From: Geothrix paludis
Lineage (GTDB): Bacteria > Acidobacteriota > Holophagae > Holophagales > Holophagaceae
DNA: 64,000 nucleotides
Direction of reading: 5' to 3'
Assembly: GCF_022808815.1 (NCBI RefSeq)
Contig: NZ_JAKZLC010000001.1
Location: forward strand, 806,001-870,000
Below the pieces are notes generated by a model. That model ran no database searches, was not told the DNA's origin, and saw only the letters and a program-made list of their open reading frames with translations. Positions 1-64,000 of this stretch are shown in pieces. The position numbers and the translations under genes were made by a program. The stretch's first letter is position 1; each line of letters opens with the position of its first letter.

Positions 1-57
1 CCCCTTCGATCGCCGGTGGTGTGAACGGCGGCTCGGGCGCCGGGGCGACCAGCAGAA

Positions 58-888
58 TCAAGGCTTCAGCCCCAGGATCTCCCGGATGCGCGTCATGCCC
101 TCCTGCTTGCCGCGTCCCCGCGGCAGGTGGAGCACCACCAGGACCGATCGCCGGCCACCCGCCACCCAGGCGCTGGTGGCGGACGGATCGCCGGGCACCG
201 GGCCCGTGCCGGTCTTGAACCACCAGTCCTCTTTGCCGAACAGGTCCTTCACCTCCACCCAGAAGCCCGCCAGGTAGCGCTTGCCGAAGGTGACGACCTC
301 CGCCTGGCTTGGATCCATGAGCCAGCGCAGGAAGGCCTCGGGGCTGGTGCGCAGCAGGTCACCGTCACCCACCCAGGCCGCCGTCAGCGGCGGGAGCCCC
401 TCGCCCGGGGGCATCCGACGCCCGAGGAAGGGCTCGAAGGCCTCCTCGAGCCGGGCCCGGGCGGCATCCGGGCCATAGTCCTCCACCCAGCGTTCGCGGG
501 AACCCGCGATCCAGGCCAGGAAGGCGAGGTTGCAGCTCTCCTGGAGGGCGCGGGCCAGGTCCACGCGGCCATGGCCCTCGCGGTTCCAGCAGACGAAGGG
601 CCCATCGGCACCCTTGCAGCGGTACTGGACGCCGGACGCGGACCACTCGCTCCCTTCCAGCTTCATCCAGATCAGCTTGGCCAGGCTGCCCATGGGCGCT
701 TCCCTGCGCGCCTCGCCATAGGCATGCACCTCGCCATCCCCCAGGGTGATGGCAAAGCCTTCGCCGGGCCGGAGGATGGGTGCCCGGGCCGCGGCCACCA
801 CCGCGGGCGTGGGACCGGCCTCCGGCGCCGGCTGAGCGGCCAACAGGATGGAGGTCAGAAGGAGCGCGATGAACCTAAGGTTCCACAT
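58..888 (-). CDS. DUF2300-like exported protein with penicillin-binding-protein motifs (YfaQ-like)
   Basis: 276 residues, starting with a hydrophobic signal sequence (about residues 1-19). It carries the three motifs of serine acyl-transferases of the PBP/class D beta-lactamase fold in the right order: SLAK (S68-K71), SCN (S118-N120) and KTG (K225-G227). The stretch from C91 to N120 (a Cys pair, then a Gly-His-Gly, then ALxxSCN) resembles the region around the SxN motif of PBP transpeptidase domains and also the DUF2300 family as I recall it. It is the last gene of a five-gene operon and its start overlaps the preceding DUF2135-like gene by 14 bp. Likely location is the periplasm. A peptidoglycan or acyl-enzyme activity is inference from motifs only. 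The length is about half that of E. coli YfaQ. Confidence 0.75.
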   Translation of the reverse strand: MWNLRFIALLLTSILLAAQPAPEAGPTPAVVAAARAPILRPGEGFAITLGDGEVHAYGEARREAPMGSLAKLIWMKLEGSEWSASGVQYRCKGADGPFVCWNREGHGRVDLARALQESCNLAFLAWIAGSRERWVEDYGPDAARARLEEAFEPFLGRRMPPGEGLPPLTAAWVGDGDLLRTSPEAFLRWLMDPSQAEVVTFGKRYLAGFWVEVKDLFGKEDWWFKTGTGPVPGDPSATSAWVAGGRRSVLVVLHLPRGRGKQEGMTRIREILGLKP

Positions 889-1732
889 CGAAGGTCCCCA
901 GCATGACCGGGCCGGAACCCGGCAGGATCAGGCGTTCCCAGGTCCAGCGGCGCTCCTGGTCCGTGCCGCCATCGAGCACCGCCTCCACGTGGATGCGGGC
1001 GGGCTTGCCGCCCCGCCAGCCCCCGGTCCACTTCAGCGCGTAGGTGCCCGGCGGTGGCGTGTCGTGGGTGTACTCGCCGGACCAGCGCAGCATGCCACCC
1101 GAGGGCGTACGGCGCCCGCCCTGCGCCAGGGCCCCGTCCGGTTCCTGCACCTGGAGGCTGCCGCTGGCGTACTCGTCGTTGACCTGGAGGCTCACCACGC
1201 GGAGCCGCGTGCGGGTGGTGGACACCCACCAGCTCCGGACCACCTTCAGGCCCGAATCCGGCTCCAGGATCTCCAGCCGATTCTCGCCGTTCTGGGCGGT
1301 GAGTTCCATGTTCAGAGTGGCGCCCACGCTGGCCTGCCAGCGCATCGAGGCGCCATTGAACCACACCAGCAGGGTGCGCGACCGCCAGGCGTTGCGGGCG
1401 GCTTCCGCCTCCCGCGCCAGCCGCTCTTTGCGCAGCTGATCGGCGGTGCGCGTGTCCTCGGCCGGCGGCTCGTAGCCGCCCTCGTCCTCTTCCTCGAAGA
1501 AGCGCGGCTGGGGCTCGTCCTTGGGCGGGTTCGGATCCTTGGGGTCCACCAGCTTCACCTTCAGCGCCACGGTGCGGTCGCCGGACCAGCCGCCCAGAGC
1601 GGGCGACACGTCCATGCGCCAGAGCTTCAGATCCGGCACGTAGGCCGCGGCGGGAGCCTTGGCCGGGCGTGGTTTCTGCGCCCCGAGGAAGGCGGTCGAC
1701 AGCAGCAGGAAGAGGATCAGCCCGGCCTTCAT
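875..1732 (-). CDS. DUF2135-like secreted protein (YfaP-like)
   Basis: 285 residues with a clear N-terminal signal peptide (MKAGLILFLLLS...). The start at 1732 overlaps the stop of the alpha-2-macroglobulin gene as ATGA, which fixes it over longer upstream readings. The C-terminal third is rich in beta strands and has the DUF2135-like pattern: a PDG turn, a PPGTYALKW strand, then a closing strand ending in LGTFDVEP. A charged, glutamate-rich segment lies near residues 80-110. It is translationally coupled to both neighbours. In E. coli the corresponding gene (yfaP) also sits in the yfa cluster; its function is unknown. I infer a periplasmic or surface partner of the macroglobulin. Confidence 0.75.
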   Translation of the reverse strand: MKAGLILFLLLSTAFLGAQKPRPAKAPAAAYVPDLKLWRMDVSPALGGWSGDRTVALKVKLVDPKDPNPPKDEPQPRFFEEEDEGGYEPPAEDTRTADQLRKERLAREAEAARNAWRSRTLLVWFNGASMRWQASVGATLNMELTAQNGENRLEILEPDSGLKVVRSWWVSTTRTRLRVVSLQVNDEYASGSLQVQEPDGALAQGGRRTPSGGMLRWSGEYTHDTPPPGTYALKWTGGWRGGKPARIHVEAVLDGGTDQERRWTWERLILPGSGPVMLGTFDVEP

Positions 1733-4700
1733 CGCGCACCTCCATCCACCACCTTCAGGTCCAGCCCGTCGCTGGTGACCCACTGCCCTTCGTTCGACAT
1801 GAGGCTCAGCTTGGCGGGCCTGAGCCGGTAGTGGCCCGCCATGCCTGCCCGCAGAAGGATCCGGACGGTCTGCGTATCCCAGCTCCAGATGTGGGGGAAC
1901 AGGAAGGTCACCTTGTCGGAATGCACCTCGATCCGCGGCTTCACCCAGCGGTCCGAGGCCCCTTCCTCCGTGAAGGGCTTCCCTTCGAGCACGAAGCCCT
2001 CGAGCTTCACGGTGGGGTTGAGGCCGCCGGGGGTGGGCACCTCCAGCATCACGTAGTCCGCGTCGCGGTCCGTGCGGAAGGACACCTGCATCCAGGCCTC
2101 CTCGCCGGCCTTCATCGTCCCGGTCCAGGGCTGGCGGATCCAGCCCTGGCTGGCGTTGCCGGTCTCCTGGGGCGTCCTCAGGCGCCAGAGGTCGCGGGTC
2201 ACGGACATGCGCAGCGCCGTGGACGCGTCGCCCTTGGGCACCCCCGCGGCGCTCCCGGGGACTTGGTAGGCGTAGGTCCACACGAGCAGCCCCCGGCCGC
2301 TGGCGCTGACCGTGACGGGCTTCGGCTCGGCCATGGCGAAGGTGCCGGCCCGGGCTTCCCGGGCATTCCAGCGACGGGCCTGCGGCCGCTCCTTGAAGTC
2401 CCAGGTGGGGCCCCCCTGCACCGAGGCCTGGATCGCGAGCGCTCCCCAGTCCAGCTTGCGGGTCTTCAGCAGGTAGGGCAGCAGGTCCACGATCTGACCC
2501 GTGCTCCAGGTGGAATACCAGCCGTAGCCGCGGTACTCCGAGGCCAGGAACGTCTCACCCTGGCGGATCAGCGGCGATTGCGGACGCACCAGGCAGAGGG
2601 CCTTCAGCGCCATCACCGTGGGCACCACGTCACCGGAGGCGTAGCCCCACCAGACGTCGCGCCGGCCCTCCCAGCGGGCCAGGCCGCCCTTCACCACCGC
2701 GCGCTGCTCCAGGCGCTCGGCCAGAGGCCCCGCCTTGGGATGCTTCGCCTGCGCGGCGGCCAGCGCCACCAGGGCCAGCACGTGATCGCCGGACCATCGG
2801 CCTTGGAGCACCTTGTCGGCCGCGCTGTCCACGAGCCCGGCGATGGGCTCGCCCGTCTGGGCCAGGGAGGCCAGCAGGAAGGCCGCATCGGCCTGGGGAT
2901 CGGCGGTCTGTCCGTGGCTGTTCCGCTGGCGCTGGGCAGCCGTGGCCTGATCCGCCTGCCGTGCCACCTGCTGGAAGAGGGCCATGGCGGCCATGCGGCC
3001 CCGGCGGTAGACGCCCTCGTCCACGGCATAGCCGAGGCGCTTCATGGTGGCGAAGCTCTGGATGGCGTAGCCGGTGGTGTGGGGGTTGGCATCCAGGCCG
3101 AAGTCGTTGGGCGCGTACCAGCCCCAGCCGCCGTTGGGCTGCTGGTAGCCGTACACCTTGAACACGCCGTCCCGGATGTTGCGGTCCAGGTTCGTGAGCT
3201 GCTTCCAGTCCAGGTCCGGCATGGCGCCCTGCTTCACCAGGTCGGCCACCAGCAGGTTGGGCACGAAGCTGGACAGCGTCTGCTCCACGCAGCCGTAGGG
3301 GTAGCCGATGAGGTAGGGCAGCGAGGGCGCCGCCAGATGCTCCAGGTTGCCCACGGGCGTGAGCACCAGGGCGGCTTCCCCCTTCGCGGAGGGGGGGGCG
3401 GGGATGGTGACCGTCTGGCTGCTGCCATCCAGCAGGATGGAACCTGAGAGGGAGGCCGGCACCAGCTGGTCCAGCACCGTGACCTTCTGCCGCTCAGCGT
3501 CCTTCAGGCCGCCGCCCTCCACGCGGGCCGTGACCGTCAGCGAGCCGGTCTTGTCCGAGAACAGCGGCAGGGCGAAGCGGTACTCGCCCTGGTCCTGGAG
3601 GGTGAAGGTGCCTTCGGGCGTTCCCGAGAAGCGGCCGTTCTGCACCTCCATGCGGATCCGGCCCTGGATGGGCTGACCCGAGAGGTTCCGCACCAAGGCG
3701 ATGGCCCGAGCCTCCTCGCCCACGCTCAGCGTCCGCGGCAGCGTGAGGGCCACCTGCAGGGGCTTGGAGGCGGGCTTGGAGGCCCGGCCCACGCCGACCT
3801 TGGTGTCGGCGGTGATGGCCGTGGCCGTAGCCCGCCAGGCCGTGAGGTTGTCCGGCAGCACCAGGTCCACGCTGGCCTTCCCGTCCCGCCCGGCAGCCAC
3901 GAAGGGCGCCCAGTGGGCGGTGTCCTTGAAGTTCTGGCGCACCTTCTCGTCGTCATCGGCCTTGAAGTCGCCGCGCTTCGTCTGCTTGAGGCTCCACACA
4001 GGCCGCTGCCGGCGCAGGAGGTCATGGAAGCTCCAATCGGTGGAGCCCGACCGCAGCACGCCGTGGCGGCGCGTGGGATGGAAGAAGCGCACCGGATCGG
4101 GATTCAGCTCCTGGCTCAGGGCGTAGATGGCCTCGTCCACCACGCCGACGCTGAGGTCCGCGGCGGAGGGCTTCCCGGCGAAGTCTTTCACTTCCACGGA
4201 CACCTTCATGGGCTGGCCGGGCTGGTAGCGCTCCCTGTCGGTGGTGACGGCCACCTGGAGGCGGCGATCCCGCTTCGGCACGCGGAGCGGCACTTCCACC
4301 ATCTGGCGGCGGCCCTCGCTCACGATCTCGAAGACGGCCCAGACGTTGGGCTGCATGGCGGCGGTGACGGGGATCTCGATCAGGGCGGTGGTGCCCTGGA
4401 CGATCCGGCTCTGGTGCCGGCCGAGATCCTCGTGCTCCAGCGCCCAGTGCAGGGTCAGTCGGGGCCTCGGCAGCTGCACGAGGACCCGGGCCGTGTCGCC
4501 GGGCTGGTACTCGGGCTTGTCCGCCGCCGCGCGGAGATCCGGCACCGCGGGCAGCGGCGTGCCCTCGGCCGCCACGGTGATCTGGCGCTGGGCGGTGACG
4601 GGGCGGCCCTTCGAATCGCGGGCCTCGGCCACCAGCAGAAAGGCGCCGCCTTCCGGGATGCTCAGCATGGCCTGGGGGCCCTGCGCGGAGGCCACGGTCT

Positions 4701-6486
4701 CGCCAGGCTTCAGGGCATTGGGACGGGACCACCAGTACGCGGTGTCCTTCTGCGCCACGATGCGGGTGGCGCGCAGGGAGATGGCCACGCCCGGCACCTC
4801 CTTGCCATCCATGTCCAGCGCCCGGGCCGTGACCTGGAAGGGCTTGCCGGGCAGGGCCACCTGGCGGTCCGAGGCGATCATCAGCACCAGGTCGCCGGCG
4901 GCGGCCCGCACCTGGGCCTGCCCACTGTTCCGCTGGCCCGAGGCGTCGGCCACTTTCACCACCATGCGCCAGAGGCCGTCGCTCTCGGCCTTGAAGGCGG
5001 GCAGGTCCGCCTGGCCCTCCTCGTCCAGCTCCAGCTGTCCGCTCTCCATGAGCTCGGGGGCCGGGCCGGCGTCCTCGTCGTCCCAGATCCAGCTGGACTT
5101 CGGCGGCACCACCTTGTAGAGGAACCAGTCCGCCTTGGCCCCGCGCACGGCGGCGCCGTAGAAATAGCGGGCGTTGGCGTGGAACGCCAGCGTGTCGCCC
5201 AGGCCCACCTTCGCCTTCTCGGCCGTGACCTTGACCTCGAAGGCGGGCTTCACGAACTGCTCCACCTTGAACTCGGCCTGGCCCGGCCCCTGCGGCCCCT
5301 GGAAGACGAGGCGGTAGAGGCCCAGGCGGCCGGCGCCCGGCAAGGTGAACTGGGCGGCATAGGTGCCGGTCTCCGCGCTCAGCAACCTGGCGCGGCCCTC
5401 CGTCACCTTGGTGTCCTCGGGATCGAGCACCGTGAAGGGGAGGTCCGCGGCGCCGCCCGCCACGCGGTTCTCGCCGTCCTCCACCCGGCGGAGGATGGCC
5501 TTGGCGTAGACCTCCTGACCCGGCCGGTAGAGGGGCCGCTCGGTGAAGGCGTAGAGGCGCTGGCGCACGGCCGCGGAGCCCTGCCCCTCGCTGGCCAGCA
5601 GGGCGAAGCTCGCGCCGCTGCGGGCCACCACCACCCGGCGCACGCCGGGCGTGGCCGCGGCCTCGGCCGTTCCCGAGCCATCGAAGGCCAGGGGCTGGGC
5701 CTTGGGACCCTCGAGGATCTGGCCCGACACGCCGGCCTTGCCCGAGCCGTCCCGCGCGTCCACCGCCTGCACGCGGATTCGGGAGCCGTCCTGCTCCGAC
5801 AGCAGAGCCAGGTCCGTGACGAGCCACGGCACGTAGGCCGCGTCGCTGCCGCGCAGCACTTCCACCAGATACAGGCCGGCGGCTTGGGCCGGCAGATCCA
5901 CCCGGCTGAGGAAGCCGTCGTCCCCGGATTCGTCGTCCGGGTGCCCCTTCTTCCCGGCGACGTCCTCGCTGATGCGGGGCACGAGCTCGGTGACGAAGGT
6001 GATCCCGGGCTGGCCTTCGATGGGCAGAGCGGCGCCTTCGCGGATCCGATCCGGCGAGGTGCGGGCCGAGCGCAGGCGATCCGTCTGCTTGGCGGCGTCC
6101 CGCAGGGCCTGGGTGGCCGTCCGGTGGACGGTGACGAAGGCGCGCCGCCCGCCCCACAGGACAGCCTCGCGCAGCAGATCGAGGGGATCCTGGACGCCCC
6201 GGCCGCCTTCGGCCACGGCGCGGCCCCGATCCGCCAGCACCTTCTTCAGCAGGGATTCGGGATCCTCCACGCGGTAGATGCGGATGCGCGCCTCGGCCGG
6301 GATGGGCCCGGCCGCCTCCAGCTGGCCCGGCTTCCCAGGCAGCGTGGGCCTCAGGTTCGCGAAGGCGCCGGTCCACCCGGCCTCCCGCCAGGGGGCCTCG
6401 GCGCCGCGCTTCTGGGCCGTGCCCGTGGTGGGCAGCAGCAGAATCGCGGGCAGCAGCAGGGTGAGGAGCGGACGGAACCAGCGCAT
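1729..6486 (-). CDS. bacterial alpha-2-macroglobulin, thioester type (YfaS-like)
   Basis: 1585 residues, the usual size for bacterial alpha-2-macroglobulins. An N-terminal signal peptide ends near residue 25 and has no lipobox cysteine, so the protein is probably periplasmic or secreted rather than a lipoprotein. An MG2-like segment begins with YRPGQEVYAKA near residue 320. The thioester motif CVEQ is intact at C1066-Q1069, preceded by YPYG and followed by helices of the thioester domain. Family members trap proteases: cleavage of a bait region releases the thioester, which bonds covalently to the attacker. It is embedded in a five-gene operon, 1 bp after the DUF1175-like gene and overlapping the DUF2135-like gene by 4 bp. 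Unlike the E. coli YfhM/PbpC pair there is no bifunctional PBP1C; instead a PBP-motif protein ends the operon. Confidence 0.93.
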   Translation of the reverse strand: MRWFRPLLTLLLPAILLLPTTGTAQKRGAEAPWREAGWTGAFANLRPTLPGKPGQLEAAGPIPAEARIRIYRVEDPESLLKKVLADRGRAVAEGGRGVQDPLDLLREAVLWGGRRAFVTVHRTATQALRDAAKQTDRLRSARTSPDRIREGAALPIEGQPGITFVTELVPRISEDVAGKKGHPDDESGDDGFLSRVDLPAQAAGLYLVEVLRGSDAAYVPWLVTDLALLSEQDGSRIRVQAVDARDGSGKAGVSGQILEGPKAQPLAFDGSGTAEAAATPGVRRVVVARSGASFALLASEGQGSAAVRQRLYAFTERPLYRPGQEVYAKAILRRVEDGENRVAGGAADLPFTVLDPEDTKVTEGRARLLSAETGTYAAQFTLPGAGRLGLYRLVFQGPQGPGQAEFKVEQFVKPAFEVKVTAEKAKVGLGDTLAFHANARYFYGAAVRGAKADWFLYKVVPPKSSWIWDDEDAGPAPELMESGQLELDEEGQADLPAFKAESDGLWRMVVKVADASGQRNSGQAQVRAAAGDLVLMIASDRQVALPGKPFQVTARALDMDGKEVPGVAISLRATRIVAQKDTAYWWSRPNALKPGETVASAQGPQAMLSIPEGGAFLLVAEARDSKGRPVTAQRQITVAAEGTPLPAVPDLRAAADKPEYQPGDTARVLVQLPRPRLTLHWALEHEDLGRHQSRIVQGTTALIEIPVTAAMQPNVWAVFEIVSEGRRQMVEVPLRVPKRDRRLQVAVTTDRERYQPGQPMKVSVEVKDFAGKPSAADLSVGVVDEAIYALSQELNPDPVRFFHPTRRHGVLRSGSTDWSFHDLLRRQRPVWSLKQTKRGDFKADDDEKVRQNFKDTAHWAPFVAAGRDGKASVDLVLPDNLTAWRATATAITADTKVGVGRASKPASKPLQVALTLPRTLSVGEEARAIALVRNLSGQPIQGRIRMEVQNGRFSGTPEGTFTLQDQGEYRFALPLFSDKTGSLTVTARVEGGGLKDAERQKVTVLDQLVPASLSGSILLDGSSQTVTIPAPPSAKGEAALVLTPVGNLEHLAAPSLPYLIGYPYGCVEQTLSSFVPNLLVADLVKQGAMPDLDWKQLTNLDRNIRDGVFKVYGYQQPNGGWGWYAPNDFGLDANPHTTGYAIQSFATMKRLGYAVDEGVYRRGRMAAMALFQQVARQADQATAAQRQRNSHGQTADPQADAAFLLASLAQTGEPIAGLVDSAADKVLQGRWSGDHVLALVALAAAQAKHPKAGPLAERLEQRAVVKGGLARWEGRRDVWWGYASGDVVPTVMALKALCLVRPQSPLIRQGETFLASEYRGYGWYSTWSTGQIVDLLPYLLKTRKLDWGALAIQASVQGGPTWDFKERPQARRWNAREARAGTFAMAEPKPVTVSASGRGLLVWTYAYQVPGSAAGVPKGDASTALRMSVTRDLWRLRTPQETGNASQGWIRQPWTGTMKAGEEAWMQVSFRTDRDADYVMLEVPTPGGLNPTVKLEGFVLEGKPFTEEGASDRWVKPRIEVHSDKVTFLFPHIWSWDTQTVRILLRAGMAGHYRLRPAKLSLMSNEGQWVTSDGLDLKVVDGGAR

Positions 6487-6487
6487 G

Positions 6488-7438
6488 TCAGGACCTGGGA
6501 GGGAGAGGTTCGGAGGCCGCCTCCGCCAGCACCCGCCAGCGGAAGAGGCCCAGGAACGCGGGGTTCTCGGGCAGGGGACGGAAGTCGGGATCGGGATGGT
6601 GCATCAGGTCGTCGAGGCGCGCCCGGCGGACCTCGCCGGGCTGCCGGGAGGCGCCGCTGCCTTCGGGGCCCGTGTGGTAGAGCAGCATGGGCGTGCCATC
6701 CACATCGGGCCGCACGAAGGCCATGGCGTGGTCGGGCTGGGCGTGGGCCCCGCCCCGGGCGAAGAAGAGCAGGTCCCCCGGCTTCGCTTGGGCCAGGTCG
6801 CGACCCAGCGGCACGCAGGACAGCTGCCGGAGGAAGGCGCCCTTGGCGAAGGGACGGGGCCCTCCCGGCGTGGGGAACCCCTGGCGCCAGGCCCCCGCGA
6901 AGGCCGGCGAGGGATCCTGCCCCGGGGCGCCGTCCGTGAAGGCCACCCGCGCCCGCCATTCCGCGGTGTGGGGAGTCAGGGCCTCCCGGAAGGCGAACCG
7001 CAGCAGGCCGGCGCAGTCCCGCTGGGCCGGCTCCCAGGCGGGGCTGGGCGCCTCCACCTGCTGTTCCAGGAGCGCCACGAACCAGTCCCGGAAGGCTTCA
7101 AGATCACCTTCATCCAGGAGAGCGATGGAACCGTCATCGGCCCTTGGAATGGACAGAGACTGTCGGAATCCCGGCCAGGCGTGGATGACGGCCTGGGCAG
7201 GAGCCGTCGCGCGGAGGAAGAAGCCGCCCCGGCTATCGCCCCAGGCCGCCGCCCCGTCCACCCGCGCGCCCCAGGCCGGTCGGCGCAGGCCCAGCAGGGA
7301 GCGGCTGTCCAGGCGGATCCTCGCGACGGGGTTGGACGGATCCATCTCCAGGAACGCCCGATGGCGCACCGGGACCAGGGCCAGGAAGGCCGCGGCCCCC
7401 GCGGCCATGGCCGCGGACAGGAGACGGATCGACGTCAT
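6488..7438 (-). CDS. DUF1175-like exported protein with NlpC/P60-like motifs (YfaT-like)
   Basis: 316 residues. The start at 7438 overlaps the stop of the upstream gene by ATGA and gives a signal sequence ([18 protein letters not shown]). Two short motifs resemble papain-fold NlpC/P60 peptidases: [10 protein letters not shown] around C142 and a PGDLLFF strand followed by DHAMAFV around H237, with a further His at 255. In NlpC/P60 enzymes the Cys lies in DCSGL and the His follows GDLVFF. The match is my reading, not a database result. E. coli YfaT (DUF1175) occupies the same position beside yfaS. It is probably a periplasmic cysteine hydrolase or an inactive relative acting with the macroglobulin. 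Confidence 0.75.
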
Positions 7439-9591
7439 CGCGGGCGCCCCTCCAGGCCCGCCGCGGTCCAGTCCCACTCGATGCGCACCGGCCCCAGGGC
7501 CTTCAGGGCGCCAAGGAAAGGGCCGAGGCTGGCCGCCAGCTCTGCCGTCGCATCGTCCTGGCTCGACGCTTCGCCGATCCACCACCCCCCGCCGCTACGA
7601 CTGCGGAGGAAGGCCAGCAGCAGATTCTCCAGCTCGGAGGAGGCTCGGGCGCCATCCACTTCCATGCGAGCCCAGGCCCGAGAGTCGCGGTCCGCCAGGG
7701 TGGGCGCCTGGCCCTGGAGGCCAGCGGCGACGGCCTTCACCGCGCCCTCGTCCGTGCCCAGCACCAGCGTGTCGGCCACCAGGGTCCAGGCGGGCCGGAA
7801 GGCCTGGGCCGTGAGGATGCGGTGCAACTCCGCCGAACCGAGGGCCTGTTTCTGGTTCTGACCCTTGAAGAGCCGCGGCAGCACCTTCTTGAGGAGGTTC
7901 TCGGCCTGCGTCCGCCGGGCGGGCTGCACGGGGAGGGCCAGGGCCACGCTCGGGGCCATGCCGGGCTCGCCGAAGCCCCCGAAGGCGGTCACCTTCCCCT
8001 CCTGCTGGAGCCGCATGGCCCGCCAGGGGTCCTCGCGCCGCAGCTTGGCCAGCTCGGTCAGGGCCGCCTTTTCCGTGCCTGTCAGCGACGGCGCCGTCAC
8101 CCAGCCGTTCCAGAAGAACGCCGCGCCCCGGAGATCGAGGCAGGCCTGGAGGGCCTGGGCGTCCTGGCGCAGGGCCGTCCGCTGGCGCTGGCGCTCCTGC
8201 GCGGCCGCGAGCGCCTCCTGGTAGGCCTTCATCTGTTCCGGGCTCAGAGCCCGGCCGCCGTCCGCGAACGCGGGCATCTGCGGCATCCGGAATTCCGTGG
8301 CATCGTCCACGCGGAGGATCGCCTCCACCAGCTTCTCGGTGGGCCCGGCGCCCAGGGAGACCGCCAGGGCGCCGGTGCGGGGCGCGGCCTTGGCAATGAA
8401 GGGGTTGGGCCAGGTGCCCTGCTGGGCGTTCGCCTGCCGGCGACGGAGGGCCTGGACCTCGAAGGCCGCATCCGCGCCGATGCGCGGCGCCAGCCAGAAG
8501 GAGAGCTCCGTGTCCGGCGTCATGGCCGACAGGGCCACGCGGGCCCATTCCGGGCGTTCCCCCAGGGTGGGCACGGGGCCGGGGAACAGCAGGGCGCGGA
8601 GGGGAGCCTCGCGGTCGCTGATCCAGGTACCCTCGGCCATCTGGATCAGGTGGAAGACGCCGCCGGAACCGCGCAGCTGCTGGACTTCCGTGGACGCGCC
8701 AGGGCCTGTCCATGTCACCACGCGGGATCGCGCGCCGGAGCTGGAGGGATTCAGGCGCAGCAGGGCCATCGTCAGCTGGGTGCGCGCCGGCAGGTCCCCG
8801 GGGATGAACACCAGCGTGCCCTGGATCTCGTCCGCACCGGGGCGCGCGGTACCGTAGTGCAGCACCCAGGCCTCGCGGTTCGCCAGAGGTTCCAGGGCCG
8901 GCGAGGCCTTCTTCAGCCAGGGCTCCAGGTGGCGCGCTGTGAAGCCCAGCCGGCTGCCCTGACCGAGCGCTGGCAGGATGCCCTGCGCGTCTGGGCCCGC
9001 TCCGCCGCTCAGGGCCACCAGCTTCTCGAGCCCGGGGCGCAACGCCTTCAGGTGGATGAGCACACCGGGCTGGGCGGCCTGGCCCAGTCCCTTCGGCAGC
9101 GCCGCGCTCCCGCCCTGGGTGAAGAGCGCCGGGCTGGGGATCCACTGGAACCGCCATCCTGCCTTGTCAAGGTGCAGGCCCAGCCCATGGGTCCAAGGGC
9201 GGTCCACCCGATCCGGCGCCCCGAGGTAGGCGAAGGGATCGGCCCCGGATTGACGGAAGCCGAGGCGATGCAGGGCGAGGGTGACCTCCGGATCCCCGGT
9301 CTTCAGCCCCTCCGAGGCCCAGACCGAGGGCGTCCGCTGGCTGAGGAAGGCCAGCGCCGCGCGCTGGGCCCTCCCGCCCTGCTTGAGGTGCTCCATGAAC
9401 TGCTCCCACTGCTCGCCCTGGGTCATCTGGGCGAAGGGAACGGCCTGCCAGTTCCGCTGGCCACGGGCATCCGCGCGGTAGGTGGACCAGTGCGCGGCGT
9501 ACTCCCTGGCCCAGGCCGGCACGCTTTCCTGGGCCGCCACGGGAGCCAGGACCGCTCCAAGCACACACAGACTCTGCGCGAGTCGCCTCAT
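7435..9591 (-). CDS. DUF2138-like exported protein (YfaA-like), first gene of the macroglobulin operon
   Basis: 718 residues from the ATG at 9591. A longer reading from 9612 only adds an arginine/glycine-rich stretch before the signal peptide ([21 protein letters not shown]), so 9591 is preferred. After the signal the protein is soluble, alanine- and leucine-rich, with a helical charged segment near residues 440-475 (repeated Ala-Gln-Glu-Arg). No catalytic motif is recognisable. It leads the operon and overlaps the next gene by 4 bp. Position and neighbours match E. coli yfaA (DUF2138). The promoter should lie in the roughly 100 bp before hutI, which is transcribed divergently. Confidence 0.7.
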
Positions 9592-9699
9592 GCCACGCCC
9601 CCTGCCCCGCACTGGAACCTCCGGTGTCGAGCGATGCTATCAAGCCGGGGACCCGGCGCAAGGGACCTCTTGGGAATTTTTTGCTGGCAGACTGGACCC

Positions 9700-10908
9700 A
9701 TGTCGGACCGCCGCGTGCTTGTGAACCTCCGGGGCCTGCTGACCCCCGATCCCGCCCGGGCCTGGGCGGTGGATCGCATTCCTGACGCGGCGCTGGCCTT
9801 GGACGGCGGCCGGGTGGCCTGGCTGGGCCGGGCGGCGGATCTCCCGGCGGAATGGCAGGGCGCGCCCGAGGTGGATGGCGGCGGCGCCTGGGCCACGCCG
9901 GGCTTCGTGGACCCGCACACCCACCTGCTCTTCGGTGGCAACCGCTCCGGCGAGTTCAACCGGCGCCTCCACGGCGTCAGCTACCAGCAGATCGCGGCGG
10001 AGGGCGGCGGCATCCGGGAGACTGTCCGCGCCACACGGGGCGCCACGGTCGATGAGCTGGTGGCCTCCGGTGAGGCGCGACTGAAGGCCTTCCGCGAGCG
10101 CGGCGTCGTCCACCTCGAATGCAAGACCGGCTACGGCCTGGAGCTGGAAACGGAATCCCGCCTCACGGCCGCCTACGCCCAGCTCAAGGCGTGCGGATGG
10201 AGCCTGGACGTGACCCTGCTCCCGGCCCACGACCTGGCGCCGGAGTTCAACGGCGATGCCGAGGCCAATGCCCGCGCTGTGGCGGACGAGTGGCTGCCGG
10301 AGCTGGTGCGCCGCCACCCCGGCGTGGCGCGCTTCTGCGATGTGTTCGTGGAGACGGGCGTGTACACCGCCGACCAGGGCCGCCGCATCCTCGAGGCCGG
10401 GAAGCGCCTGGGGCTCATCCCCCGCGTCCATGCCGATGAACTCTCCTGGACCGGCGGCGCCGAGCTGGCGGCGGAGCTGGGGGCCGCCAGCGCCGACCAC
10501 CTCATGTTCTGCAGCGAGGCGGGCATGAAGGCCATGGCCGCCGCCGACGTCACCCCCGTGCTGCTCCCGGGCACCACGCTGTTTCTCGGCATGCGCGACT
10601 GGGCCCCGGCCCGGAAGATGATCGAAGCCGGCTGCCGCGTGGCCCTGGCCACGGACTTCAACCCCGGCTCCTGCCCCTGCCTGGATCCGCTCACCATCAT
10701 GCGCCTGGGCTGCCTCCAGCTCCGCATGACCTTCGAAGAGGCCTTCACCGCCCTCACCCTGCACCCCGCCCGCAGCCTGCGCCGCGGCGACCTCGGCCAC
10801 CTCCACCCCGGCGCCCGGGCTGAGGTGCTTCTCTGGGACGTGGACGACATGCTGGAGCTGATCTACTGGGTCGGAGAGCCCTACCGGCCGAGGTTCCTTC
10901 CAGCCTGA
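9700..10908 (+). CDS. hutI: imidazolonepropionase
   Basis: 402 residues, the normal length. It belongs to the amidohydrolase superfamily and hydrolyses 4-imidazolone-5-propionate to N-formimino-L-glutamate in histidine degradation (cytosol). Metal-binding HTH follows PGFVDP near residue 70; a substrate-site ECKTGYG, a HADELS segment, and ATDFNPGSCP near the C-terminus are typical of HutI. The start at 9700 is the first ATG before the conserved N-terminal beta strands. No hutH, hutU or hutG is adjacent, so the pathway is split in this genome or incomplete. Confidence 0.95.
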   Translation: MSDRRVLVNLRGLLTPDPARAWAVDRIPDAALALDGGRVAWLGRAADLPAEWQGAPEVDGGGAWATPGFVDPHTHLLFGGNRSGEFNRRLHGVSYQQIAAEGGGIRETVRATRGATVDELVASGEARLKAFRERGVVHLECKTGYGLELETESRLTAAYAQLKACGWSLDVTLLPAHDLAPEFNGDAEANARAVADEWLPELVRRHPGVARFCDVFVETGVYTADQGRRILEAGKRLGLIPRVHADELSWTGGAELAAELGAASADHLMFCSEAGMKAMAAADVTPVLLPGTTLFLGMRDWAPARKMIEAGCRVALATDFNPGSCPCLDPLTIMRLGCLQLRMTFEEAFTALTLHPARSLRRGDLGHLHPGARAEVLLWDVDDMLELIYWVGEPYRPRFLPA

Positions 10909-10920
10909 CGCAGAAAGATC

Positions 10921-11004
10921 TCCACGAAGGACACGAAGGGAAAGGCAAGAGCACGAAAGAAATCCATTCGTGTCCTTGAGGCTTTTATTCGTGTCCTTCG
11001 TGGA
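10921..11004. repeat. intergenic inverted repeat with partial third copy
   Basis: Arms 10921-10937 (tccacgaaggacacgaa) and 10988-11004 (ttcgtgtccttcgtgga) are perfect 17-bp inverted repeats. Between them lies a partial direct copy of the right arm (attcgtgtcctt). It falls between hutI and the DUF465 gene, 12 bp after the hutI stop, and could form a long hairpin in the hutI transcript. Confidence 0.85.
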
Positions 11005-11035
11005 AATCCTTGTTCTTTCTCCATGCCCCAGCCAC

Positions 11036-11068
11036 AAAAACGAAGCCCCGGGCCGATTCCCGGGGCTT
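11036..11068 (-). terminator. intrinsic terminator of the DUF465 gene
   Basis: A perfect 10-bp stem, aagccccggg (11043-11052) with cccggggctt (11059-11068), and a 6-nt loop. Read on the minus strand it is followed by a T run (A run 11036-11040 on the plus strand). It lies about 20 bp after the DUF465 stop codon, so it terminates the minus-strand gene. Confidence 0.85.
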
Positions 11069-11088
11069 CTCCTGCGAGTGCGGAAGGC

Positions 11089-11322
11089 CTACTGTTCGGC
11101 GTGCCTTGAGGCCTCCTGCACGATGGAGTAGATGCGTTCCTTGGCGCGGAGTTTGGTCTTCTTGAGCTCCACCTCTTCGAGGGATTCCTTGGCGGAGAGG
11201 GTGGGTTTCCTCTGGAGGTCACAGAGGCGCGTGTCGGCGGCTCTGTGTTCTTCCATGAGCTTGCGGAATTCGAAGTGCTCCTTCATCAGGCGCTCCTGGA
11301 GATCTGGGCGCAGGAAATCCAT
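11089..11322 (-). CDS. DUF465 (YdcH-like) small helical protein
   Basis: 77 residues, almost entirely charged helix. The C-terminal ELKKTKLRAKERIYSIV matches the LKKxKLxLKDRI signature of the DUF465/YdcH family. The first half is rich in Glu, Arg and Lys and probably forms a helical hairpin or coiled coil. It is a single cytosolic gene with its own terminator; the family has no established function. Confidence 0.85.
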   Translation of the reverse strand: MDFLRPDLQERLMKEHFEFRKLMEEHRAADTRLCDLQRKPTLSAKESLEEVELKKTKLRAKERIYSIVQEASRHAEQ

Positions 11323-11469
11323 GAATCCTCCTTGCCTGGGCGGGCCTCTGCCGGGCCCGCAGGGTGATCAGGTGGCCCAAGGGTAGGACCCCCCTGGAAG
11401 GCGTCAAGGGGCAATCGGGGGCTCTATGGAACCCGTTGACTTCCATCACTTCCATGCCATTCTCGGGCC

Positions 11470-12408
11470 ATGTCCCTGGCCATCGACGCGCTGCTCCTGG
11501 AACGGGTGGACGGGGTCCGCCTGCTCGGGCCGCTGGACCTCCACCTGGCCCCCGGCGACCGCCTGGGTCTGGTAGGAGAGAGCGGGTCGGGCAAGAGCCT
11601 GCTGGCGCAGGCCCTGTTCGGTGTCCTGCCTCCTGGAGTGCGGGCGGCGGGGGGAAGGTTCACGGCTTTCGGCGTCCCCATGCTCCACCCGGGGCGGGAA
11701 CGGGACCGCATCCGGGGCGTCCGGATGGCCTGGGTGCCCCAGGACCCCCGGCAGGTCATGAACCCCCTGCTGACCCTGGCCCAGCACCTGACCCTGCTGC
11801 CGGGTGTCCATCGGAGGGAATCGCCTGGCGCGGCCCTGGTCCGCCTCGCCCCGCTGCTCAAGCGGCTGCGCCTGCCCACCACTCCGGCCTTCCTGGCCCG
11901 CTTCCCCCATCAGGTCAGCGGCGGCCAGAGGCAGCGGCTGGCGCTGGCCATCGCCCTTTCCTGCGATCCGGAGCTGCTGGTGCTCGACGAGCCCACCACG
12001 GCCCTGGATCCAGCGGCGCAACAGGCCTTCCTGGAGGTTGTGCTCGACCTCCAGCGGGAGCAGAACCTGGGCTTCCTGTGGATCACCCACGACCTGGGCC
12101 TCGCGGCGCGGGCCTGCGACCGCCTTCTGGTGCTGTATGGCGGCGAGCCCGTGGAGACCGGACCCGCCGCCCGCCTCCTTGAAACCCCGCGTCATCCCTA
12201 CACTGTGCGCCTTCTGGCGGGCGCCCGGAGACAGCCCTCCCGGGATGCCGGCTTCCTCCCGGCGCCCCAGGACCGCCCGCCGGGCTGCCCCTTCCAGCCC
12301 CGATGCCCCGACCCTGCCAGGACTTGCGGCACCTGGGGCCCCTGGCGCGGAAGTTCCCGGGACGGCCTGCGTTGCGAGCGTCCGCTGGAAGCCGCGCCCC
12401 AGCCGTGA
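11470..12408 (+). CDS. ABC transporter ATP-binding protein, oligopeptide (OppD/DppD) type
   Basis: 312 residues. Walker A GESGSGKS (residues 36-43), signature VSGGQRQR, Walker B LLVLDEPTTALD, and the switch histidine in WITHD are all intact, so it should hydrolyse ATP. The C-terminal PGCPFQPRCP...C is the oligopeptide/dipeptide ABC C-terminal motif of OppD/OppF proteins, which is cysteine-rich. These ATPases normally work with two permeases and a binding protein, none of which is next to it. guaB follows 51 bp downstream. Partner genes are presumably elsewhere. Confidence 0.88.
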   Translation: MSLAIDALLLERVDGVRLLGPLDLHLAPGDRLGLVGESGSGKSLLAQALFGVLPPGVRAAGGRFTAFGVPMLHPGRERDRIRGVRMAWVPQDPRQVMNPLLTLAQHLTLLPGVHRRESPGAALVRLAPLLKRLRLPTTPAFLARFPHQVSGGQRQRLALAIALSCDPELLVLDEPTTALDPAAQQAFLEVVLDLQREQNLGFLWITHDLGLAARACDRLLVLYGGEPVETGPAARLLETPRHPYTVRLLAGARRQPSRDAGFLPAPQDRPPGCPFQPRCPDPARTCGTWGPWRGSSRDGLRCERPLEAAPQP

Positions 12409-12459
12409 GACCATGGGATGCAAGGTCCCGCAGGCTGCGGGTCCGGAAAAAGGCTCCCC

Positions 12460-13920
<1,461 letters not shown>

Positions 13921-13924
13921 GGAC

Positions 13925-13985
13925 GCTATCAGCTGCCGGCTATCAGCTGTCGGCCACTGATAGCTGACAGCCGGCAGCTGACAGC
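13925..13985. repeat. intergenic palindrome built of CAGCT/GATAGCT units
   Basis: Arms 13925-13948 and 13962-13985 are 24-bp inverted repeats with only two differences, both tolerated in RNA as G-U pairs. Each arm is itself two near copies of a ctatcagctg-type unit. It lies immediately after guaB and before pyrC. It could act as a guaB terminator-like hairpin but has no T run. Confidence 0.85.
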
Positions 13986-14019
13986 CCAAACTAGACCGGA
14001 AGCCAGCCTCGGAGCCCCC

Positions 14020-15312
14020 ATGTCCCTCCTCGTGAAGAACGTCCGCCTTGTGGATCCCGCGCAGAACCTGGACGGGCTGGGGTCACTGCTGGTGGTGGAG
14101 GGCGCGGTGGCGGCCATCGGGGCGGAGGCCGAGCACGACCTCCTCGCGGCCGGGGCCGAGGTGCTGGACGGCGGGGGCCTGGTGCTGGCCCCGGGCTTCG
14201 TGGACCTGCATGTTCATTTCCGCGAGCCGGGACAGACCCGCAAGGAGAGCATCGAGACGGGCAGCCGTGCCGCGGTGGCGGGCGGGTTCACTTCCGTGTG
14301 CGCCATGGCCAACACCAAGCCCGTGAACGACAGCGTGGCCATCACGGAAATGATGCTGACCCGCGCCGCGAAGGCCGACTTGTGCCGCTACTTCCCCATC
14401 GGGACCGTCAGCCGCGAGATGAAGGGCGAGGAGCTGGCGGACATGGGCACCTTGAAGGCCGCGGGCTGCGTGGCCTTCTCCGATGATGGCCTTCCCATCA
14501 GCAACTCGGCCTTGATGCGCCGGGCGCTGGAGTACACGCGCTGGCTGGAGGTCCCCGTGGTGGCCCACGAGGAGGATCGCGACCTGGCCGGCAAGGGCTA
14601 CATGCACGAGGGCGCCGTGAGCGCCTCGCTCGGCTGCCTGGGCATCCCCGCGGCGGCGGAGGAGGCCATGGTGGCCCGGGACATCGTCTTGGCCGAACAC
14701 ACCGGCGGGCACCTGCACCTGGCCCACCTCAGCACGAAGGGCTCCCTGCGCATGGTGCGCGAGGCCAAGGCCCGCGGACTGAATGTCACCTGCGAGGTGA
14801 CGCCCCACCACTTCGCGCTGTCGGACAAGGAACTGATGAAGTTCGACAGCGACTACAAGATGAACCCGCCCCTCCGCACCGAGGCCGACATCCAAGCGGT
14901 GCTGGAGGCTCTCGCGGACGGCACGGTGGACGCCATCGCCACGGATCACGCGCCCCACGGCTGGGACGACAAGGAAGTGGAGCTGCCCATCGCCGCCTTT
15001 GGCGTCATCGGCCTGGAGACCGCCCTACCCCTCACGCTGGAGCTGCTGGTGAACCGCAAGATCCTCAGCCTGGCGAAGGCCATCGCCCTGCTCTCCTGGA
15101 AGCCCGCCCAGGCCTTCCATCTGGACCGCCGCGGCCTCGGCAGCCTCCAGCCCGGCGCCCCCGCCGACTTCGTCCTCTTCGATCCCAGCGCCCAGGTCCA
15201 AGTGGACCGCGCCTTCATCCAGTCCAAGTCCTACAACACCCCCTTCAAGGGCTGGAGCCTGCCGGGGAAGGTGGTCGGCACCTGGGTGGGCGGGAAGCGG
15301 GTCTGGGGCTAG
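14020..15312 (+). CDS. pyrC: dihydroorotase, class I
   Basis: 430 residues. It cyclises N-carbamoyl-L-aspartate to dihydroorotate in pyrimidine synthesis. The metal ligands in DLHVHFREPG (H64, H66), MANTKP, the HLAHLST segment, the substrate loop DYKMNPPLR and TDHAPH (D309 to H313) identify an active class I enzyme rather than an inactive PyrC-like partner of aspartate transcarbamoylase. No pyrB is adjacent. Confidence 0.96.
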   Translation: MSLLVKNVRLVDPAQNLDGLGSLLVVEGAVAAIGAEAEHDLLAAGAEVLDGGGLVLAPGFVDLHVHFREPGQTRKESIETGSRAAVAGGFTSVCAMANTKPVNDSVAITEMMLTRAAKADLCRYFPIGTVSREMKGEELADMGTLKAAGCVAFSDDGLPISNSALMRRALEYTRWLEVPVVAHEEDRDLAGKGYMHEGAVSASLGCLGIPAAAEEAMVARDIVLAEHTGGHLHLAHLSTKGSLRMVREAKARGLNVTCEVTPHHFALSDKELMKFDSDYKMNPPLRTEADIQAVLEALADGTVDAIATDHAPHGWDDKEVELPIAAFGVIGLETALPLTLELLVNRKILSLAKAIALLSWKPAQAFHLDRRGLGSLQPGAPADFVLFDPSAQVQVDRAFIQSKSYNTPFKGWSLPGKVVGTWVGGKRVWG

Positions 15313-15473
15313 CCGGTCCTTCCCGGCACCCCGTCCAGGTCCCGCGGCCTGGAGGCATATCCAAGCACACCGATCGAGGTGGGCCGGGCCATCCCGCCTT
15401 CCGCGACTTGATTGGCCGGGCCCTGGAAAAGGCCTATGTTCGGCACCGGCGACAGCCACACGAGGAGGGCGAT

Positions 15474-15698
15474 ATGAAAAACTATCACCTCGCCAAGGAA
15501 GGAAACGCCTGGAACCTCAAGCCTGAAGGGGGCAGCCGGCCCGTGATCCACGCGGCGACCAAGGCGGAGGCCATGGGGCAGATGCGGGCCTACATGCACG
15601 GCCATGAAGGTTCCGTGAAGATCCACAAGGAGGACGGCCAGATCCAAGAGGAGCGGACCTATCCGAGGTCCATGGATCCCCGGCGCATCAAGGGTTGA
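15474..15698 (+). CDS. DUF2188-like small protein
   Basis: 74 residues. The ATG at 15474 is 4 bp after a strong ribosome-binding site (gaggagg), so the longer upstream reading from 15408 is rejected. The pattern of an N-terminal strand with WNLKPEGG, then a helix (ATKAEAMGQMRAYM), then strands with VKIHKEDGQIQEERTYP fits DUF2188. The function is unknown. It stands alone between pyrC and a membrane protein gene. Confidence 0.75.
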   Translation: MKNYHLAKEGNAWNLKPEGGSRPVIHAATKAEAMGQMRAYMHGHEGSVKIHKEDGQIQEERTYPRSMDPRRIKG

Positions 15699-15755
15699 AG
15701 CCTGATCACCCGAGCGGCCCCCGGGCGCGCACTCCGGCCCGGGTAGGATGGATCC

Positions 15756-16304
15756 ATGCTTGCGGTCCTCCTCCTCTTCCTGATCCCCGTCGGGGGCGGG
15801 ATCCCGGCCGGGGTGCTGCTGGCCCAATCGAAAGGCCTGCACTGGCCGCTGACGGCGGGGCTGTATTTCGTGTCGGACGTGCTGCTGGCCCTCGCTTTCG
15901 AGCCCGTGCTGCGGCTGTTCGTGGCGCTGGGACGGCGGGTGGCCTTCCTCGCCAGGTTCGGCGCGGCGATGCGTGAGGCCATGGCCCGCAGCGCCGCGCA
16001 TGTCGGCGGCCCCGGCGCCGGGCCCATCTCCCTCGTCATGATCGCCTTCGGCGTGGACCCCATGACCGGCCGGAGCGCGGCCCTGGCCGCGGGCCACGGC
16101 TTCCTGGCGGGCTGGGCCTTCGCCATCGCGGGCGACATGCTCTACTACGGCGTCATCGCCCTCACGACCCTGCGCTTGAACACGGTCATCAAGAATCCGG
16201 ACACCACCATGTGGATCGTCCTCGGCGCCATGCTGGTCGTGCCGATGCTGGTGCGGCGGATCCGATCGGGACTCGCCCGGCCCGCCAGCGCGAAAGTTGT
16301 CTGA
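15756..16304 (+). CDS. small integral membrane protein, function unknown
   Basis: 182 residues with four or five hydrophobic segments (about 1-22, 30-55, 88-112, 118-140, 145-165). The N-terminus has PVGGGIPAG, a helix break reminiscent of small transporters, but I do not recognise the family. A positively charged tail (RRIRSGLARPASAKVV) suggests a cytoplasmic C-terminus. A small exporter is possible but unsupported. Confidence 0.6.
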   Translation: MLAVLLLFLIPVGGGIPAGVLLAQSKGLHWPLTAGLYFVSDVLLALAFEPVLRLFVALGRRVAFLARFGAAMREAMARSAAHVGGPGAGPISLVMIAFGVDPMTGRSAALAAGHGFLAGWAFAIAGDMLYYGVIALTTLRLNTVIKNPDTTMWIVLGAMLVVPMLVRRIRSGLARPASAKVV

Positions 16305-16378
16305 TCGTCAAACGCCGCAAGAGTCGGGTGGCCCAAGCCCGGGCAGAGCGGCATCCTCGAACCAAGGTCCAGGTGATC

Positions 16379-16391
16379 GAGAATCGTTCTC
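16379..16391. promoter_or_regulatory. candidate Fur-type operator
   Basis: The palindrome gagaatcgttctc, extended by an A on the right, matches a 7-1-7 Fur box core (GATAAT-N-ATTATC) at most conserved positions. It lies about 33 bp before the start of the GNAT gene. This is a motif match only. Confidence 0.3.
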
Positions 16392-16424
16392 AATCCCTGC
16401 GGCCCCCTGTTCGAGGTGCCCGAG

Positions 16425-16943
16425 ATGAACACGACGGTGCGCGGTGCGATCGCGGGAGATGCCGAAGCCATCGCCGCCCTGGGCCGGGAGAGCTTCTCCT
16501 GGGCCTTCGGGGCGCTGTTCCGGGAAGATGTGCTGGCCCGCTATCTGGACGGGACCTACTCCGCCGAAAAGATCGCCGGCAGCCTGGCCAAGGCGGCCAA
16601 CCTCTACTTCGTGGCCGAGGCGGAGGGCCGCCTCCAGGGCTTCCTGAAACTGAAGGCGGGGGGCCCGGAGGCCTGGCAGGTCCAGAAGCTCTACGTGGAC
16701 CCGGACCTGATCCAGAGCGGGATCGGGCAGCGGCTCATGCAGGCGGGCGAGGCCGCGATGAGGGCCCGGAACGCCCCATCCGCGTGGCTGGTGGTCTACA
16801 AAGGCAACGACCGCGCCATCCGCTTCTACCGGGGCCTGGGCTACGCGGAAACAGGTGTGGAATTCCATGACTTCGAGGACATCCGGATCGAGTTCCGGCG
16901 GATGTCGAAGGCCTATGCACTTCCCACGGGCGCCCTGTCCTGA
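16425..16943 (+). CDS. GNAT-family N-acetyltransferase
   Basis: 172 residues from the ATG at 16425, preceded by gaggtg at a good distance; a GTG three codons upstream is less likely. The central QKLYVDPDLIQSGIGQRLM contains the acetyl-CoA pyrophosphate loop (QSGIGQ) of GNAT enzymes, followed by the helix and the RFYRGLGYAETGV strand typical of the fold. The substrate is unknown. The upstream palindrome may link it to iron. Confidence 0.85.
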   Translation: MNTTVRGAIAGDAEAIAALGRESFSWAFGALFREDVLARYLDGTYSAEKIAGSLAKAANLYFVAEAEGRLQGFLKLKAGGPEAWQVQKLYVDPDLIQSGIGQRLMQAGEAAMRARNAPSAWLVVYKGNDRAIRFYRGLGYAETGVEFHDFEDIRIEFRRMSKAYALPTGALS

Positions 16944-16990
16944 GGCCCCCGGCCTCGACCCCATTTGCCATCCCTTCCCAGGAGCCTCCA

Positions 16991-17530
16991 TTGAACGGCG
17001 ACCTCTATCTGGCCGATGCCCTCAAGCGCTTCCGCGAGGCGCGCGCCCAGTGCGACCGCGCCCTCGCGCAGGTGCCCGTGGAACGCTGGACCCACCGGCT
17101 GGACCCGGAATCCAACAGCCTGGCCACGCTGATGCTGCACCTCTCGGGCAACATGCTCTCCCGCTGGACCGACTTCCTGACCACCGATGGCGAGAAGCCG
17201 GACCGCCACCGCGACACCGAGTTCGAGGATCCCGAGACTTTCGACCCCGAGGCCCTGCGCGACCGCTGGGAACGGGGATGGGCCTGCCTCTTCGATGCCC
17301 TGGAAAGCCTCACCGCCACTGACCTCGACCGGACCGTGACCATCCGGCACGAGCCCCACACCGTGCTCGAGGCCATCAACCGCCAGCTCGCCCACTACCC
17401 CTACCATGCGGGCCAGATGGTCTTCCTCGCGAAGCACCTAGCGCTCGGCTCATGGCAGTCGCTCAGCGTCGCCAGGGGTGGAAGCGTGGCCTACAACTCG
17501 GCCAAGATGAAGGACCAATCCCAGGCATGA
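16991..17530 (+). CDS. DinB-like (DUF1572) protein
   Basis: 179 residues starting at TTG 16991, with aggagcctcc ending just before it. The fold is a four-helix bundle: MLHLSGNMLSRW supplies one histidine and LAHYPYHAGQMVFLAK supplies the HxxxHxGQ metal site of the DinB/YfiT superfamily. The DUF1572 subgroup is known from Bacillus YkoA-like proteins of unknown substrate. Thiol transferase or damage-response roles in this superfamily are known only for other members. Confidence 0.8.
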   Translation: MNGDLYLADALKRFREARAQCDRALAQVPVERWTHRLDPESNSLATLMLHLSGNMLSRWTDFLTTDGEKPDRHRDTEFEDPETFDPEALRDRWERGWACLFDALESLTATDLDRTVTIRHEPHTVLEAINRQLAHYPYHAGQMVFLAKHLALGSWQSLSVARGGSVAYNSAKMKDQSQA

Positions 17531-17551
17531 CGCCCACGCCCCGGAGTTCCC

Positions 17552-17917
17552 GTGCCACTCACCCCTGGAAACCTGGTCTCAGCCTGGGTCGAGGCCTTCA
17601 ACCGCGGCGATGCCGAGGTGCTGGCCGCGATGTACCACGAGGACGCGGTGAACCATCAGGTGGCCGAGGCTCCGGTGGCCGGCCGGGAGGCGATCCGGGC
17701 CATGTTCGCGCGGGAGTTCGCGGCGGCGGAGATGGTGTGCCTGGTGGAGAACCTCTTCGAGGATGGCGAGTGGGCGATCCTCGAGTGGCGCGATCCCCTG
17801 GGCTTGCGCGGCTGCGGCTTCTTCCGCGTGGTGGACGGGAGGATCGCCTTCCAGCGCGGCTACTGGGACAAGCTCAGCTTCCTCCGCCAGCACGGCCTGC
17901 CCATCCCGCCAGCCTGA
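17552..17917 (+). CDS. SnoaL/NTF2-like protein
   Basis: 121 residues starting with GTG at 17552 after cggag. The opening helix LVSAWVEAFNRGDAEVLAAMYHEDAVNH is the classic NTF2-like pattern; a strand pair with WAILEWRDP and a GFFRVVDGRIAFQRGYWDK segment follow. Such proteins are small cone-shaped enzymes or binding proteins. The 3' end overlaps the convergent CadC-like gene by 44 bp. Confidence 0.8.
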   Translation: MPLTPGNLVSAWVEAFNRGDAEVLAAMYHEDAVNHQVAEAPVAGREAIRAMFAREFAAAEMVCLVENLFEDGEWAILEWRDPLGLRGCGFFRVVDGRIAFQRGYWDKLSFLRQHGLPIPPA

Positions 17918-18842
17918 CCTCGGCCCCCACACCCATGTGTGGCGCCGCCGCAGCCGCCACACCGTCTCCCGTCGCCTGTCCTGCCACCTGCTGGGCGATG
18001 TAATCGGCGATGGTCCGGTGGACCCGGTGCAATTCCTCCGGCGGAACGGGGAAGGTGCGATCCCCATGGCTTCGCCCCTGGGCATCTCTCAGGCTCACGT
18101 GGATGCGGTAGCCCCGGGCCTCCCGATCCAGAGCCCAGGTGAGGGTCAGCGCGGCCTTCGGCAGAGACCTGTCTGAAACGGTTGTTTCAGCGGACTGGAC
18201 CTCGAGGTTCGGAGTGTTCAAAAGGTCCTGGATGACCTGTCGGGACAGGGCGGAGGCGAAGTAGTCCACAGCAGGGTCGCCCGTCACGTTGGACATCGGG
18301 GTAACGGCCAGGGTCACGGGGCGGACCCTCATGAACCCCCAGAGCATCACGCCAGCGCCCAAGAGGACCAGCCCGAGGATGGCTCCGAACCACAGTGCCC
18401 AGGGGCGCCACGACCGCCACGGCCGACGGACTCGAGTGGGGGTGAACGCGTCCATCCCGGAGCTCGAGGGAGGCCTGAAGACCGGCATCGGGAAGGATCC
18501 GGAGGGCGGAGGGGACTTGCCCGGGAGGGGGACCACCTTCCCTACGAAGCGGTAGCCCTTGCGGGGGATCGTCTCGATGAAGGCGGGCGCTTCCGCGGAG
18601 TCCCCGAGCACCTGGCGGAGGCGCCAGGCGGCCGCATTGAGACCATCCTCGAAGCCCACGTGGATGTCCCCGGACCAGACCCGCTTCTGGAGCTCCTCGC
18701 GCCCCACGATCTGGCCGGGCCTCTCGAGCAGGCAGAGCAGCAGCTTGAGGGGCTGGTCCTGGATCCGGACGCAATCCTCGCCCTTCCATAGTTCGCCAGT
18801 GTGGGGGTCCAGCTCGAATCCGCCAAAGGCCAGCCGGGTCAT
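17874..18842 (-). CDS. CadC-like membrane-bound winged-helix regulator
   Basis: 322 residues. Residues 1-100 are an OmpR/CadC-type winged helix (PLKLLLCLLERPGQIVGREEL, then the recognition helix GLNAAAWRLRQVLGD and the wing IETIPRKGYRFVG). A proline-rich linker follows, then one transmembrane helix at about 147-171, then an extracytoplasmic part. That part begins with VTPMSNVTGDPAVDYFASALSRQVIQDL, close to the TolB/FlgO-like pattern common in acidobacterial regulators. So it probably senses an envelope signal and binds DNA directly. Residues near the C-terminus are alanine- and glycine-rich. Its tail overlaps the NTF2-like gene. Confidence 0.85.
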   Translation of the reverse strand: MTRLAFGGFELDPHTGELWKGEDCVRIQDQPLKLLLCLLERPGQIVGREELQKRVWSGDIHVGFEDGLNAAAWRLRQVLGDSAEAPAFIETIPRKGYRFVGKVVPLPGKSPPPSGSFPMPVFRPPSSSGMDAFTPTRVRRPWRSWRPWALWFGAILGLVLLGAGVMLWGFMRVRPVTLAVTPMSNVTGDPAVDYFASALSRQVIQDLLNTPNLEVQSAETTVSDRSLPKAALTLTWALDREARGYRIHVSLRDAQGRSHGDRTFPVPPEELHRVHRTIADYIAQQVAGQATGDGVAAAAAPHMGVGAEVRLAGWAGRAGGGS

Positions 18843-19109
18843 CCGACGCTCCTGGGAGGCGTGGCAAGTATGGGACCGGTCGGCCCCTCATCAACAGCCG
18901 ATCTCACCCGGATCTAACCGACCCCAATCCCAGAAGAGATCAAGTCTGCCCCGCATTGAATCGATCACAACAATTCTATATTTTCGTGCAATTACATCGT
19001 AAGCCATCGGTTATGGCGGGGAGAGGTGGTCTTTCCCAGATTTTCTTCCGCCGCAGCGATGGCTCGGCGCCACCCGGATCGGTCCGGGTTCCATTCATGG
19101 AGGTGTTCC
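18843..19109. other. divergent intergenic region with AT-rich centre
   Basis: This 267-bp spacer separates the CadC-like gene from the exported protein gene. The centre (about 18955-19010) is far richer in A/T than its surroundings. It has ttgaat at 18956 and tatatt at 18977, a poor 15-bp-spaced promoter candidate for the plus-strand gene. It is a plausible binding target for the CadC-like regulator. No gene is seen. Confidence 0.4.
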
Positions 19110-19670
19110 ATGTTCCGACCCACCACAGTGCTCGCCCTGGCTGCCCTCACTGCCTCACTCGCCGCCGAGGACTTCGGCCCCGTGGTGAAGGCGGCGGGCA
19201 TCATCTACCAGGGGAAAACCCACTTCGGCGTCGTCTGCGACTATGGCCGCAGCCGAGACCAGCTGGCCGACCTCCAGAGGGCCCTGCCCGAAGGAACCAC
19301 CCTCACGGTGGTCGACGCGCGGCATCCCATGCAGGTGGGACCCGCCGGGTCGACGATCGTCCAGCGTGGCGTCCAGCTGCTGGCGCTCCTGCCCAACGAT
19401 CCCCTGATCCGCGATGGGTCGCCCTGGGCTACGGCGCTGGTGCATCAGGTCAACGGCACCATCCCCGCCTTCGGCACCCGTCCTGAGGCGCTGAAGAATG
19501 GGTGCGTCATGGCCATGGGCCAGGCCACCAACTGGGAGCTGCTGTTCAATCCCAAGCTGCTGAACCTCGATCTGCAGAAGGGCGTCATCGAGGACATCAC
19601 GATCACTCCCTGGCAGAACGGCACCAAGGGCGGCCCCGCCACCCTGGACCTGGTGTTCCAGTACCGGTAG
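19110..19670 (+). CDS. exported protein of unknown function
   Basis: 186 residues from the ATG at 19110, which follows ggaggtg; the upstream reading from 19026 is rejected. The signal peptide MFRPTTVLALAALTASLAA is clear. The mature part alternates strands and helices (VVKAAGIIYQGKTHFGVVCDYG..., TLTVVDARHPMQ) and may be a small alpha/beta domain. I do not recognise the family. It is transcribed away from the CadC-like regulator and could be its target. Confidence 0.7.
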   Translation: MFRPTTVLALAALTASLAAEDFGPVVKAAGIIYQGKTHFGVVCDYGRSRDQLADLQRALPEGTTLTVVDARHPMQVGPAGSTIVQRGVQLLALLPNDPLIRDGSPWATALVHQVNGTIPAFGTRPEALKNGCVMAMGQATNWELLFNPKLLNLDLQKGVIEDITITPWQNGTKGGPATLDLVFQYR

Positions 19671-19690
19671 GCGCCGGTCCCGGCCTTGAA

Positions 19691-19711
19691 GCGCCCCGCC
19701 TCGCGGGGCGC
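19691..19711. terminator. hairpin between convergent genes
   Basis: A perfect 9-bp stem, gcgccccgc (19691-19699) with gcggggcgc (19703-19711), and a 3-nt loop. It sits between the exported protein stop (19670) and the kinase stop (19715). No long T run follows, so rho-independent activity is uncertain. Confidence 0.5.
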
Positions 19712-19714
19712 GTC

Positions 19715-22273
19715 TCATGGCCCCGGCGATGAAGCCATCGCCACGTGACGGTGCAGGTCCTCAAGGGGGCCATACAGGTACTCCGGGAGGTCCCCCCGGA
19801 TCTGGGCCCGGCCGAGCTGCCTCGCCACCATCGCCGCACCGTTCCGGGAGGCCTGGAGAATCCTCGCGAACCGGGGATCAGGGCGCAGTCGCTGCATCTC
19901 CGGGTTGGTCAGGAGCCAATCCAGACAGGGGGGACTGCCCACCTCCACGCTGCGCAGGAGAAGCCGGAGGGCGTCGTCGTTCAGCCCCACCTTGACGAGG
20001 TAGGGCGCGTTGAACATCGCTGCGTTCCCGAGGTCGATGGCCCGCTCCTCCGGGCCCAGCCAGTGCGCCAGCAGGCCCTTCGCGAGGGTCCGGGCCTCCG
20101 CCTCCTGCCCGCGGTCCGTCGCGCACCAGAACCGGATCGTCGCGCCAACGGGCTTTCCGAGACGCGTGACGTGCGCCTCCACCTCGTCCAGCCGGCCCAG
20201 CCGGGCCAGGGCGTAGGGCCGGACCGTGTGGTTGAGCAGCACATGCTCCGGTTCCCGCAGGAGGGCCCGATCCGCGATGACCAGGGCCTCCTCTGCCCGG
20301 CCCATCCAGGCCAGGCCCAACGCCACGAAGGCGGGTCCCGTGAGATCCATGGGGTCCAGTTCCATGGACCGCCGGCCGCCCGCGATGAAGAGCCCCACCG
20401 ACCCTGGGCCGGACAGGATGGTGGCCATGGTGATGTGGACCTGGGCCTGGTTCGGGGCCAGGCACACGCCCTTCACCGCGTATTCCACGGCCAGATCCGG
20501 ATTCCCCCGCCGTCCCTGCACCTCCACGGCCCCCAGGAGGCTCCAGGCCAGCCCGCAACGGGAATCGATCTCCAGGGCCCGCCGCGCCCACGTGGCCTCG
20601 AGCTGCCGCTCGGCTTCGCCCGCTTGGGCCGTGCCCGCCTGGTAGGCGCGCCATCCGTGCAGGCAGGCCAGCTGCACCGCGGCTTCGCTGTTGCGCGGAT
20701 CCAGGCGGAAGGCCTTCTCGAAGGCGGCCACGGCTTGATCGAAGTCCTGGCGCCGTCCCAGCGTCCGGTACCGGTACTGGAAGTGCCGCCCTTCGCCAAA
20801 GGCGAGCTCCCCCTCGGAGCCGGTGGTGGGCCGGGCGATGACCGGGCCGAGCCCTTCCTCCCGGGTCAGGGTCCGGGCCACGGCCTCCGCCGCGTCGCGA
20901 ACCAGGGTGTTGTAGTCCGCCTGGGTGCCTTCGTACTGATGTCCCCACCGCACCTTCCAGGTCCGCGTATCGACCAGCTGCACGTTGAGGATCAGGTGCT
21001 TGGCGTTCTTCGTGATGGTCGTGACCACCAGGTGGTCCGCGTGGTAGGCCTCCGTGACCCGGGCCAGGTCTCCCTTCCACTTCTCCATCTGGAAGCTGGA
21101 GGGCGGTGCCTTCGTGTCCAGGCCTTCCACCTTCGAGAGCAGGGTGGACAGCGTGTTGGGAACGGCGTCCGTGAGGAAGGCCGAATCCTCGGCGCCGTAC
21201 ACCCGCGCGGGTAGGGCCAGGACGCTGGGCAGGTCCCTCGCCTTGGTCGCCGGCGCAGGGGCGGCTTGATGGCTCCGCAGCCAGGCGTAGATGCCCGCGC
21301 CAGAGCCCAGGAGGGCCAGGGCCAGCCCGGCGCCCAGGAACTGGAGGCCGCGCGCCGGCGAGGGATAGCCTGAGCGCCCCAGGATCGGACGCGGTTCCAG
21401 ATCCGAACGGGCGGAGAAACGCAGGGCCTCCGCCATGGCCCGGGCCGTCTTGAACCGCTCGGCGGGGTCCTTCGCCAGGCAGACCCGCAGGATGCCTCCC
21501 AAGGGCGAGGGCAGGCGTTCCTTCGTGCCGGGGAGTTCCGGCCGGTTCATCAGGATGGCCCGCATGGTCTCCCCGGGCGTGCTCCGCCGGAAGGGGTGGC
21601 CGCCCGTCACCAGCTCCCACAGGATCACTCCCAGACTGAAGAGGTCGCTCTGGGCCTCCAGGGCCCGGCCGCGAACCTGTTCGGGGCTCATGTAGTCGGC
21701 GGTTCCCATGACCAGGCCTGTCTCCGTGAGCCTCCCGGCCAGCTGGAGCGTCCCCGGCGTCGGCCTGGGCGCATGCGGACTGGACTGTTCCTTCCGCAGC
21801 TTGGCCAGCCCGAAATCGAGGATCTTCACATGGCCATCCGGGGTCAGCATCAGGTTCTCGGGCTTGAGATCCCGATGGATGATGCCCTTGGCGTGGGCTG
21901 CGGCGAGACCGTCCGCCACCGCCGCCGCAAGTTCCGCCGCCTGGCGCCAGGGCATGGGCCCGGCGGCCATCCGTTTCCGGAGGGTCTCGCCCTCCACCAG
22001 CTCCATCACGAGATAGGGGAGCCCGCGGTGCTCGCCGGCGTCGAAGACCTGCACGACGTTGGGATGCGACAGGGCTGCCATCGCCCGCGTTTCCTGCTGG
22101 AACCGCCGCAATCCGGCCGGATCCGAAGCGAAGGATTCCGCCAGGACTTTGATCGCCACGTCCCGGCCCAGCTTCGTGTCCCGGGCCCGGAAGACCTCTC
22201 CCATGCCACCGGCCCCGAGGGTGCCCACGATCTCGTAGGCACCGAGGGGAGAGCCGGAGACAAGGGATGGCAT
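19715..22273 (-). CDS. PknB-type Ser/Thr protein kinase with membrane helix and TPR repeats
   Basis: 852 residues. The kinase domain (about 12-290) has an intact glycine loop GAGGMGEV, catalytic Lys42, HRDLKPEN (D135, N140), DFG (D153) and the SPEQ activation segment, so it should be active. A transmembrane helix lies at about 310-332. It is followed by a TolB/FlgO-like segment (TDAVPNTLSTLLS... DHLVVTTITKNAKHLILNVQLVDT) and then TPR-like helical repeats to the C-terminus (for example AFEKAFRLDPRNSEAAVQLACLHGW). The start is preceded by ggcggaggcc. The substrate is unknown. Confidence 0.92.
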   Translation of the reverse strand: MPSLVSGSPLGAYEIVGTLGAGGMGEVFRARDTKLGRDVAIKVLAESFASDPAGLRRFQQETRAMAALSHPNVVQVFDAGEHRGLPYLVMELVEGETLRKRMAAGPMPWRQAAELAAAVADGLAAAHAKGIIHRDLKPENLMLTPDGHVKILDFGLAKLRKEQSSPHAPRPTPGTLQLAGRLTETGLVMGTADYMSPEQVRGRALEAQSDLFSLGVILWELVTGGHPFRRSTPGETMRAILMNRPELPGTKERLPSPLGGILRVCLAKDPAERFKTARAMAEALRFSARSDLEPRPILGRSGYPSPARGLQFLGAGLALALLGSGAGIYAWLRSHQAAPAPATKARDLPSVLALPARVYGAEDSAFLTDAVPNTLSTLLSKVEGLDTKAPPSSFQMEKWKGDLARVTEAYHADHLVVTTITKNAKHLILNVQLVDTRTWKVRWGHQYEGTQADYNTLVRDAAEAVARTLTREEGLGPVIARPTTGSEGELAFGEGRHFQYRYRTLGRRQDFDQAVAAFEKAFRLDPRNSEAAVQLACLHGWRAYQAGTAQAGEAERQLEATWARRALEIDSRCGLAWSLLGAVEVQGRRGNPDLAVEYAVKGVCLAPNQAQVHITMATILSGPGSVGLFIAGGRRSMELDPMDLTGPAFVALGLAWMGRAEEALVIADRALLREPEHVLLNHTVRPYALARLGRLDEVEAHVTRLGKPVGATIRFWCATDRGQEAEARTLAKGLLAHWLGPEERAIDLGNAAMFNAPYLVKVGLNDDALRLLLRSVEVGSPPCLDWLLTNPEMQRLRPDPRFARILQASRNGAAMVARQLGRAQIRGDLPEYLYGPLEDLHRHVAMASSPGP

Positions 22274-22383
22274 GGGGCCTCCGCCTGCTGGAGGAGAGGG
22301 GGGAGCCCCGGAAGGTTACATCTTCAGATTTACACTGCCAACCGCTTTTTTCCTTGTGGCAGCCTGTGTTTATCTGGATTCAA

Positions 22384-23427
22384 TCACAACGTCTTCATGT
22401 CCAGGACGAACCGGTAGCGGACGTCGTTCTTCAGCATCCGTTCGTAGGCCTCGTTGACTTGCTGCACCGGGATGAGTTCGATCTCGGAGACGATGCCATG
22501 CTCGGCGCAGAAGTCGAGCATCTCCTGGGTCTCCTGGATGCCGCCGATGAGCGAGCCCGTGAGGATCTTCCTGCCGCCGATGAGGGCGTGGGCCGCCACG
22601 GGCGTGGGCTCGGGCGGGACACCGAGAAGCACCATAGCCCCCTCGATCCGGAGCAGACCCAGGTACTTGTTGTAGTCGTGGGGCGCGGAGATGGTGTCGA
22701 TGATGAGATCGAACTGGCCCGCCAGCCGCTTGAAGGTGGCGTCCTCTGACGTGAGGCCGAAGTGGTGCGCGCCGAGCTTGCGGGCGTCGGCCTCCTTGGA
22801 CTTCGAGGTGCTGAGCATGGTCACCTCGGCACCCATGGCCGCGGCGATCTTCACGGCCATGTGGCCCAGGCCGCCCAGGCCCACCACGCCCACCTTGTCG
22901 CCCTTCTTGGTGTTCCAGTGGCGCAGGGGCGAGTAGGTGGTGATGCCCGCGCAGAGCAGCGGCGCCGCGGCGGCGAGGTCTAGCTTGGGCGAGACCTTCA
23001 GCGTGAAGGCCTCGTCCACCACGATGCTGGAGGAATAGCCGCCGTAGGTGGGCGTCACGCGGTCCATTTCGGTGCTGTTGTAGCTCCAGGCCACGCCCTT
23101 CTCGCAGAACTGCTCGAGCTTCCGCTGGCAGCTGGGGCAGGTGCGGCAGCTGTCCACCATGCAGCCCACGCCGGCCAGGTCGCCGACCTTGAAGGCCTTC
23201 ACATGGGCGCCCACGGCCGTGATCTTCCCGACGATCTCGTGGCCGGGGACCATCGGGTACTTGGAGCCGCCCCACTCGTCGCGCACCTGGTGCAGGTCGG
23301 AGTGGCAGATGCCGCAGTAGGCGATCTCAATCTGCACATCGTGCGGCCCCACGGCCCGGCGCTCGATCTGGAAGGGTGCGAGGGCAGACGTGGCAGAGGC
23401 AGCGGCATAGGCTTTGGCGGTGGCCAT
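22384..23427 (-). CDS. zinc-dependent alcohol dehydrogenase, YahK/cinnamyl-alcohol type
   Basis: 347 residues, medium-chain dehydrogenase family. Catalytic zinc ligands are C38 (GICHSD), H63-E64 (PGHEIVG) and C159. The structural zinc site is C94, C97, C100 and C108. The nucleotide-binding motif GLGGLGHMA is at 183-190, followed by STSKSK, which suggests NADPH. Close relatives reduce aldehydes such as medium-chain or aromatic aldehydes. It lies 110 bp upstream of the kinase gene on the same strand, but a functional link is not evident. Confidence 0.93.
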   Translation of the reverse strand: MATAKAYAAASATSALAPFQIERRAVGPHDVQIEIAYCGICHSDLHQVRDEWGGSKYPMVPGHEIVGKITAVGAHVKAFKVGDLAGVGCMVDSCRTCPSCQRKLEQFCEKGVAWSYNSTEMDRVTPTYGGYSSSIVVDEAFTLKVSPKLDLAAAAPLLCAGITTYSPLRHWNTKKGDKVGVVGLGGLGHMAVKIAAAMGAEVTMLSTSKSKEADARKLGAHHFGLTSEDATFKRLAGQFDLIIDTISAPHDYNKYLGLLRIEGAMVLLGVPPEPTPVAAHALIGGRKILTGSLIGGIQETQEMLDFCAEHGIVSEIELIPVQQVNEAYERMLKNDVRYRFVLDMKTL

Positions 23428-23537
23428 GGGAACTCCTGGAAAGACCGGACCTCCACTCTAGACCACGGAGCCTCGAGGTGAAGAAGGCACTTCCCGGTGC
23501 GTGGCCTCTGGACCACGAGGTCCGGGATGCCGTTCGG

Positions 23538-24050
23538 CTACAGCGGATGGAGCAGCATCAGGAACCAGCCGACGGCCGTCAGCAGGGGCGTCCGCGGGTT
23601 GGGACGCCCCTCCGCCGTGATGTCGACTTCAGCTCGGGTCCTCCGGGGCCAGGGCTCTCCAGGTGGCGAGGGCTCCAGCCGGAGGGTGAGCACCACGCGG
23701 CCGTCCTTGTCCCGGAACGACCAGCCCCCGTTGTGATGGGCCCGCCGCCACTGGAAAGTCTCGCCGTCGCCGAACCGGAGCAGTCCCCGCCCCAGGAAGC
23801 CCGGATGGAAGACAGCCAGATCCTGGTCGGCGCCGGCTTCGCGGATGTGGACGAGCGTGGCGAGGATGCCCGTCTGCTTGAAGGTCCAATGCCCCTCCGC
23901 CGTCTCCACCGTGGCGAAGGTCCGGCAGAGCGGCTCCAGGGACAGGCGCGCCAGCACCTCGTCGCCGGCATGGAGCTCGTACTTCGGCACCCTCACCATG
24001 GGATCCACCCATTCGAGGGGTGGCTTGGTGGCATTCCACATGGCTCTCAT
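23538..24050 (-). CDS. hypothetical protein, probable beta-rich fold
   Basis: 170 residues from ATG 24050; starts at 24041 or 24092 are possible. Successive strands (KYELHAGDEVLARLSLE, GHWTFKQTG, LLRFGDGETFQWRRA, GWSFRDKDGRVVLTLRLE) resemble tubby/LURP-like beta barrels, which end in a hydrophobic helix; this one ends in LLTAVGWFLMLLHPL. That likeness is an impression only. It is divergent from the thioredoxin-like gene, 99 bp away. Confidence 0.6.
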   Translation of the reverse strand: MRAMWNATKPPLEWVDPMVRVPKYELHAGDEVLARLSLEPLCRTFATVETAEGHWTFKQTGILATLVHIREAGADQDLAVFHPGFLGRGLLRFGDGETFQWRRAHHNGGWSFRDKDGRVVLTLRLEPSPPGEPWPRRTRAEVDITAEGRPNPRTPLLTAVGWFLMLLHPL

Positions 24051-24149
24051 GGCGCCCCCCTTTCCCGCGGGCTGCGGTCCGCGCCACTCCAAAGGTACGT
24101 CCGGTCACGGGTCCGGGCATGGCAGCATCAGAGGTTCGCTGGAGGTTTC

Positions 24150-24719
24150 ATGCCCCGTCCCGCCATCTTGCCGACCGTGGACTGGCAGGCGGTTTTCGAT
24201 TCCGGCCTCACCTACCTCGCGTGGCTGGCGGCGGCGGAATCCCCCGAGCAGCGGGACAAGATCGAGACCCAGCATCGCGCCCTGACCCTGGACCCACCGA
24301 CGGTGGGCATCCTGGCCACCCTGCCCCGGCCTGTCCACGTAGTGGCCATCGCAGAGGACTGGTGTGGCGACGTGGTGCGCCACGCGCCCGTGCTCCAGCG
24401 CATGGCCGAGGCGGGTCCGAAGCTGGAGGTTCGCTACATCAGCCGAATGCAGCACCCGGAGGTGTTCGCCCGCTTTCTCACCAACGGGGGCGAGGCCATT
24501 CCCAAGTTCATCTTCCTCAGCGACCGCTTCGTGGAGTGCGGGAACTGGGGCCCCATGCCCGAGCGATGCAAAGAACTCATCGCCCGGGGCAAGGCCTGCG
24601 GCGACGTGGCCGCCGCGCGGAGGAAGGTGTCGGCTCTCTATGAGCAGGACACCGCCCGCCACGAGGTCGTGGCAGAGCTGATGCGTCTGGTGGACATCGC
24701 CAGCAGCCGCAAGCCCTAG
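24150..24719 (+). CDS. thioredoxin-like protein with a single active-site cysteine
   Basis: 189 residues, preceded by ggaggtttc. The strand VHVVAIAEDWCGDVVRHAPVL replaces the CxxC motif of thioredoxin by WCGD, as in the Thioredoxin_9 family; the cis-proline region is AIPKFIFLSD. With one catalytic cysteine it could act by a monothiol mechanism. Its stop overlaps that of the convergent SpoU methyltransferase gene by 4 bp (ctag). Confidence 0.8.
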   Translation: MPRPAILPTVDWQAVFDSGLTYLAWLAAAESPEQRDKIETQHRALTLDPPTVGILATLPRPVHVVAIAEDWCGDVVRHAPVLQRMAEAGPKLEVRYISRMQHPEVFARFLTNGGEAIPKFIFLSDRFVECGNWGPMPERCKELIARGKACGDVAAARRKVSALYEQDTARHEVVAELMRLVDIASSRKP

Positions 24720-25498
24720 CCTCCCTCCACCATCCGGAACATCAGGATGGCTCCGGCCGCGGCCACGTTGAGGCTGTCCATGCCGGAGGCCATGGGGATG
24801 GCCACGGCGCGGTTGCAGCGGGCCAACTGGTCCGGGTCCAGTCCCGTGTCCTCCGGTCCCATCACCAGGGCGCTGCGCGAGGGGGGCTGCCAGCGGCGGG
24901 CGTCTTCTGCTGTGGGCGTGAGCGCCGCCGCCACGACCTCCGAGCCCGCTTCCGCCAGCCTCCAATCCGCCAGAAGGCTCCAGGGATCCTCCACCCGCCA
25001 CACGGGGATGCGCCAGACGGCGCCCATGGAGACCCGCACGGTGCGGCGGCTCCAGAGGCCCGGCCCCGGACCCGCCAGCACGCCGTCCAGCCCCAGCGCG
25101 GCCGCGCTGCGCAGCAGCAGGCCCAGGTTCTCGCCGTCGTAGAGCCTCGGCAGCACCAGCAGGCGCCGGGCCGAGAGCAGTGCCGACACGGGGGGGGGCG
25201 GCGGCACCTTCGCCAGGGCCATGAGGCCGCGATGGAAGGAGAAGCCTGCCAGCTCCGACAGAGCCTCCGGCTCGGCCACCAGCAGCTCCGTCCCCTCCGG
25301 GAGCAGGGCCCGCGTGGCTTCGGCGGCAGTGGTGGTCGCGGCGACGGACACGACCTGCAGGCGTCCCGCCCGGCCCGCCGCGAGCAGATCCTCCACGAGG
25401 ATCCGGCCCTCCGCGATGAAGCAGGGACCATGCACCGGGTGCTCCCGGGTGCCGGCGAAGCGCAGGTCGCGATAGGGTTCCCAGGGGTCGAAGGCCAT
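24716..25498 (-). CDS. SpoU/TrmH-family RNA 2'-O-methyltransferase
   Basis: 260 residues from ATG 25498; longer upstream readings add non-conserved sequence. The three SPOUT motifs are present: NLGLLLRSA, VMGPEDTGL and IPMASGMDSLNVAAAGAI, which form the knotted SAM site. An N-terminal substrate-binding domain (about 1-95) precedes them. The methylated position (tRNA or 23S rRNA) cannot be told from sequence. Confidence 0.9.
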   Translation of the reverse strand: MAFDPWEPYRDLRFAGTREHPVHGPCFIAEGRILVEDLLAAGRAGRLQVVSVAATTTAAEATRALLPEGTELLVAEPEALSELAGFSFHRGLMALAKVPPPPPVSALLSARRLLVLPRLYDGENLGLLLRSAAALGLDGVLAGPGPGLWSRRTVRVSMGAVWRIPVWRVEDPWSLLADWRLAEAGSEVVAAALTPTAEDARRWQPPSRSALVMGPEDTGLDPDQLARCNRAVAIPMASGMDSLNVAAAGAILMFRMVEGG

Positions 25499-25566
25499 GG
25501 GATCAGCATAGGGCCGGCAGACCGCCGGGAACCTGGGACGGGCCATTGATTTCGGATTAGAATTCA

Positions 25567-27171
25567 ATGATGGCCTCCACTTCCACATCTTCCAGCCCCA
25601 CCCAGCGCGCCATCGACCGGCTTCCGGCCCACCTGCGGCGCTACGTGGCGGGCCAGGACTACGGGGCCTATACCCCCCGGGACCACGCGGTCTGGCGGCA
25701 CATCATGCATCGCCTCGCGGGACGCCTGAAAGACACGGCCCACGCCAGCTACCTGTCAGGCCTGGCGGCCACGGGCATCGGTCTGGAGCGCATCCCCAGC
25801 CTGGACGAGATGAACCTCAAGCTCGAGGGCCTGGGCTGGTCCGCCGTGGGCGTGCGGGGCTTCATCCCGCCGGCGGTGTTCACGGAGCTGCAGTCCCTGG
25901 GCGTGCTGGCCATCGCCGCCGACATCCGCAGCCACGAGCACATCGAGTACACCCCGGCGCCCGACATCGTCCATGAGAGCGCCGGGCACGCGCCCATCCT
26001 GGCGGACGGCCGCTACGCGGACTACCTGAAGCGCTGCGGCGAGGCGGGCTTCCGGGCCATCGCCTCCGTGGAGGACCAGGCCGTCTACGAGGCCATCCGC
26101 AACCTCAGCGTGGTCAAGGAGGATCCCGAGGCCTCGGAGGCCGAAGTCCACCTGGCCGAAGAGCGCCTGCGGGCCGCCACCGCCAGCCGCCGCTACGTGA
26201 GCGAGAGCACCAAGGCCAGCCGCCTCTACTGGTGGACCGCCGAGTACGGCCTGGTGGGCGACCTGGCGGATCCCAAGCTCTATGGCGCCGGCCTCCTCAG
26301 CAGCCTGGGCGAGGCCGCCCACTGCCTCACGGCCGCCGTGGCCAAGGTGCCCCTCAGCCTCGCCTGCGCGGACACCGAATACGACATCACCCGCATGCAG
26401 CCCCAGCTCTTCGTGGCCCGGGACTTCGACCACCTGTTCGAGGTGCTGGAGGCCTTCGAGGCCACCCTGGGCTGGCGGCGCGGCGGCGACCACGGCCTGG
26501 AGGAGGCCCTGCGGGCCCGCACGGTGAACCACCTGGGCCTGGAGGGCGGCCTGGAACTCACCGGCAAGGTGGTGGCCCGGATCCCCGCCCGCGGCGAGCT
26601 GGCCCCGGGCCTGGCCACGGCCCTGGCGCGGGTGGAGGGTCCCGTGATGCTGTCCCGGGGCGGCCTGGCGGAGGGCGCGCCCTGGCCCGGCACGGCCCTG
26701 GTGGCCTTCGGGCGCGGAATCCTGCCCCCCCGCGGCCCCTTCAGCCTGGACCTGCCCTCGGGGCTCTTCCTGACGGGTTTCCGGGTGGGCGAGCACGAGG
26801 TCATCAACCTGCGGGGCCATCAGGACGGCCGCCCCCTGGACCTGCCCAGCTGGGCCCTGCTCTTCCTGAGCTCCAGCCTGCCCTCCGTCGCTGGGGGCCC
26901 CGCGGATCCGGGCGCCTGGGACCGCTGGTACGGCGCCCAGGGGACCTTCGCGGAGGGCGAAGCCGAAGCCCAGGCCCGGGCCCGCAAGGCCTCCTCTCTT
27001 TCCCCTGACCTCGCCGGCCTATACCAGGAAGCCCGGGTCCTGCGGGAGGCCGGAGATGCCGGACGACTCCGGGCCCTGCTGGAACGGGCCCGGGCCTATC
27101 CGGAGGAATGGTTACTGCAGACGGAATTGAGAGAACTGGAGGCCACCCTGGCCCAGGAGGCGCGGTCGTGA
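25567..27171 (+). CDS. phhA: aromatic amino acid hydroxylase (phenylalanine 4-monooxygenase), long form
   Basis: 534 residues, about twice the size of the Pseudomonas enzyme. Residues 1-290 hold the iron site: HESAGH (H136, H141) and E226 in YWWTAEYG. It should hydroxylate phenylalanine to tyrosine with a reduced pterin and oxygen. Residues from about 300 to 534 are an additional C-terminal region with strands, then Ala/Glu-rich helices (AEGEAEAQARARK), as in the long forms of Bacteroidetes and Acidobacteria. The stop overlaps the start of the pterin dehydratase gene (GTGA). Two ATGs in tandem make the first residue uncertain. Confidence 0.9.
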   Translation: MMASTSTSSSPTQRAIDRLPAHLRRYVAGQDYGAYTPRDHAVWRHIMHRLAGRLKDTAHASYLSGLAATGIGLERIPSLDEMNLKLEGLGWSAVGVRGFIPPAVFTELQSLGVLAIAADIRSHEHIEYTPAPDIVHESAGHAPILADGRYADYLKRCGEAGFRAIASVEDQAVYEAIRNLSVVKEDPEASEAEVHLAEERLRAATASRRYVSESTKASRLYWWTAEYGLVGDLADPKLYGAGLLSSLGEAAHCLTAAVAKVPLSLACADTEYDITRMQPQLFVARDFDHLFEVLEAFEATLGWRRGGDHGLEEALRARTVNHLGLEGGLELTGKVVARIPARGELAPGLATALARVEGPVMLSRGGLAEGAPWPGTALVAFGRGILPPRGPFSLDLPSGLFLTGFRVGEHEVINLRGHQDGRPLDLPSWALLFLSSSLPSVAGGPADPGAWDRWYGAQGTFAEGEAEAQARARKASSLSPDLAGLYQEARVLREAGDAGRLRALLERARAYPEEWLLQTELRELEATLAQEARS

Positions 27172-27413
27172 GCTGGATCGAACAGGACGGATGCCTGGTG
27201 CGGGAGTTCCGGACCCCGGATTTCATGACCGCTTTCCGGATTGTGACCAGCGTCGTGGAACCTGCCGAGGAGATGAATCATCACCCAGATATCCTCTTTG
27301 GTTGGGGCCGTGTGCGGATCACCCTGACCACCCACGACGCAGGAGGCATCACGGAAAAGGACCACCAATTGGCCCGACTCATCGATGAAGCCGTCCTGCG
27401 GCTCGACCTGTAA
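27168..27413 (+). CDS. phhB: pterin-4a-carbinolamine dehydratase
   Basis: 81 residues from GTG 27168, which overlaps the hydroxylase stop as GTGA and follows caggagg; the ORF open from 27108 would overlap phhA by 64 bp and is rejected. The motif EEMNHHPDI, the strand VRITLTTHD and the GITEKDHQLARLID helix define the family. It dehydrates the 4a-hydroxypterin produced by PhhA, recycling the cofactor; translational coupling fits that role. The chain is shorter than typical (about 95-115). Confidence 0.93.
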   Translation: MSWIEQDGCLVREFRTPDFMTAFRIVTSVVEPAEEMNHHPDILFGWGRVRITLTTHDAGGITEKDHQLARLIDEAVLRLDL

Positions 27414-27464
27414 GCCCGCCCCCATCCTTGCCTGTCTTCCCCCTGGAAGGTCCGGTATTCTGAA

Positions 27465-28145
27465 ATGTCCCAGAGGAACCCTTTGTTGAAAACATTGACG
27501 CTCCCCCACCGACCCATGTCCTTCATTTCGAAGGCTTCTCTGCTGGCCGGCGCCGGGCTCCTGACCCTGGCCGCCCTCGGATGCAACCGGGACCAGGTGA
27601 GTCACTACCGGGTGCCCAAGGAGTCCGCCGCCGGGCGGCTGGACGGCACGGGCCAGGAGGCCCCCTCCGGGCCGATGGGGATGCCACCCGCCGACGGGGG
27701 GATGCCCGCGCCCCCCCGACCTTCGGGCCAGGGTTCCCTCAAGTGGTCCCTGCCCCAGGGCTGGAGCGAGGTTCCTGGCGAGGGAATGCGCTTCGCCACC
27801 TTCAAATCGCCGGTGGCGGGCAAGAACGAAGCCACGGTGGTGGTGCTGCCCGGAGCCGCAGGCGGCGAGCTGGCCAACGTGAACCGCTGGCGCGGGCAGA
27901 TCGGCCTGGGCCCCATCGACGAGGCGGCCCTGGCGGCCGCGCGGAAGGTAGTGAAGACCAAGGCCGGGGCGCTCAACGTCTACGACTTCACCAGCGAGGG
28001 TCAGACCAAGAGCCGCATGGTGGCCGGCCTGATCTCCACCCCGGACGGCAACACCTGGTTCCTGAAGCTGACGGGGGACGCCGATCCCGTGGCCAAGGCC
28101 AAGCCTGATTTCATGCGCATCCTGGAGAGCCTCCGCCTTGATTAA
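27465..28145 (+). CDS. lipoprotein preceding the cytochrome c maturation genes
   Basis: 226 residues from ATG 27465; ATG 27516 would give a more usual signal sequence (MSFISKASLLAGAG...). Either way the lipobox LAALGC marks a lipidated cysteine. A proline/glycine-rich linker (about 60-90) is followed by a beta domain (SLKWSLPQGWSEVPGEGMRFATFKS...) shared by unknown exported proteins. It overlaps the start of resB by 8 bp and is therefore likely co-expressed; a role in haem or cytochrome c assembly is inference. Confidence 0.75.
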   Translation: MSQRNPLLKTLTLPHRPMSFISKASLLAGAGLLTLAALGCNRDQVSHYRVPKESAAGRLDGTGQEAPSGPMGMPPADGGMPAPPRPSGQGSLKWSLPQGWSEVPGEGMRFATFKSPVAGKNEATVVVLPGAAGGELANVNRWRGQIGLGPIDEAALAAARKVVKTKAGALNVYDFTSEGQTKSRMVAGLISTPDGNTWFLKLTGDADPVAKAKPDFMRILESLRLD

Positions 28146-29298
28146 GACACTCGCCTCCCGCATCTGGAAGTTCTTCAAGTCCTTCCAACTCACCATCGTC
28201 CTGCTCGCCTGCCTGATGGCGCTCGTGGTGCTCTGCACCCTGGCCCAGGTGGAGATGGGCACCCAGGGCGCCGTGAACGCCTACATGCGCAGCTTCTTCG
28301 TGAAGCGGCAGGTCAGCTTCCTGCCCTTCCCCCTGCCCGTGTTCCCGGGCGGCGGCCTGGTGGGCCTCCTCCTCACCCTCAACCTCATCGCCAAGACGCT
28401 CGACATCCAGCGCAGCTGGACCAAGGCTGGCATGTGGCTGGTCCACGCGGGCCTGGTCATCCTGTTCGCGGGCGAGTTCGTGGCCGGCATGATGCAGGTG
28501 GACACCAACATGTCCATCGAGGTGGGCCAGACCGTCAACTACGTCCAGAGCTACAAGAACATGGAGCTGGCCGTCATCGATACCACCGATCCCGCCTGGG
28601 ACGAGGTCTACTCGGTGCCCGACACCCTGCTGGCCAAGGGCGGGTCCATCGCCATCCCCGACACGCCCCTCACCCTGAACGTGAAGCGCTACTACCCCAA
28701 TTCGGAGCTGTCCAACCTGCCTCCTGGCGCGCCGCCGTCCCTGGCGACCGCGGGCATCGGCCCCGGCATCTCCGTCGTGGAGCGTCCCACAGTCACCAAC
28801 GACAACGAGCTGAACACGGGGTCCGTGTTCGTGGAGCCCGTGGCCGGCGGCCGCAGCTACGGCGTCTGGCTGGCTTCCATGGCCCTCGGGGCGCCCCAGT
28901 CCTTCACCCACGAAGGACACACCTACCTGCTCACCATGCGCCTGCGCCGCCAGTATCTGCCCTACGCCTTCACGCTGAAGCAGTTCCGGCACGACGTCTA
29001 CCCCGGCACCGAAATCCCCAAGAACTTCTCCAGCCTGGTCCAGGTGGTGAACCCCTCCCAGAAGGAATCCCGCGAGGTGCTCATCTACATGAACCAGCCG
29101 CTGCGGTACGAGGGCAAGACCTTCTACCAGGCGAGCTTTGGCAAGAACGACACCCTGTCCGTCCTTTCCGTGGTCGAAAATCCCGGCTGGCTTCTCCCCT
29201 ATGTGTCCTGCGTGCTGGTCTCCCTGGGCCTGCTCGTGCACTTCGCCATCGTCCTGCGGCGCTCCCTGAAGCGGCGCCAGGACAAGAAGGAGGGCTGA
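28138..29298 (+). CDS. resB: ResB-like cytochrome c biogenesis protein
   Basis: 386 residues starting with TTG 28138, inside the end of the lipoprotein gene. Three transmembrane helices near the N-terminus (16-38, 72-90, 98-118), a large extracytoplasmic domain, and a last helix near 355-375 match ResB (Ccs1) of cytochrome c maturation system II. With CcsA it carries haem across the membrane and attaches it to apocytochromes. A strong ribosome site and 1-bp gap connect it to the ccsA gene. Confidence 0.9.
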   Translation: MIKTLASRIWKFFKSFQLTIVLLACLMALVVLCTLAQVEMGTQGAVNAYMRSFFVKRQVSFLPFPLPVFPGGGLVGLLLTLNLIAKTLDIQRSWTKAGMWLVHAGLVILFAGEFVAGMMQVDTNMSIEVGQTVNYVQSYKNMELAVIDTTDPAWDEVYSVPDTLLAKGGSIAIPDTPLTLNVKRYYPNSELSNLPPGAPPSLATAGIGPGISVVERPTVTNDNELNTGSVFVEPVAGGRSYGVWLASMALGAPQSFTHEGHTYLLTMRLRRQYLPYAFTLKQFRHDVYPGTEIPKNFSSLVQVVNPSQKESREVLIYMNQPLRYEGKTFYQASFGKNDTLSVLSVVENPGWLLPYVSCVLVSLGLLVHFAIVLRRSLKRRQDKKEG

Positions 29299-29299
29299 C

Positions 29300-31072
29300 A
29301 TGACCTTCGTGCAGAAATACCTCTCCTGGGCCGCCGGGGCCCTCGCCCTCCTGATCGCCCTGGTCTTCGCCCTCCCTGGCGGCAAGGTCCGCGGCTTCGA
29401 CGTGGCAGGCTTCGGCAACATCCCCATCCTCGAAGGCGGGCGCGTCAAGCCGCTGGATTCCGTGGCCCGCAATTCCCTGCTGGTCATCCACAGCCGCCAG
29501 GGCTTCCGCTATGACGGCCGCACGATCGGGCCCGACGAGTGGATCCTGGATGTGATGTTCCGCCCCCAGGTGGCGGATCAGCAGCCCATCTTCGTCATCG
29601 ATGATCCCGACGTCATCGGCCTCATCGGCGCCAAGCAGACGAAGAACCGGAACTACTTCAGCTTCGTCGACCTGTCCTCCCACCTGGAAGAGATCCAGAA
29701 GCAGGCCCAGACGGCGCAACCCATCGCGCCCCAGAAGCGGACCCGCTTCCAGAGCGCCATCGTCAACCTGTTCGATCGCGTCTACCTCTACTACAAGCTG
29801 CGGAACACCCTGCAGCTGGCCGGCTCGCCCGGTCTCGGCTGGGAGCTCCAGTCCATCAGCGATGCCGAGGCTTCCGCCCGCCACCAGGACCTGATGCAGC
29901 TGTCCCAGTTCCGCATCCTGCCGCCCCTCCCCGGCGGCAGTCCCGATGCCTGGAAGAACGTGGGCGAGGGCCTCCGCGCCATGGCCGCCGGCCAGGGCGT
30001 CCACCCGGCCCTGGTCCCCCTCGCGCGGCTCAATGCCGCCTACGTCGCCAACGACCCGGCCAGCTTCAACCAGGCCCTGGCCGACATGAACGGGGTGGTC
30101 TCCACCCTCAAGCCCGGGGCCCTCAGCCACGCGAGCAACGAGGTCGTCTTCAACCGCGCCCAGCCCTTCTTCGTGGGCCTGTCGATCTACTTCGTGGCGT
30201 TCATCGTCCTGTGCATCTCCTGGATCTGGAAGCCGGAGCTGCTGCGCCCCACCGCCTACTCGCTGCTCTTCGCGGGCGCCATCGTCCACACCCTGGGCCT
30301 GGCCGCGCGCATCATCCTCCAGGGCCGCCCGCCGGTGACGAACCTCTACTCCTCGGCCATCTTCGTGGGCTGGGGCGCCGTGATCCTGGGCCTCATCGTG
30401 GAGCGGATGTACCGCAAGGGCTTCGGCACCGCCGTGGCCGCTGTGGCCGGGTTCGCCTCCCTGATCGTCGCCCAGAACCTGGGCACCGAGGGCGACACCA
30501 TGGAGATGATGCGGGCCGTGCTGGACTCCAACTTCTGGCTGGCCACCCACGTGGTGACCATCACCATCGGCTACTCCGGCACATTCCTGGCCGGCGCCAT
30601 CGCCATCGCCTACGCCATCCGGAAGCACATCGTCAGCAAGGTGGACGTGGAGACGGACAAGGCCCTGGTGGACATGGCCTACGGCATCATCTGCTTCGCG
30701 CTCTTCTTCAGCTTCGTGGGCACCGTGCTGGGCGGCATCTGGGCCGACCAGTCCTGGGGCCGCTTCTGGGGCTGGGATCCCAAGGAGAACGGCGCCCTGC
30801 TGATCGTGCTGTGGAACGCCATCATCCTCCACGCCCGCTGGGCCGGCTATGTCCGCGAACGCGGCACCATGGTGATGGCCATCTTCGGCAACATCATCAC
30901 CGCCTGCTCCTGGTTCGGCGTGAACATGCTCGGCGTCGGCCTGCACTCCTACGGTTTCATGGACCAGGCCTTCTACGCCCTCATGGGCTTCGGCCTGAGC
31001 CAGCTGGTCTTCATGGCCATCTGCTACGCGCCGCCGCGCTTCTGGGAGCAGAAGCCCCACCACAAGGCTTGA
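29300..31072 (+). CDS. ccsA: CcsA/ResC-like cytochrome c biogenesis protein, long form
   Basis: 590 residues, starting after aaggagg. The C-terminal half is polytopic and has the haem-handling tryptophan-rich (WWD) motif WADQSWGRFWGWDPKE (about 481-496) with conserved histidines (IVHTLG, ATHVV, LHARW). The N-terminal 290 residues form a large extracytoplasmic domain after one helix; they are absent from short CcsA proteins but known in large forms from Bacteroidetes-type organisms. It forms the system II synthase with the preceding ResB. Confidence 0.92.
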   Translation: MTFVQKYLSWAAGALALLIALVFALPGGKVRGFDVAGFGNIPILEGGRVKPLDSVARNSLLVIHSRQGFRYDGRTIGPDEWILDVMFRPQVADQQPIFVIDDPDVIGLIGAKQTKNRNYFSFVDLSSHLEEIQKQAQTAQPIAPQKRTRFQSAIVNLFDRVYLYYKLRNTLQLAGSPGLGWELQSISDAEASARHQDLMQLSQFRILPPLPGGSPDAWKNVGEGLRAMAAGQGVHPALVPLARLNAAYVANDPASFNQALADMNGVVSTLKPGALSHASNEVVFNRAQPFFVGLSIYFVAFIVLCISWIWKPELLRPTAYSLLFAGAIVHTLGLAARIILQGRPPVTNLYSSAIFVGWGAVILGLIVERMYRKGFGTAVAAVAGFASLIVAQNLGTEGDTMEMMRAVLDSNFWLATHVVTITIGYSGTFLAGAIAIAYAIRKHIVSKVDVETDKALVDMAYGIICFALFFSFVGTVLGGIWADQSWGRFWGWDPKENGALLIVLWNAIILHARWAGYVRERGTMVMAIFGNIITACSWFGVNMLGVGLHSYGFMDQAFYALMGFGLSQLVFMAICYAPPRFWEQKPHHKA

Positions 31073-31086
31073 AGTCATTTTCATCT

Positions 31087-31124
31087 CTGCAAAACGGGCT
31101 CCCGATCGGGAGCCCGTTTTGCAG
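31087..31124. terminator. bidirectional terminator
   Basis: A perfect 38-nt palindrome centred at 31105/31106 (arm ctgcaaaacgggctcccga). The A and T stretches inside the arms give T runs in both transcripts. It lies between ccsA (ends 31072) and the convergent exported protein gene (ends 31146). Confidence 0.92.
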
Positions 31125-31145
31125 CGGGGAACGGCTAAGGAGAGG

Positions 31146-31652
31146 TCACTTCACCCTGCGGGTGACGCCTTCAACGTAAGTTTTGAAGGCCTCGGGAGCG
31201 TTGGGCGGGGCGATCTCGAAGCGGACGGTGACGGTGTCGGCGGCCCCGCGGAGGTAGGTCAGGCGGAAGCGCGGGCCCGGCGCCGGTTCGCTGGTGAAGG
31301 CCACGCCCTGGGGAATGGCGGTGGCCACGTAGCGGATGACGTGGCCCTCGTTGTCGACGTAGAAGGCCTTGAGCTGGCCGCCCTCGACGAAGATCGTCAT
31401 CTGGTCCTCGTGATGGGCGGCCGGACGGCCATTGGCGGCGGGGTAGTCGGCATGGCTGCGCCGCACCAGGGCCCTCCCCTCCAACTCGAACCGGAAGGAG
31501 GCCGCGCCGCTGGGGGAACCGGGCTTCCCATCCGATTCCCCCACCCAATCCCCGGCGAGGAACCGCGCGGGCTCGAAGAGATCCGCCTTGGGCGCGGGCG
31601 CCTGCGCCAGCAGGGGCGCCGCCAGGGACAGGGCGAGGATGGATGGGCGCAT
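31146..31652 (-). CDS. exported protein, probable lipocalin-like beta barrel
   Basis: 168 residues with a signal peptide (MRPSILALSLAAPLLAQA). FLAGDWVGES near residue 32 and the following series of strands (SFRFELEGRALVRRS, MTIFVEGGQLKAFYVD, GVAFTSE) resemble DUF1579-type beta barrels, in which GxW starts the barrel. The ligand is unknown. It shares a terminator with ccsA. Confidence 0.7.
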   Translation of the reverse strand: MRPSILALSLAAPLLAQAPAPKADLFEPARFLAGDWVGESDGKPGSPSGAASFRFELEGRALVRRSHADYPAANGRPAAHHEDQMTIFVEGGQLKAFYVDNEGHVIRYVATAIPQGVAFTSEPAPGPRFRLTYLRGAADTVTVRFEIAPPNAPEAFKTYVEGVTRRVK

Positions 31653-31720
31653 GGAGCCTCCGGGGATCCTTCGAATCTACCCTCGGAGGCGGCCGGCGGC
31701 CATCGCTGGACGGACCCGGT

Positions 31721-33139
31721 TCAGCCCAGCCTGGTGGTGCCCAGGAGGCCCTTGGGGTCCAGGTGCCGCTTGAGGGCTTGGTTCGCGGCCTTCACGGGCT
31801 CCGGGGTGTAGGCGTCGTAGAAGCGCTGGTTGTGCGGGCCGACCCCATGCTCGGCGCTGTAGGAACCATCGAAGCCTCGAACCGCCAGTTCGTAGATCCG
31901 TGACTGAAGCTCCTCGACGATCTGGGCCGTGGGCTTCGGGGCCTCCGCCTCGTTCCACACGAGGTTGAGGTGGGTCCCGCCGTCGCCCCAGTGGCCGAAG
32001 TCGCAGCAGCGGACAAAGGGATAATCCTGAGCCAGCAACGCCACCGCGTCGTCCGTGAAGCTCGCCATGCGGCTCCGTGGCACGCTGATGTCGAAGGCCA
32101 GCACCTTGCCCTCGTTCCGCAGGCTCTCGCTGATGTGGTGGCGGATGGCCCAGAAGTCCTCGGGCTTGCCCATGAAGACGTCCGTGATGCCCTCACCGCG
32201 CTCGCCTTCCAGGAACGCTCCGAGACGTTCTTCCAGCACCTCGGCCAGGTTCAGCGCCGCTTCCGGAAGCGTGGAGGACAGCTCCACCAGGGCGGTGTAC
32301 GCAGGGGGCCTGGCGGCGCCGTAGGGGTTGCGGATGTCCTCGTGGTGCTTGAACACGGGGCCCAGGGCGTTGGCGCTGATGACCTCATAGGCCGTGAACA
32401 CATCGGCCATCTCCCGCTCCAGCGCCTGCAGGAGAGCCAGCACCGCCTCGCCGGAGGCGCAGCCCACCAGGGCCGTGGCGTGCTGCCGGGGCACGGGCAC
32501 CACCTGGAGCACCGCCCCGGTGACCACGCCGTACACGCCGCTGGTGCCCACGAAGAGCTGCTTGAAGTCCAAACCCGTGTTGTTCTTCCGGAGGTGGTTC
32601 ATGACCTCCACCACCGTGCCGTCCGCCAGCACCGCCTCGAGACCCTGGAGGTTGTGGCGCACGTCGCCGTACTTCAGGAGCCGGGTCCCGCCGGTGTTGG
32701 TGGCGATCATCCCGCCGAGGCTGGGATCCGCCCCCAAATCGATGGGAAACATGAGGCCGTGCTCCGCCAGCGCCGCGTTCAGCGCGCTGAGCAGCACCCC
32801 GCCATCCACCACCGCGGTGCGGTTGACGGGGTCGATCTCCAAGCGCTTGTTCAGGCGCTCCAGGCTGAGCACGAGCATCTCGCCGCTGGCGTCCGGGTTC
32901 GAGGCGCCCACCAGGCCCGTGTTGGCGCCCTGGGGCATCACCCGGATGCCGCGCTCGTGGCAGTAGGCCATGACTTCGGACACCTGCTCCGTGGTCCCGG
33001 GGCGCACCGCCAGCAGGGCCCTGCCCTTCCCGTAGCGCCAGCCGTCCTCATAGCGGGCCAGGTCGTTGGCCTCTGTCAAGATGGCATCGGCGCCCAGTAT
33101 GGCGCGGAGATCGGCGGCGGCTCGGACGGCATCGTGCAT
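31721..33139 (-). CDS. FAD-linked D-2-hydroxyacid dehydrogenase (GlcD/D2HGDH type)
   Basis: 472 residues. The N-terminal PCMH FAD domain has PQGANTGLVGAS and IDLGADPSLGGMIATNTGG (split here by the usual spacing). The C-terminal FAD-oxidase domain has GHWGDGGTHLNL and the SAEHGVGPHN histidine motif of glycolate, D-lactate and D-2-hydroxyglutarate dehydrogenases. The substrate cannot be fixed from sequence. It follows murD by 8 bp on the same strand, so the two are probably cotranscribed. Confidence 0.9.
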   Translation of the reverse strand: MHDAVRAAADLRAILGADAILTEANDLARYEDGWRYGKGRALLAVRPGTTEQVSEVMAYCHERGIRVMPQGANTGLVGASNPDASGEMLVLSLERLNKRLEIDPVNRTAVVDGGVLLSALNAALAEHGLMFPIDLGADPSLGGMIATNTGGTRLLKYGDVRHNLQGLEAVLADGTVVEVMNHLRKNNTGLDFKQLFVGTSGVYGVVTGAVLQVVPVPRQHATALVGCASGEAVLALLQALEREMADVFTAYEVISANALGPVFKHHEDIRNPYGAARPPAYTALVELSSTLPEAALNLAEVLEERLGAFLEGERGEGITDVFMGKPEDFWAIRHHISESLRNEGKVLAFDISVPRSRMASFTDDAVALLAQDYPFVRCCDFGHWGDGGTHLNLVWNEAEAPKPTAQIVEELQSRIYELAVRGFDGSYSAEHGVGPHNQRFYDAYTPEPVKAANQALKRHLDPKGLLGTTRLG

Positions 33140-33147
33140 AACCGATT

Positions 33148-34473
33148 CTACTGGAGCCAGGCCTTCACCAGGCTCTCGAAGCGCTCCCCGCGCTGCTCGA
33201 AGTTGTCGAACTGATCGAAGCTGGCGCAGGCCGGGCTGAGGAGCACCTGGTCGCCGGGCCGCGCGAGGGCCAGGGCTGTCCGCACAGCTTCGTCGAAGAC
33301 CGGCACCACGTCATGGGGCAGATCGCCGAGGTCGCGGGTGAGCTGTGGGATCGCGTCACCCAGGAACACCAGACGCCGCAGCTTGCCATCCAGGGCCTGG
33401 CGCAGCGGCTCGTAGCTGGCGCCCTTGTCCGTGCCCCCCAGCAGCAGCACCAGCGGGCCCGGCAGGGCCCGGATGGCCGTGACGGTGGCATCGACATTCG
33501 TGCCCTTGGAATCGTTGTAGGCGCGCACGCCGGCCTTCTCGCCGCAGAAGGCGATGCGATGGGCCAGCCCCGGATAGGTCCGCAGCCCTTGGCGGATGGC
33601 CTCGACATCCGCGCCGCCGTGGCGGGCCAGGAGGGCCGCCGCCAGGGCGTTCTCCACGTTGTGGTCGCCGGGAATGCGCAGGCCATCGCGGTGGAGGAGC
33701 ACCTCGCCATGCAGGCGCAGGTGGCCACCCGCATCGCACCAGGCCTCGCACTCGGTCCAGCCAAAGCGCGCGGTCCGCCCGCCGCCCGGCGCATCCTGCC
33801 ACCACTCGGGATGAGCCACGGGGACGACCCGGAGATCATCGGAGGTCTGCCGTTCGAAAATCCGCAATTTGGCCCGGCGGTAGGCCTCCAGGTTGCCGTG
33901 GCGAGCCAGATGGTCTGGCGTCAGGTTCAGGAATGCCGCGCCCTCGGCATGGAAGGCCGCCACTGTCTCGAGTTGATAGCTGCTCAGCTCCACCACGTAG
34001 ACCGCCCCTCGGACGCCCGCGGTCACGGCCTCGATGACGGGAGTGCCCAGGTTGCCGCAGGCCACCGCAGGCAGGTCTGCCGCCTTGAGCAAGTGGGCCA
34101 CCAGATCCGTGGTGGTGCTCTTGCCGTTGGTGCCGGTCACGGCCAGCACGCGGCTCCCGTCGTGCCGGTCTCGGAGGGCGCGGTGGGCCAACTCCACTTC
34201 GCCGATGACAGGGATTCCCCTGGAAATGGCAGCTGCGACAAAGGGCGCGCTGGGAGGAATGCCGGGGCTGATGACAAGTTCACCGCAATGCTCCAGGAGC
34301 GATTCAGGATGGCTGCCCCACACTCCGGGGATGCCCGCTCGTGCCAGCTCAAGCTCCAAGGCGGGATCTGGCCCGGGCCGGCTGTCCGTCAGCACCACGG
34401 ACCGCCCTTGCGACGCGAGGAAACGGGCCGCCGCCAAGCCCGAACGTCCCGCTCCCATGACCACGGTGCGCAT
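33148..34473 (-). CDS. murD: UDP-N-acetylmuramoyl-L-alanine--D-glutamate ligase
   Basis: 441 residues from ATG 34473; a longer open reading to 35352 overlaps the EAL gene and is rejected. An N-terminal Rossmann-like domain (MGAGRSGLAAARFL), the ATP loop GTNGKSTTTDL, the SSYQLE motif, and the C-terminal YNDSKGTN and LLLGGTDKG segments are MurD signatures. It adds D-Glu to UDP-MurNAc-L-Ala in the cytosol. In typical dcw clusters murD follows mraY; here it lies about 11.3 kb beyond mraY in the same orientation, with other genes between. Confidence 0.95.
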   Translation of the reverse strand: MRTVVMGAGRSGLAAARFLASQGRSVVLTDSRPGPDPALELELARAGIPGVWGSHPESLLEHCGELVISPGIPPSAPFVAAAISRGIPVIGEVELAHRALRDRHDGSRVLAVTGTNGKSTTTDLVAHLLKAADLPAVACGNLGTPVIEAVTAGVRGAVYVVELSSYQLETVAAFHAEGAAFLNLTPDHLARHGNLEAYRRAKLRIFERQTSDDLRVVPVAHPEWWQDAPGGGRTARFGWTECEAWCDAGGHLRLHGEVLLHRDGLRIPGDHNVENALAAALLARHGGADVEAIRQGLRTYPGLAHRIAFCGEKAGVRAYNDSKGTNVDATVTAIRALPGPLVLLLGGTDKGASYEPLRQALDGKLRRLVFLGDAIPQLTRDLGDLPHDVVPVFDEAVRTALALARPGDQVLLSPACASFDQFDNFEQRGERFESLVKAWLQ

Positions 34474-34575
34474 GTCGCCCCCCGGTTCCAGCGTAACCCG
34501 CGACGGACCTTCCTGCATGCGGACACATAGAGCGCTACACTGGACGCAGGACCCTTGCACGAATGCGGAGCGGCC

Positions 34576-35334
34576 ATGCCCAAGGGCATCCTGGAAAGTC
34601 TGTTGAGTGGAGAGGGCACGATCGTGCCTCACGTCCAGCCCATGTACCGGCTGCAGGACAATCGCATGGTGGCCCAGGAGTACCTGGCCCGCCACCTGGA
34701 CAAGGCAGGCATCACCCATCCCGTCGGCCCGATCCTGCAGAACCCCACCCTCCCGCCGGAGGATCGGCTGACCCTGGACCTGCGCTTTCTCGACGCCACG
34801 TTCGCGGCCCTGGCTCAGCGCGGAACCGGCAGCCACCTCCACTTCGTGAACCTCGAGCCCGTGAGCCTGGAAGCGCCGGGGTTCTGGGCGCGCCTGCCCC
34901 GCTGGCTGGAAGCTCTGTCCTTTCCCGTGGAATGCGTGGTGATGGAGTTCACCGAATCCCAGGGCATGCACGACCTCGAGGCGCTCCAGACCTACGCCAA
35001 GCGGCTGCGCGACGTCGGTCTGCGCGTGGCCGTGGATGACCTCGGGGCCGGCGTGGCGAGCCTCACGCAGATGGCGCGGCTGGCGCCGGATTACATCAAG
35101 GCCGACCGGAGCCTCGTGGAGCAGGTCCACCGCCGCCCCTACCAGGCCGCCCTCCTCAACGCGCTCTCCCACTTCGCCCGGCACATGTGCATCGGCTTCA
35201 TCGCCGAAGGCATCGAGACGATGGAGGAGTTGGAAGCCGTCATGGACGCGGACGTGCCCTGGGGCCAGGGCTTCATCCTGGGCCAGCCGTGGCCCACGCG
35301 GCCGAAGCCGCTGGCCATCGATCCTCTCGCTTAG
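34576..35334 (+). CDS. EAL-domain protein (c-di-GMP phosphodiesterase or sensor)
   Basis: 252 residues, almost only the EAL domain; ATG 34576 follows gcggagc. The signature is QEYLAR, so the eponymous EAL is EYL. Other catalytic positions look kept: N in FVNLEP, E in VMEFTES, the double Asp in VDDLGAGVASL, K in IKADRS, E in AEGIET, and Q in GQGFILGQP. Activity is plausible but the loop 6 region (DDLGAG rather than DDFGTG) differs. No sensor domain is attached. It is divergent from murD. Confidence 0.88.
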   Translation: MPKGILESLLSGEGTIVPHVQPMYRLQDNRMVAQEYLARHLDKAGITHPVGPILQNPTLPPEDRLTLDLRFLDATFAALAQRGTGSHLHFVNLEPVSLEAPGFWARLPRWLEALSFPVECVVMEFTESQGMHDLEALQTYAKRLRDVGLRVAVDDLGAGVASLTQMARLAPDYIKADRSLVEQVHRRPYQAALLNALSHFARHMCIGFIAEGIETMEELEAVMDADVPWGQGFILGQPWPTRPKPLAIDPLA

Positions 35335-35406
35335 ATTGCCTGACGAAACCACTCCCCGACCGGCCCGTGGGAACTCACGGGCCGGCCGAAGGAGGCGTGG
35401 GATGGA

Positions 35407-38400
35407 TTACTGGACGACAAAATCATCCAGGTTCAGCCGCGCCGCAGGCGTCCCCTCCACCGCCAGCTTGAAGCGGACCGGCCCCGTGAGGGTCAGGCCG
35501 CTGAAAGTCGCGGTGCTGAGCGTGTTGGAGCTGGCGGTCACGGAGTTCCCGATCTTCGTCCAGGTGGCGCCCTGGTCGTTCGATGCGTAGAGCGAGAAGG
35601 TGGCGGTCTTGGCGTTCGTGGCGTCGGTCTTGTAGACGCCGTAGGCCACGCTGACCGAAGAGACGGGCGTGGCGGCGTCGCCGTAATCGAAGTTCATCCA
35701 GACGGCGCTCCCGGCCACGGCCTTCATGCGCAGGCCCTGGCCATCGTTCTTGGCATCATTGGCATCTCCGGCATAGCTCATGGTCGTGACGAAATGCCAG
35801 GAGCCGGTGGAGAGAGTGTAGTCTCCCGTGGCGTACACAGTGCTCGTTCCAGGCCAGGTGAAATGCTCGGCCATGCCCGCCGGGGGCGGCGTCGTCCCCA
35901 CATAGAGCGTCAGCGTCTTGGTCACGCTCGCCGAATCGCCGTCGGTGACCTTGAGGGTGAGGGTGACCGTGCCGGTGGCCCCGGCGGCAGGAACAATGTG
36001 CAGGATCTGGTCGGCCATCGTCCCCGTGAAGGTCAGGCCGCTGTTGGGCACCACGGCTTCATCGCTGGACGTGGCCGAGAAGGTGACATTCAGCGGGCTG
36101 ACGTCGTCGCTCACCGTGAAGGGAAGGTCCAGGACGGTGTCTACGGCCATGGAGGCGGACGTTGGAACGCCCGAGACGGTCGGCGCCTGGTTACCCCCAG
36201 TCACTGTGAGCACGCGGATGATCGACCGGCTGGCGCCCAGAGCGTCGGTGGCCGAGAAGGTCACGTTGTAGGTGCCGTTCGCCGTGTAGGTGTGCGTGGC
36301 GTTGGGTGTGGTGGCGGTGGTGCTGTCCCCGAAGTCCCAGCGCACCGAGGCCACGGTGCTGTTGGAACTGGTCGCCTGCCCCTGGAAGGTGTAGCTCGTG
36401 CCGACGGTGGCGGTGCCGTCCCAGCTGGGTTCGACCATGTGGACATTCGGGGCCCCGGTGACCTCGAAGTGGCTGCCCCAGCCACGCACATCCACGTCCG
36501 TCTTGAAGGTCGCCGGCAGGGGCGTGGCAGGGCTCGGGAAGAGGTCGAGTCCTGTGAGCGCCTCAATGCGGGCGACGGACGTGGTGTACTGCTGGATCCC
36601 CGCATCCGAGGCGGCCAGCCCTGATCGGTTGGGCGTGAGGACAGCCACGACCTTGGGCTGGCCTGGAGCCGTTTCCCGGACGACGACTTTCCAGAATCCA
36701 CTGGGGATGCGGACGGGAGCCACGGCGCCCGGCAGCAAGGCCGGACTCGCGTCGAAGACAGGCCCGGTGTAGATCCAGATGCGCCCGCTGGCATCGGCCA
36801 AACCCGGCACCCAGGCGCCGCCACTGCCAGTGAAGCTGCCGCCCACGACCTGCTCGAGGTTGTTCCAGAAGTTGTTGTTGTGGTCGGTATCCTGGGGCGC
36901 CACGTTGGACAGGCGGCAGGAATCCGTGCCGGCCTGGGACCCGTAACGGTAGGCCAGGTCGGACATCATCACCTGGTGGCCTCGGGTCCACCCGCTGCCG
37001 GAGTAGTCCGCATCCGTCACCTGGGGCGCGGCCAAGCGGTCATCGGCCAGGAAGGTGCGGGTCCCATTCGCAAAGGCGGTCATGAACTTGAAGTTGGCGT
37101 AGGCCGTCCAGGCGGGATTCTTCAAGGTTTCGTCATAACCCAGGCGGAAAGCCCCATGGGGGAAGGCAGTGCCCACGTTGTAGGAAGGAAGAACCGTGAG
37201 CGGCCGGGCGGGAACGGTCATAGGGTCCCCGGCGTAGGTGGGCTCCGGCGCCATGACCGTGAGGGTGGCGTTCTGGCTGGTCGTGCTGCCGACGTCATCC
37301 GTGACCACCACGCTGAACTGGGCACTGATCTCCTGGAGGTCCGTGCCGGTGACCACGTAGCTCGCCTGGGTGGCTCCGGAGATGTCCACACCGTTCTTCC
37401 GCCACTGATAGCGGAGGGTGCCTGTTCCGGTGGCCGAGACGGTGAAGGTGCCTCCATCGGGCGCGATGGCGGTGAGGCTCTGCGGCTGGGTGGTGATCAC
37501 CGGGACATTGCTGTCGGCCGGATTCACCGTGAGTGCCGCTGCGGCGCTCGTCGTGCTGGCGCTGGTGCCGTTCAGGGCGTTGGTCACCACCACGGCGTAG
37601 CTGCCGGCGTCCGTCAGAGCCACCGGGTCGAAGACCAGGGTGCTGGCCGTCTGGCCCGCGAGATCCGCTCCGTTCTTCTTCCACTGGTAGCTGAGCGTTC
37701 CGTTCCCCGTAGCCGTAACGCTGAAGGTCGCCCTGCCTCCCTCCAGCACGGTCTGCGCGGCGGGCTGACCGGTGATGACCGGCTGCGTGGCCACCGGATT
37801 CACGGTGAGGTTGGCGGCGGCACTGGTGGCGGTCGCCGCGGTGCCGTTCAGGGTGTTGGTCACCACCACCGCGTAGCCGCCGGCATCCGCCAGGGCCACC
37901 GGGTCGAGAATCAGGCTGCTGGCCATCTGGCCCGCGAGGTCCCCTCCGTTCTTCTTCCACTGGTAGGTGAGCGTGCCGTTCCCCGTGGCCGTGACGCTGA
38001 AGGTCGCCCTGGTTCCTTCCAGCACGGTCTGCGCGGCGGGCTGACCGGTGATGACCGGCTGCGTGGCCACCGGATTCACGGTGAGGGCCGCGGCGGCACT
38101 GGTGGCGGTCGCCGCGGTGCCGTTCAGGGTGTTGGTCACCAATACCGCGAAGCTGCCGGCATCCGCCAGGGCCACCGGATCGAGAATCAGGCTGCTGGCC
38201 GTCTGGCCCGCGAGATCCCCTCCGTTCTTCCTCCACTGGTAGCTGAGCGCGCCGTTCCCCGTGGCCGTGACGCTGAAGACCGCCTTGGCCCCTTCCAGCA
38301 CGGTCTGCGCGGCGGGCTGGCCTGTGATGACCGGCTGAGTGGCCACCGGATTCACGGTGAGGCTGGCGGCGGCACTGGTGGCGGTCGCCGCGGTGCCGTT

Positions 38401-38754
38401 CAGGGTGTTGGTCACCATCACCGCGTAGCTGCCGGCATCCGCCAGGGTCACCGGGTCGAGAACCAGGCTGCTGGCCGTCTGGCCGGCGAGGTCCCCTCCG
38501 TTCTTCTTCCACTGGTAGGTGAGCGTGCCGTTCCCCGTGGCCGTGACGCTGAAGCTGGCCCTCGTCCCTTCCAGTGCCGTCTGCGCGGTGGGCTGGGAAA
38601 CGATCACAGGCGTGGCCGCCTGGACCACGGGCATGCCCGTTCCACCCCCGGCGGCGGCGCCTCCTCCCCCGCCTCCACAGGCGGCCATCAGGGCCAGGGC
38701 TCCGACCATGAGGGTCGTGGCGATCAGGTTGCAGGTTGTTCTACGGAGGCTCAT
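35407..38754 (-). CDS. large lipoprotein: Ig-like repeats, DNA/RNA non-specific endonuclease and PKD domains
   Basis: 1115 residues from ATG 38754 (38766 also possible). The signal ends in the lipobox LMAAC (C26), followed by a Gly-rich tether. Four near-identical 92-residue Ig-like domains (about 50-415) and a fifth divergent one (to about 505) follow. Then comes a NUC1/NucA-type endonuclease domain (about 515-760): TRGHQ with catalytic H593, and a downstream SNVAPQ...NNNFWNNLEQ segment that supplies the metal-binding Asn. A PKD domain (WDFGDS) follows, then a cadherin-like segment and a C-terminal beta-sandwich. The first residue of the usual DRGH is Thr here. It probably sits on the cell surface and degrades external nucleic acid. 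Confidence 0.85.
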   Translation of the reverse strand: MSLRRTTCNLIATTLMVGALALMAACGGGGGGAAAGGGTGMPVVQAATPVIVSQPTAQTALEGTRASFSVTATGNGTLTYQWKKNGGDLAGQTASSLVLDPVTLADAGSYAVMVTNTLNGTAATATSAAASLTVNPVATQPVITGQPAAQTVLEGAKAVFSVTATGNGALSYQWRKNGGDLAGQTASSLILDPVALADAGSFAVLVTNTLNGTAATATSAAAALTVNPVATQPVITGQPAAQTVLEGTRATFSVTATGNGTLTYQWKKNGGDLAGQMASSLILDPVALADAGGYAVVVTNTLNGTAATATSAAANLTVNPVATQPVITGQPAAQTVLEGGRATFSVTATGNGTLSYQWKKNGADLAGQTASTLVFDPVALTDAGSYAVVVTNALNGTSASTTSAAAALTVNPADSNVPVITTQPQSLTAIAPDGGTFTVSATGTGTLRYQWRKNGVDISGATQASYVVTGTDLQEISAQFSVVVTDDVGSTTSQNATLTVMAPEPTYAGDPMTVPARPLTVLPSYNVGTAFPHGAFRLGYDETLKNPAWTAYANFKFMTAFANGTRTFLADDRLAAPQVTDADYSGSGWTRGHQVMMSDLAYRYGSQAGTDSCRLSNVAPQDTDHNNNFWNNLEQVVGGSFTGSGGAWVPGLADASGRIWIYTGPVFDASPALLPGAVAPVRIPSGFWKVVVRETAPGQPKVVAVLTPNRSGLAASDAGIQQYTTSVARIEALTGLDLFPSPATPLPATFKTDVDVRGWGSHFEVTGAPNVHMVEPSWDGTATVGTSYTFQGQATSSNSTVASVRWDFGDSTTATTPNATHTYTANGTYNVTFSATDALGASRSIIRVLTVTGGNQAPTVSGVPTSASMAVDTVLDLPFTVSDDVSPLNVTFSATSSDEAVVPNSGLTFTGTMADQILHIVPAAGATGTVTLTLKVTDGDSASVTKTLTLYVGTTPPPAGMAEHFTWPGTSTVYATGDYTLSTGSWHFVTTMSYAGDANDAKNDGQGLRMKAVAGSAVWMNFDYGDAATPVSSVSVAYGVYKTDATNAKTATFSLYASNDQGATWTKIGNSVTASSNTLSTATFSGLTLTGPVRFKLAVEGTPAARLNLDDFVVQ
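37504..38607 (-). repeat. four tandem 276-bp coding repeats (Ig-like domains)
   Basis: Four consecutive units of exactly 276 bp. Matching points include ggctgcgtgg at 37781 and 38057 and the variant ggctgagtgg at 38333. They encode near-identical 92-residue Ig-like domains. The high DNA identity points to recent duplication and possible copy-number change. Confidence 0.85.
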
Positions 38755-39082
38755 CTGTGCTCTCATCCTTCCGGATCCAGGCGGTGGTCAGGGCAGGCCG
38801 ATTCTGGCCGACTCGGCCCATGCATCCAGGCAGACATGGCGGCCACCACAGGTGGTCGATCTGTCCGGATGGACACCCACAAGACTCAATTTTTGGAAGT
38901 TTCCAGCCTAGACGAGGTCAGGCCCGGCCCCAATAGAAAACCCCGGGGTTACATTTTTTTTACCGCTGACGCATAAAACGCACACATAGAATAGCCATAC
39001 CTCGTCTATCATAGCTCGTTCCCCTCAGACCGGTGACCCCGGATCCCCCCGCGTTTAAGCCCATAGGGCAAGGAGCCTATTG
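38755..39082. other. divergent intergenic region before the TonB-type receptor
   Basis: 328 bp without a gene, between the divergent endonuclease lipoprotein and receptor genes. The part from about 38935 to 39015 is AT-rich, with a T run at 38954-38961 and tagaat at 38987, a possible -10 element for the receptor gene. No clear -35 at proper spacing and no riboswitch-like structure was recognised. Confidence 0.4.
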
Positions 39083-42000
39083 ATGCGATTGCGTTCAACT
39101 CCAATTCTGCTTACGGCCCTGGCTTGTACCGTCATCGGACATGCCCAGACCAGCACGACTTCCGGAGCGATCCGGGGCCTGGTGAAGTCCCGGCAAGGTG
39201 CGACCGTGAAGGGTGCCACGCTGGCCGCCCGGAACATCGACACCGGGTTCTCCCAGACCGTGAGCACCAATGAACGCGGGGAGTACCAATTCGCGTTCCT
39301 TCCCGTTGGCGCCTACGACGTGACAGTCAGCGCCCCGGGCCTCCGATCCGGCAGGTCGGCCCATATCCGCGCAAGCCTGGGACAGACGACAGACCTGAAC
39401 TTCACCCTGGATTCGGCGGAGGCTGGAGCCATGGTGGAGGTCGTCGCCCAATCGGAAGGCCTCGACGTCGCCCAGATCAACACCCAGACCTCCATCACGC
39501 AGGACCTGGTCGAGGCCGTTCCCGTCAACGGGCGCAACTTCACGGATCTCGTCCAGCTGACACCCGGCGCCTCCGTCGGAGCCACCAGCTACTACACCTC
39601 CGTGGAAGGCGCCCGCGGCGTCCAGAACAACCTCCAGATCGACGGCGCCAGCTTCAATTCAAAGTTCAACACCGAGCAGCGCGGCGGGACCCGCATTCCC
39701 TTCACCTTCGGCCAGGACTCCATCAAGGAGCTCCAGGTCATCACCAATTCCTTCGACGCCCAGTACGGCGACGCGGTGGGAGCGGTCGTCAATGCCGTGA
39801 CCAAGACCGGAACCAATGAACCCAGCGGCATGGCATTCATCCTGTTCCGGCCCAGCAGCCTGGTCGCGAAGGTCAAGCCGGTGCCCTACGACCCGAAGGG
39901 CAGCGTCAACGATCCGGACGTCCGCACCCGGAACTTCCATTCGACCCAGGCCGGATTCAACTTCGGCGGGCCCATCATCAAAGATCGGCTCCACTACTTC
40001 GTCAACGTCGAAGCCTCCCGCACGAGCGAGGACAGCGTTCCCTCCTTCGGCTACAACGACGCCTACACCGGCAATGGAACGGCCAACTTCAACACCTTCT
40101 TCGGGGCGGGAGGCATGGGATCCCTCCTGGTCACCATGCCCGGCCGGACCCTGGCCCAGGAGAACAAGTCCGCCTGGGCCGATCGGCAGACCAACCTGAC
40201 GGTCATGGGACGCCTGGATTGGACCATCAACACGGACCACCGCGCCTCCATCCGCCTGAACTCCCAGACCTACGAAGGACTCAACGACATCTACCCCGGC
40301 ACCCGCCGGAGCGACACCGCGGAATCCGGCAACTCGACGATGAAGTTCTCGAGCCTGTCCACGGTGCTGGAGCTCAACTCGATCCTCGGCCCCAGCCTGG
40401 TCAACGAAGCCCGCATCCAGTTCGCCAACGAGAAGCGCCCCACCACCCCGAACACGACCCTCTCGGCTCCGGTCCGGATGGCCCGCATCGACAACAGCTA
40501 CATCATCAACGCCGGTCAGTACTACATCGACCCCCGGAACACCGAGGAGAAGACCTTCCAGCTCCAGGACAACCTCACCTTCTTCAGCGGCGACTGGACG
40601 ATCAAGGGCGGGGTGGACTTCCAGAAGGTCAGCATGAAGAACCGCTTCCTTCCCAGCGGACGGGGGAACTGGACCTTCACCACCTACGACGCGGCCAACC
40701 AGTGGTTTGCCGGGACCCTCAGCGGCACCGGCGTGAGCTACACCCAGGGCTATTCCCCCCTGGATGGCATGAGCGATTTCGATCTGGATTTCCTGGCCGG
40801 GTATGCCCAGGTCCAGTACGGCGGCCTCTTCAACCAGCGTCTGCTGCTCAGCCTTGGAGCCCGCTACACCGCCGAGCGCTGGAGCGGGAACCCCAACCCC
40901 AACTCCAAGCTGCAGGGCCTGGACCGCGCTCCCAACGACAGCGCGCTGGACCCCCGCTTCGGATTCTCGTTCGACCTCTTCGGCAACCGCCGCACCATCC
41001 TGCGCGGCGGATACGGCTGGTTCAGCGTGGGCAACCCCGGCCAGACGACGTCCGGCGCGATGATGAACAACGGCATCAACCTGCAGTCCTATTACGTCTC
41101 ATCTTCTTCCTCGACGGGCCTGCCCATGTTCCAGCCCGGCGGGGTGCTTTCCGCCGGGTCCCGCTGGTCCGGCCCCGTGACGGGAGCCGGATCCCTCACC
41201 GCTGTTCCGCTGGACCAGCTGAGCGCCCTGCCGAAGGATTCCATCACGGTCACCCTGATTGATCCCGAGGCCAAGATGGCCCAGGCACGGACGGTCTCCC
41301 TGGGTCTCGAGCACGACTTCGGCAACGGCTACACGGGGGCGATCCGGGGAACCTACAAGCAGTTCAGGAACCTGCAGTACGCCGTCAACATCAACTTGGC
41401 CCAGTATGCGGACGGCAGCACCACCACGTTGAGCAAGGCCATCTACAACGACGGCTACTCGAGCACCTGGAACCACTTCTCGAATGCGACGGCCAATCGC
41501 CCGTACGCGGCCATCGTGCGGGGCCGCCAGCTCGACCTATCCGGCTTCGGCGACGTCATCCTCTCGAAATACGATGGCGAGGGCCGCTACAAGAGCCTGG
41601 TGCTCGAGGGATCCAAGCGCACGAACATGGGCTGGGGGTTCCGGGGCAGCCTCACCTTCTCCAAGGCCGAGGACAACAACTCCAACGACCGGGCCACCCT
41701 CACCTCCACCAATGCCCTGACGGAAAACCCCGCGGATCCCCTCGAATCCTATGCCCTGAGCGACAACGACCACAAATTCCGGGCGGTGCTCGCCTGGTAT
41801 GCGCCCGCCTTCTTCGGGGTCCAGGTCTCCGGCATCACCACCTACACGACTGGACGTCCCTTCACCGCCGTCTACTACGACGACATCAACGGGGATGGCA
41901 AGTATCTCGACACCGCGAACGGCCGCAACACATTCCGGCAGCCGGCGGCCAAGACGTTCGATCTGCGCCTGTCCCGGACGTTCAAGGTCGCCCGCAAAGC

Positions 42001-42184
42001 AAGCCTCCAGGGCATCCTCGATGTCTTCAACGTCTTCAACTGGGCCAACCAGTACACCTCCCAGACGACCTACGCCAAGAACTCGGCCACCTATCCGGAC
42101 AGCTACTCGGCGATCTTCGGAGCCATCGACCGGCCCGACAACCGCACGAGGGAGGTCCAGTTCACCCTCAAGTTCCGCTTCTAG
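39083..42184 (+). CDS. Oar-like TonB-dependent outer-membrane receptor
   Basis: 1033 residues from ATG 39083, 7 bp after aggag. A signal peptide (to about AHAQ) is followed by a carboxypeptidase-regulatory-like beta sandwich (about 28-110: GAIRGLVKSRQGATVKGATLAARN...GEYQFAFLPVGAYDVTV). Then comes a plug domain (ITQDLVEAVPVNGRNFTDLVQLTPG, IKELQVITNSFDAQYG) and a long beta barrel ending in VQFTLKFRF with a C-terminal Phe. It resembles Myxococcus Oar and the numerous acidobacterial receptors of this type. The substrate is unknown. The NHL lipoprotein follows directly, so they may form one transport or secretion unit. Confidence 0.92.
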   Translation: MRLRSTPILLTALACTVIGHAQTSTTSGAIRGLVKSRQGATVKGATLAARNIDTGFSQTVSTNERGEYQFAFLPVGAYDVTVSAPGLRSGRSAHIRASLGQTTDLNFTLDSAEAGAMVEVVAQSEGLDVAQINTQTSITQDLVEAVPVNGRNFTDLVQLTPGASVGATSYYTSVEGARGVQNNLQIDGASFNSKFNTEQRGGTRIPFTFGQDSIKELQVITNSFDAQYGDAVGAVVNAVTKTGTNEPSGMAFILFRPSSLVAKVKPVPYDPKGSVNDPDVRTRNFHSTQAGFNFGGPIIKDRLHYFVNVEASRTSEDSVPSFGYNDAYTGNGTANFNTFFGAGGMGSLLVTMPGRTLAQENKSAWADRQTNLTVMGRLDWTINTDHRASIRLNSQTYEGLNDIYPGTRRSDTAESGNSTMKFSSLSTVLELNSILGPSLVNEARIQFANEKRPTTPNTTLSAPVRMARIDNSYIINAGQYYIDPRNTEEKTFQLQDNLTFFSGDWTIKGGVDFQKVSMKNRFLPSGRGNWTFTTYDAANQWFAGTLSGTGVSYTQGYSPLDGMSDFDLDFLAGYAQVQYGGLFNQRLLLSLGARYTAERWSGNPNPNSKLQGLDRAPNDSALDPRFGFSFDLFGNRRTILRGGYGWFSVGNPGQTTSGAMMNNGINLQSYYVSSSSSTGLPMFQPGGVLSAGSRWSGPVTGAGSLTAVPLDQLSALPKDSITVTLIDPEAKMAQARTVSLGLEHDFGNGYTGAIRGTYKQFRNLQYAVNINLAQYADGSTTTLSKAIYNDGYSSTWNHFSNATANRPYAAIVRGRQLDLSGFGDVILSKYDGEGRYKSLVLEGSKRTNMGWGFRGSLTFSKAEDNNSNDRATLTSTNALTENPADPLESYALSDNDHKFRAVLAWYAPAFFGVQVSGITTYTTGRPFTAVYYDDINGDGKYLDTANGRNTFRQPAAKTFDLRLSRTFKVARKASLQGILDVFNVFNWANQYTSQTTYAKNSATYPDSYSAIFGAIDRPDNRTREVQFTLKFRF

Positions 42185-42193
42185 GAGGCCGGC

Positions 42194-45100
42194 ATGAATC
42201 CTTTCCATTCCGCCTCGCCCCTTTCAGGAGTCCGCATGTCCATCCAATCACTGCGCCAGAGGGCCGGCCGGGCCTTGATGGCCTTGTCCCTGGGCGCGTC
42301 CCTGGGCCTCGGCGCCCTCCAGCTCGCCTGCGCCAAGAACGACAGCAGCTACGAGCACCCCGCCCCTGCCATCTCCTCGTTCCAGGTTTCCCAGACGAAT
42401 TCCTTCCCCACCGACCCGACGAAGCGGAAGACTGCCGAAAGCATCGCGGTCGGCGGGAGCGTCTGGTGCCTGGCCAACTTCGGGGCCAAGGATGGCTCCG
42501 CGACCGTGGCGCCGGGCAACATCCCGGTCACCAGCAATGTCCCTTTCCAGATCACCAACATTACCACTTCCACTATCTACACGCTCACCGTCACGAGCGG
42601 CGACGGGCAGAAGACTACCGCCACGATTTCAGTCACCGTGCTGACAGTCCCTTCGGGCCTGGTCTACGCCAACGAGGACGCCACCTACTACGTGGATCTG
42701 CAGATCCCCAGCAATGGACCCACCGCGATCGTGGGCAGCGCGCCCATCACCTACAGCGTGGACCCCGCTCTGCCTGCGGGTCTTGTCCTTGATGCGAACA
42801 CGGGCATCATCACCGGCACCCCACAGGTCAGCACGCCCCAGGCCGCCTACACCGTGAAGGCCGCCAACACGGTGGGCAGCACGACCCGTCCCCTCAAGAT
42901 CACCGTGGCCGCCACGCCGCTCACGTTCGGGATCAACCCCACGGCCATCTACCTAGGGTCAAGCGCCATCCTATCTTGGGACGCTTCCTCAGTGCCCGGG
43001 GTGTTCAGCGCCGTAACCATCTCAGCCAATCCTGCGGATGCGACCCTCGGAACCGGCCCCTTCAGCCTCTCCGGCACCAAGAATGTCAGCCCGATCGCCA
43101 CCACGACCTACACCCTGACGGCCACACCGGCCAACGGGGGGGCCCCCGTGATCCGCAATGCCGGAGTCACCGTCGGCCCTGCGCCCGTGACCATCACCTC
43201 CTTCAGCTATGCGCCGACGAAGATTTTCTATGGCGGATCGACCACGCTCAGCTGGTCCTACACCGGTCTGCCCGACGTCCTGACACTCAATGGCGCGAAC
43301 GCCCTTGGCAGCCTGAGTGCCGACGTCACTCCGCTCCGCCGCCAGTCCTTCACCCTCGTCGGCTCCAACAACCTCGGCGGAGACACCCGCACGATCAAGG
43401 TTCCCAGCAAGGGCCTGCACCACATCGCGGGCTCCTTCAGCTCCGGCCGCGGAAATGTCGATGGCGGCGTGGACGCGCTCACCGGGTTCTCGACCGCCCG
43501 GTTCTACCGGCCCAATGCCGTCGTCTGGGACGAGAAGGCCAATGACGGCACGATGGTGGTGGCCGACTACAGCGGGAACCTCGTGCGCCGGATCACGCCG
43601 GATCGCAAGGTGACCACCATCGCCGGCACGCCCGGTCTGGTGGGGAACCAGGCAGTTCAGACCGACACCACCACCCTGCTGACCCCCCGCAACATGGCGG
43701 TGGATCCCGTCACCGGCGACATCTACGTCGGTGGAGAGGGCTACACCATCAAGCGGCTCCTGAAGCTCGCCCCCAATGGTGACGGCACCTACACGCCCAG
43801 CCTCGTGGCCGGCTTCACGCTCAACACCAACGCTCTGGTGATCGACGCCAACCGGATGATGTATTTCGTCGAGTTCAGCGCCAGCGCGGGGAACTTCTAC
43901 ACCATGGATCTCACCTCGGCTTCCCCCGCGCCGACCCTGGTCGCCAACCTCTATACCAGCGGCGTTTCCAGCGCCACAGCCATGGCCAGGGACTTCAGCG
44001 GTGGCCGCAAGCTCCTCTACGTGGTCTGCAGCAACAAGGTGATGAAGATCGACCTCTCGGGCGCCAGCCCGGTGGCCACCCTCTTCGCCGGAACTGGCAC
44101 CGCGGGCTTCGCCGACAATGCGTCCGCCGCTTCCGGCCTGCTCCGCGGTCCCCAGGGCGTGTCCGCCGACACCACTGGGAACGTCTACATCGCGGACCGC
44201 GACAACTTCGCCGTGCGCATGGTGCCCGCCTCCGGCCCCCTGGCCGGGGCGCTGATCACCATCGCCGGCAGGACGGGAACGGCCGGTGAAGGTTATGCCT
44301 CCTCCAGCATCACCCTGGACGGCACCGCCAACCTACCGACCTCCACCACCGCTTGCCTCAGCAATGTCTACTACGTGCTGGCACAGGGTGATGGGGCGGC
44401 TGGTTCCAGGATCTTCGTGGCCGACGCCGGGGCGGGCTTCGACAACCAGGCCATCCGCGTCATGACGGTTTCCTCCCCATCCGCCGGACAGCTGACCTAC
44501 ACGCTCGACGACCCCTCCAAGCCCGCAGGCTACGCCCATGCCGGCTCCCCGCGAGTGGTCGGATATGCCGATGGTGTGGGCGTCAACGCCAAGTTCACCT
44601 TCGGCAATGCCTCCGGCGCCAACCTGGCCACCTTGCCTGACGGCAGCCTGACCTTCGCGGCGGATACCGTGAACAACCTCGTCCGCGTCATCGCCTCGGA
44701 CGGCACGGTCACCACCCTGAAGGACGCCACGGCCACCAACATCGCCTTCTCCACCCCGAAGAGCGTGGCCGTCCAGGTGAACCCCACCACCAAGGCCCTC
44801 GTGGCCCTGTTCGTGGGAGATACCGGCGCCACCAAGAAGCTCCGGAAGTTCACCCCCAATGGCGACGGCACCTTCACCGAGGCCGTCTTCACCGTGAGCG
44901 GTGGGACCTATCCGGCTTCGCCGAACCACGCTGGCCTGGCCGTGGATTCCACGAACGGCCTGGTCTATGCCACCGACGCCACCCTGGCCCGGGTCTTCCG
45001 GATCGACCCCGCCACTGGCGTCAGTTCGGACTTCGTGGCCGCTCCCGGCACCAATCCCACTGGCATCGCCGTGGCCGCGAACGGCTCCGTCTGGGTGTCG

Positions 45101-45547
45101 GTCACCGGCGCCAGCCAGGTGAAGTGTTTCGACGCCTCGGGCGCCCTGCTGCTCACCGTGGGTACCGGCACAGCCGGCTGGGCTGACGGCTCCGCGAGTA
45201 CCGCCCAGTTCGCGGCGCCCATCGGCATCGCGACTGCGGGCAGCATCGTCTACGTGGCGAACTACACTGGCAGCCAGACGTCACCCCAGAACGGCATCCG
45301 CGCGATCGATGCCGTCACTGGCGACGTCACCACCCTGCTCGGAGCCGCGGCCAGCACCACAAACCAGACGCTCTTCGGCCTGAAGCCGGGCTACCTGAAC
45401 CCCGACAATACTGGGAACAATGCGAGCAAGAGCCTCCTGGGCGCGGTGCTCTACGGACCCCAGGGTCTCTCGGCCAACGCGGACGGCGATCTGATGGTCT
45501 CCACGCCGCACTCGGTCTATCAGGTGGTGGCACCCGCCAATCAGTAG
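42194..45547 (+). CDS. NHL-repeat lipoprotein with Ig-like N-terminal domains
   Basis: 1117 residues from ATG 42194, which follows aggaggc overlapping the receptor stop; ATG 42236 (after caggag) gives a more usual signal. The lipobox is LQLAC. Residues about 50-400 hold Ig/putative cadherin-like domains (ITYSVDPALPAGLVLDANTGIITGTP is typical). Residues 410-1100 are a beta propeller of NHL repeats (for example FYRPNAVVWD, LVRRITPDRKVTTIAGTPG, LRGPQGVSADTTGNVYIADRDN). Such propellers bind proteins or polysaccharide. Only 9 bp separate it from the receptor gene, implying a shared transcript and a surface complex. Confidence 0.88.
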   Translation: MNPFHSASPLSGVRMSIQSLRQRAGRALMALSLGASLGLGALQLACAKNDSSYEHPAPAISSFQVSQTNSFPTDPTKRKTAESIAVGGSVWCLANFGAKDGSATVAPGNIPVTSNVPFQITNITTSTIYTLTVTSGDGQKTTATISVTVLTVPSGLVYANEDATYYVDLQIPSNGPTAIVGSAPITYSVDPALPAGLVLDANTGIITGTPQVSTPQAAYTVKAANTVGSTTRPLKITVAATPLTFGINPTAIYLGSSAILSWDASSVPGVFSAVTISANPADATLGTGPFSLSGTKNVSPIATTTYTLTATPANGGAPVIRNAGVTVGPAPVTITSFSYAPTKIFYGGSTTLSWSYTGLPDVLTLNGANALGSLSADVTPLRRQSFTLVGSNNLGGDTRTIKVPSKGLHHIAGSFSSGRGNVDGGVDALTGFSTARFYRPNAVVWDEKANDGTMVVADYSGNLVRRITPDRKVTTIAGTPGLVGNQAVQTDTTTLLTPRNMAVDPVTGDIYVGGEGYTIKRLLKLAPNGDGTYTPSLVAGFTLNTNALVIDANRMMYFVEFSASAGNFYTMDLTSASPAPTLVANLYTSGVSSATAMARDFSGGRKLLYVVCSNKVMKIDLSGASPVATLFAGTGTAGFADNASAASGLLRGPQGVSADTTGNVYIADRDNFAVRMVPASGPLAGALITIAGRTGTAGEGYASSSITLDGTANLPTSTTACLSNVYYVLAQGDGAAGSRIFVADAGAGFDNQAIRVMTVSSPSAGQLTYTLDDPSKPAGYAHAGSPRVVGYADGVGVNAKFTFGNASGANLATLPDGSLTFAADTVNNLVRVIASDGTVTTLKDATATNIAFSTPKSVAVQVNPTTKALVALFVGDTGATKKLRKFTPNGDGTFTEAVFTVSGGTYPASPNHAGLAVDSTNGLVYATDATLARVFRIDPATGVSSDFVAAPGTNPTGIAVAANGSVWVSVTGASQVKCFDASGALLLTVGTGTAGWADGSASTAQFAAPIGIATAGSIVYVANYTGSQTSPQNGIRAIDAVTGDVTTLLGAAASTTNQTLFGLKPGYLNPDNTGNNASKSLLGAVLYGPQGLSANADGDLMVSTPHSVYQVVAPANQ

Positions 45548-45561
45548 GCTGGGTCATCAGT

Positions 45562-45601
45562 CACGAAAAGGGCCCCGGCAACTGCCGGGGCCCTTTTCGT
45601 G
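45562..45601 (+). terminator. strong hairpin terminator of the receptor/NHL operon
   Basis: A perfect 18-bp stem (45562-45579 with 45584-45601) and a 4-nt loop (aact). The distal arm ends in cccttttcg, giving a T run. It starts 15 bp after the NHL lipoprotein stop. Confidence 0.92.
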
Positions 45602-45774
45602 AGGCCCAACCGTGGCCCTGCAGGTTTCCAGATGAAGGCCCTGATGTCCCGGCCTTGGTACCATCGCGATTCCAGCGCTCCTCCCCGAGGACCTGGCCTG
45701 TCTTGCAGAAGCCATTGGGGCCGTGGGTCCCACGGTACGCGGGTCCACCCCAGTGGCCGCGCCTTTCCTCCTGC

Positions 45775-46863
45775 CTAGCGCAGCTTCAGAGAGCTGAGGG
45801 CGAGGATCGAGCAGACGATGGCGGTGATCCAGAGGCGGATCACCACTTTCGTTTCCTGGAGGCCGCCCAACTCGAGATGGTGGTGGAAGGGCGCCATGCG
45901 GAAGATGCGCTTGCCGCCGCGGAACTTGAAGCTGCCGACCTGGAGGATGACGCTCACGGCTTCCAGCACGAAGAGGCCGCCGGCGATGACCAGCAGCACT
46001 TCCTGCTTGATGACCACGGCCACGGTCCCCAGCGCCCCACCCAGGCCCAGGGAGCCCGTGTCGCCCATGAAGACCTCAGCCGGGTGGGCGTTGAACCACA
46101 GGAAGCCCAGGCAGGCTCCCGCCATGGCGCCCATGAAGACCGACAGCTCGGCGCCACCGGGAACGTGAGGCACCACCAGGTAGGCCGCGATCTTCGCGTG
46201 GCCCACCACGTAGGCCAGGATCGCGTAGGTGAGCGACACGATGAGCGTGCCGCCGATGGCCAGGCCATCGAGGCCGTCCGTGAGGTTCACGGCGTTGCTC
46301 GTGCCTACCATCACCAGCCAGATCCACGGGATGAGCAAGACGCCCACGTTGGGGCGGAAGTTCTTGAAGAAGGGCACCGAGAGCTGGCTCGTGGCCGCGC
46401 CGCGCAGGCCGAAGTGCAGGATCAGCCAGGCCACCAGCAGGGAGATGCCCGTGAGCAGAGCCATCTTCTGCCAGCTGCTGAGGCCGAGGTTCTGCTTCTT
46501 GAGCAGTTTCTGCGCGTCATCGAAGGCACCCACGGTGCCGAACCCCAGCAGCGCCATCAGCGCCACCCAGATGGCACCACTCTTGAGGTCGCACCACAGC
46601 AGCGTGGACACCGTGATCACCAGCAGGATGAGGATGCCGCCCATGGTGGGCGTCCCCGCCTTCTTCTGGTGGTGCTCGGGGCCCTCGCCGCGGATGTGCT
46701 GGCCCATCTTGAGGGCGGTCAGCGTCCGGATCACCCAGGGCCCCAGCACCAGGCTGAGGACCATGGCCGTGGCCGCGGCCATGGCCGTCCGAAAGGTGAC
46801 GTAGCGGAAGACCGAGAAGCCGGGGATCGCGTCGCGGAAGGGATAGAGGAGCCAAGGAAGCAT
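45775..46863 (-). CDS. mraY: phospho-N-acetylmuramoyl-pentapeptide-transferase
   Basis: 362 residues, polytopic. It transfers phospho-MurNAc-pentapeptide to undecaprenyl phosphate to make lipid I in the inner membrane. Conserved cytoplasmic motifs are visible: the nucleotide/metal site AFDDAQKL, NAVNLTDGLDGLA, GDTGSLGLGG and the MAPFHHHLE loop. It is the last gene of the continuous part of the dcw cluster. A 76-bp spacer of short repeats separates it from murF; no murD follows directly. Confidence 0.97.
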   Translation of the reverse strand: MLPWLLYPFRDAIPGFSVFRYVTFRTAMAAATAMVLSLVLGPWVIRTLTALKMGQHIRGEGPEHHQKKAGTPTMGGILILLVITVSTLLWCDLKSGAIWVALMALLGFGTVGAFDDAQKLLKKQNLGLSSWQKMALLTGISLLVAWLILHFGLRGAATSQLSVPFFKNFRPNVGVLLIPWIWLVMVGTSNAVNLTDGLDGLAIGGTLIVSLTYAILAYVVGHAKIAAYLVVPHVPGGAELSVFMGAMAGACLGFLWFNAHPAEVFMGDTGSLGLGGALGTVAVVIKQEVLLVIAGGLFVLEAVSVILQVGSFKFRGGKRIFRMAPFHHHLELGGLQETKVVIRLWITAIVCSILALSSLKLR

Positions 46864-46877
46864 GTGGGTTCCGGAAT

Positions 46878-46939
46878 TCTGAAGACTGGGGGCTGAAAAC
46901 TGAGGAATGAGGACTGAGGGCTGAGGACTGAGGACTGAA
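46878..46939. repeat. short tandem repeats between murF and mraY
   Basis: Degenerate 7-10 bp units of the type ggactgag recur about six times (…gaggactgagggctgaggactgaggactga). They fill the whole murF-mraY spacer up to the murF stop. Coding on either strand is not convincing. Confidence 0.8.
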
Positions 46940-48313
46940 TCAGTGGGTGAGGAGCCACTCGACAGCGCGTTCCGAGCGCCAGAACCGGCTGCCTTTCACC
47001 AGGATACGGGCTCCCGGAGGGATGGCGGACAGACCTGCGGCGGCGTCGCGCAGCGATTCGAAATCAGGGAAGGCCACGGCTCGGAGGCCGAAGCCCTCCG
47101 CGTAATCCTCCGCGAAGTCCCCATAGGCCCAGAGTCGGGACAGTCCCAGGGCCTTGAGAGCGGCGCCGGTCTCGCGATGGATCTGCGCGGAGTGGGCCCC
47201 CAGTTCCCTCATGGAGCCGAGAACCGCCACAGTCTCTCCGCCCGGCAGGTCCAGCAGGGCATGGGCGCAGGCCAGGATGGAGTCGGAGCTGGCGTTGTAG
47301 CTCTCATCCAGAAGGCAGCCGCCACTAGGCAGGCCGTGGAGCCGGCCCCGGCCCGGTTCCGGCGCGACCGTTCCCAGGCCCGCCGCCACGCGTTCCGGAT
47401 CATGGCCCGCATGGATGGCCAGGGATGCGGCCAGGGCGGCGTTGCGCACCTGGTGCTCCCCGGGGAGCTGGATCCGCACCGGGAACGCGCCCTTGGGCGT
47501 GCGCAGGAGGAACGCCTCTCCCGCGGCCCCCAGGGACTCGACGCCCTCCCAGCCGTAAGGGTGCCCCTCGCCCACGGGCAGGGCCTCGGCGTGGCTGGCC
47601 CAGGGCTGCTCCGCGATCCAGCGGCACCACGGGTCCGAGGCCAGGTGGGCCCAGACACCGCCTCGCACCAGGCCGGCCACCAGCTCGCCTTTTGCCTCGG
47701 CGATGCCTTGCTGGCCCTTGGCGAAATTCTCGGCGTGGGCGGTGCCCACCAGGGTGATGAGGCCGAAGTCCAGGGGGGCGATCTCCGTGAGGCGCCGGAT
47801 CTCCCCGGGCGTGCTCATGCCCATTTCCAGCACCGCGGCGCCGAGGCCTTCAGGCAGGGTGGCCAGAGCCTCGGGCAGGCCCAGGGTGTTGTTGCGGTTC
47901 CCGGGGGTCTTCCAGCCGCCCACGGCTGCCGCCAGCAGCTCCTTGGTACTGGTCTTACCGACGCTTCCGGTGACGCCGAACACTGCCTTCGGGCGCACCG
48001 CCGCCAGCCGGGCCTGGCCCCAGCGCTGGAGGGCGTCCAAGGTATCCGGCACCACGAGCTGTGGACAGTCGCTGTCCACCGGATGGTCCACCAGCAGGCA
48101 GGCGGCGCCCTTCTCCACCGCCTGGGGAACGAACTCGTGCCCATCCCGCTCGGCCCGCAGAGCCACGAAGCAGGCGCCGGGCTCCAGGGTTCGCGTATCC
48201 AGCGAAAGCGAGGACGGCACCACGGCGCCGTCGCCCAGGATCTCGCCGCCCACCTGGGAGGCGGCCTGGAACAGGGACCAGAGGCTCGTAGATGGGCTCG
48301 CAGATGAGCTCAT
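46940..48313 (-). CDS. murF: UDP-N-acetylmuramoyl-tripeptide--D-alanyl-D-alanine ligase
   Basis: 457 residues. It adds D-Ala-D-Ala to the UDP-MurNAc-tripeptide. The N-terminal segment SLDTRTLEPGACFVALRAERDGHEF (recognition of the uridine part), the ATP loop GVTGSVGKTSTKELL and NRNNTLGLP, the EMGMSTPGEI motif and DESYNASSDS are MurF hallmarks. The start overlaps the stop of the tsaC-like gene (ATGA), so translation is coupled. Confidence 0.96.
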   Translation of the reverse strand: MSSSASPSTSLWSLFQAASQVGGEILGDGAVVPSSLSLDTRTLEPGACFVALRAERDGHEFVPQAVEKGAACLLVDHPVDSDCPQLVVPDTLDALQRWGQARLAAVRPKAVFGVTGSVGKTSTKELLAAAVGGWKTPGNRNNTLGLPEALATLPEGLGAAVLEMGMSTPGEIRRLTEIAPLDFGLITLVGTAHAENFAKGQQGIAEAKGELVAGLVRGGVWAHLASDPWCRWIAEQPWASHAEALPVGEGHPYGWEGVESLGAAGEAFLLRTPKGAFPVRIQLPGEHQVRNAALAASLAIHAGHDPERVAAGLGTVAPEPGRGRLHGLPSGGCLLDESYNASSDSILACAHALLDLPGGETVAVLGSMRELGAHSAQIHRETGAALKALGLSRLWAYGDFAEDYAEGFGLRAVAFPDFESLRDAAAGLSAIPPGARILVKGSRFWRSERAVEWLLTH

Positions 48314-49320
48314 GGTTGCTCCTTCGCCGAGGCTCGCCGCAGACGGTCGCGAACCGCCAGCCAGGCCTCGTCCTCCGGCGGGCGCTCCATGAAGATACGC
48401 TCGCAGCCTGCATCGTCCAGCTCATGGAGGAGGGCGTAGAGCCTCGCCCCGACCATGTCCGCATCCAGGGGCAGGAGGATGCCGCGGACCCCCGGGGGGA
48501 GCGGGGGGAGGGTTCCGAGGGCCACGTACGCCACGGAACCCGATGTCCCGGACAAGGTTTCGCGCGGGGTCTCGCGCAGACCGGAACCTGGCGCCACCAA
48601 ATGCAGCCGGGCCCGGGGGGCGTAGTGGCGCTCGGCCATGCCGGGAGCCGCCTGGCGATCGCCCGCCCGGACCGCCCCCGCCCAGAGGTCCACGGGACCG
48701 ACCAGAACCTCGAGGTCGGCCGGTGGGATGGGGCCTGGGCGAAGCACGCAGGGCCGGTCTCTGGACAGGTCCAGGATCGTCGATTCCAGGCCTGCCTCTG
48801 TCGGCCCCCCATCAAGGATGAGATCCACCGCCTCGCCCAGGCTGGAGGCCACGTGCTGGGCCAGCGTGGGCGACAGGTGCTGGCTGCGGTTCGCGCTGGG
48901 CGCGGCCAGGGGGCGCCCGGTGGCGCGGATCAGGGCCAAAGCCACTGGATGGGCGGGGCAGCGCAGGGCCACCGAGGGGCCGCCGGCGCGGACGATGGAA
49001 GGCACGGCGCCTGAAGCGGGCAGGACCAGGGTCAGCGGCCCGGGCCAGAACCGCTCCGCCAGCCTTTGCGCTTCGGGGGGCCAGCGGGAGACAAGCGCCT
49101 GGGCGGAGGCTGCGTCGGCCACGTGGAGGATCACCGGATTCGTGGCCGGGCGTCCCTTGGCGGTGTAGATCCGGGCTACCGCCTCGGGATTCAGGCCGTC
49201 GGCCCCCAGGCCGTACACGGTCTCCGTGGGGAAAGCCACCAGACCCCCTGCACGCAGCAGGGCCGCGGCCTCCGCGATGGCCGGATCCTCCGGGCCGGAG
49301 ACGGGAAGGATCCGCGTCAT
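48310..49320 (-). CDS. tsaC: L-threonylcarbamoyladenylate synthase, long (Sua5) form
   Basis: 336 residues: an N-terminal YrdC domain (about 8-200: FPTETVYGLGADG, YTAKGRP with K and R for nucleotide binding, APSANRS) plus a Sua5 C-terminal domain linked by a loop ending in AERHYAPRA. It makes the threonylcarbamoyl-AMP used for the t6A37 modification of tRNAs. Unusually it sits inside the cell-wall cluster, overlapping murE upstream and murF downstream by 4 bp each. Confidence 0.93.
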   Translation of the reverse strand: MTRILPVSGPEDPAIAEAAALLRAGGLVAFPTETVYGLGADGLNPEAVARIYTAKGRPATNPVILHVADAASAQALVSRWPPEAQRLAERFWPGPLTLVLPASGAVPSIVRAGGPSVALRCPAHPVALALIRATGRPLAAPSANRSQHLSPTLAQHVASSLGEAVDLILDGGPTEAGLESTILDLSRDRPCVLRPGPIPPADLEVLVGPVDLWAGAVRAGDRQAAPGMAERHYAPRARLHLVAPGSGLRETPRETLSGTSGSVAYVALGTLPPLPPGVRGILLPLDADMVGARLYALLHELDDAGCERIFMERPPEDEAWLAVRDRLRRASAKEQP

Positions 49321-50774
49321 CGGCTACCCCTCAGCGCGGCTTCGACGGCCAGGCGGTCGCTGTAGGGGTGTTTCACGCCCCGGATCTCCTGGTAGGGCTC
49401 GTGGCCCTTTCCCGCCAGCAGCAGCAGATCACCGGGCCGGCAGTCCGCCAGCGCCTGCCGCACGGACTCCTGCCGGTCGGCGTTGCGATGGTAGCGGACG
49501 CCATCGGTGCGCAGGGCCTCCGGGATGCCCGGAGCCGCATCGTCCAGGATGCGTTCGGGATCCTCGCCGCGCGGGTTGTCGCTGGTGTGCCAGAGCACGT
49601 CCGCCCCCGCGGCCACCGCCGCGGCCATGAGCGGGCGTTTGGCGCGGTCGCGATCGCCCCCGCAACCGAAGAGCACGTGCAGTCGCCCGCCCGGCGGCAG
49701 CAGGCGGCGGCCCTCCGCCAGCAGCTTCTCCAACGCGTCCGGCGTGTGGGCGTAGTCCACCATCACGCCGAAGGGCTGGCCGCAATCCACTCGCTCCAGC
49801 CGCCCGGGAGCGCCCTGGACCATGGGGACGGCGGGCACCAGCCGGTCCAGGTCGAAGCCCGCCTCGGCGCAGGCCGCGAGGGCCCCCAGCAGGTTGTACA
49901 CGTTGAACCGGCCCAGGAGCGGGCTCCTGACGTCCCAGCTTCGCCGCTCCGTGGCCAGGGTGAAACGAGTCCCCGTGGGCCCCAGGTCCACATCCCGGGC
50001 CTGGTAGCGGGCGGCGCGATCCACCGCATAGCTGGCATGGCCCTCGCGTTCCAGCAGCACGCGGCACCAGGGGTCGTCAGCATTCACGAGGAAGCGGTCG
50101 CACTGAGCCACCAGCCGGTGCTTGGCCTCGAAGTAGGCCTCCATGGTGCCGTGGTAGTCCAGGTGGTCCTGGGTGAGGTTGGTGAAGACGCCGACCTTGA
50201 ACCGCGCGCCGTGGACACGTCCGAGACAGAGTGCATGGCTGCTCACCTCCACCGCGGAGGCTGCGTCGCCGGCCTCCACACTGCGGCGCAGCCAGCGGTA
50301 GAAGGCTGGGCTTTCCGGCGTGGTGCGGACCGCCTCCTCCTCCACATCTCCGGCCGCGTTCAGCACCGTGCCCACCAGGCCGCAGCCGAGGCCGGCTCCC
50401 CGCAGAAGCTGGCGGATGAGCGTGGTGGTGGTCGTCTTGCCGTTGGTGCCCGTGACGCCGATCAGCGCCAGGCGCTCATCCGGCGCGCCATGGAGGCAGC
50501 GGGCCAGGTCGGCCATGCGAAGGCGGGGGTCCCCGACGAAGGCGCACCCGGCGATCCCCGGCGGCAGGTCCACCGGGGATTCGGAGATCACCGCGGCAGC
50601 GCCTTGGCCCAGGGCCTGCGGCACGAAGGCGGCGCCATCGGCCTTCTCGCCCTTGAGGGCCAGGAAGGCCCAGCCGGGACGGACTTCGCGGCTGTCGCTG
50701 GTGAGATCCGCCACCTCGACATCCGGACCGGAGCGGCGCACGGCCAGGCCTTCGATGAGCACATCCAGCTTCAT
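49317..50774 (-). CDS. murE: UDP-N-acetylmuramoyl-tripeptide synthetase, meso-diaminopimelate type
   Basis: 485 residues. The ATP loop GVTGTNGKTTTTTLIR, TTPESP (UDP-MurNAc-dipeptide), the carbamylated-lysine region (YFEAKHRL) and the C-terminal DNPRGEDP motif are clear. DNPR selects meso-diaminopimelate over lysine, so the peptidoglycan is predicted to be the A1gamma type of Gram-negative bacteria. It overlaps ftsI and tsaC by 4 bp each. Confidence 0.96.
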   Translation of the reverse strand: MKLDVLIEGLAVRRSGPDVEVADLTSDSREVRPGWAFLALKGEKADGAAFVPQALGQGAAAVISESPVDLPPGIAGCAFVGDPRLRMADLARCLHGAPDERLALIGVTGTNGKTTTTTLIRQLLRGAGLGCGLVGTVLNAAGDVEEEAVRTTPESPAFYRWLRRSVEAGDAASAVEVSSHALCLGRVHGARFKVGVFTNLTQDHLDYHGTMEAYFEAKHRLVAQCDRFLVNADDPWCRVLLEREGHASYAVDRAARYQARDVDLGPTGTRFTLATERRSWDVRSPLLGRFNVYNLLGALAACAEAGFDLDRLVPAVPMVQGAPGRLERVDCGQPFGVMVDYAHTPDALEKLLAEGRRLLPPGGRLHVLFGCGGDRDRAKRPLMAAAVAAGADVLWHTSDNPRGEDPERILDDAAPGIPEALRTDGVRYHRNADRQESVRQALADCRPGDLLLLAGKGHEPYQEIRGVKHPYSDRLAVEAALRGSR

Positions 50775-52912
50775 GGCATCCCCGCCTTGATCTTCACCGC
50801 CGTGCCCGGCTCCAGCGGGGTTCCCGGCGCAGGACTCTGCCCCACCACGTGCGTGGCGGTGGTGCCGGGCGCCGCGTCCACCTTCGGATTCCCGCCCACC
50901 AGCACCACGCGGTGGATGGCGGCCTTGAGGCTCAGGCCCTGGAGGTCGGGGACCCGGCCCCGTTCCACGTGCAGGGCGGCTTCATCCGTTTCGCTCACGG
51001 GCCAGTCACGCAGGGACAGCTTCAGGTCCGCCTCCCGGTCGGGGTCCGGAGAGGTCTGCCGGAAGCGCAGGATGCCGTCGCCGATGCGCTTGAACAGGGG
51101 CGCCGCCACGTCGCCGCCGGTGGTGTCGCCGGCGGGGTCGTCCAGCATCACCAGGACCCCGAACTGGGGCTTGTCGGCCGGGAAGAAGCCCATGAAGGAC
51201 GCGAAGTGGCGCTTGGGGTCGTACTGACCGTCGATGAGCTTGCGGCTCGTACCCGTCTTGCCGAAGGCCTCCACACCGTTGTCGAGCTTCGCCTTCTTTC
51301 CGGTCCCCTGGGTGATGACGCCCTTCAGGGTCTCCTTCATGAGGTTCGCGGTCTCCTCGCTGATGACCTGGCCGCGCACGGTGGGCTTGAACTCCTTCAG
51401 CAGCAGGCCCTTGTCGTTGTAGATGCGCTGCACGAGGATCGGCTGCATGAGCTTGCCGCCGTTGGCCAGGGCACAGCCGGCCATGAGGATCTGCAGGGGT
51501 GTGGTGCTGAGGCCGTAGCCGTACGACATCGTGTACTGGGTGGGCACGCTCCAGCGGTCCGGCGCGATGAGGCGGCCCGAGCTCTCGCCGGGGAAGTTCA
51601 GTCCCGTCGCATCGCCGAAGCCGAACTTCCGCAGGTACTGGTAGTGCACCGCCGGGTCGAGGCGGATGCCGATCTTCGCGGCGCCGATGTTGGAGCTCTG
51701 CCAGAGCACTTCCTCGAAGGTGAGGAGGCCGTGGCGGTGGGTATCCGTGATGGGCGGGACTTTCGCGCTGTACTGCCAGCGGCCCGACATGCAGTCGATG
51801 CGCTCGCCCAGGTGGATCTTGCGCTCCTCCAGGGCCATGGCGGCGGTGAAGATCTTCATGGTGGATCCGGGCTCGTAGACATCCTCCACCGGATGCACCT
51901 TGCGGGCCGCCTTCTGGCGCTCCAGTTCGCGGTTGAGCTCGTCCCGTTCCGCGGAGGAAAGCTCCGATTCTGTACGATTGCGGAACTTCTTGGGCAGGAT
52001 GTGGTTCGGATCGAAGGTGGGCGTGCCGGCCATGGCGAGGATCTCCCCGGTGCGGGGGTCCACCACCACCGCGTAGGCCGTGCGCGGCCGCGAGAGACGC
52101 ACACCCTCTTCGAGCGCGTCTTCCACGATGTGCTGGATGGAGGCATCCAGGCTGAGCTGGAGGGAGGCCCCGTTCACGGGGATCTTGCTGTAGTTCTCTT
52201 GTAGGATGAGCAGCTTGCCGTGGGCATCCTTGGGGGCGATGAGCTCGCCCTTCACCCCCGCCAGCTGCTTGTCGTAGGTCTGTTCGATGCCCAGCTGGCC
52301 CAGGCCGTCGATGTTGGTGAAACCGATGATCTGCGCCGCCAGGCTGCCCCGCGGGTAGAAGCGCTGGCTTTCAGGCTGGAACTCGACGCCATCCAGGTTC
52401 AAGGCCCGCACGGCAGCCGTCTTGACCGGGGGCAGATGCCGCTCCAGATAGACGAAGGTCTTCTTCCGCAGGAGCTTGTCCAACACCTGGGCCCGCGTCT
52501 GCTCCAGGATGGGCGCGAGCTTCGCCGCCACGGCGGCGGCCGTCTTGCGGTCAGGCTCGCCCCACTGGCGCTCCTCCCCCCTTCCCGGCTTGTAGTCCGG
52601 GTAGAACACGCGGGGATCGACGAAAAGGCTCTCCACCTTGATGGAGATGGCGAGCGGCTCGCCTCGCCGGTCCCGCAGCTCGCCCCGGATGGGGGGGATC
52701 GGCACGATGGTGGTGTGCTGCTGATCGGCCCTGGCCTGGTACTTCCTGTGCTCGATGCCCTGCAGCCAGAGCAGGCGCAACAGGATGAGCAGCGCCCACA
52801 GGGCCATGCCGCCCATAATCCAGGGCAGGCGCTGGTTCAGCAGATCCTGGGGATCCTGCCGGCCGAGTAGGCGGCGGGATACGCGGGGCTCGGTGGCGAA
52901 GCGGATGGACAC
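50771..52912 (-). CDS. ftsI: division transpeptidase FtsI (PBP3) with C-terminal PASTA domain
   Basis: 713 residues from GTG 52912. A short cytoplasmic tail and one membrane helix (about 33-52) are followed by the dimerisation domain, then the transpeptidase domain with STMK (S350, K353), SSN (S406-N408) and KTGT (K552). It crosslinks septal peptidoglycan. A PASTA domain (about 648-713, VPDLQGLSLKAAIHRV...) is present at the C-terminus; most proteobacterial FtsI lack it, while Spo/PBP2x-type proteins have it. The start lacks a good ribosome site. Confidence 0.94.
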   Translation of the reverse strand: MSIRFATEPRVSRRLLGRQDPQDLLNQRLPWIMGGMALWALLILLRLLWLQGIEHRKYQARADQQHTTIVPIPPIRGELRDRRGEPLAISIKVESLFVDPRVFYPDYKPGRGEERQWGEPDRKTAAAVAAKLAPILEQTRAQVLDKLLRKKTFVYLERHLPPVKTAAVRALNLDGVEFQPESQRFYPRGSLAAQIIGFTNIDGLGQLGIEQTYDKQLAGVKGELIAPKDAHGKLLILQENYSKIPVNGASLQLSLDASIQHIVEDALEEGVRLSRPRTAYAVVVDPRTGEILAMAGTPTFDPNHILPKKFRNRTESELSSAERDELNRELERQKAARKVHPVEDVYEPGSTMKIFTAAMALEERKIHLGERIDCMSGRWQYSAKVPPITDTHRHGLLTFEEVLWQSSNIGAAKIGIRLDPAVHYQYLRKFGFGDATGLNFPGESSGRLIAPDRWSVPTQYTMSYGYGLSTTPLQILMAGCALANGGKLMQPILVQRIYNDKGLLLKEFKPTVRGQVISEETANLMKETLKGVITQGTGKKAKLDNGVEAFGKTGTSRKLIDGQYDPKRHFASFMGFFPADKPQFGVLVMLDDPAGDTTGGDVAAPLFKRIGDGILRFRQTSPDPDREADLKLSLRDWPVSETDEAALHVERGRVPDLQGLSLKAAIHRVVLVGGNPKVDAAPGTTATHVVGQSPAPGTPLEPGTAVKIKAGMP

Positions 52913-52969
52913 GGGAAGGCCGGTGGCGGGATGGAACGGTGGCGGGGCCGGCGGCCCCCTGCCTACAGA

Positions 52970-53338
52970 CTACAATCCATCGGACGACACCGGGCGGAGC
53001 TTGGCCAGGCGCTGATCCTCCGGGGTGAAGCCACGGCGGACCAGGTGGCTCTGCTTACGGGGCTGGAGCCCGGCCTTCTCGGCATAGTTCTGGACTTCCT
53101 CATCGCGCTGGTAGCGGCTGCGCTCCAGCAGGAGCTTGCGCTGGAGCTCCTCCTCCTTGCGGATGCGCTCCTTCAGGTCGCCCATGGCATAGCCCAGGCG
53201 GGTGCTCTGGATCTTCAGGTACGCCAGGACGCCCAGAGGCATGGCCAGGGCCAGCACCAGGAGCAGCACGCGCAGGATGCCTTCGCTCTCGACCGTCCGG
53301 ACGGGAGCGGTGGGGCTGGGCAGGATTCCGGCAGCCAT
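52970..53338 (-). CDS. ftsL: FtsL-like divisome protein
   Basis: 122 residues: a short N-terminus, one transmembrane helix (about 22-43), then a heptad-like coiled coil (IQSTRLGYAMGDLKERIRKEEELQRKLLLERSR). Size, topology and position between rsmH and ftsI identify it, as FtsL sequences are poorly conserved. It should bind FtsB and FtsQ and help activate FtsWI at midcell. It lies 12 bp after rsmH. Confidence 0.85.
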   Translation of the reverse strand: MAAGILPSPTAPVRTVESEGILRVLLLVLALAMPLGVLAYLKIQSTRLGYAMGDLKERIRKEEELQRKLLLERSRYQRDEEVQNYAEKAGLQPRKQSHLVRRGFTPEDQRLAKLRPVSSDGL

Positions 53339-53350
53339 GGTTGACCTCGA

Positions 53351-54316
53351 TCAGGGGAGGCGCTCTGCCACGCGGAGGCGGGCGGAGCGAGAGGGGGGAT
53401 TCACGGCGGCCTCGGCCTCGCTGGGCGCGAGACCACCGGGATGGATGAGCTTGAGGAGCTTGGGGAGCGCGACGGGGGCCGTCCGGCCGGGCCCGTCGTA
53501 GATGCCCGCGAGGCGCCGCAGCGTCTGCTTGACGATGCGATCCTCCAGGCTGTGGAAGCTGATGACGGCCAGGCGCCCGCCGGGGCGCAGGTGTCCAGCG
53601 GCGGATTCCAAGGCGGCGGCCAGCCGGTCCAGCTCGCCGTTCACGGCGATGCGGATGGCCTGGAAGGTGCGGGTGGCGGGGTCGCTGTGGCCCTTTCGCT
53701 TGGCCGGCTCGCGGGGGATGACCGTGTAGACGGCTTCGGCCAGATCCTTGGTGGTGGCCAGCCGGCCTTCGCGGTGCGCCCGGAGGATGGCGCGGGCGAT
53801 GGGCCGGCTGGCGCGCTCTTCGCCGTACTGGTAGATCGCGTCGGCCAGGCTCTCGTCGGTCTGTTCCGCGATCCACTCCACGGCAGTGGGGCCGGAGGTG
53901 GTGTCCATGCGCATGTCGAGAGGCCCTTCATCCCGGAAGCTGAAGCCGCGCTCCGGGCTGCGGAGCTGCAGGGTGGAAACACCCAGGTCCGCGAGGATGG
54001 CGTCGAAGCCGCCGGGGGCGGACTCGGCCTTCCAGGCCAGGAACCGGGCATCGTTCCAGAGGTCCTCGTAGGCGCAGGCCAGGATCTCGAGGCGCGCATC
54101 GTCGCCCAGGCGGCGGCGGGCCAGGTAGCGGGCCTCGGGATCGCGGTCGACGCCCAGGTAGCGGGCGCCCTTGTCGCAACGGGCCAGCAGGGCTTCCGCG
54201 TGGCCGCCCAGGCCCAGGGTGAGGTCCAGGATCCGGGCCGCCGGGGGCAGCACCAGGTTGTCCAGCACCTCCTGGAGGAGGACGGGGACATGGGTGGGGG
54301 GCTGAGTGGCCATCAT
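53351..54316 (-). CDS. rsmH: 16S rRNA (cytosine(1402)-N(4))-methyltransferase
   Basis: 321 residues from ATG 54316, whose last base pair region overlaps the mraZ stop (ATGA); a longer reading from 54403 is rejected. HVPVLLQEVLDNL, the SAM motif LDLTLGLGGHAEALL, VDRDPEA, ILADLGVSTLQL, and the C-terminal SFHSLEDRIVKQ are RsmH signatures. It methylates C1402 in the ribosomal P site. A second ATG directly follows the first. Confidence 0.96.
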   Translation of the reverse strand: MMATQPPTHVPVLLQEVLDNLVLPPAARILDLTLGLGGHAEALLARCDKGARYLGVDRDPEARYLARRRLGDDARLEILACAYEDLWNDARFLAWKAESAPGGFDAILADLGVSTLQLRSPERGFSFRDEGPLDMRMDTTSGPTAVEWIAEQTDESLADAIYQYGEERASRPIARAILRAHREGRLATTKDLAEAVYTVIPREPAKRKGHSDPATRTFQAIRIAVNGELDRLAAALESAAGHLRPGGRLAVISFHSLEDRIVKQTLRRLAGIYDGPGRTAPVALPKLLKLIHPGGLAPSEAEAAVNPPSRSARLRVAERLP

Positions 54317-54807
54317 CAGATCCCCAGGTCCGCGAGCTGGGCCAGATCCTCGGCGCCCAGGGGTTCGGCCGCCAGGCGGCGCTCGAAGCCGGCCTTGTTC
54401 CACAGGGCCAAGTGGTCCATCTGTCCCAGTACGGCCACCTCGCCGGTGAGCTGGGCGGCCTCCCGCAGGATGGGCGGAATGACGAAGCGGCCCTGGGCGT
54501 CCGGCTCCACCTCGCTGCCGAAGTAGGCCGTGGTCTCCAGGAACTTGCGCTTGGCGGGGCTGGTGGACGGCAGGGCTGCCAGCCGGGCCTCGATGGCCTC
54601 CCAGACCGGCAGGGGGTAGAGGCGGGCGGAGCGACCGTCCAGGGAGGTCAGGTAGTGCCGCAGGGTGCCGACGCCTTCACGCAGAGCTTCGGCCCCCTCG
54701 CCCTGGGCGAAGGATTCGAGCTCGGCCTTGAAGGAGGAGGGGAGCTTCAGTCGTCCCTTCTCGTCCACCGTGGCCGGTGAATTACCGCGGAGTCGCAGCA
54801 CCGGCAT
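54316..54807 (-). CDS. mraZ: transcriptional regulator MraZ, longer than usual
   Basis: 163 residues against about 145-150 in most bacteria. Two AbrB/MraZ-type swapped-hairpin repeats are visible: DEKGRLKLPSSF (about 15-26) and DAQGRFVIPP (about 104-113). An extra Gly/Glu-rich stretch (FAQGEGAEALREGVG) lies after the first. MraZ forms ring oligomers and represses its own dcw operon in Escherichia coli. Five direct repeats just upstream are the probable target. Confidence 0.93.
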   Translation of the reverse strand: MPVLRLRGNSPATVDEKGRLKLPSSFKAELESFAQGEGAEALREGVGTLRHYLTSLDGRSARLYPLPVWEAIEARLAALPSTSPAKRKFLETTAYFGSEVEPDAQGRFVIPPILREAAQLTGEVAVLGQMDHLALWNKAGFERRLAAEPLGAEDLAQLADLGI

Positions 54808-54853
54808 CGCCTTTCAACTGCGGCTTCAGGGGATACCATGGGGACGAGGTGAA

Positions 54854-54899
54854 CCACTTTGATCCACTTCAGACCACTTTTCTCCACTGAGAACCACTT
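54854..54899 (-). promoter_or_regulatory. probable MraZ operator: five CCACT boxes at 10-bp spacing
   Basis: CCACT begins at 54854, 54864, 54874, 54884 and 54894; all but the fourth continue as CCACTT. On the mraZ strand these read aagtgg. The spacing of exactly one helical turn puts all boxes on one DNA face. MraZ sites in other bacteria are also GTGG/TGGG-type direct repeats with 10-bp period upstream of mraZ. The array lies 47-92 bp before the mraZ start. Confidence 0.85.
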
Positions 54900-54902
54900 C
54901 AA

Positions 54903-54930
54903 AGTCTAGAAAGGCATGTGAATGCAACAA
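54903..54930 (-). promoter_or_regulatory. candidate mraZ promoter
   Basis: On the minus strand, ttgttg (54925-54930) and tagact (54903-54908) are separated by 16 bp. They match three of six and four of six consensus positions. The predicted start would fall at the edge of the CCACT boxes, suiting repression by MraZ. Confidence 0.35.
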
Positions 54931-55030
54931 GTGAAAATAAAAGCGAAACCATGCATTAAAAAAACAGATCTCCGCTGGTGCAGACCCCTCCCAGGCCAGC
55001 TAACCGGCGTCTCCATAGCACTTGGCCTTC

Positions 55031-56500
55031 TCAGCTTCGGGCGGGCGGGGCCCCCTCCCGCTTCGGGACGGTCATCACGATGGCCAGGATGGCGACAAGA
55101 ACCATGAACGCGTTGAACATCAGCGCCATCCCCGCGGCGAACCGGACTTCGATGTTGTCCGTGCGCCCCATGAAGATGCCCGCCATGGGGACCAGGCCCT
55201 CGGAGCGGCCCAAGCCTGTGAAGATCGCCGCGGACAGGGCCACGCCGAAGGCGGCGCCCAGGGACGAGGCCATCTTGTAGATCCCCGAGGCGGACCCGGC
55301 CTTGTCCTGGGGCACGTTGGACAGGGCCGCGTCCGTGGACGGAGTCGCATAGAGCCCCAGGCCGATGCCGAACAGGGTGAACCCCACGAACGCCGTGGCG
55401 ATGTAGGTCCGGGCCAGCAGGAAGGTGGAGGTCGTCAGCAGGATGCCCGCGGTGGTGATCCAGCAGCCGAGCAGCATGGGCTTCCGCGGGCCCCAGCGCT
55501 GGAGCAGCTTCTCGCCCACGCGGATGGTCGAGAGGATGGCGACCAGGTACCCGGTGGTCATCAGGCCGGACTGCAGGGAGGAGAGCCCGGCCTCCTGCTG
55601 GACAAGCGAGAGGGCCACCAGGAGCGTCCCGGCAGCCCCGTTGAGCAGAAAGTTGGAGAGGGTGGCGCCGGTGTAGGTCCGGTTGTCGAAGAGCCGCAGG
55701 TCCACGAAGCTGTTGGCGCTGCTGGTCTCGACCTTCAGGAAGATGACCCCGGCCACCAGGAACAGGACCGCCAGACCCACGGCCGCGGGGCTCATCCAGC
55801 CCAGGTCCGAACCCCGGCCGATGACCACGTTCAGCGCCACCATGGCGACGATGAAGGCGGCGAGGCCCGCCCAGTCGAAGGGCCTGCGCTCCGTGGACTC
55901 GACCCGGCTTTCAGGCGTGCCCCGCAGGAGGAGGAAGCTGGCCACGGCCACCAGGACCGACATCCAGAAGATCCAGCGCCACCCCAGGGTCGAGGCCACC
56001 AGCCCGCCGAAGAGCGCGCAGAGACCCGAGCCACCCCAGGACCCGATGGACCAGTAGCTCAGGGCCCGCTGGCGGTCCTTCCCCTCGAAGCAGGCCTTCA
56101 TCAGGGCCAGGGTCGCCGGCATGATGCAGGCCGCAGACATGCCCTGGATGACGCGCCCGGCCATGAGGAAGGCGGCGGTCCCCGCGGGCGACAGGGCGAT
56201 CAGCGCCGACCCGGCCATGCTGAGGGCCAGGCCCGCGTAGGTCAGCTTCACGCGCCCCAGGCGATCGGCCAGGCCGCCCGCCACGACGATGAAGATTCCC
56301 GAGAACAGGGCCGTGATGCTGACGGCCAGGTTGCTCATCCCGTCGGAGATGCGCAGTTCGGTCCGCATGGCCGGTGCCACGTTCAGAGTCGTCTGGGCGA
56401 AAAGCCAGAAGGTGACGACTGCCAGGACGATGCCAAGGATGAGCCGATCCGTGCCCCTGTATCCCCCGGCGGCCTTTGCGGTTCCGTTCGTTGGGCTCAT
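55031..56500 (-). CDS. MFS drug-exporter-like transporter (DHA2 type)
   Basis: 489 residues with about 14 hydrophobic segments. Motif A is GGLADRLGRVKLTY after the second helix; the GRVIQGMSAACIMPATLALM segment is the motif C-like region of drug:H+ antiporters. The substrate is unknown. The HIT-protein gene lies 49 bp upstream on the same strand and may be cotranscribed. Confidence 0.88.
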   Translation of the reverse strand: MSPTNGTAKAAGGYRGTDRLILGIVLAVVTFWLFAQTTLNVAPAMRTELRISDGMSNLAVSITALFSGIFIVVAGGLADRLGRVKLTYAGLALSMAGSALIALSPAGTAAFLMAGRVIQGMSAACIMPATLALMKACFEGKDRQRALSYWSIGSWGGSGLCALFGGLVASTLGWRWIFWMSVLVAVASFLLLRGTPESRVESTERRPFDWAGLAAFIVAMVALNVVIGRGSDLGWMSPAAVGLAVLFLVAGVIFLKVETSSANSFVDLRLFDNRTYTGATLSNFLLNGAAGTLLVALSLVQQEAGLSSLQSGLMTTGYLVAILSTIRVGEKLLQRWGPRKPMLLGCWITTAGILLTTSTFLLARTYIATAFVGFTLFGIGLGLYATPSTDAALSNVPQDKAGSASGIYKMASSLGAAFGVALSAAIFTGLGRSEGLVPMAGIFMGRTDNIEVRFAAGMALMFNAFMVLVAILAIVMTVPKREGAPPARS

Positions 56501-56549
56501 GGACGACCTCCGCGGGCTGGGGTGGGCCTAACCGGGTAGGATCATGGTC

Positions 56550-56909
56550 TTACATGCAAAGCCGCCCCCCCAGGGGCTTCCCGCCCAGGAGATGGAAGTG
56601 CAGGTGGAACACACTCTGGCCGGAGTCCGGCCCACTGTTGCTCAGCAGGCGCCACCCGCGGCCGGCCACACCCTGTTCCTGGGCGAGGCGGGCGGCTACC
56701 TGGGGGAGACGGCCCACGGCCACGGCGATCTCCGGCGTCATGTCCGCCAGACCCTCGCAATGCGCCTTGGGAATGATCAGCAGGTGCACCGGCGCCTGGG
56801 GCGAGATGTCTTTGAAGGCGAGCAAGCTGTCATCTTCATACACTAGGGTCGCGGGGATTTCCTTCCGCGCGATCTTGCAGAACAGACATTCGTTCCTAGC
56901 GCTGCTCAT
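56550..56909 (-). CDS. HIT-family nucleotide hydrolase (HinT-like)
   Basis: 119 residues. CLFCKIARKEIPA at the N-terminus, YEDDSLLAFKDISPQAPVH and the histidine triad HLHFHLLGG near residue 101 identify it. HinT proteins hydrolyse nucleoside phosphoramidates and aminoacyl-AMP. Its start codon is only 11 bp from the divergent trmL start. Confidence 0.94.
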   Translation of the reverse strand: MSSARNECLFCKIARKEIPATLVYEDDSLLAFKDISPQAPVHLLIIPKAHCEGLADMTPEIAVAVGRLPQVAARLAQEQGVAGRGWRLLSNSGPDSGQSVFHLHFHLLGGKPLGGRLCM

Positions 56910-56920
56910 CAGGACCCCCC

Positions 56921-57376
56921 ATGTTCCACATCATCTTGCACCAGCCCGAGATTCCGCAGAACACCGGAAGCATCGGGCGCCTCTGCGTGAACAACGGGGC
57001 GAAGCTCCACCTGATCCATCCCCTGGGCTTCGACACCAGCGACTACTACCTGCGCCGGGCGGGGCTCGACTACTGGGAGAAGCTGGAGCCCACCCACTAC
57101 GAGAGCTGGGAGGACTTCCTGGCCCGCAACCCCGCCATGCGCCTCTGGTTCTTCAGCACCAAGGGGGCCAAGCGCCACACTCAGATCCCATGGGCCTTCG
57201 GCGACGGCCTGGTGTTCGGCCGGGAGACCGTGGGCCTGCCCGACGACCTGCTGGCGGCCCACAAGGACCAGTTGGTGCGCATCCCCATGCTGGGCGACCA
57301 CCATCGCAGCCTGAACCTGGCCCAGGCCGCTGCCATTGGCCTTTACGAGGCGCTGAGGCAGACTGAAAACTGGTAA
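56921..57376 (+). CDS. trmL: tRNA (cytidine/uridine(34)-2'-O)-methyltransferase
   Basis: 151 residues, a minimal SPOUT enzyme. [45 protein letters not shown] and [17 protein letters not shown] are the TrmL signature. It methylates the wobble ribose of tRNA-Leu. It starts an apparent plus-strand operon with the B12-binding protein and radA. Confidence 0.95.
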
Positions 57377-57396
57377 ATCGCCCCACCGGAGCCTCC

Positions 57397-57795
57397 ATGA
57401 GTCAAGCGCCGATCCGCGTCGTCATCGCCAAGCCCGGCCTGGATGGGCACGACCGCGGTGCCAAGGTCGTGGCCCGCGCCCTGCGGGACGCCGGCATGGA
57501 GGTCATCTACACGGGCCTGCGCCAGACGCCCCAGCAGATCGCCGCGGCCGTGGTGCAGGAGGACGCGCGCGTGCTGGGCCTGAGCATCCTCAGCGGCGCC
57601 CACAACCAGATCTTCCCCGAGGTCATGCGGTTGCTGAAGGAGCAGGGTGCGGACGATGTGCTGGTCTTCGCCGGCGGCATCATCCCCGACGAGGACATCC
57701 CCGGCCTCAAGGCCCTCGGCATCCGCGAGATCTTCCAGCCCGGCACGAACACCGACGACGTGGTGGCCTTCATCCGGAAGGAAGTCCGCGACTGA
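57397..57795 (+). CDS. stand-alone cobalamin-binding domain of methylmalonyl-CoA mutase type
   Basis: 132 residues. DGHDRG provides the histidine that coordinates cobalt in base-off B12, followed by [16 protein letters not shown] and [12 protein letters not shown], typical of the mutase C-terminal domain. It should pair with a separately encoded catalytic subunit, not in this window. The gene overlaps radA by one base (tgatg). Confidence 0.93.
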
Positions 57796-59255
57796 TGGCC
57801 AAGACCTCGCCCCTGTACGAGTGCACCGCCTGCGGCGCCCGCCATCCCAAGGCCCTGGGCAAGTGCACGGCCTGCGGCGCCTGGGACACGGTACAGGAGG
57901 TGCGCGGGTCCTTGAAGCGCGACCTCCAGCGCGCCGGGTCGGCCTATTCGCAGAGCCACTACACGGGCCCCGTCGCCCTTCCCGACGTGGAGGTGACGGA
58001 CACCCAGCGCAGCCCCACGGGGCTTGTCGAGCTCGACCGCGTGCTGGGCGGTGGCGTGGTGCCGGGCATGGTGGTCCTCCTCGGTGGTGAGCCGGGCATC
58101 GGCAAGTCCACTCTGCTGCTCCAGTGGGCCGCGCAGGCAGGGGAATCAGGCGTGGAATCCGGGCTTGGCCCGGAAGACACGCGGGGAGCGCGAGGGGGAC
58201 GCAGAGAGAGCGAAGCGAACGGGCGGTCCCCCTCGTCTAGTACCGTCCTCTACGCCAGCGGCGAGGAGAGCGAGCGGCAGATCAAGCTGCGGGCGCAGCG
58301 CCTGGGAGCCGAGAACCCCGGCATCCACCTGCTGGCGGAGACGGACGTGCGCCGCATCATCGAGGAGGCCGAGCGCATGAAGCCGGGCCTGCTGCTGGTG
58401 GACAGCATCCAGACCCTCTTCGATCCCGATTTCGAATCGAGCGCTGGAAGCGTCAGCCAGGTGCGCGGCTGCGCCGCCATGCTCACCCGCTGGGCCAAGA
58501 CCACGGGCACGCCCCTGGTGCTGGTGGGCCACGTCACCAAGGACGGCGGCCTCGCGGGCCCCAAGGTGCTGGAGCACCTGGTGGACACGGTGCTGGCCTT
58601 CGAAGGCGACCGGCACCACCACCACCGCCTGCTGCGCGCCCTCAAGAACCGCTTCGGCGCCGCCTTCGAGCTGGGCGTCTTCGCCATGACCGAGAAGGGC
58701 CTGGTGCCCGCCGAGGGCAATCCCTTCTTCCTGGACGCCGAACCCCGCCCTGGCTGCGCCGCCACGGTGGTGCTCAGCGGCACCCGGCCCATGGTGGTGG
58801 AGATCCAGGCCCTGGTGGCCGCCGCGGGCCTGGGCATCCCCCGCCGCACGGCGCTCGGCATCGACGGCCAGCGGCTGTCCATGCTCTGCGCCGTGGCCGA
58901 GCGCCGCGGCGGCGTGCAGCTCCACGACCGCGACGTCTACGTGAACGTGGCCGGCGGTCTGGAGATCGAGGACCCAGCCGCGGACCTGGCCGTCATCGCC
59001 GCCCTGTGCAGCAGCGCCACGGGCCGCCTCCTGGCCGAGAAGGGCCTCTTCATGGGCGAGGTCGGATTGACGGGAGAAGTCCGCCCCGTGGCCCAGCTTC
59101 CGCTGCGTCTCCAGGAGGGCGCCCGCCTCGGTTTCGCCTGCGCCGCCGTGCCCCGCCTGGGCCTCGAAGGGAAGAGCCCCCTCGACCTGTTCCCCGAGAC
59201 CAGCGTGGAGCGCCTGCGAGGCAAGGCGTGGCTGAAGGGCGTGGTGGAAGAGTAG
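57795..59255 (+). CDS. radA: DNA repair protein RadA, with an insertion
   Basis: 486 residues. It has a four-cysteine zinc finger (C10, C13, C24, C27), Walker A GEPGIGKS (98-105), the KNRFG motif and a C-terminal Lon-like domain. RadA is a helicase-like branch migration factor in recombination. Most relatives have about 450 residues; here about 33 residues (117-149, Gly/Arg/Ser-rich) are inserted between the Walker A helix and VLYASGEES. The extra DNA keeps the frame and contains hairpins (see the repeat entry), suggesting an inserted element that was tolerated. Confidence 0.93.
   Translation: MAKTSPLYECTACGARHPKALGKCTACGAWDTVQEVRGSLKRDLQRAGSAYSQSHYTGPVALPDVEVTDTQRSPTGLVELDRVLGGGVVPGMVVLLGGEPGIGKSTLLLQWAAQAGESGVESGLGPEDTRGARGGRRESEANGRSPSSSTVLYASGEESERQIKLRAQRLGAENPGIHLLAETDVRRIIEEAERMKPGLLLVDSIQTLFDPDFESSAGSVSQVRGCAAMLTRWAKTTGTPLVLVGHVTKDGGLAGPKVLEHLVDTVLAFEGDRHHHHRLLRALKNRFGAAFELGVFAMTEKGLVPAEGNPFFLDAEPRPGCAATVVLSGTRPMVVEIQALVAAAGLGIPRRTALGIDGQRLSMLCAVAERRGGVQLHDRDVYVNVAGGLEIEDPAADLAVIAALCSSATGRLLAEKGLFMGEVGLTGEVRPVAQLPLRLQEGARLGFACAAVPRLGLEGKSPLDLFPETSVERLRGKAWLKGVVEE
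58143..58241. repeat. hairpin-rich insertion inside radA
   Basis: About 99 bp, in frame. It contains an 7-bp hairpin, tccgggc (58158-58164) with gcccgga (58168-58174), and a 10-bp inverted pair, cgagggggac (58191-58200) with gtccccctcg (58226-58235). Boundaries are estimated from RadA conservation. Confidence 0.65.
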
Positions 59256-59287
59256 GCCGTATCCCCCATCCAGCCTATGCTCTTCCG

Positions 59288-60292
59288 ATGACCTGGAGAC
59301 CCGTCCCGCGGGCGGAAGTGGATGCCCGCTCGCTGCCCCTCGATCCCAAGCAGGGCTACCTGCTGTCGCGCCTGGACGGGACGCTGGACATCCCCACCCT
59401 GGCCGCCCTCACGGGCCTTGGCCAGGACCAGCTAACCGGCATGCTCCGGGATCTGGTGGCCCTGGGGGCCGTGATGCCGGAACCCCCCGTGGCCCGCCCA
59501 CGCCAGGAAGCGCCACCACCGTCGCATCCGCGTGAATCCCAGGCGGAGAGAACGGAAGGAGGCGGGGAAGCCGAAGAGGACACCGAGGAGTACACGCCCA
59601 CGGCTGCCGCCCGGACGGCGACCCACCGCCAGCTCTTCGAGCAGCAGCTGCACCCGAAGCCCGTGGACGAGCGGGTGGCCCTGGCCCGGATCGCCGTGGA
59701 ACCGGAATTGAGCGCCTGGTGCTTCGACCCCACCGCCGAGGTGATCCGTTCGGTGCTGGAGAACCCCCGGGTGGGCCCAGTCCACGCGCGCCTCATCGCG
59801 GCCCACCATCGCACCACGGCGGGCCTGGAGGCCCTGGGCGGTCGGGCCGGTTTCACGAACGACGCCGGCGTGCGCCGGGCCCTCCTCCAGAATCCGCTAC
59901 TCCCGGCCAGCCTCTACCGCCGCCTCTGGTCCTCCCGGCGCTTGGCGGAGCAGTACCTGGTGGCCACGTCCCGCGACGCGCCGGAGCAGGTGCGCGCCAT
60001 GGCCCGGGACCTGCTTCGCGCCAGCTTCACCCAGCGCACGGGCGAGGAGAAGGCCGAGCTCATCCTCACCACCGAGGGCCGCTGCCTGGCCAGCCTGGTC
60101 GGTCTCACGCTGGATGGCCACGCCACCGCCCTGCTCTGCCGCCGCACCTACGTCTCCACCCTGCTCATCCAGAACCTGGGCCGCTGGAGCGCCACGCCGC
60201 CCCAGCTCATCGCCCACCTCCGTCGACAGGACGCCGTGAAGCGCAACGCGCCCTTGCGACAGCTGCTGGAGCGGCATCCCAACGCAAGTTGA
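59288..60292 (+). CDS. protein of unknown function, helical C-terminal half
   Basis: 334 residues from ATG 59288. Residues 1-62 look like a winged-helix or PilZ-adjacent N-terminal domain (GYLLSRLDGTLDIPTLAALTGLGQDQLTGMLRDL), as in proteins that begin with a short decision domain. A Pro/Glu-rich linker follows (70-105), then alpha-helical repeats resembling HEAT (for example LLQNPLLPASLYRRLWSS). Similar proteins occur in Myxococcus-type bacteria; I cannot name the family. It follows radA by 32 bp. Confidence 0.6.
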   Translation: MTWRPVPRAEVDARSLPLDPKQGYLLSRLDGTLDIPTLAALTGLGQDQLTGMLRDLVALGAVMPEPPVARPRQEAPPPSHPRESQAERTEGGGEAEEDTEEYTPTAAARTATHRQLFEQQLHPKPVDERVALARIAVEPELSAWCFDPTAEVIRSVLENPRVGPVHARLIAAHHRTTAGLEALGGRAGFTNDAGVRRALLQNPLLPASLYRRLWSSRRLAEQYLVATSRDAPEQVRAMARDLLRASFTQRTGEEKAELILTTEGRCLASLVGLTLDGHATALLCRRTYVSTLLIQNLGRWSATPPQLIAHLRRQDAVKRNAPLRQLLERHPNAS

Positions 60293-60307
60293 CTGCTGCG
60301 AGCTGAG

Positions 60308-61021
60308 CTACCTTGTCACCCAGGTGGCGAAGGCCATCCAGAGCCCAGTGCCGGCCAGGGCCAGGCGCAGCCAGTGCGACAGGATGACGAAGAGCCCGCC
60401 CCACAGGAAGGCGGGATGCAGGCGGCCGGTGCGGCGGTGGTCGTAGATCGCGCAGCCGATCACCGCCAGGTCCGTCAGGCCGAAATAGGCCAGGGGCCCC
60501 GCCTTGGCGATGGCATCCAGCGGAATCCGCGCGATGGCCGCCGCCAGGATGCCCACGCAGGAGAGCAGCATGAGCCGCTTGTGGAAGTCCCCCTTGGCCC
60601 GCAACCAGAGGCCCGTGCCCACCAGCGTTCCGAACACCACCATGTCCCCCAGGGGCACCACCAGGAAGATCAGGGGCGGTGGCCCCGGGGAACGCCCCAG
60701 ACGCGCGGCGTTGATGGCCGTCACCGTGCCGAGGACCAGCACCGCCACAGCGAGAAAGGCGCCGAGCATGCCGAGCTGCCGGTGCAGGTCCAGCCGGCGG
60801 ATCGCCACCAGCCGTGTCTGCACCACGAACAGGCCGAACCAGAGGCTCATCACCAGCCCGTGCAGATGCAGCAAGGGGGACAGCGTGGGCGTGCCGAAGA
60901 CCGCCTTGAGGTAGTAGGTCTTCGCGAAACCAAGGACCACGAGGAACGCCACCGCCCAGGCCGCGAAGGTATAGAGGCGATGCGGGGGGGCGAGTGCTAT
61001 GCGACGCGAATCAAGGGCCAT
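60308..61021 (-). CDS. polytopic membrane protein, function unknown
   Basis: 237 residues from ATG 61021 (after cggagg). Six or seven hydrophobic segments and conserved histidines (LLHLHGLVMSLWFGLFVVQTR, LDLHRQLGMLG, GDFHKRLMLL) suggest haem or metal ligands, as in DUF2306/cytochrome-like membrane proteins. The family assignment is tentative. It is convergent with the preceding gene, 15 bp apart. Confidence 0.65.
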   Translation of the reverse strand: MALDSRRIALAPPHRLYTFAAWAVAFLVVLGFAKTYYLKAVFGTPTLSPLLHLHGLVMSLWFGLFVVQTRLVAIRRLDLHRQLGMLGAFLAVAVLVLGTVTAINAARLGRSPGPPPLIFLVVPLGDMVVFGTLVGTGLWLRAKGDFHKRLMLLSCVGILAAAIARIPLDAIAKAGPLAYFGLTDLAVIGCAIYDHRRTGRLHPAFLWGGLFVILSHWLRLALAGTGLWMAFATWVTR

Positions 61022-61195
61022 GTCCGTCCTCCGGGATGAGATCCCATGGGTGAGGCACTTCGGGGGCGATCCATTCAAACTAAGCCCATGAGACGCAAAA
61101 TCAATTGTAAATTGACGATATTATTTTTAATCATGAAATGAATCATGCAAGCCCGGTTTCCAGGGATTCCCGCCCCCCTCCGCTAGACTGGCGTC

Positions 61196-62041
61196 ATGAC
61201 AGGCATGGAGGCAGGGGTGGCCGGATCCGACGAGCGTGACTATGTCCTCGGGACGCATCAGGAGGAGATCGAGCGACTGGGACTGCAGCACCGGGTCTGG
61301 CGCCCCCAGGTGCTGGAATGCTGGCGGCGGGCGGGGATCACGACTGGTTCCCGAGTGCTCGATGTGGGCTCCGGGCCCGGCTACGCCACGTTGGACCTGG
61401 CGGAGATCGTGGGTCCGACGGGCGAGGTCCATGCGGCCGAGCGCTCGGGCAACTTCCTCCAGCATGCCCGCGGGGCCTGCCAGGCGCGCGGCCTCGCGAA
61501 CGTCCGATTCCATGAGCAGGACCTCATGGCGGGCCCCCTGGAGGTGGCAGACATGGACGCCACCTGGTGTCGCTGGGTGGCCTCCTTCGTGTCCGATCCC
61601 GCCAAGCTGGTGGCCACCGTGGCCCGGGCCCTGAAGCCCGGCGGCATGGCCATCTTCCACGAGTACCTGGACTACCGCACCTGGCGCCTGGCGCCTCCCT
61701 GCCCGCCCCTGGAGTCCTTCGTCTCGGAAGTCATGGCCAGCTGGCGGGCCTCCGGCGGCGAGCCGGACATCGCGCTTTCCCTCCCCACCCTGCTCGAGGC
61801 CGCCGGCCTCGCCGTGACGCGTCTCGAGCCGAAGATCTTCGTGATCCCGCCCACGGACTTCATCTGGAAGTGGCCCTCCGCCTTCGTGGAGACCAACCTC
61901 CAACGCCTCCTGGACCTGGGCCGCGTGGACGAGGCCTGGGTCCGCTCCGTGCGCGACGCCCTCCGCGCCGCCGAAGCCGACCCGAAGACCCTGATGATCA
62001 CGCCCATGGTGTTGGAGATCGTGGCGGAGCGGCGGGGCTGA
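61196..62041 (+). CDS. SAM-dependent class I methyltransferase
   Basis: 281 residues. Motif I VLDVGSGPGYATLDLA, a following acidic strand (VHAAERS) and the motif IV-like DMDATWCRWVASFV place it among small-molecule methyltransferases of UbiE type. The C-terminal third differs from UbiE, so the substrate is unknown. ATG 61205 is an alternative start. The 5' region has an AT-rich patch (61095-61145) that may hold its promoter. Confidence 0.85.
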   Translation: MTGMEAGVAGSDERDYVLGTHQEEIERLGLQHRVWRPQVLECWRRAGITTGSRVLDVGSGPGYATLDLAEIVGPTGEVHAAERSGNFLQHARGACQARGLANVRFHEQDLMAGPLEVADMDATWCRWVASFVSDPAKLVATVARALKPGGMAIFHEYLDYRTWRLAPPCPPLESFVSEVMASWRASGGEPDIALSLPTLLEAAGLAVTRLEPKIFVIPPTDFIWKWPSAFVETNLQRLLDLGRVDEAWVRSVRDALRAAEADPKTLMITPMVLEIVAERRG

Positions 62042-62051
62042 CTGAAGGCAA

Positions 62052-62165
62052 CGACACACGCGGAGGTCGCGGAGAAGGCTGAGGGACGTAGAGGAGATCA
62101 GGCAACAGCCTGATGATCATCTTCTCCGCCTACCTCCGCTTCCTCAGCGACCTCCGCGTGTGTCG
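62052..62165. repeat. long nested inverted repeat after the methyltransferase gene
   Basis: Outer arms 62052-62070 and 62147-62165 are perfect 19-bp inverted repeats (cgacacacgcggaggtcgc). Within it are ggagaag with cttctcc and atcaggc (62097-62103) with gcctgat (62108-62114). The outer arm is followed by tttt, so it may also terminate the plus-strand transcript. It begins 11 bp after the methyltransferase stop. Confidence 0.88.
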
Positions 62166-62188
62166 TTTTGTTAGAGCAGTTCAGGGCT

Positions 62189-63916
62189 TCAGGCGTAGAC
62201 CCGCTGCAGCCCCGGATCCTGGGTCAGCTCCTCGATGAGGTCGCGGACGCTGATCAGCTCGCGGAGCTTGGCGCCGTTGCTGCCGGTGAAGAAGAGGCCG
62301 TTCTCCTCGTCGCCCTTCATGGCGTCCGCCAGCCGGTCCGCGATGCAGTAGCCCACCGCCGCCGCGCCCTTGCCGTGGCCGCAGGGGGACAGGCAGTTGC
62401 TCACGCAGCGCACCTGGGGAGCGGTGCCCTCCTCGATGCGGCGCTGGAGGCTGGTGCGCACGCCCCGGGCGGGCAGGCCCACGGGGGACTTCATGAGGCC
62501 GATGTCCTCGGCCCGGGCGCGGAGGATGACCTCCTTGAAGATGGGCGAGGCGTCGCACTCGAAGGTCCCGATGAAGCGCGTGCCCATCTGCACGCCGGAG
62601 GCGCCCAGGGCCAGGAACTTCTGGATGTCCGCGTGGTCCCAGACGCCGCCGGCGACCAGGATGGGGAAGTCGCCCCACTTGTCCCGCTCCTCGATGACCT
62701 CGGGCAGGATGTTCTCCAGGGTGTGGGCCGGATCGGCGCAGCCCTCGTGGCTGAAGCCCTGGTGGCCCCCGCTCTCGGGCCCCTCCAGCACCACCGCGTC
62801 CGGCAGGCGGCTGAACTTCCGCTGCCACTGCTTGCAGATGACCTGAAGCGCGCGGCCCGAGGACACGATGGGCACCAGGGCCACGTCCGCGTCACCCACC
62901 ATGCCCGGCAGGCCCAGGGGCAGGCCCGCGCCGGACACGATCATCTGGGCACCACCGGCCAGGGAGGCCTTCACGGCGGCCTCGTAGCCCTCGATGGCGC
63001 AGAGGATGTTCACACCCACGGCGCCGCGACCCTCGGCGCGCTCGCGCGCGGCGCGGACGATCCACTCCAGGGCCTTGGGGGGATTCAGCGAATCGGTGCC
63101 GTCGGGCCGGCCCAGGCGCATCTTGGGGCTGGCCGAGCCGTGGTAGCCCGTGCCAATGGCCGACACCAGGCCCACGCAGCCTTCGTGGGCCACAGCGCCC
63201 GCCAGGCCCTCCCAGGAGATGCCCACACCCATGCCGCCCTGCTGGATGGGGTAGGCCAGGTCGAGGTTGCGGATGCGCAGGCGGGGCAGCGTGCAGGCGC
63301 CCTTGCGCACCAGGGACTGGGCCATGGAATCGAGGCCCGCCATGAGCCGGGTCCGGAAGGCCGCCAGAGGCGATGCGTCCAGGAGGGAGGGCGTGCGGGG
63401 CTGGAGGCCCACGGCGCCGTCGGCCATGGCCTGCCGGGCCTCGGCCTCGGTGTCGGCCGTGGCCATCACCGGCAGACCCAGGTGCCGCAGAGCCGCCACC
63501 AGGCCCGCCCGGGCCAGGAGGCCTGAGGCGCCGCCGGCCTTGGCCTGGGCCGCCTCCTCGGCGTTCTGTACGGCCACGATGCGGGGCAGGTTCGCGTGGC
63601 GGAGCATGGCCAGGGTGGGGGGAAGCTCCGCCGTGTGCAGCAGGAAGGCCACGCCCGCCTCGCGGGCGGCGGCCATGACCGAATCCGCGCTGTCGCGGAG
63701 GCCGCGCAGGTCCAGCCCGATGCGGGCGCCCTCGCGCATGGAGGCCTTCAGTTCCTGCAGGCGCTCCCGCAGCTTAGCGGCGTCCGGAAAGGCTTCAGTG
63801 CGCGGCAGGGCCCAGCCCCCGGCGCGGAGGAAGGCGGCCTGGAAATCCATGGAACCGGGCGCCTGCCAGCCCTGGAGGGTCGGCAGGGACGCGGTGTTGA
63901 AGAAAGACTCGGACAT
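62189..63916 (-). CDS. nitronate monooxygenase-like flavoprotein with extra N-terminal domain
   Basis: 575 residues. Residues about 215-575 are a TIM barrel of the 2-nitropropane dioxygenase family: YPIQQGGMGVGIS, the FMN region and catalytic-type GPESGGHQG, VAGGVWDHADIQKFLALGASGVQMGTRF. Near the C-terminus CVSNCLSPCGHG gives a three-cysteine cluster unlike classical nitronate monooxygenase. Residues 1-210 look like a degenerate half-barrel (ARIGLDLRGLRDSADSV..., IVAVQNAEEAAQAKAGGASG...), possibly a partial duplication. True substrate unknown. Confidence 0.85.
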   Translation of the reverse strand: MSESFFNTASLPTLQGWQAPGSMDFQAAFLRAGGWALPRTEAFPDAAKLRERLQELKASMREGARIGLDLRGLRDSADSVMAAAREAGVAFLLHTAELPPTLAMLRHANLPRIVAVQNAEEAAQAKAGGASGLLARAGLVAALRHLGLPVMATADTEAEARQAMADGAVGLQPRTPSLLDASPLAAFRTRLMAGLDSMAQSLVRKGACTLPRLRIRNLDLAYPIQQGGMGVGISWEGLAGAVAHEGCVGLVSAIGTGYHGSASPKMRLGRPDGTDSLNPPKALEWIVRAARERAEGRGAVGVNILCAIEGYEAAVKASLAGGAQMIVSGAGLPLGLPGMVGDADVALVPIVSSGRALQVICKQWQRKFSRLPDAVVLEGPESGGHQGFSHEGCADPAHTLENILPEVIEERDKWGDFPILVAGGVWDHADIQKFLALGASGVQMGTRFIGTFECDASPIFKEVILRARAEDIGLMKSPVGLPARGVRTSLQRRIEEGTAPQVRCVSNCLSPCGHGKGAAAVGYCIADRLADAMKGDEENGLFFTGSNGAKLRELISVRDLIEELTQDPGLQRVYA

Positions 63917-64000
63917 GCTTGGCTCCGTGGGAGCGGAAACTGCTTTTCTCCCAATGTCATTCTGAGGCCATTTCCCTTGTGACGGGGTTCAACCTTCTAC

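Follow-up and report, generated by a model that had tools for sequence, protein, structure and literature searches.

In the soil bacterium Geothrix paludis (Acidobacteriota), a gene for a stalked nuclease with a predicted lipid anchor has as neighbours a gene for an Oar-like outer-membrane receptor and one for an NHL-repeat lipoprotein, another putative surface protein. This linkage recurs across the family Holophagaceae. The constancy of these neighbours hints at a machine for cutting and taking up nucleic acids. We give about an even chance to the view that the three proteins work together as a nucleic-acid capture module at the outer membrane. Extracellular DNA stores much phosphorus and nitrogen. 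The ways in which Gram-negative bacteria retain the products of cutting at their surface are understood in detail for glycans and, to our knowledge, much less so for nucleic acids. The features of the locus in the 64-kb stretch of G. paludis DNA that was analysed (the window) are listed in Table 1.

Table 1. Features of the nuclease locus in the window (res, residues of the nuclease protein)
Feature	Position	Strand	Details
Stalked nuclease gene	35407..38754	-	1115 aa, stop included
Signal peptide and lipobox	38677..38754	-	ends at Cys26; ALMAAC, then glycine run
Ig unit A1	38335..38610	-	res 49-140
Ig unit A2	38059..38334	-	res 141-232; 88-93% nucleotide identity with A1 and A3
Ig unit A3	37783..38058	-	res 233-324
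Ig unit B (fourth)	37504..37782	-	res 325-417; mosaic, A-like 5' part, orthologue-like 3' part
Ig unit C (fifth)	37249..37503	-	res 418-502; old, common to all five close orthologues
Endonuclease_NS / NUC1 domain	36532..37152	-	res 535-741; PF01223; Serratia nuclease, EndoG and EXOG relatives
TRGH motif	36976..36987	-	res 590-593; catalytic His593 by homology
PKD domain (PKD_4)	36223..36420	-	res 779-844; Pfam
Bacterial Ig domain Big_9	35905..36192	-	res 855-950; 24.9 bits, barely above cut-off 23.6
C-terminal jelly roll	35410..35904	-	res 951-1115; fold like CBM / cleaved adhesin
Divergent intergenic region	38767..39079	.	receptor-gene half better conserved (four species)
Oar-like outer-membrane receptor	39080..42184	+	CarboxypepD_reg and OMP_b-brl_4; divergent partner of nuclease gene
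NHL-repeat / putative-Ig (He_PIG) lipoprotein	42194..45547	+	lipobox LQLAC; 9 bp past receptor gene

Domain make-up and catalytic residues

The nuclease reading frame runs without interruption, with an in-frame upstream ATG at 38766 as an alternative start, and is the only Endonuclease_NS gene in the G. paludis genome. Inspection of the N-terminus, Pfam matches and a structure model gave the order lipobox, five Ig domains, Endonuclease_NS/NUC1, PKD, bacterial Ig and C-terminal jelly roll. This bears out an earlier, sequence-only reading of the gene as encoding a lipid anchor, Ig domains, a NUC1 nuclease, a PKD domain and a C-terminal sandwich. Cys26 is preceded by a hydrophobic N-terminus, and orthologues at linked loci (see below) have an N-terminus of the same kind; the lipobox would place the nuclease at the cell surface. 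The anchor together with the Ig array, which Pfam Ig_3 matches in five stretches, points to an exposed, rod-like stalk. The C-terminal beta-sandwich was modelled with a pLDDT of 89.6.

The PF01223 profile scored 95.4 bits against a curated cut-off of 23. Residues R537, H593, N626 and E634 lie in columns that are invariant over 18 orthologues and align with those of Serratia nuclease, EndoG and EXOG; the domain and these columns also match Moraxella NucM. By this alignment, the window nuclease retains the catalytic His, the metal-site Asn and Glu, and the conserved Arg of NUC1 enzymes, and it is predicted to cut both DNA and RNA. Compared with these nucleases, it has TRGH rather than DRGH and a putative lipid anchor, and its catalytic domain sits between an Ig stalk and PKD, bacterial Ig and jelly-roll domains.

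The histidine had been numbered correctly as H593, since TRGH occupies residues 590-593. TRGH itself had been taken as unusual, and proved to be ordinary: it is found in each of the six close-group members, G029 among them; elsewhere among the relatives the motif reads DRGH or SRGH, or SRSH in one linked case; and human EXOG has SRGH in place of DRGH (PMC6547421). DRGH as written is thus absent from the window nuclease, the first position being T, D or S among relatives, and judging from these sequences a different first residue is no barrier to NUC1 membership. A special enzyme type marked by TRGH is not supported, given the variation among relatives and the SRGH of EXOG. In EXOG, a Ser/Phe pair replaces the Asp/Arg bridge of EndoG (PMC6547421). 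A manual column count placed T623 of the window nuclease at the column of this Phe, and we therefore claim no ExoG-like behaviour. Because the nuclease part of the core structure model was of low confidence, no active-site geometry was taken from it; EndoG and Serratia nuclease were still among the matches in a fold search.

Turnover of the Ig units

Tandem Repeats Finder reported a period of 276 and 3.7 copies at 37564-38595, with a score (1698) far above chance. The sequence-only reading had counted four near-identical 276-bp units. This held for A1-A3, which are 88-93% identical in pairwise comparisons (dS 0.10-0.20), and failed for the fourth: unit B is 279 bp long and only 79-85% identical to A1-A3. 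Its 5' part is 90-93% identical to A3. Its 3' end matches the second G. campi unit at 85% and A1-A3 at only 65-70%. Judged by these identities, unit B is a recombinant mosaic. Four equal recent copies are ruled out, and the array consists of three such copies and one mosaic. A1-A3 originated after the split from G. campi. Unit C, at only 54-56% identity, was outside the earlier repeat count.

Stalk composition differs among the five close orthologues, which were compared at one genome per species and hence between species only: there are five Ig domains in G. paludis, three in each of three others, and four plus three other repeats in the remaining one. The suggestion that copy number may vary thus holds between species, and a constant number, which would count against it, was not seen among these close orthologues. 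Stalk length would be expected to alter the reach of the enzyme. Recombination between near-identical Ig units could change this length over evolution and so tune the reach, which may be a selected trait.

Rod-like stalks with a variable number of near-identical folded repeats are described for the Periscope Proteins SasG, Rib, Sgo_0707 and CdrA (PMC8201768, PMC9704523). The window nuclease is like them in having tandem folded domains with high DNA identity, but its repeat variation is known between species only, its cargo is a nuclease and its anchor appears to be an N-terminal lipid. Repeat-length variation has been studied mostly in adhesins, and the variable stalk here bears an enzyme; a review of Periscope Proteins also lists wall-degrading enzymes with variable repeats. 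The DUF1735 domain of polysaccharide utilisation loci is a membrane-bound spacer thought to keep enzymes off the cell (PMC11216935). Unlike the window stalk, as described in that source, it is confined to Bacteroidota, is a different domain and serves glycan enzymes.

Linkage to the receptor and lipoprotein genes

An orthologue of the NHL lipoprotein (E<=1e-60) was found in 12 of 77 Holophagaceae genomes. All 12 contain the nuclease, which is present in 25/77 overall (Fisher p=1.4e-7, uncorrected for kinship, which inflates the p-values of this co-occurrence). At a looser threshold (E<=1e-40), the nuclease was present in 13/17 genomes (p=3e-5); this test counts G014, G037, G042 and G044, which have a receptor at 49-51% and an NHL protein at ~30-34% with no nuclease match. 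No NHL orthologue was found in 16 genomes of the class from beyond the family. Within the genus Geothrix, 8 of 47 genomes have the receptor (>=69%), and these are precisely the ones with the NHL gene.

The nuclease, receptor and NHL genes adjoin in 10 of the 12 genomes; in the other two (G029 and G045) all three are present and not adjacent. The adjoining genes have two orders, divergent in four genomes and receptor, NHL, nuclease in six, and the linked loci have at least two kinds of flank and at least two chromosomal sites. In a nuclease tree built without the short fragment from G043, linked nucleases fall into several clades, and well-supported branches force at least four label changes. 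The receptors of linked loci are 65-86% identical, while the nuclease clades vary.

Linkage was correlated with the lipobox, which was present in 10/10 linked and 3/13 unlinked copies as scored by a hand rule (Cys after a hydrophobic stretch) in place of a trained predictor. These 23 copies exclude G029 (N-terminus missing) and UBA692 (sequence identical to G067a). Outside both the lipobox and linkage counts are the nuclease matches of G059, G064, G068 and G062:C610 and the distant extra copies (31-35%) in G065, G066, G067, G068 and G070. Ten of the 23 copies are unlinked and have a plain signal peptide; because they lack these partners, the enzyme can act alone. G066 and G067 each contain both a linked and an unlinked kind. 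With a receptor-tied, putatively tethered form beside a receptor-free one, these genomes allow a direct test of private against shared foraging.

The ten unlinked copies favor a rather unlikely alternative, that the nuclease is a stand-alone extracellular enzyme trimming eDNA in biofilm or sludge and is linked to the receptor and lipoprotein genes by descent only. Secreted NUC-type nucleases reported for sludge Acidobacteriota (PMC11495043) fit this alternative, as does the likeness of the jelly roll to carbohydrate-binding modules and gingipain adhesin domains. However, the linkage persists over both gene orders, the different flanks and different nuclease clades, and it tracks the lipobox even inside two genomes.

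Possible roles of the linked genes

In the capture module that we favor, the Ig stalk would keep the NUC1-type domain off the membrane, where it would cut extracellular DNA and RNA near the cell, and the jelly roll at the far end of the protein may grip matrix or substrate. Together, the Oar-like receptor and the NHL-propeller lipoprotein would then bind and import the fragments, supplying the cell with phosphorus, nitrogen or nucleosides. A match to PF07662, a nucleoside transporter family, in the G. paludis genome is in keeping with this module. A scavenging role had been proposed from sequence, and it gains support because receptor and lipoprotein genes are linked to the nuclease. In Flavobacterium, TonB receptors and SusCD-like complexes are induced with organic-phosphorus enzymes, and these PusCD/TonB systems, like the window locus, bring together a receptor, a lipoprotein and a phosphodiester-cutting enzyme (PMC8115612). 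Unlike them, the window locus has an Oar-like receptor, an NHL-propeller lipoprotein and a putatively tethered nuclease; the partner is the NHL/He_PIG protein, and no SusD-like protein was seen at the locus. The extracellular nucleases EndA1/2 of Flavobacterium are orphans with other Pfam domains, according to a table in PMC8115612. A co-localised surface hydrolase, a trait of Sus/PUL-like systems, is present in 10/12 genomes if the lipobox is taken to indicate surface location. Among the records listed in PMC, with few subscription papers within reach, on Geothrix nucleases or eDNA, acidobacterial NHL-receptor-nuclease loci and Ig-repeat surface nucleases, none described the locus.

The receptor gene has a TTG start followed by an ATG. 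Its product shares with Oar of Myxococcus xanthus a CarboxypepD_reg domain at the N-terminus, ahead of the outer-membrane barrel (PMC6434023). Oar has a Pfam Plug domain, whereas the window receptor had no Plug match at E<=0.001, and no solved-structure relative was found for it by sequence; its presumed TonB dependence therefore rests on the Oar-like domain order. Since Oar is required to secrete the protease PopC (PMC6434023), the shared domain would also fit a receptor that exports the nuclease, or the NHL protein, to the surface rather than importing products. We regard export as improbable: unlinked copies with ordinary signal peptides have no cognate receptor. Import and export types are, according to PMC6434023, not yet separable by sequence.

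An entry nuclease for natural transformation, comparable to EndA or NucM, would share the fold class of the window enzyme (PMC6384898), and the genome has a ComEC-family gene (PF03772). That gene sits on the same contig at a distance of ~830 kb, the nuclease locus has no recognised competence gene, and ComEC-family matches are common (10/14 control genomes), which makes this role very improbable. Attack on neighbours, also raised earlier, is scarcely credible: a nuclease on a surface stalk that may end in a binding tip would suit a contact-dependent weapon, but the proposal is without support because the nuclease domain is internal, where a toxin tip would be C-terminal, and the adjoining genes (an EAL gene on the 3' side, the receptor gene on the other) are conserved and not immunity-like, and nothing was seen that would carry the nuclease into another cell. 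Biofilm remodelling is a possible role.

Tentatively, and with slightly more doubt than belief, we extend the capture module to a dedicated nucleic-acid foraging machine of the Holophagaceae, in which nucleases of different clades have replaced one another, the tether and the partners have stayed, and the stalk has been resized by repeat recombination. The free, unlinked form would then play a separate, communal part in this family, in some cases alongside the tethered form within one cell.

Domain make-up of the nuclease

The 64-kb window lies on contig 1 of a 3.41-Mb genome (nine contigs). Geothrix campi and G. rubra are its close named relatives, which places it in Geothrix (Holophagaceae, Acidobacteriota). 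The sequence-only reading had described a gene encoding Ig, endonuclease and PKD domains followed by a C-terminal sandwich, and Pfam matches and a structural model bore this out. The N-terminus resembles that of a lipoprotein, with a hydrophobic stretch running up to a cysteine followed by glycines.

Positions of the nuclease gene, its domains and neighbouring features
Feature	Position	Strand or orientation	Basis or remark
Nuclease gene	35407-38754	minus	single open frame, 1115 aa
Five Ig stretches of the nuclease protein			Pfam
Endonuclease_NS	residues 535-741		Pfam, 95.4 bits
PKD_4	residues 779-844		Pfam
Big_9	residues 855-950		Pfam, marginal match
Receptor, CarboxypepD_reg and outer-membrane barrel	39080-42184	divergent from nuclease gene	Pfam
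NHL-repeat protein with lipobox	42194-45547		9 bp after receptor gene
EAL-only protein (c-di-GMP phosphodiesterase family)	34555-35334	plus, convergent with nuclease gene
Receptor-proximal half of divergent intergenic region	38900-39079		well conserved in four species

The last 165 residues received no name in the Pfam scan. In the model (pLDDT 89.6) they form a jelly roll similar to carbohydrate-binding modules, gingipain cleaved-adhesin domains and reelin repeats (E ~1e-6 to 1e-4), and this domain has a putative binding role. The same domain is also C-terminal in a second secreted protein of this genome (L003; contig 4, 496-2433), which has a PKD domain and a weak, below-cut-off match to DUF4350. 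In four nucleases of relatives (L117, L125, L126 and L128, from G019, G066a, G070 and G045) its place is taken by another domain with the motif IISQYYEG, which looks lamin-tail-like by eye and is nameless in Pfam in the two sequences scanned.

Sequence searches with the nuclease, the only Endonuclease_NS gene in the genome, retrieve Serratia nuclease, EndoG and EXOG, and the columns invariant across 18 orthologues include R537, H593, N626 and E634. The TRGH motif had been called unusual, which was overstated. It is present in six sequences (window, G012, G. campi, G. rubra, G017 and G029), while elsewhere among the relatives the motif reads DRGH or SRGH, in G062 SRSH, and in human EXOG SRGH (sequence search; PMC6547421), making TRGH one of several versions.

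Linkage to receptor and NHL genes, and the lipid anchor

The gene itself had been well read, but the neighbouring receptor and NHL genes had been overlooked. Receptor orthologues (69% identity or more; every other match is at most 51%) are present in 8 of 47 genus genomes, and NHL orthologues (E≤1e-60) in exactly the same eight. All eight contain the nuclease, compared to 16 of the 47 overall (p=4e-5, uncorrected for kinship). Across the family, the nuclease was found in 12/12 genomes with an NHL orthologue versus 25/77 overall (p=1.4e-7, uncorrected for kinship), using the genus cut-off, which was carried over once the matches were visible; at a looser cut-off (E≤1e-40) it was found in 13 of 17 (p=3e-5, also uncorrected).

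The three genes adjoin in 10 of the 12 genomes, G029 and G045 being the exceptions. In the window, G012, G. campi and G. rubra the nuclease gene diverges from the other two, and the locus is flanked by an EAL gene and a putative MurD-like gene. Receptor, NHL and nuclease genes follow one another on one strand in G017, G021, G060, G062, G066 and G067; because the NHL gene is split across contig ends in G060 and G062, the receptor-NHL and NHL-nuclease adjacencies there are seen on separate contigs. The flanks in G017 and G021 encode proteins of 1028 and 393 aa. The position of the EAL gene is kept in G012, G. campi and G. rubra, and the gene is absent there in G017 and G021. One internal TAA is reported in the NHL match of G. 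campi (G005; C1:826829-830179). Distant receptor-NHL pairs without a nuclease in G042, G044, G037 and G014 (L138, L139, L140 and L141) hint that such pairs belong to a broader receptor-NHL family, some of whose members have different partners.

A lipobox-like cysteine is present in 10/10 linked nucleases, those adjoining the receptor and NHL genes. Among the 13 unlinked copies examined, ten have a plain signal peptide and three a lipobox (G043, G045 and G065), and the association of lipobox with linkage has p=3.6e-4. Both forms coexist in G066 and in G067, where one copy is a linked lipoprotein and the other an unlinked secreted protein. The linked copies require at least four state changes on the nuclease tree: G021 falls among secreted copies with strong support, G060 groups with G045, and G062, G066b and G067b group with G065, G029 and the G065 group being long branches. 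Receptors are 65-86% identical across the same genomes, whereas nuclease domains fall to 33%. With linked copies in several clades, this indicates that either tethering persisted at the locus as the enzyme itself changed, or the free form had multiple origins. Anchor and neighbour genes go together under either history.

A possible role for the tethered enzyme

From the membrane outward, the predicted order is lipid anchor, Ig stalk, nuclease, PKD, Ig-like domain and jelly roll. The stalk would hold a presumably surface-exposed enzyme at a distance from the membrane, the tip perhaps carrying a binding module, and the nuclease, if active, would cut DNA or RNA close to the cell. The NHL lipoprotein and the Oar-like receptor could then import the fragments; products of an enzyme tethered beside a receptor would be private, and those of a free form without the receptor would not. 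Import is the favoured reading, with two main rivals. The enzyme may be a stand-alone biofilm nuclease, or the receptor may serve as an Oar-type export route, which has a precedent in PopC of Myxococcus (PMC6434023).

The individual parts are all of known kinds. NUC-type nucleases secreted by Acidobacteriota have been reported in a study that found few outer-membrane-bound nucleases (10), mostly in Bacteroidota (PMC11495043), and Flavobacterium has SusCD-like systems linked to phosphate (PMC8115612). Among the records listed, searches of the PMC literature showed no published description of this locus. The combination and the linkage pattern are new, and the combination is testable at the bench.

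Repeat turnover in the Ig stalk

Four nearly identical units had been proposed. Three of them (A1, A2 and A3, from the N-terminus) are 88.4, 91.3 and 92.8% identical in pairs, but the fourth, B, is only 79-85% identical to these and is a mosaic. Its 5' end is 90-93% identical to A3 and its 3' end is 85% identical to unit 2 of G. campi and of G012 but only 65-70% to the A units, indicating recombination within the array. The dS among A1-A3 is 0.10-0.20, compared to 0.56-0.61 against G. campi unit 1 and 0.59 for the rest of the gene against G. campi, so the triplication postdates the split from G. campi. The dN/dS of the A units (0.40-0.66) exceeds that of the core (0.12), indicating that the copies diverged faster in protein sequence than the core.

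The suggestion that copy number varies was confirmed between species. The orthologues of G012, G. campi and G. rubra have three Ig units, that of G017 (a one-contig genome) has four plus three other 100-aa repeats, and counts among wider relatives range from 2 to 7 (G029 was not countable). Units are more alike within G012 (89.5%) and G017 (90-97%) than between any species, and two non-Ig repeats of G017 are 97.3% identical, so turnover took place independently in several lineages; such homogeneity was not seen in G. campi (80.4%) or G. rubra (64.9%). Length variation in surface stalks defines the Periscope Proteins (PMC8201768, PMC9704523), and term counts on these two texts returned no occurrence of the word 'nuclease'. 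Selection may act on the reach of the enzyme. Repeats of ~100 aa starting with ATHF, which have no credible Pfam name, replace or supplement Ig units in the nucleases of G017 (L114) and G021 (L121), and are 56-71% alike between the two.
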